Shown in pieces: positions 1 through 12,952 of a stretch of DNA of 12,952 bases. Made by a program: the position numbers and the translations under genes. This DNA is from Verrucomicrobiota bacterium (GTDB taxonomy: Bacteria; Verrucomicrobiota; Lentisphaeria; Oligosphaerales; Oligosphaeraceae), in contig JAKLHU010000014.1 of assembly GCA_022709995.1 (NCBI GenBank), positions 1 through 12,952 of the forward strand, given 5' to 3'. Every line of letters starts with the position of its first letter. Within the stretch, counting starts at the first letter, position 1. The notes below the pieces were generated by a model. That model did not search any database. It worked only from the letters and a program-made list of their open reading frames with translations, and had not been told where the DNA came from.

Positions 1-1
1 A

Positions 2-1111
2 ACCCTTTTCCAATCCTGGTGGTTGCAGAACCTCCTCACCCTGGGCCTGCTCGCCGCCACCGCTCTGATCGCCTGGCGGCTGGCGCGGCGGGAATACTGG
101 CGCAACGCCTTTCATGACATCTGCCGCAACCGGCTGGCCGTCATCTCCTTCCTCGTCCTCTGCACCTATGGCGCCATCGCGGTCCTCGACAGCATCGGCT
201 GGCGGCGGCCGCTCCGGAATCCCGAAACCGGCGAGATCGCCCGCCATCCCGCCACCAACGCCGTCATTCTCGACCAGGGCGCCTCCGCCCTCGACTATCT
301 GCTCGCGCCCATCAGCGCCAAACACGAAAAGACCTACTCGGCGCCGCTGGCGGCGACCGACTACACGCCGACCACCGTCATTTCCGCCGCTGGCCAGCCA
401 CAGCGCCTCCATGCCCCGCTGACCTATCCCCGGTCGCACCTCCTCGGCACCGACCGCGTCGGCCTGGACGTCTTCAGCCAGGCCTGCAAAAGCATCCGCA
501 CCGGCATCATCATCGGCCTGCTCACCACCATCCTCGCCGTGCCGTTTGCGCTTGTCTTCGGGACCGCGGCCGGCTATTACGGCGGCTGGATCGATGACGC
601 CACCCAGTACGTCTGCACCGTCCTCAGTTCGATTCCCACGGTCCTGTTCATCGCCGCCTTCATGATCATCTTCGGCCAGGGCCTGCCGCAACTGGCCCTG
701 GCCATGGGCATTGCCTCCTGGACAGGTCTGTGCCGGCTTCTGCGCGGCGAGACCATCCGCCTGCGCGAAACCGACTTCGTCCTGGCTGCCAAGGCCATGG
801 GCGTCCCCAGCTGGCGCATCGTCCTCCGCCACATTGTCCCCAATGTCCTCCATCTCATCCTCATCACCACAGTCATCCGCTTTTCCAGCGAAGTTTTGGC
901 CGAAGCCGCGTTCACCTACCTCGGCATTGGCGTCGGCGCCGACACCATGTCCTGGGGGACCATGATCAACGACGCCAGGACGGAACTCACCCGGGAGCCG
1001 ATCATCTGGTGGAAGCTGGCCGCCGCCTTCACCTTCATGGTCGGGCTCGTTCTTCCTGCCAACCTCTTCGGCGACGCCGTCCGCGACGCCCTTGACCCCC
1101 GTCTGCACTGA
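2..1111 (+). CDS. ABC transporter permease, OppC/DppC-type (5' end outside window)
   Basis: Inner-membrane permease subunit of a peptide/solute-type ABC importer. The reading frame is open to the first base of the window, so the N-terminus is probably cut. A TTG at 23 is the first possible internal start (362 residues, numbering used here). Hydrophobic segments lie at about 4-18 and 39-55, then a long hydrophilic stretch (about 57-135) before the family hallmark HLLGTDRVGLDVFSQ (139-153). After that comes the usual core of membrane helices (about 160-180, 198-220, 275-300, 330-350). The cytoplasmic EAA-type loop that docks the ATPase is LAAKAMGVPSWRIVLRHIVP (254-273). The C-terminus GDAVRDALDPRLH is typical of OppC/DppC/YejE. 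The long insert after the first helix resembles YejE more than classical OppC. The fused ATPase gene follows 72 bp downstream on the same strand, consistent with one operon. Family is secure; substrate cannot be read from sequence. Confidence 0.9.
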   Translation, partial: TLFQSWWLQNLLTLGLLAATALIAWRLARREYWRNAFHDICRNRLAVISFLVLCTYGAIAVLDSIGWRRPLRNPETGEIARHPATNAVILDQGASALDYLLAPISAKHEKTYSAPLAATDYTPTTVISAAGQPQRLHAPLTYPRSHLLGTDRVGLDVFSQACKSIRTGIIIGLLTTILAVPFALVFGTAAGYYGGWIDDATQYVCTVLSSIPTVLFIAAFMIIFGQGLPQLALAMGIASWTGLCRLLRGETIRLRETDFVLAAKAMGVPSWRIVLRHIVPNVLHLILITTVIRFSSEVLAEAAFTYLGIGVGADTMSWGTMINDARTELTREPIIWWKLAAAFTFMVGLVLPANLFGDAVRDALDPRLH

Positions 1112-1183
1112 CCGCCGCGCCGGCGCCGGCCGCACCCGCCCCGCCAATCGCGGCCAGCCGGCGCCCGTCCACCACCATCCGCC

Positions 1184-3196
<2,013 letters not shown>

Positions 3197-3218
3197 CCGA
3201 ACCGCCGGCCCCGCCGGA

Positions 3219-4070
3219 ATGGAATCGCCCATGACCACTGCCGAATACCACAATTTTCTGCCGTCGCCCTTCCGGCGGGTCGCCGTCCACCATTATGACG
3301 GCTACGCCTTTGACGAGGTCACCCACAGCCATGACTCCTTCCAGTTCACCTATATTCTGGAAGGGGAGGCCGACTTTGTGATCGATGGCGTCCGCCACCG
3401 CCTGGAAGCCGGCCAGCTGGCGCTTTTGCGGCCGGGCGTGACGCACCATTTTCACACCGCCAGCCACGCCGTCACCAGGGCCTACAACTGCTATGGCGGC
3501 ATGGCCAGCCGCGAACAGCTCGGGGCCCTCGCGGACTTCCTCGCCCCCTGGATCAAAAACCAATTCCTGATTGCCAGGCCGGCGGTCGGCGACATCCACC
3601 CGCCAGTCAACCGCCTCATCACCAGCCAAGCGGAACCGGAGACGTCGCGCCATGCGACCGAGTACGCGCTCAATCTCCAAATCCTCATCGCCTTCTGCAA
3701 CGCCATCCTCGCCGAACATCCCCTCCCGCTCGTCCCGGACATCCCGCCGCCGATCATCAAATCACTGCATTTCATGGAGAAAAACTACGCCTCGCCCCTG
3801 AACCTGGCCAGGCTGTCCGAAGTCAGCGCGCTTTCCCCCAGCCGATTTTCCGCCTTGTTCGCCGAGACCATCGGCTGTCCGCCCATGCAGTACGTCCACC
3901 GCCAGCGCCTCGGCAAAGCCAAGGATTTACTGGCGTTCAGCAATCTGCCCCTGCCCCAAATCGCTCTCCAGGCCGGCTTCGCGTCGCCGTCGTATTTCTG
4001 CCGCTCCTTCAAGGCCGCGACCGGCTTCTCCCCCGCCGCCTACCGGCGCCGCCATGCGCTGGCGACATAG
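3219..4070 (+). CDS. AraC-family transcriptional regulator with N-terminal cupin sensor domain
   Basis: A 283-residue DNA-binding regulator. The N-terminal half is a cupin-like ligand pocket: the stretch THSHDSFQFTYILEGEADF (35-53) and the downstream RPGVTHHFH (71-79) carry the histidine pattern of AraC-binding domains. The C-terminal half (about 178-280) is the paired helix-turn-helix module. Its first HTH is about 193-214 (LNLARLSEVSALSPSRFSAL) and its second about 242-265 (LPLPQIALQAGFASPSYFCR), followed by the conserved ending FSPAAYRRR. The gene begins 22 bp after the ATPase stop, same strand, so it is probably co-transcribed with the transporter and likely controls it or linked sugar/peptide genes. 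A second in-frame ATG at 3231 (M5) is preceded by GGAA six bases upstream and may be the true start. Family secure; effector unknown. Confidence 0.9.
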   Translation: MESPMTTAEYHNFLPSPFRRVAVHHYDGYAFDEVTHSHDSFQFTYILEGEADFVIDGVRHRLEAGQLALLRPGVTHHFHTASHAVTRAYNCYGGMASREQLGALADFLAPWIKNQFLIARPAVGDIHPPVNRLITSQAEPETSRHATEYALNLQILIAFCNAILAEHPLPLVPDIPPPIIKSLHFMEKNYASPLNLARLSEVSALSPSRFSALFAETIGCPPMQYVHRQRLGKAKDLLAFSNLPLPQIALQAGFASPSYFCRSFKAATGFSPAAYRRRHALAT

Positions 4071-4110
4071 GCAGGACGTCTTCAACTACTGGACGCGGCC
4101 TCTTCCCCCA

Positions 4111-4158
4111 TAAAAAAACCGCCGGGAAACGCGATCGGAATCGCATTTCCCGGCGGTT
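4111..4158 (-). terminator. Strong intrinsic terminator of the minus-strand block, at a convergent junction
   Basis: Arms 4117-4135 and 4140-4158 pair over 19 positions with a single mismatch (13 pairs, one C/A mismatch, 5 pairs) around the four-base loop CGGA. On the minus strand the hairpin is followed by seven T residues (4118-4112), which makes it a classical rho-independent terminator for the BatA-like gene ending at 4197. For plus-strand transcripts arriving from the AraC gene (stop at 4070), the same hairpin would form but lacks a T tract, so it is at best a weak barrier in that direction. Confidence 0.88.
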
Positions 4159-4196
4159 GTGCCAGGCCTCGACCGACGCCGTTCAACAAGGAACGG

Positions 4197-6176
4197 TCAC
4201 CCGCGATTGCCCATCCACAGGCGAGTCGCGGCCTCGACCAGCAGCAACAGGGCGAGGCCCCAAGCGCAGATTTTCCACCATGGCCGGTCGCCAACGCCAA
4301 CGCCGGCGACGGCGGGCGACACGGCTTCGCCGCGACCAGCCTCGGCCCGACTCAAACGGCGACGCAAATCATCGGCATTGACCCGATCCAGCATGGATTC
4401 CCGGCTGGAGACGTTGACTTCAACCGGCCAGGCGCCAACCCGATACAGACCCGGCAACTGCCAGCCCCCGGCCGGGACCGCTGCCGCATTTTCCTGGCCA
4501 AACCACTCCCCGGCCGCCGACGGAGCATCACCGCAAACCAGACGCTTGACGCCATATCCGGGCGGAACCGCGACCAGGCACAACTCCCGTAGCGTCGGCA
4601 AAAAGGACGTCGTCAAGGGAAAATCGCTCCAGCCCAGACTAAAATTCATGGCAAAATAGTAGAAGCGCCCGGCCCCGACCGCCCTTTCGGCCAGAAACGG
4701 CAAGCCGTCCAGCGTCTTCATCAGCACCTGCACCGACGGTTCCACGCTCAAGCGCAGCATCCGCCGTATGGAAAACATGAACAGGTCGCTTTCCTGTGGA
4801 TTTCCGTACAGGCCGGCCAGCGGACAGTCCGGATCGACCCAGCCGATGCCAAGGCTGACATCACGGCCTGACCCCGTCAGGCCCTGCCCCTGGGCCGCAA
4901 ACAACCCGCCCTGGCGCAAAGCCCGCAAAGCCTGATTCGGCGCCGCTCCCGGAGTCGCAAACACCACCCCGCCGGAATCAACGAACTGGCGCAGAACATC
5001 GACATCCGACGAGGCCAGACTTTCCACTGCCCCAAGGAGAAAAACCGCCTGGATGACGGCCAGATTGACTTCCTGGAACAAATCGCCGGTGACCGTCTCC
5101 ACGGCGAACCCCGGCACGCCGCCATCTTCGGCAACCAAGGCGTTGCGGACAAAAAAGGCGGCCTCTTCCGACGCCGGGTCCGCTTCGCCCGGCGTCACCA
5201 CCAACGCCCGCGGCGCCGGCAAGTCGCCCAGCCAGAAATGATACTCGTCGTCCACCGGATAGCCGTCACGATCCAGGGACGCCACCCCCTGGCTGGCCTC
5301 CCCGCCTGGTTCGCTCCCTCCCGGCAGCACCAGGACGACTCTCTGCTGGCGCAAGGGCGCCAGCGTCACGGTCTGCCGCTGCTGCCGAACGCCGGCGGCG
5401 ACCGTCAGGACGCGCTCCTGGCTGACCGTACTGTAATTGCGAACCACGGCCAGAACGCGGTGGCCGCCATTCGGCAAGGGCATGCCGCGCACCGAGCTGA
5501 TGCCGACATTGACGGACCCTTCCTGGCCGGCGTCACGCACCGCGACCTCAAGGCCCGGCGGCGCCATCGCCAAAGTCGACGCCCAATCGCCACGCTGCAA
5601 ATCGCTGACGACGACCAGACGGGATCGGGGTTCGCCGACGTTCAACCAGGTCAAGGCCTGCTGCAGACCTTCCGCGGGACTGCCGGCCAGATAACTGGGA
5701 ACATAACCGGCCACGGCGGCGCGGACCGCCGCTGGCGACGCGCCGGGCGGCAGCGACGATACCACCGCACGATCCGCCACGACGACGCCAATGTCCCACC
5801 CGGACAAGGCGTCGACCTCGGCCAAGGCCAAGGCCCGGGCCCGCTCGGCGGCGCCGTGACCATGCATGCTGGCGGACGCGTCCAGAACCAGCACCGCCCG
5901 CGGCCGCCCCTCGCCGGCCGGCGCCGCCGGCTTCGCCACCCAGCGCGGCCGCGCCATGACCAGAACCGCGGCGGCAAACACCAGCAGCCGCATAATCAAA
6001 AGGAAAAGATCGCGCAACCGTCGACGCCCTTCGCGCGGCAGTTGCGCCCTGGTCAAGAACCGGATGCTGGGGAACACCAGCATCGGCGGCCGCCGCCGGT
6101 TCAGCAGGTGCAAAAGCAAAGGCCCGGCCAAAGCCAGCAAGCCCCACAACAACCATGGATAGGCAAACGTCACCAT
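4197..6176 (-). CDS. BatA-like membrane protein: N-terminal double-transmembrane domain, vWA domain, GATase-like region
   Basis: A roughly 660-residue inner-membrane protein. The N-terminus carries the BatA double-transmembrane module: helix 1 (about 6-27), the basic hinge LLNRRRPPMLVFPSIRFL, and helix 2 (about 58-76). A von Willebrand A-like domain follows, with MIDAS-type DASAS (D100, S102, S104), a serine at AGSPAEGL (about 167) and D193 in VVSDL. The middle (about 330-440) contains ALVVTP and GGVVFATPG segments reminiscent of the class-I glutamine-amidotransferase-like fold found in such PVC proteins. No catalytic cysteine was identified. A final helix lies at about 637-656 before a short basic tail. 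It is coupled to the DUF58 gene by TGATG: the stop of that gene overlaps the ATG at 6176. A GTG one codon earlier (6179) is an alternative start. GGGAGG at 6187-6192 serves either. Likely role is envelope-stress or surface assembly with DUF58; exact function unknown. Confidence 0.85.
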   Translation of the reverse strand: MVTFAYPWLLWGLLALAGPLLLHLLNRRRPPMLVFPSIRFLTRAQLPREGRRRLRDLFLLIMRLLVFAAAVLVMARPRWVAKPAAPAGEGRPRAVLVLDASASMHGHGAAERARALALAEVDALSGWDIGVVVADRAVVSSLPPGASPAAVRAAVAGYVPSYLAGSPAEGLQQALTWLNVGEPRSRLVVVSDLQRGDWASTLAMAPPGLEVAVRDAGQEGSVNVGISSVRGMPLPNGGHRVLAVVRNYSTVSQERVLTVAAGVRQQRQTVTLAPLRQQRVVLVLPGGSEPGGEASQGVASLDRDGYPVDDEYHFWLGDLPAPRALVVTPGEADPASEEAAFFVRNALVAEDGGVPGFAVETVTGDLFQEVNLAVIQAVFLLGAVESLASSDVDVLRQFVDSGGVVFATPGAAPNQALRALRQGGLFAAQGQGLTGSGRDVSLGIGWVDPDCPLAGLYGNPQESDLFMFSIRRMLRLSVEPSVQVLMKTLDGLPFLAERAVGAGRFYYFAMNFSLGWSDFPLTTSFLPTLRELCLVAVPPGYGVKRLVCGDAPSAAGEWFGQENAAAVPAGGWQLPGLYRVGAWPVEVNVSSRESMLDRVNADDLRRRLSRAEAGRGEAVSPAVAGVGVGDRPWWKICAWGLALLLLVEAATRLWMGNRG

Positions 6177-7072
6177 CACAGCATCGCCTCCCGACGATAC
6201 AGATAAGCCGCCAGGAGATCGCCTAAATTCCGGTTGGTGACGGCCAATTCGTAGTCCGTCCGGTTGCGCAGGCAGTCTTCCCGCTGCCGGGCCGTGAAAC
6301 GCTCCATCCGCTGCCGGTAGTTCTCGCGCACCAGCCCGGGCATCGTCGTGATTTCATCGCCGCTCTCGCTGTCGACAAACCGCCGCTGGTCGGCAAAGGG
6401 CAAGTCCAGCTCGTCGGCATCCAGAATCTGGCAAACCATGCAATCACGGTTGGCAAAACGAATCTGCCGCACCAGACGGGCCAGCCCCAGCTCCAGATCA
6501 TGCCAGTCCGACAACAGCACGATCAAACCGCGTTTGCCGACGAATTCCTCCGCCATGGCCATGGCGGCGGCATGGTCGGCGCGCTGGCCGACCTCGACCT
6601 TGGCCAGTTCGGCCAGCAACTGCGGCAGACGCGGAGCGCGCTGGCCCCGCCCCGTCCCGGTCAACAGCCGGTCGGAATACACAAACAACCCGACTTGATC
6701 GCCCTGGCGGCGGGCGAGATAGGCCAGACAGGCCGCCAGCATGGCCCCGTAACGGAATTTGGAACAGACGGCCCGCGTGCCCTGATACGCCATGGAGGCG
6801 CTGGCGTCCAGAACGAGAGCGCAACGCATGTTGGTCTCTTCCTGGTAGACTTTCGTGTAAGCCTTGCCTTGGCGGGCATACAGCTTCCAGTCGACATGCT
6901 TCAGATCGTCCCCAGGCACATAGCCGCGATACTGGACAAACTCGCCGCCGTAGCCGCGCGCCACGCTCCGGTGCAGACCCGACAAAAAACCCTCCACCGC
7001 GACGCGCGACAATATACTGTAGTCGGCAATCCGCGCCAGCACTTCCGGCGACAGCAACTCCGTCCATGACAT
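6176..7072 (-). CDS. DUF58 domain protein (vWA-like, BatA-operon partner)
   Basis: A 298-residue protein of the DUF58 family, usually cytoplasmic and encoded with MoxR ATPases and Bat-type membrane proteins. Hallmarks are the signature YRGYVPGDDLKHVDWKLYA (48-66), a YTKVYQEE strand just after it, and a vWA MIDAS-like DASAS (D89, S91, S93), with a later LLSDWHD acidic segment. The frame stays open upstream to 7369, but that extension is compositionally unlike protein and overlaps the anti-sigma gene. The ATG at 7072 is supported by GAGG at 7079-7082, six bases upstream, so it is chosen as start. The stop codon overlaps the next start (TGATG), implying translational coupling to the BatA-like gene. 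No MoxR gene is visible nearby. Family is secure; biochemical role in this clade is not established. Confidence 0.9.
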   Translation of the reverse strand: MSWTELLSPEVLARIADYSILSRVAVEGFLSGLHRSVARGYGGEFVQYRGYVPGDDLKHVDWKLYARQGKAYTKVYQEETNMRCALVLDASASMAYQGTRAVCSKFRYGAMLAACLAYLARRQGDQVGLFVYSDRLLTGTGRGQRAPRLPQLLAELAKVEVGQRADHAAAMAMAEEFVGKRGLIVLLSDWHDLELGLARLVRQIRFANRDCMVCQILDADELDLPFADQRRFVDSESGDEITTMPGLVRENYRQRMERFTARQREDCLRNRTDYELAVTNRNLGDLLAAYLYRREAML

Positions 7073-7217
7073 GACCGGCCTCAGCTTCCTGTTTTCCCGC
7101 CGCGGCAGCCTTGCGCGGCCGGCCCGTCCGCCGCCGTCACCCGGCGCCGCCCGGTGGCGCCAGGCGCCATGGCCAAGTTGAAAATCTGCGGCCTGTCGCC
7201 GGAAAAGGGCGAAATCA
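7073..7217. other. Intergenic gap between anti-sigma and DUF58 genes
   Basis: A 145-bp stretch with no convincing coding frame of its own. The only clear signal is the ribosome binding site GAGG (7079-7082, minus strand) for the DUF58 gene. No T-tracted hairpin is seen, so transcription from the sigma/anti-sigma pair probably continues into DUF58. Confidence 0.5.
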
Positions 7218-8117
7218 TTATTGACCGGTCCGCACCAGAACCAGATCGTAGGTGACCGCCTGACCAGTGAACTTGACCTTGGCGCCAGTCCCGGGCTGCG
7301 GCAACGACGGCGACACCAGCTGCAAGCCACGGCCGTGCAGACTGTCGACAAACGCTTGCAACTTGCCATCGGCCAACTGAATTTTTCCCGTCAAACTGCC
7401 GGCTTGGGAATCAGATTCCGCCCAGACGATCGCACCGTTGCCGTCCTGCGCCAAACGGTCAAGAAGCCGCCGGCCCTGCTGCAAATCAGCCGTTGTCCAG
7501 ACATGCCGTACCGTCGCCGGCAGATAATGCTGCGCCGCCGGCGCGGCCGGCCGGGCGCCGTTGCGGTCGATGCCGACGGCCTGGACATCATTGCCGTTCA
7601 CAGCGCCTGCCGCCCGGAGGCGACTGGGACGCGTCTCAGGCAACGCCGCCACCGCCTCACCGGCAACGGGCTTCTCCGCAAGCGTCGTTTCCACGGCAGT
7701 CCCTGCGTCCTGGTTTTGCTGGGCCAGGGTGACGTCCGCGCCGGTCGACCCGGAATGGGCATAGCGCATGACCACCGCCGCCGCCAACGCCAGGACGGCC
7801 ACCACGGCCGCCGCCTGCACCACTCGGAACGCGCGCAGGCGCCACGGCCTGTCGGCCGGTTCCTGCCCCGAGGCCTTGACGGCCGCCAGAATCCGCTTTT
7901 CCAGGCCGGCCGGCGGCCGGCACACGGCAACCACCAGCCGGTCCAACTGGCGATACGCCTCCACCGTTCGCCGGCAGACATCGCAGGCGTCAACATGGCG
8001 GGCAATCGCGGTCATCTCCAGATCGCCCTCGGTGGCGCCGCAATCGCAAAAAACGCTCAAGTGCTCCGGCGCCGGGCAGCTGTGTTCGTAACTGTTCGTA
8101 ATCATCGCGTTCACCAT
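7218..8117 (-). CDS. Putative membrane anti-sigma factor with zinc-finger N-terminus
   Basis: A 299-residue single-pass membrane protein encoded directly after an ECF sigma factor (87-bp gap, same strand), the standard arrangement for a sigma/anti-sigma pair. The N-terminal cytoplasmic part contains a zf-HC2-type H-x3-C-x2-C motif (H41, C45, C48), with further cysteines C24 and C26 nearby. One hydrophobic helix lies at about 99-118 (VVQAAAVVAVLALAAAVVM). The remainder (about 120-299) would be periplasmic: an Ala/Thr-rich linker, then a globular-looking domain with RHVWTTADLQQGRRLLDRLA and a beta-rich end VTYDLVLVRTGQ. I do not recognise this domain as a named family. It may be the stress-sensing or cleavage-regulated part. 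Start ATG at 8117 has AGAAGAG at 8127-8133; an in-frame ATG at 8105 is a less supported alternative. Confidence 0.82.
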   Translation of the reverse strand: MVNAMITNSYEHSCPAPEHLSVFCDCGATEGDLEMTAIARHVDACDVCRRTVEAYRQLDRLVVAVCRPPAGLEKRILAAVKASGQEPADRPWRLRAFRVVQAAAVVAVLALAAAVVMRYAHSGSTGADVTLAQQNQDAGTAVETTLAEKPVAGEAVAALPETRPSRLRAAGAVNGNDVQAVGIDRNGARPAAPAAQHYLPATVRHVWTTADLQQGRRLLDRLAQDGNGAIVWAESDSQAGSLTGKIQLADGKLQAFVDSLHGRGLQLVSPSLPQPGTGAKVKFTGQAVTYDLVLVRTGQ

Positions 8118-8204
8118 GGGTAAAGGCTCTTCTCGCGGTTCGTCTCAATATGTAATTTGGTTTGTCAGCTCAAAGTTTGCCTGTCCATCTTGCCACGGGG
8201 CGGA

Positions 8205-8801
8205 TCACAGGCCAAGCCGCTTCCGCAACTCTTCCCGCCCGCGGGCGATCCGCGACTTGATCGTACCCAGCTTGCAGTCCAAGGTGCTGGCAATATCCTC
8301 GTAGCTCATCTCTTCCACGTTGCGCATCACCAGCGCTTCCCGGTAGATGTCCGGGAGATTGTCCAACTCGTCGCGCACATTCTGCTCCAACTCCGTGAAC
8401 ACGCTTTTCGCGTCCGGCGCCATCCGGCCATCCGGAAGATCGATCTTGCGTTCCTCGCCGCTGCCATCGCCGCTCCCTTCCAGCGGAGCGTCGATGCTTA
8501 TATTGACCTTGCTCCCGCGGATCTTGTTCCAGCGATATTTGTTTTTGGCCAGATTCATGGTGATCCGATACATCCACGTCGTGAATTCAGCCTCGCCACG
8601 AAACCTCGGCAAAGCCCGATGAATGCGGATGAAGACATCCTGCGCGACCTCTTCGGCGTCCTCGCGACTGCCCAGAACGCCATAGGCGATCTGATAGGCC
8701 CGGCCCGAATACTTGCCGACCAGAATTTCAAAAGCCGCTTCATCGCCCTGTTTGAATCGTTCAACCAGTGCTCTGTCGTCGTTCATCGCTGTCTTTGACA
8801 T
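8205..8801 (-). CDS. ECF (group 4) RNA polymerase sigma-70 factor, RpoE/SigW-like
   Basis: A 198-residue alternative sigma factor. Region 2 (about 11-91) holds the core-binding and -10 recognition segments, including DAEEVAQDVFIRIHRALPRF and TTWMYRITMNLAKNKYR. A variable acidic linker (about 100-135) follows. Region 4 (about 137-192) has LPDIYREALVMRNVEEMSYE and the recognition helix around LGTIKSRIARGREELRKRL. There is no region 1.1 or 3, as expected for ECF factors. Start: the ATG at 8801 is preceded by AGGGGG (8811-8816) at nine bases. An ATG at 8810 abuts that site and a TTG at 8825 has none. The next gene is its probable anti-sigma factor, and DUF58/BatA genes follow, suggesting a stress regulon that includes its own operon. 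No confident ECF-type promoter was identified upstream. Confidence 0.93.
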   Translation of the reverse strand: MSKTAMNDDRALVERFKQGDEAAFEILVGKYSGRAYQIAYGVLGSREDAEEVAQDVFIRIHRALPRFRGEAEFTTWMYRITMNLAKNKYRWNKIRGSKVNISIDAPLEGSGDGSGEERKIDLPDGRMAPDAKSVFTELEQNVRDELDNLPDIYREALVMRNVEEMSYEDIASTLDCKLGTIKSRIARGREELRKRLGL

Positions 8802-8878
8802 CGCTTTCATCCCCCTGTTCCACAACGGGGCAATTTTTTGCCGCCGGACCTGGACTTGCCGCCGTCCGCACCGCCCAA

Positions 8879-8935
8879 GCGGTCAGATCCTCGCAAGGCA
8901 AAACGGCCAGGAACCGGAAAGGGACATCTGACCGC
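8879..8935. repeat. Perfect 10-bp inverted repeat between tpiA and the sigma gene
   Basis: GCGGTCAGAT (8879-8888) and ATCTGACCGC (8926-8935) are exact reverse complements separated by 37 bases, in the 201-bp gap between the tpiA stop and the sigma start. There is no T tract on either side, so it is not a classical terminator. It could be a bipartite operator in the sigma promoter region or an mRNA stem. Confidence 0.55.
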
Positions 8936-9002
8936 CTCCCGGAACCTGACCGAATCTCTCTTTTGCCGTTGGACGTGCTCCGGCCTGGCCCGGACCGGAC
9001 AA

Positions 9003-9782
9003 TCAGCGCGCCGCCCGAATCAAGGCGGCGAACTGATCCGCCTTCAGGGACGCGCCGCCGATCAGACCGCCGTCAATGTCCTTCTGGGCGAGCAGCCCAA
9101 CCGCGTTGCCGGGGTTCATGCTCCCGCCATACAGGATGCGAGTGGTCTCGGCCACGCAGGGGCAGGCGAAAAGCTGCTTCAGCAGAGCGCGGATGAAAGC
9201 ATGCACCTCCTGGGCCTCCTCCGTCGTGGCGACCTTGCCGGTCCCGATCGCCCACACCGGCTCGTAGGCGATGATCACACCGGCCATGGCCGCGGCGTCA
9301 ACGCCCGCCAGCGCCGCCCGGACCTGGCGCTCAATGACCGCCTTCGTCGTCCCGGCAACCCGCTCCGACAACAGCTCGCCGACGCAGACAATGACGGTCA
9401 GGCCGTTCGCCAAACCGGCCAGCAGACGCTGGTTGACCGTCGCGTCCGTCTCCCCGAAATACTGCCGCCGCTCGCTGTGGCCGACAATGACGTGAGTCAC
9501 GCCGGCAGCCGTCAGCATGCTGCCGGAAATTTCACCGGTGAAGGCGCCGTTTTCGGCCCAGTGGATGTTCTGGGCGCCGACCTTGAGGCAGCTGCCCTTG
9601 GCCGCCGCCACCACGGCCGGCAGCGTCGTGAACGGCGGACAGACCACGACTTCCGGGCCGTGGTCGCAGCAGCCGCAAGAGCAGCCGCCGACTTCGCCCT
9701 TCAGCTTTTCAATCAGTTCAACGCCCTGGGCGGCGTTCAAATTCATCTTCCAGTTCCCGGCGATGACCTTGCAACGTGACAT
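9003..9782 (-). CDS. tpiA: Triose-phosphate isomerase
   Basis: Interconverts dihydroxyacetone phosphate and glyceraldehyde 3-phosphate in glycolysis and gluconeogenesis; cytoplasmic TIM barrel, usually a homodimer. The 259 residues carry every catalytic element: GNWKMN with N10 and K12 (9-14), catalytic H102 in VGHSERR (100-106), catalytic E173 in the AYEPVWAIGTGKVA loop-6 region (172-184), and phosphate-binding GGS (219-221) and GG (242-243). Length is close to the usual 245-255. The small excess comes from a cysteine-rich insertion after helix 1, with C34, C36, C38 and C39; C207 and C209 form a second cysteine pair. Start ATG at 9782 is supported by AAGGAAG at 9791-9797, eight bases upstream. 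It lies 216 bp downstream of pgk on the same strand, a common glycolytic pairing, and is followed by the sigma gene. Confidence 0.97.
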   Translation of the reverse strand: MSRCKVIAGNWKMNLNAAQGVELIEKLKGEVGGCSCGCCDHGPEVVVCPPFTTLPAVVAAAKGSCLKVGAQNIHWAENGAFTGEISGSMLTAAGVTHVIVGHSERRQYFGETDATVNQRLLAGLANGLTVIVCVGELLSERVAGTTKAVIERQVRAALAGVDAAAMAGVIIAYEPVWAIGTGKVATTEEAQEVHAFIRALLKQLFACPCVAETTRILYGGSMNPGNAVGLLAQKDIDGGLIGGASLKADQFAALIRAAR

Positions 9783-9796
9783 GCTTTGTTCTTCCT

Positions 9797-9808
9797 TAAC
9801 TTAAGTTA
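9797..9808. repeat. AT-rich 12-bp perfect palindrome upstream of tpiA
   Basis: TAACTTAAGTTA is a perfect palindrome that begins at the edge of the tpiA ribosome binding site (9791-9797), in otherwise very GC-rich sequence. Its composition and position suit an operator or a small hairpin near the ribosome site, but chance cannot be excluded. Confidence 0.4.
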
Positions 9809-9952
9809 GGTGCCCTGGGCTTCCGTCCAGACAGGATACTACTTTGATAATCTTCCGGCCGGACGGACGGCTCCGGTTCGGAACCGGCCAGTGCCCGGCA
9901 ATACACAGGACCTGGCCGGCTCGACAAAACCCATGCCCGGACGGACCATGGT

Positions 9953-9993
9953 GGCCGGGGCGGACAAACCAGCCCGGCAACTTGGCCCCGGCC
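9953..9993 (-). repeat. GC-rich hairpin just after the pgk stop codon
   Basis: GGCCGGGGC (9953-9961) and GCCCCGGCC (9985-9993) are perfect nine-base complements with a 23-base loop, starting five bases beyond the pgk stop (9999-10001) on the minus strand. There is no T tract, so it may pause or stabilise the pgk mRNA end rather than fully terminate. The rest of the 216-bp pgk-tpiA gap is rich in CCGG palindromes, for example 9854-9863 and 9873-9887, and holds no gene. Confidence 0.5.
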
Positions 9994-9998
9994 CGGCC

Positions 9999-11252
9999 TT
10001 ATTTGTCGTCAAGCGCGGTGCAGCCCGGCAGCTCCTTGCCGCTCAAAAACGCGAGACTGGCGCCGCCGCCCGTGGAAATGTGCGTCATCTGGGCGGCCAG
10101 GCCGCTTTGATTGACGGCGCTCACGGAATCGCCCCCGCCGATGATGCTGACCGCGGCGGAATCGGCCACGGCCTGGCACACGCCCATGGTCCCGGCCGCG
10201 AACTTGGCCATTTCAAAGCAGCCCATCGGCCCATTCCAGACCACGGTCTTGGCAGCCTTGATTTCGGCGGCATACAGCTTCACGGTTTCCGGACCAATGT
10301 CCAGCCCCATCCAGCCCGCAGGAACGTCCTTGCCAACGACTTTCGTGTTGGCGTCGGCATCGAATTTATCCGCCGCGATGTTGTCCACCGGAAGCAGGAA
10401 TTTGACGCCGGCGACTTTGGCCGTGGCCAGCGTCTCCTTGGCGGTTTCGAGCAGGTCGTCTTCGCACAGCGACGCGCCGACCTCATGGCCGAGCGCTTTC
10501 AGAAAGGTGTAGGCCATGCCGCCGCCGATCAGGATCGTGTTGACTTTGCGGATCAGGTTCTGCAAAACTTCCAGTTTGCCCGAAACCTTGGCGCCGCCGA
10601 TGATCGCCACAAAGGGCCGCTGCGGCTTCTCCAAAGCCAGGCTGAGATAATCGATTTCCTTCTGCATCAGGAAGCCAGCGACGCTCGGCGCCCCTTTGGC
10701 GCGCATGTGCTTGCAGATGACCGCCGTCGAGGCGTCCTTGCGTTCCGCCGTGCCAAAGGCGTCGTCGACATAGATGTCACCGTAGGAAGCCAGTTTGGCC
10801 GCCATCGCATCCTGCTTCGCCTTGTACTCGGCCTTGAGCTTGGCGGCGTCCTCGTCGCTCAAGCCATCGGTCTTGGGCTTGGCCTGTTCGCCTTTTTCGA
10901 AACGGGTGTTCTCCAGCATCAGGACTTGGCCAGGGGCCAACGCGGCGACGGCGGCGTCGGCCGCCAGACAGTCGGGAGCGAACCGGACCGGCTTGCCCAG
11001 GACTTTGGCCAGATATTCTGCCACCGGCTTCAGGCTCAGTTCCGCCTCGTAGCCTTTGGCTTTCGGACGGCCCAGATGGCTCATCAGCGTCAGCGCCGCG
11101 CCTTTCTCAAGGATGTACTTGATGGTCGGCAGGGCCGCTTGAATGCGCGTGTCGTCCGTGATCTGGCCATCCTGGAGCGGGACGTTGAAATCAACCCGCA
11201 TGATGACTTTTTTCCCGGCGAACGATACGTCTTTTACCGTCTTCTTGTTCAT
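9999..11252 (-). CDS. pgk: Phosphoglycerate kinase
   Basis: Transfers phosphate from 1,3-bisphosphoglycerate to ADP in glycolysis; cytoplasmic monomer. The 417 residues show the family signature [19 protein letters not shown] (18-36; substrate residues R19, D21, N23, R36), SHLGRP (58-63), [15 protein letters not shown] (161-175) and GGAKVSGK (219-226, K222 phosphate binding). WNGPMGCFE (339-347), GGGDS (372-376) and the C-terminal GGGASL (395-400) complete the nucleotide site. A charged insertion of roughly 15-20 residues (about 122-155) makes it longer than the usual 390-400. The ATG at 11252 is chosen because GGAGGT (11262-11267) sits nine bases upstream. The frame continues to 11312 but that extension lacks family similarity. 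First gene of the minus-strand block, followed by tpiA. Confidence 0.97.
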
Positions 11253-11317
11253 TGGTTGCTTACCTCCAAAGAGCTGGTGCACATGTTCTCCCGCCTCCCC
11301 TGCCTGCCGCATCGCCT

Positions 11318-11326
11318 TATAATATA
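11318..11326 (-). promoter_or_regulatory. Possible -10 region of the pgk promoter
   Basis: A short AT-rich patch (TATAATATA on the plus strand, TATATTATA on the minus) stands out in GC-rich sequence about 65 bases before the pgk start. On the minus strand TATATT or TATTAT could serve as a -10 box. No good -35 hexamer is found at 16-18 bases, so the call is tentative. The plus strand reads TATAAT at 11318-11323, which could instead drive transcription of the structured element to the right. Confidence 0.4.
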
Positions 11327-11385
11327 CACCGGTTTTTCCGTCCGGAACTGCACCGGCCGGTTTTTTCCGCGCCGCGTCCGATAAG

Positions 11386-11725
11386 ATGAAACGTAAACGT
11401 CCATTCGACGCATGGAGCCGACGGCGAATCCTCCTTGACCCTAAGCCCGAGACGACAAAAAGCCACTCGGCTGAGTCAACGTCAAGGCGGAGCTTGGAGC
11501 CGTACCGGACACATACTGTAATGCAGGGTTCGCCGGCTGTTCAATGCCCGGATGGACGCTTACGGCGCGCCACTGCCACGGGCGGCTTTTCGCTGCCTGA
11601 GGGTTACTGTATGCCATGAGTCTGTGCCTGCGTTAGGCACGGAATGAGCGCTTACGATGAAACCGATCTGGTCGAAAGGACGACCAGGGGCCTTGTCTGA
11701 CAAGCTACGCTTGCCGCCGGCCAAC
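11386..11725. ncRNA. Highly structured non-coding element, candidate RNA or ORF-less RNA mobile element
   Basis: About 340 bp in the 565-bp gap between pgk and the secreted-protein gene. CGTAA-A-CGTCCAT (11392-11404) pairs with ATGGACG-C-TTACG (11552-11564): 12 pairs and one mismatch, closing a domain of about 170 nt. Inside it, ACGGC/GCCGT (11421-11425/11499-11503), TCC-T-CCTTGAC/GTCAAGG-C-GGA (11429-11439/11481-11491) and CCGAG/CTCGG (11447-11451/11466-11470) nest in series. CATACTGTAA (11512-11521) matches TTACTGTATG (11604-11613) with one mismatch and crosses the closing helix. Perfect hairpins lie at 11624-11640, 11668-11687 and 11701-11713. The structure begins three bases after ATGA (11386-11389). 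It does not look like tRNA, tmRNA, RNase P, SRP or 6S RNA. A HEARO/IscB-omega-RNA-type element is a hypothesis. Strand is undetermined; plus is slightly favoured by the ATGA and GAAA-type loop. A 77-codon plus-strand frame inside is judged spurious. Confidence 0.6.
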
Positions 11726-11765
11726 TAAAAAACGCCCCGGAGTCGCGTTGGCGGCCCCGGGGCGT
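11726..11765 (-). terminator. Intrinsic terminator of the secreted-protein gene
   Basis: ACGCCCCGG (11732-11740) pairs perfectly with CCGGGGCGT (11757-11765). The stem continues inside as GTCGC/GCGGC with one wobble around a GTTG loop. On the minus strand it is followed by six T residues (11732-11727), the classical form, and lies about 50 bp past the stop of the gene at 11818-12561. Confidence 0.85.
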
Positions 11766-11817
11766 CCCTGCGGGAATACGGCTAATGCCGGATCCTTGTT
11801 TTATACCTCAACAAAAC

Positions 11818-12561
11818 TTATTTGGCAGGTTCGGCTTCGGCTTTTTTCTTCTCGATTTCGGCCTTCAGCTTGCTGATTTCCTCGTCGTTCGTCTTCAGAT
11901 ACAGGGTCTGGTTGCCGGCGACATACTGATAGTTGCGGGCGGGATGGATCTGATAGATGCGGAACAGGGCGTTGACGAACAAAGCGTATTGACGGAACAC
12001 GCCGTCGAGCTCTTTCTGCAGGGCTTCCTTCTTGGTCGCGTCCGCTTCCTTTTCCAGCGCTTCCCGCAGTTCGCGGATTTTGGCAGCCCGGACGTCACGG
12101 GCCTGAATCGCTCGGCCGAACGTCTCGGCGACGGTGCCGACCTTCAGATAAATCGTCGAATTCACCCGGTTGTATTCATATTCGCGACGGCCGCCAAGAC
12201 CGAAAATGACATCCATGTAGGTCGTCAATTCCGCAAACTGCTTCGACGCGGTTTCGATGTTCTTCTGCAGTTCAACTTTTTCTTCTTCCGTCGCTTTTTC
12301 CAGTTTGGCGCGTTCCTGGACGACGAAGTTGGCCAGCAGTGCCCGGCGCTGCAGAGCGGCGGCAAAGGCCTGTTCCATGGTCATCAGGGGGAGGAGTTTG
12401 TCTTCCAGCTTGGCGGCTTCGTCAGCCGGGGCGGCGGCCGGAGCGGCAGCCGGGGCGGCGGCCGGGGCGGCGGCCGGGGCGGCATTCTGGGCAAAGACAC
12501 TCGTGCCAAACAGGCAAACGGCAATCACAGCAACCACGGCGCCAAAGTAATGCTTCTTCAT
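11818..12561 (-). CDS. Secreted/periplasmic Ala-Pro-rich coiled-coil protein of unknown function
   Basis: A 247-residue exported protein. The N-terminus MKKHYFGAVVAVIAVCLFG is a Sec signal peptide with probable cleavage after SVFA (residue 24). A low-complexity linker of repeated AAAP units (about 27-46) follows. The mature part is mostly charged helix with coiled-coil character (about 48-115, 145-190 and 228-245). Two short tyrosine-rich motifs 83 residues apart resemble each other: REYEYNRVNSTIYLKV (126-141) and RNYQYVAGNQTLYLKT (209-224), 8 of 16 identical, suggesting an internal duplication. There is no lipobox or transmembrane anchor after the signal. The start at 12561 has AAGGAAG just upstream. 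It is apparently monocistronic, with its own promoter (12647-12674) and terminator (11726-11765). I do not recognise the family. Confidence 0.82.
   Translation of the reverse strand: MKKHYFGAVVAVIAVCLFGTSVFAQNAAPAAAPAAAPAAAPAAAPADEAAKLEDKLLPLMTMEQAFAAALQRRALLANFVVQERAKLEKATEEEKVELQKNIETASKQFAELTTYMDVIFGLGGRREYEYNRVNSTIYLKVGTVAETFGRAIQARDVRAAKIRELREALEKEADATKKEALQKELDGVFRQYALFVNALFRIYQIHPARNYQYVAGNQTLYLKTNDEEISKLKAEIEKKKAEAEPAK
12425..12484 (-). repeat. Five tandem 12-bp units encoding AAAP
   Basis: Five consecutive 12-bp units of the form GCCGGGGCGGCG (plus-strand reading) at 12425-12436, 12437-12448, 12449-12460, 12461-12472 and 12473-12484, with at most two substitutions. They encode the Ala-Ala-Ala-Pro linker just after the signal peptide. 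Near-identity of units suggests slippage-prone, length-variable sequence. Confidence 0.9.
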
Positions 12562-12646
12562 TTTCTTCCTTGCTTTTTAAAGATTGAATGCACTGGAACC
12601 CAAAAGCTATGATAAGAAAGTAACTTTCACCGCAAAAGCAGGAATT

Positions 12647-12674
12647 ACAATAGTGCAATCCCGGCGGCTGTCAA
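12647..12674 (-). promoter_or_regulatory. Sigma-70-type promoter for the secreted-protein gene
   Basis: On the minus strand a perfect TTGACA (12674-12669) is followed after 16 bases by TATTGT (12652-12647), four of six matches to the -10 consensus. This would give a 5' leader of roughly 80 bases, AT-rich and ending in the AAGGAAG ribosome site. Confidence 0.6.
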
Positions 12675-12721
12675 CTGGGGCGCCGCAAAAAATTCGTCTT
12701 TCCTGAAATATGCTTTCACTT

Positions 12722-12747
12722 CCCGCCCTGGTCTCATTCCAGGCGGG
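12722..12747 (-). other. Hairpin over the stop codon of the YejE-like permease gene
   Basis: CCCGCCCTGG (12722-12731) and CCAGGCGGG (12739-12747) pair over nine positions with one bulged C and a seven-base loop containing the stop codon. There is no T run directly after it on the minus strand, so terminator function is uncertain. The rest of 12562-12721 holds only the promoter and leader of the secreted-protein gene. Confidence 0.4.
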
Positions 12748-12952
12748 CATGCTGCCTGGGGTCGAAAGCCTCGCGCACGCCTTCGCCGACAAAGACGCCA
12801 AGCAGCATCACCAGGAACAGCGTGGCCGAGGGATACAGGATGAGCCACCAGGCCCAGCGGAACATCTGCGCCTGCTGCAGGAGCTCGCCCCAGCTGGGCG
12901 TGAGCGGCGGCAGACCGAAGCCGAGGAAGTCGAGGGCGGCGAGCGAGCCGAT
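12734..12952 (-). CDS. ABC transporter permease, YejE/OppC-type (C-terminal fragment, gene runs off window)
   Basis: The last 72 codons of a permease gene whose 5' part lies beyond the right edge. The translated end contains LDFLGFGLPPLTPSWGELL, then AWWLILYPSATLFLVMLLG as the final membrane helix, and GEGVREAFDPRQHARLE before the stop (12734-12736). SLDFLGFGLP and the GExVRxAFDP ending are characteristic of YejE, the inner-membrane permease of microcin C/peptide-type importers, and fit OppC proteins generally. Matching permease, binding-protein and ATPase genes would be expected further right. It is a different protein from the permease at the left edge, whose corresponding segment reads TYLGIGVGADTMSWG. 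The frame has no stop to the window edge. Confidence 0.9.
   Translation of the reverse strand: MGSLAALDFLGFGLPPLTPSWGELLQQAQMFRWAWWLILYPSATLFLVMLLGVFVGEGVREAFDPRQHARLE

Follow-up and report, generated by a model that had tools for sequence, protein, structure and literature searches.

The window (the whole stretch of DNA analysed here, 12,952 nucleotides) is contig C46 of a 2.93-Mb genome (G000) that is 64% complete and divided into 692 contigs. It carries a pgk gene whose protein is closest to those of Lentisphaerae/Lentisphaeria and related metagenome-assembled genomes, the best among the matches listed reaching 73%. Its start is likely at 11252, after GGAGG, as judged from the sequence and from relatives aligned over 1-417. 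The neighbour upstream of pgk is a minus-strand open reading frame (11818-12561) with zero matches in Pfam, PHROGs and NCBIfam. It contains a 12-bp tandem repeat, GCCGGGGCGGCG, present in 4.9 copies at 12425-12483, and this repeat is a gap in the alignment with G001, one of two other genomes of the same genus (G001 and G002) that serve as references throughout. The inverted repeat that follows this frame has the form of a terminator (Table 1), and it is absent from the output of a simple terminator scan. Elsewhere in the window, an ECF sigma factor (8205-8825, minus strand) is followed by a protein that weakly resembles an anti-sigma factor (7218-8117, minus strand) and whose top NCBIfam match lies under its cut-off, and DUF58 and BatA proteins come next on the same strand after this pair (7218-8825).

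Table 1. Features in and around the insert upstream of pgk (window positions; R1 and R2 are the profiles of IS66-type ends described in the text)
Feature	Position	Strand	Basis or remark
pgk (phosphoglycerate kinase)	9999..11252	-	PF00162, E 1.2e-150 for ORF 9999-11312
Left target-site duplication, GATGAAAC	11385..11392	+	Contains ATGA at 11386-11389
Element, read as non-autonomous and IS66-derived; 263 bp, GTAAACG...CGCTTAC	11393..11655		R2 ends, 8-bp duplication, absent in G001 and G002
End 1, IS66 right-end type, reversed	11393..11475 (R1)	-	R2 40.3 bits, E 3.1e-12 at 11394-11469
End 2, internal, IS66 right-end type	11483..11563 (R1)	+	R2 30.2 bits, E 4.3e-9 at 11514-11562
End 3, outer, IS66 right-end type, more diverged	11574..11655 (R1)	+	R2 16.9 bits, E 6.2e-5 at 11577-11654
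Right target-site duplication, GATGAAAC	11656..11663	+	Matches the left copy 8/8
Hairpin-rich 63-bp segment	11664..11726		Between right duplication and terminator; absent from G001 and G002
Terminator-like inverted repeat I3	11732..11765	-	After minus-strand ORF 11818-12561; conserved in G001

Between the pgk leader and this terminator, an earlier note on the sequence had described a dense nested structure at 11386-11725 and proposed either a new noncoding RNA or an ORF-less mobile element. The closing helix is real. Its two 13-bp arms, 11392-11404 and 11552-11564, pair at all but one position and lie within inverted repeat I2. Folded as RNA, the plus strand of 11386-11725 beats 100 of 100 dinucleotide shuffles (z -3.05), and the minus strand gives z -2.36, with 3 of 100 shuffles equally good. 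The excess is strongest in 11393-11563 (z -4.4 on the plus strand and -3.8 on the minus strand, in both cases matched by none of 150 shuffles), each half of which reaches only -0.2 to -1.6 by itself. Values are lower to the right of it, both in 11564-11655 (z -2.1 plus, 0.0 minus) and in 11656-11725 (-1.7 plus, -2.6 minus). Because both strands are unusual, the fold points to a palindrome in the DNA. Ends 1 and 2 together form exactly such a palindrome, of 171 bp, and its arms are the nested helices of the earlier note; by the profile matches in Table 1, the main helices arise where inverted copies of an IS66 right end pair with each other. The claim of a new noncoding RNA is not supported.

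Nor is 11386-11725 a single unit. It takes in the element, the target duplications (less the first base of the left one) and almost all of the 63-bp segment beyond them. The hairpins noted on the right exist, one within the element (11624-11640) and two outside it (11668-11687 and 11692-11704); both of the latter fall in the 63-bp segment, which folds modestly (z -1.7; 13 of 200 shuffles equally good). A search for relatives of this segment in 20 genomes, including its own, returned nothing beyond a 20-base match (E 0.096). It may be a separate small insertion.

The outermost ends of the element carry the terminal motif of IS66: compared with GTAAGCG, the GTAAACG at 11393 agrees in 6 of 7 letters and the reversed motif at 11655 in all 7. 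We compared the 8-mers flanking every pair of GTAAGCG-like motifs in the window (6 or 7 of the 7 letters matching, spaced by 60-4000 bp). Among the 46 pairs, 11393/11655 is the only one with identical flanks, the runner-up agreeing at 5 of 8 positions; as a chance background, 232 of 3,321,267 sampled 8-mer pairs were identical. The outer arms themselves match at only 13 of 20 positions. As an alternative inserted unit, the inner pair 11393/11563 was rejected, its flanking 8-mers matching at only 3 of 8. The ATGA to which the earlier note drew attention is indeed at the left edge, but it is part of the duplicated GATGAAAC. A 77-aa frame at 11386-11619 has no Pfam match, tnpC (PF03050) was not found within the element, and blastn of the window with an IS66 copy from G001 (contig C104, described below) turned up no tnp sequence at E<=0.001. 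An integron attC site, prompted by a GTTAGGC within the element, was also considered and set aside: no paired box was seen by eye, and the IS66 ends account for the sequence.

The three ends were first delimited with a profile, R1, built from 12 ends. Four of these come from the window's own genome, which makes R1 circular for the window, and R2 was therefore built from the other eight ends, which come from G001 and G002 only. R2 recovers all three ends in the window (Table 1). Applied to 28 sources (153,905 bases), it gives a single match at E<=1, at locus L002 on contig C661 of the window's own genome (E 1.3e-6). The element is made up of end sequences alone, three IS66 right-end copies of which two face one another. 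It has no transposase.

The same site upstream of pgk can be compared in both sister genomes. In G001, 8 bp separate the match to the pgk leader from that to the terminator (354 bp in the window), and a single target-like GACAGAAC stands in place of the window's GATGAAAC. The counterpart in G002 is GATAGAAC; the G002 sequence diverges from AAAAAAACGC onward and the contig then ends, so G002 supports an empty site on the left side and at the target only. At the end of that contig (L155, G002:C213), a long GAATTAT tandem array takes the place of the terminator and following gene found in G001 and the window. R2 detects no IS66 ends upstream of pgk in G001 or G002, nor in any of the pgk upstream regions L154-L160 from seven genomes. 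The insertion leaves part of the length difference unexplained, namely a further 63 bp and about 13 bp left of the target. Loss in both G001 and G002 may be an alternative, two genomes being too few to exclude it. Insertion in the window's lineage is favoured because the duplication brackets the element, and the direction of change would thus be one gain and not two losses.

Related ends are dispersed through the genus. A search of the own genome with the region returned one further partial match (76% over 72 bases, contig C661), and among 59 genomes including the own, matches at E<=0.001 occurred in three: the own genome, G001 (two places) and G038 (one, E 7e-4). A second full-length copy was found neither in the own, 64%-complete genome nor in the 58 others searched. 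The copy on G001:C25, used as a query against 30 genomes at E<=0.1, matched 7 places in G001 and 8 in G002, several of them short; matches in other genomes were weak, and 11 of the 30 had some match. With R1 at E<=0.01, the places number at least six in G000 (three of them in the window), at least nine in G001 and at least seven in G002, and at least 5 of 29 genomes across the family have a match, the ones beyond the genus trio being G017 and, weakly, G018; these counts are lower bounds because scoring covered 150 of about 500-2,200 first-look candidates in each genome. Two more R1 matches in G000 are weak (C55, 27.6 bits; C568, 21.8 bits) and are not used as evidence. A distant blastn search of a plasmid collection returned no match.

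In alignments, the ends share a common order, from a terminator-like CGGGTGGCTTTTT through ATTTGAGTTACTGTAATGCAAGATTCGACGTCGGCT to a final ATGGACGCTTAC. Just past the IS66 right end in G001:C25 (L005, 166-235) is a short imperfect palindrome ending in GTGTTAGGT that looks slightly attC-like by eye. One locus in G001 (L018, contig C83) has both ends; its flanks, TTTGGTAC and TTTGCGGA, match at 4 of 8 positions, and it is not counted as support. Some of the dispersed copies look old, given the like surroundings of L165 in G001 and L168 in G002 (83% over 1,884 columns) and of L181 and L174 (93% and 92%, one figure per side).

What ties these ends to IS66 is their position next to transposase gene sequence. 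At three loci, a match to the 3' tail of tnpC is joined to the end: L007 (90% over 59 columns), L017 (78% over 88) and L002 (70% over 149; all at the nucleotide level), the last being in the window's own genome. Because these three solo ends join tnpC 3' tail matches, we take the dispersed sequence to be the right end of an IS66-family element. The reference genes are those of G001:C104 (L129), where the tnpA, tnpB and tnpC frames are open and a matching left end, GTAAGCGTCCATTCAGGACAT, precedes tnpA. Here tnpC matches PF03050 (E 2.1e-70) and NF033517 (E 1.9e-89), tnpB matches PF05717 (E 8.2e-31) and also NF033819, and tnpA matches NF047593 (E 3e-15) with no Pfam match. No right end is present on the assembled contig, and the right end of this copy is missing or rearranged. 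In L129 1-122, the usual tnpC terminator hairpin survives as its first arm, after which other sequence runs as far as the contig end; a 46-base part of this tail is matched, in opposite orientation, by L005. None of the copies seen combines both ends with the full set of genes. When the G001:C104 proteins were searched by tblastn, no tnpC remnants appeared in L007, L017 or L002 (E<=0.01), and its open frames, compared with 18 loci and the window, matched only their own copy and, distantly, L131 in two places. The window's own genome has no PF03050 match, which may be because it is incomplete.

The sequence shows the IS66-type ends, the 8-bp duplication, a connection of such ends with IS66 genes and two sister genomes without the insert, and we are highly confident that the element derives from an IS66-family insertion sequence of this Lentisphaeria genus and reached the site upstream of pgk by transposition. 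In this respect, the suggestion of an ORF-less mobile element is supported by the duplication, the related ends elsewhere and the two relatives whose pgk site lacks the insert. The ends and the duplication suggest mobilisation in trans: an IS66 transposase supplied from elsewhere would have recognised 11393 and 11655 as the outermost ends and placed the unit in GATGAAAC, in the gap between pgk and the neighbouring gene's terminator, duplicating 8 bp. That it moved as the present 263-bp unit seems probable to us, with a good deal less assurance. The element is presumably inactive at present.

A different last step would make the element what is left of one or several complete IS66 copies that decayed by deletion in place, rather than a miniature that had itself moved. 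Most of the related ends in G001 and G002 do look like solo, decaying right ends, some of them at seemingly orthologous sites (L165/L168 and L181/L174), and three ends lie within the one locus here; internal deletion after insertion could still yield the observed structure. Against it, the outermost ends are precisely those that the perfect duplication flanks, R2 classes all three ends as right-type, and the blastn search described above found no tnp sequence in the window. We regard this history as a possible but clearly less favoured one; since it differs from the preferred reading in its last step only, the confidence given to each overlaps.

Bolder is the idea that a right-right-right IS66 miniature still moved, one type of end sufficing in this lineage, and that its palindrome now insulates pgk from upstream transcription, which strikes us as rather unlikely. 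Any effect of the insert on pgk is speculation, because a consensus scan found no sigma-70 promoter in the region. Very improbable is a cis-acting regulatory RNA or attenuator of pgk that resembles insertion sequence ends by chance. Its position upstream of pgk and its wealth of hairpins would fit, but both same-genus genomes lack the sequence in front of pgk, R2 finds nothing in L154-L160, and the element lies upstream of the conserved, promoter-like GTATATTATA of pgk and so probably does not belong to the pgk transcript. With Rfam, neither the window, nor the local region, nor any of four loci came near a gathering score; the best local match by E-value, Bp2_287 at 11729-11820 (E 0.017; 20.6 bits, where the cut-off is 70), coincides with the terminator and is regarded as a chance hit. 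Least credible of all is the HEARO or IscB omega-RNA element without its ORF to which the earlier note had likened the region, which agrees in its size of about 300 nt, dense structure, left-edge ATGA and lack of an ORF, but for which there is no match in the window (E<=10) or in three genomes of the genus (E<=1), in a search whose control was weak (a match in 1 of 14 control genomes, none above the cut-off). The ATGA here belongs to the 8-bp duplication, and the helices are IS66 ends.

The preferred reading, an IS66-derived insert upstream of pgk, holds a lesson for the structure-based discovery of noncoding RNAs: here, a strong nested fold in an intergenic gap of an uncultured bacterium proved to be a DNA palindrome of transposon ends. 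A target duplication, an end profile that leaves out the genome in question and an empty site resolve the matter quickly. In addition, dispersed IS66 ends are now documented in a poorly known genus of the Lentisphaeria.

Altogether, the element is an ordinary non-autonomous IS66 derivative, a known kind of mobile DNA. HEARO RNAs are reported to adjoin ATGA or GTGA. The element resembles HEARO RNA (RF02033) and the IscB omega-RNA in being ORF-less and structured and possibly in its adjacent ATGA, which here is part of the 8-bp duplication; it differs in having no covariance-model match and in owing its structure to a DNA palindrome of insertion sequence ends. MITEs usually occur in several near-identical genomic copies, and we call the element MITE-like, rather than a member of an amplified MITE family, because one full copy and one partial match are all that was found. 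MITEPsy1 is 100 nt long and probably derived from ISPsy2 (PMC3189936). Like this bacterial MITE, the element is short and ORF-less, with inverted ends that match an insertion sequence and with a target duplication; unlike MITEPsy1, it is IS66-derived, has an 8-bp rather than a 4-nt duplication and three ends per unit, and is without a near-identical second copy among those found. A non-exhaustive literature search, based partly on excerpts, yielded no description of an IS66-derived MITE. The closest comparison is with IS66 itself, whose terminal repeats are reported to be 20-30 bp long and to start with GTAAGCG, with 8-bp direct repeats (PMC11946415). The IS66 elements ISPpa5a and ISPpa7 measure 2829 and 2731 bp, respectively, and each has direct repeats of 8 (PMC3281130). 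Compared with these two, the element is only 263 bp long and lacks tnpA, tnpB and tnpC. It is like ISPpa5a, ISPpa7 and the IS66 insertions of Frankia in its GTAAGCG-like ends and 8-bp duplication, and right ends of its type are attached, within the same genus, to sequence like the tail of tnpC.
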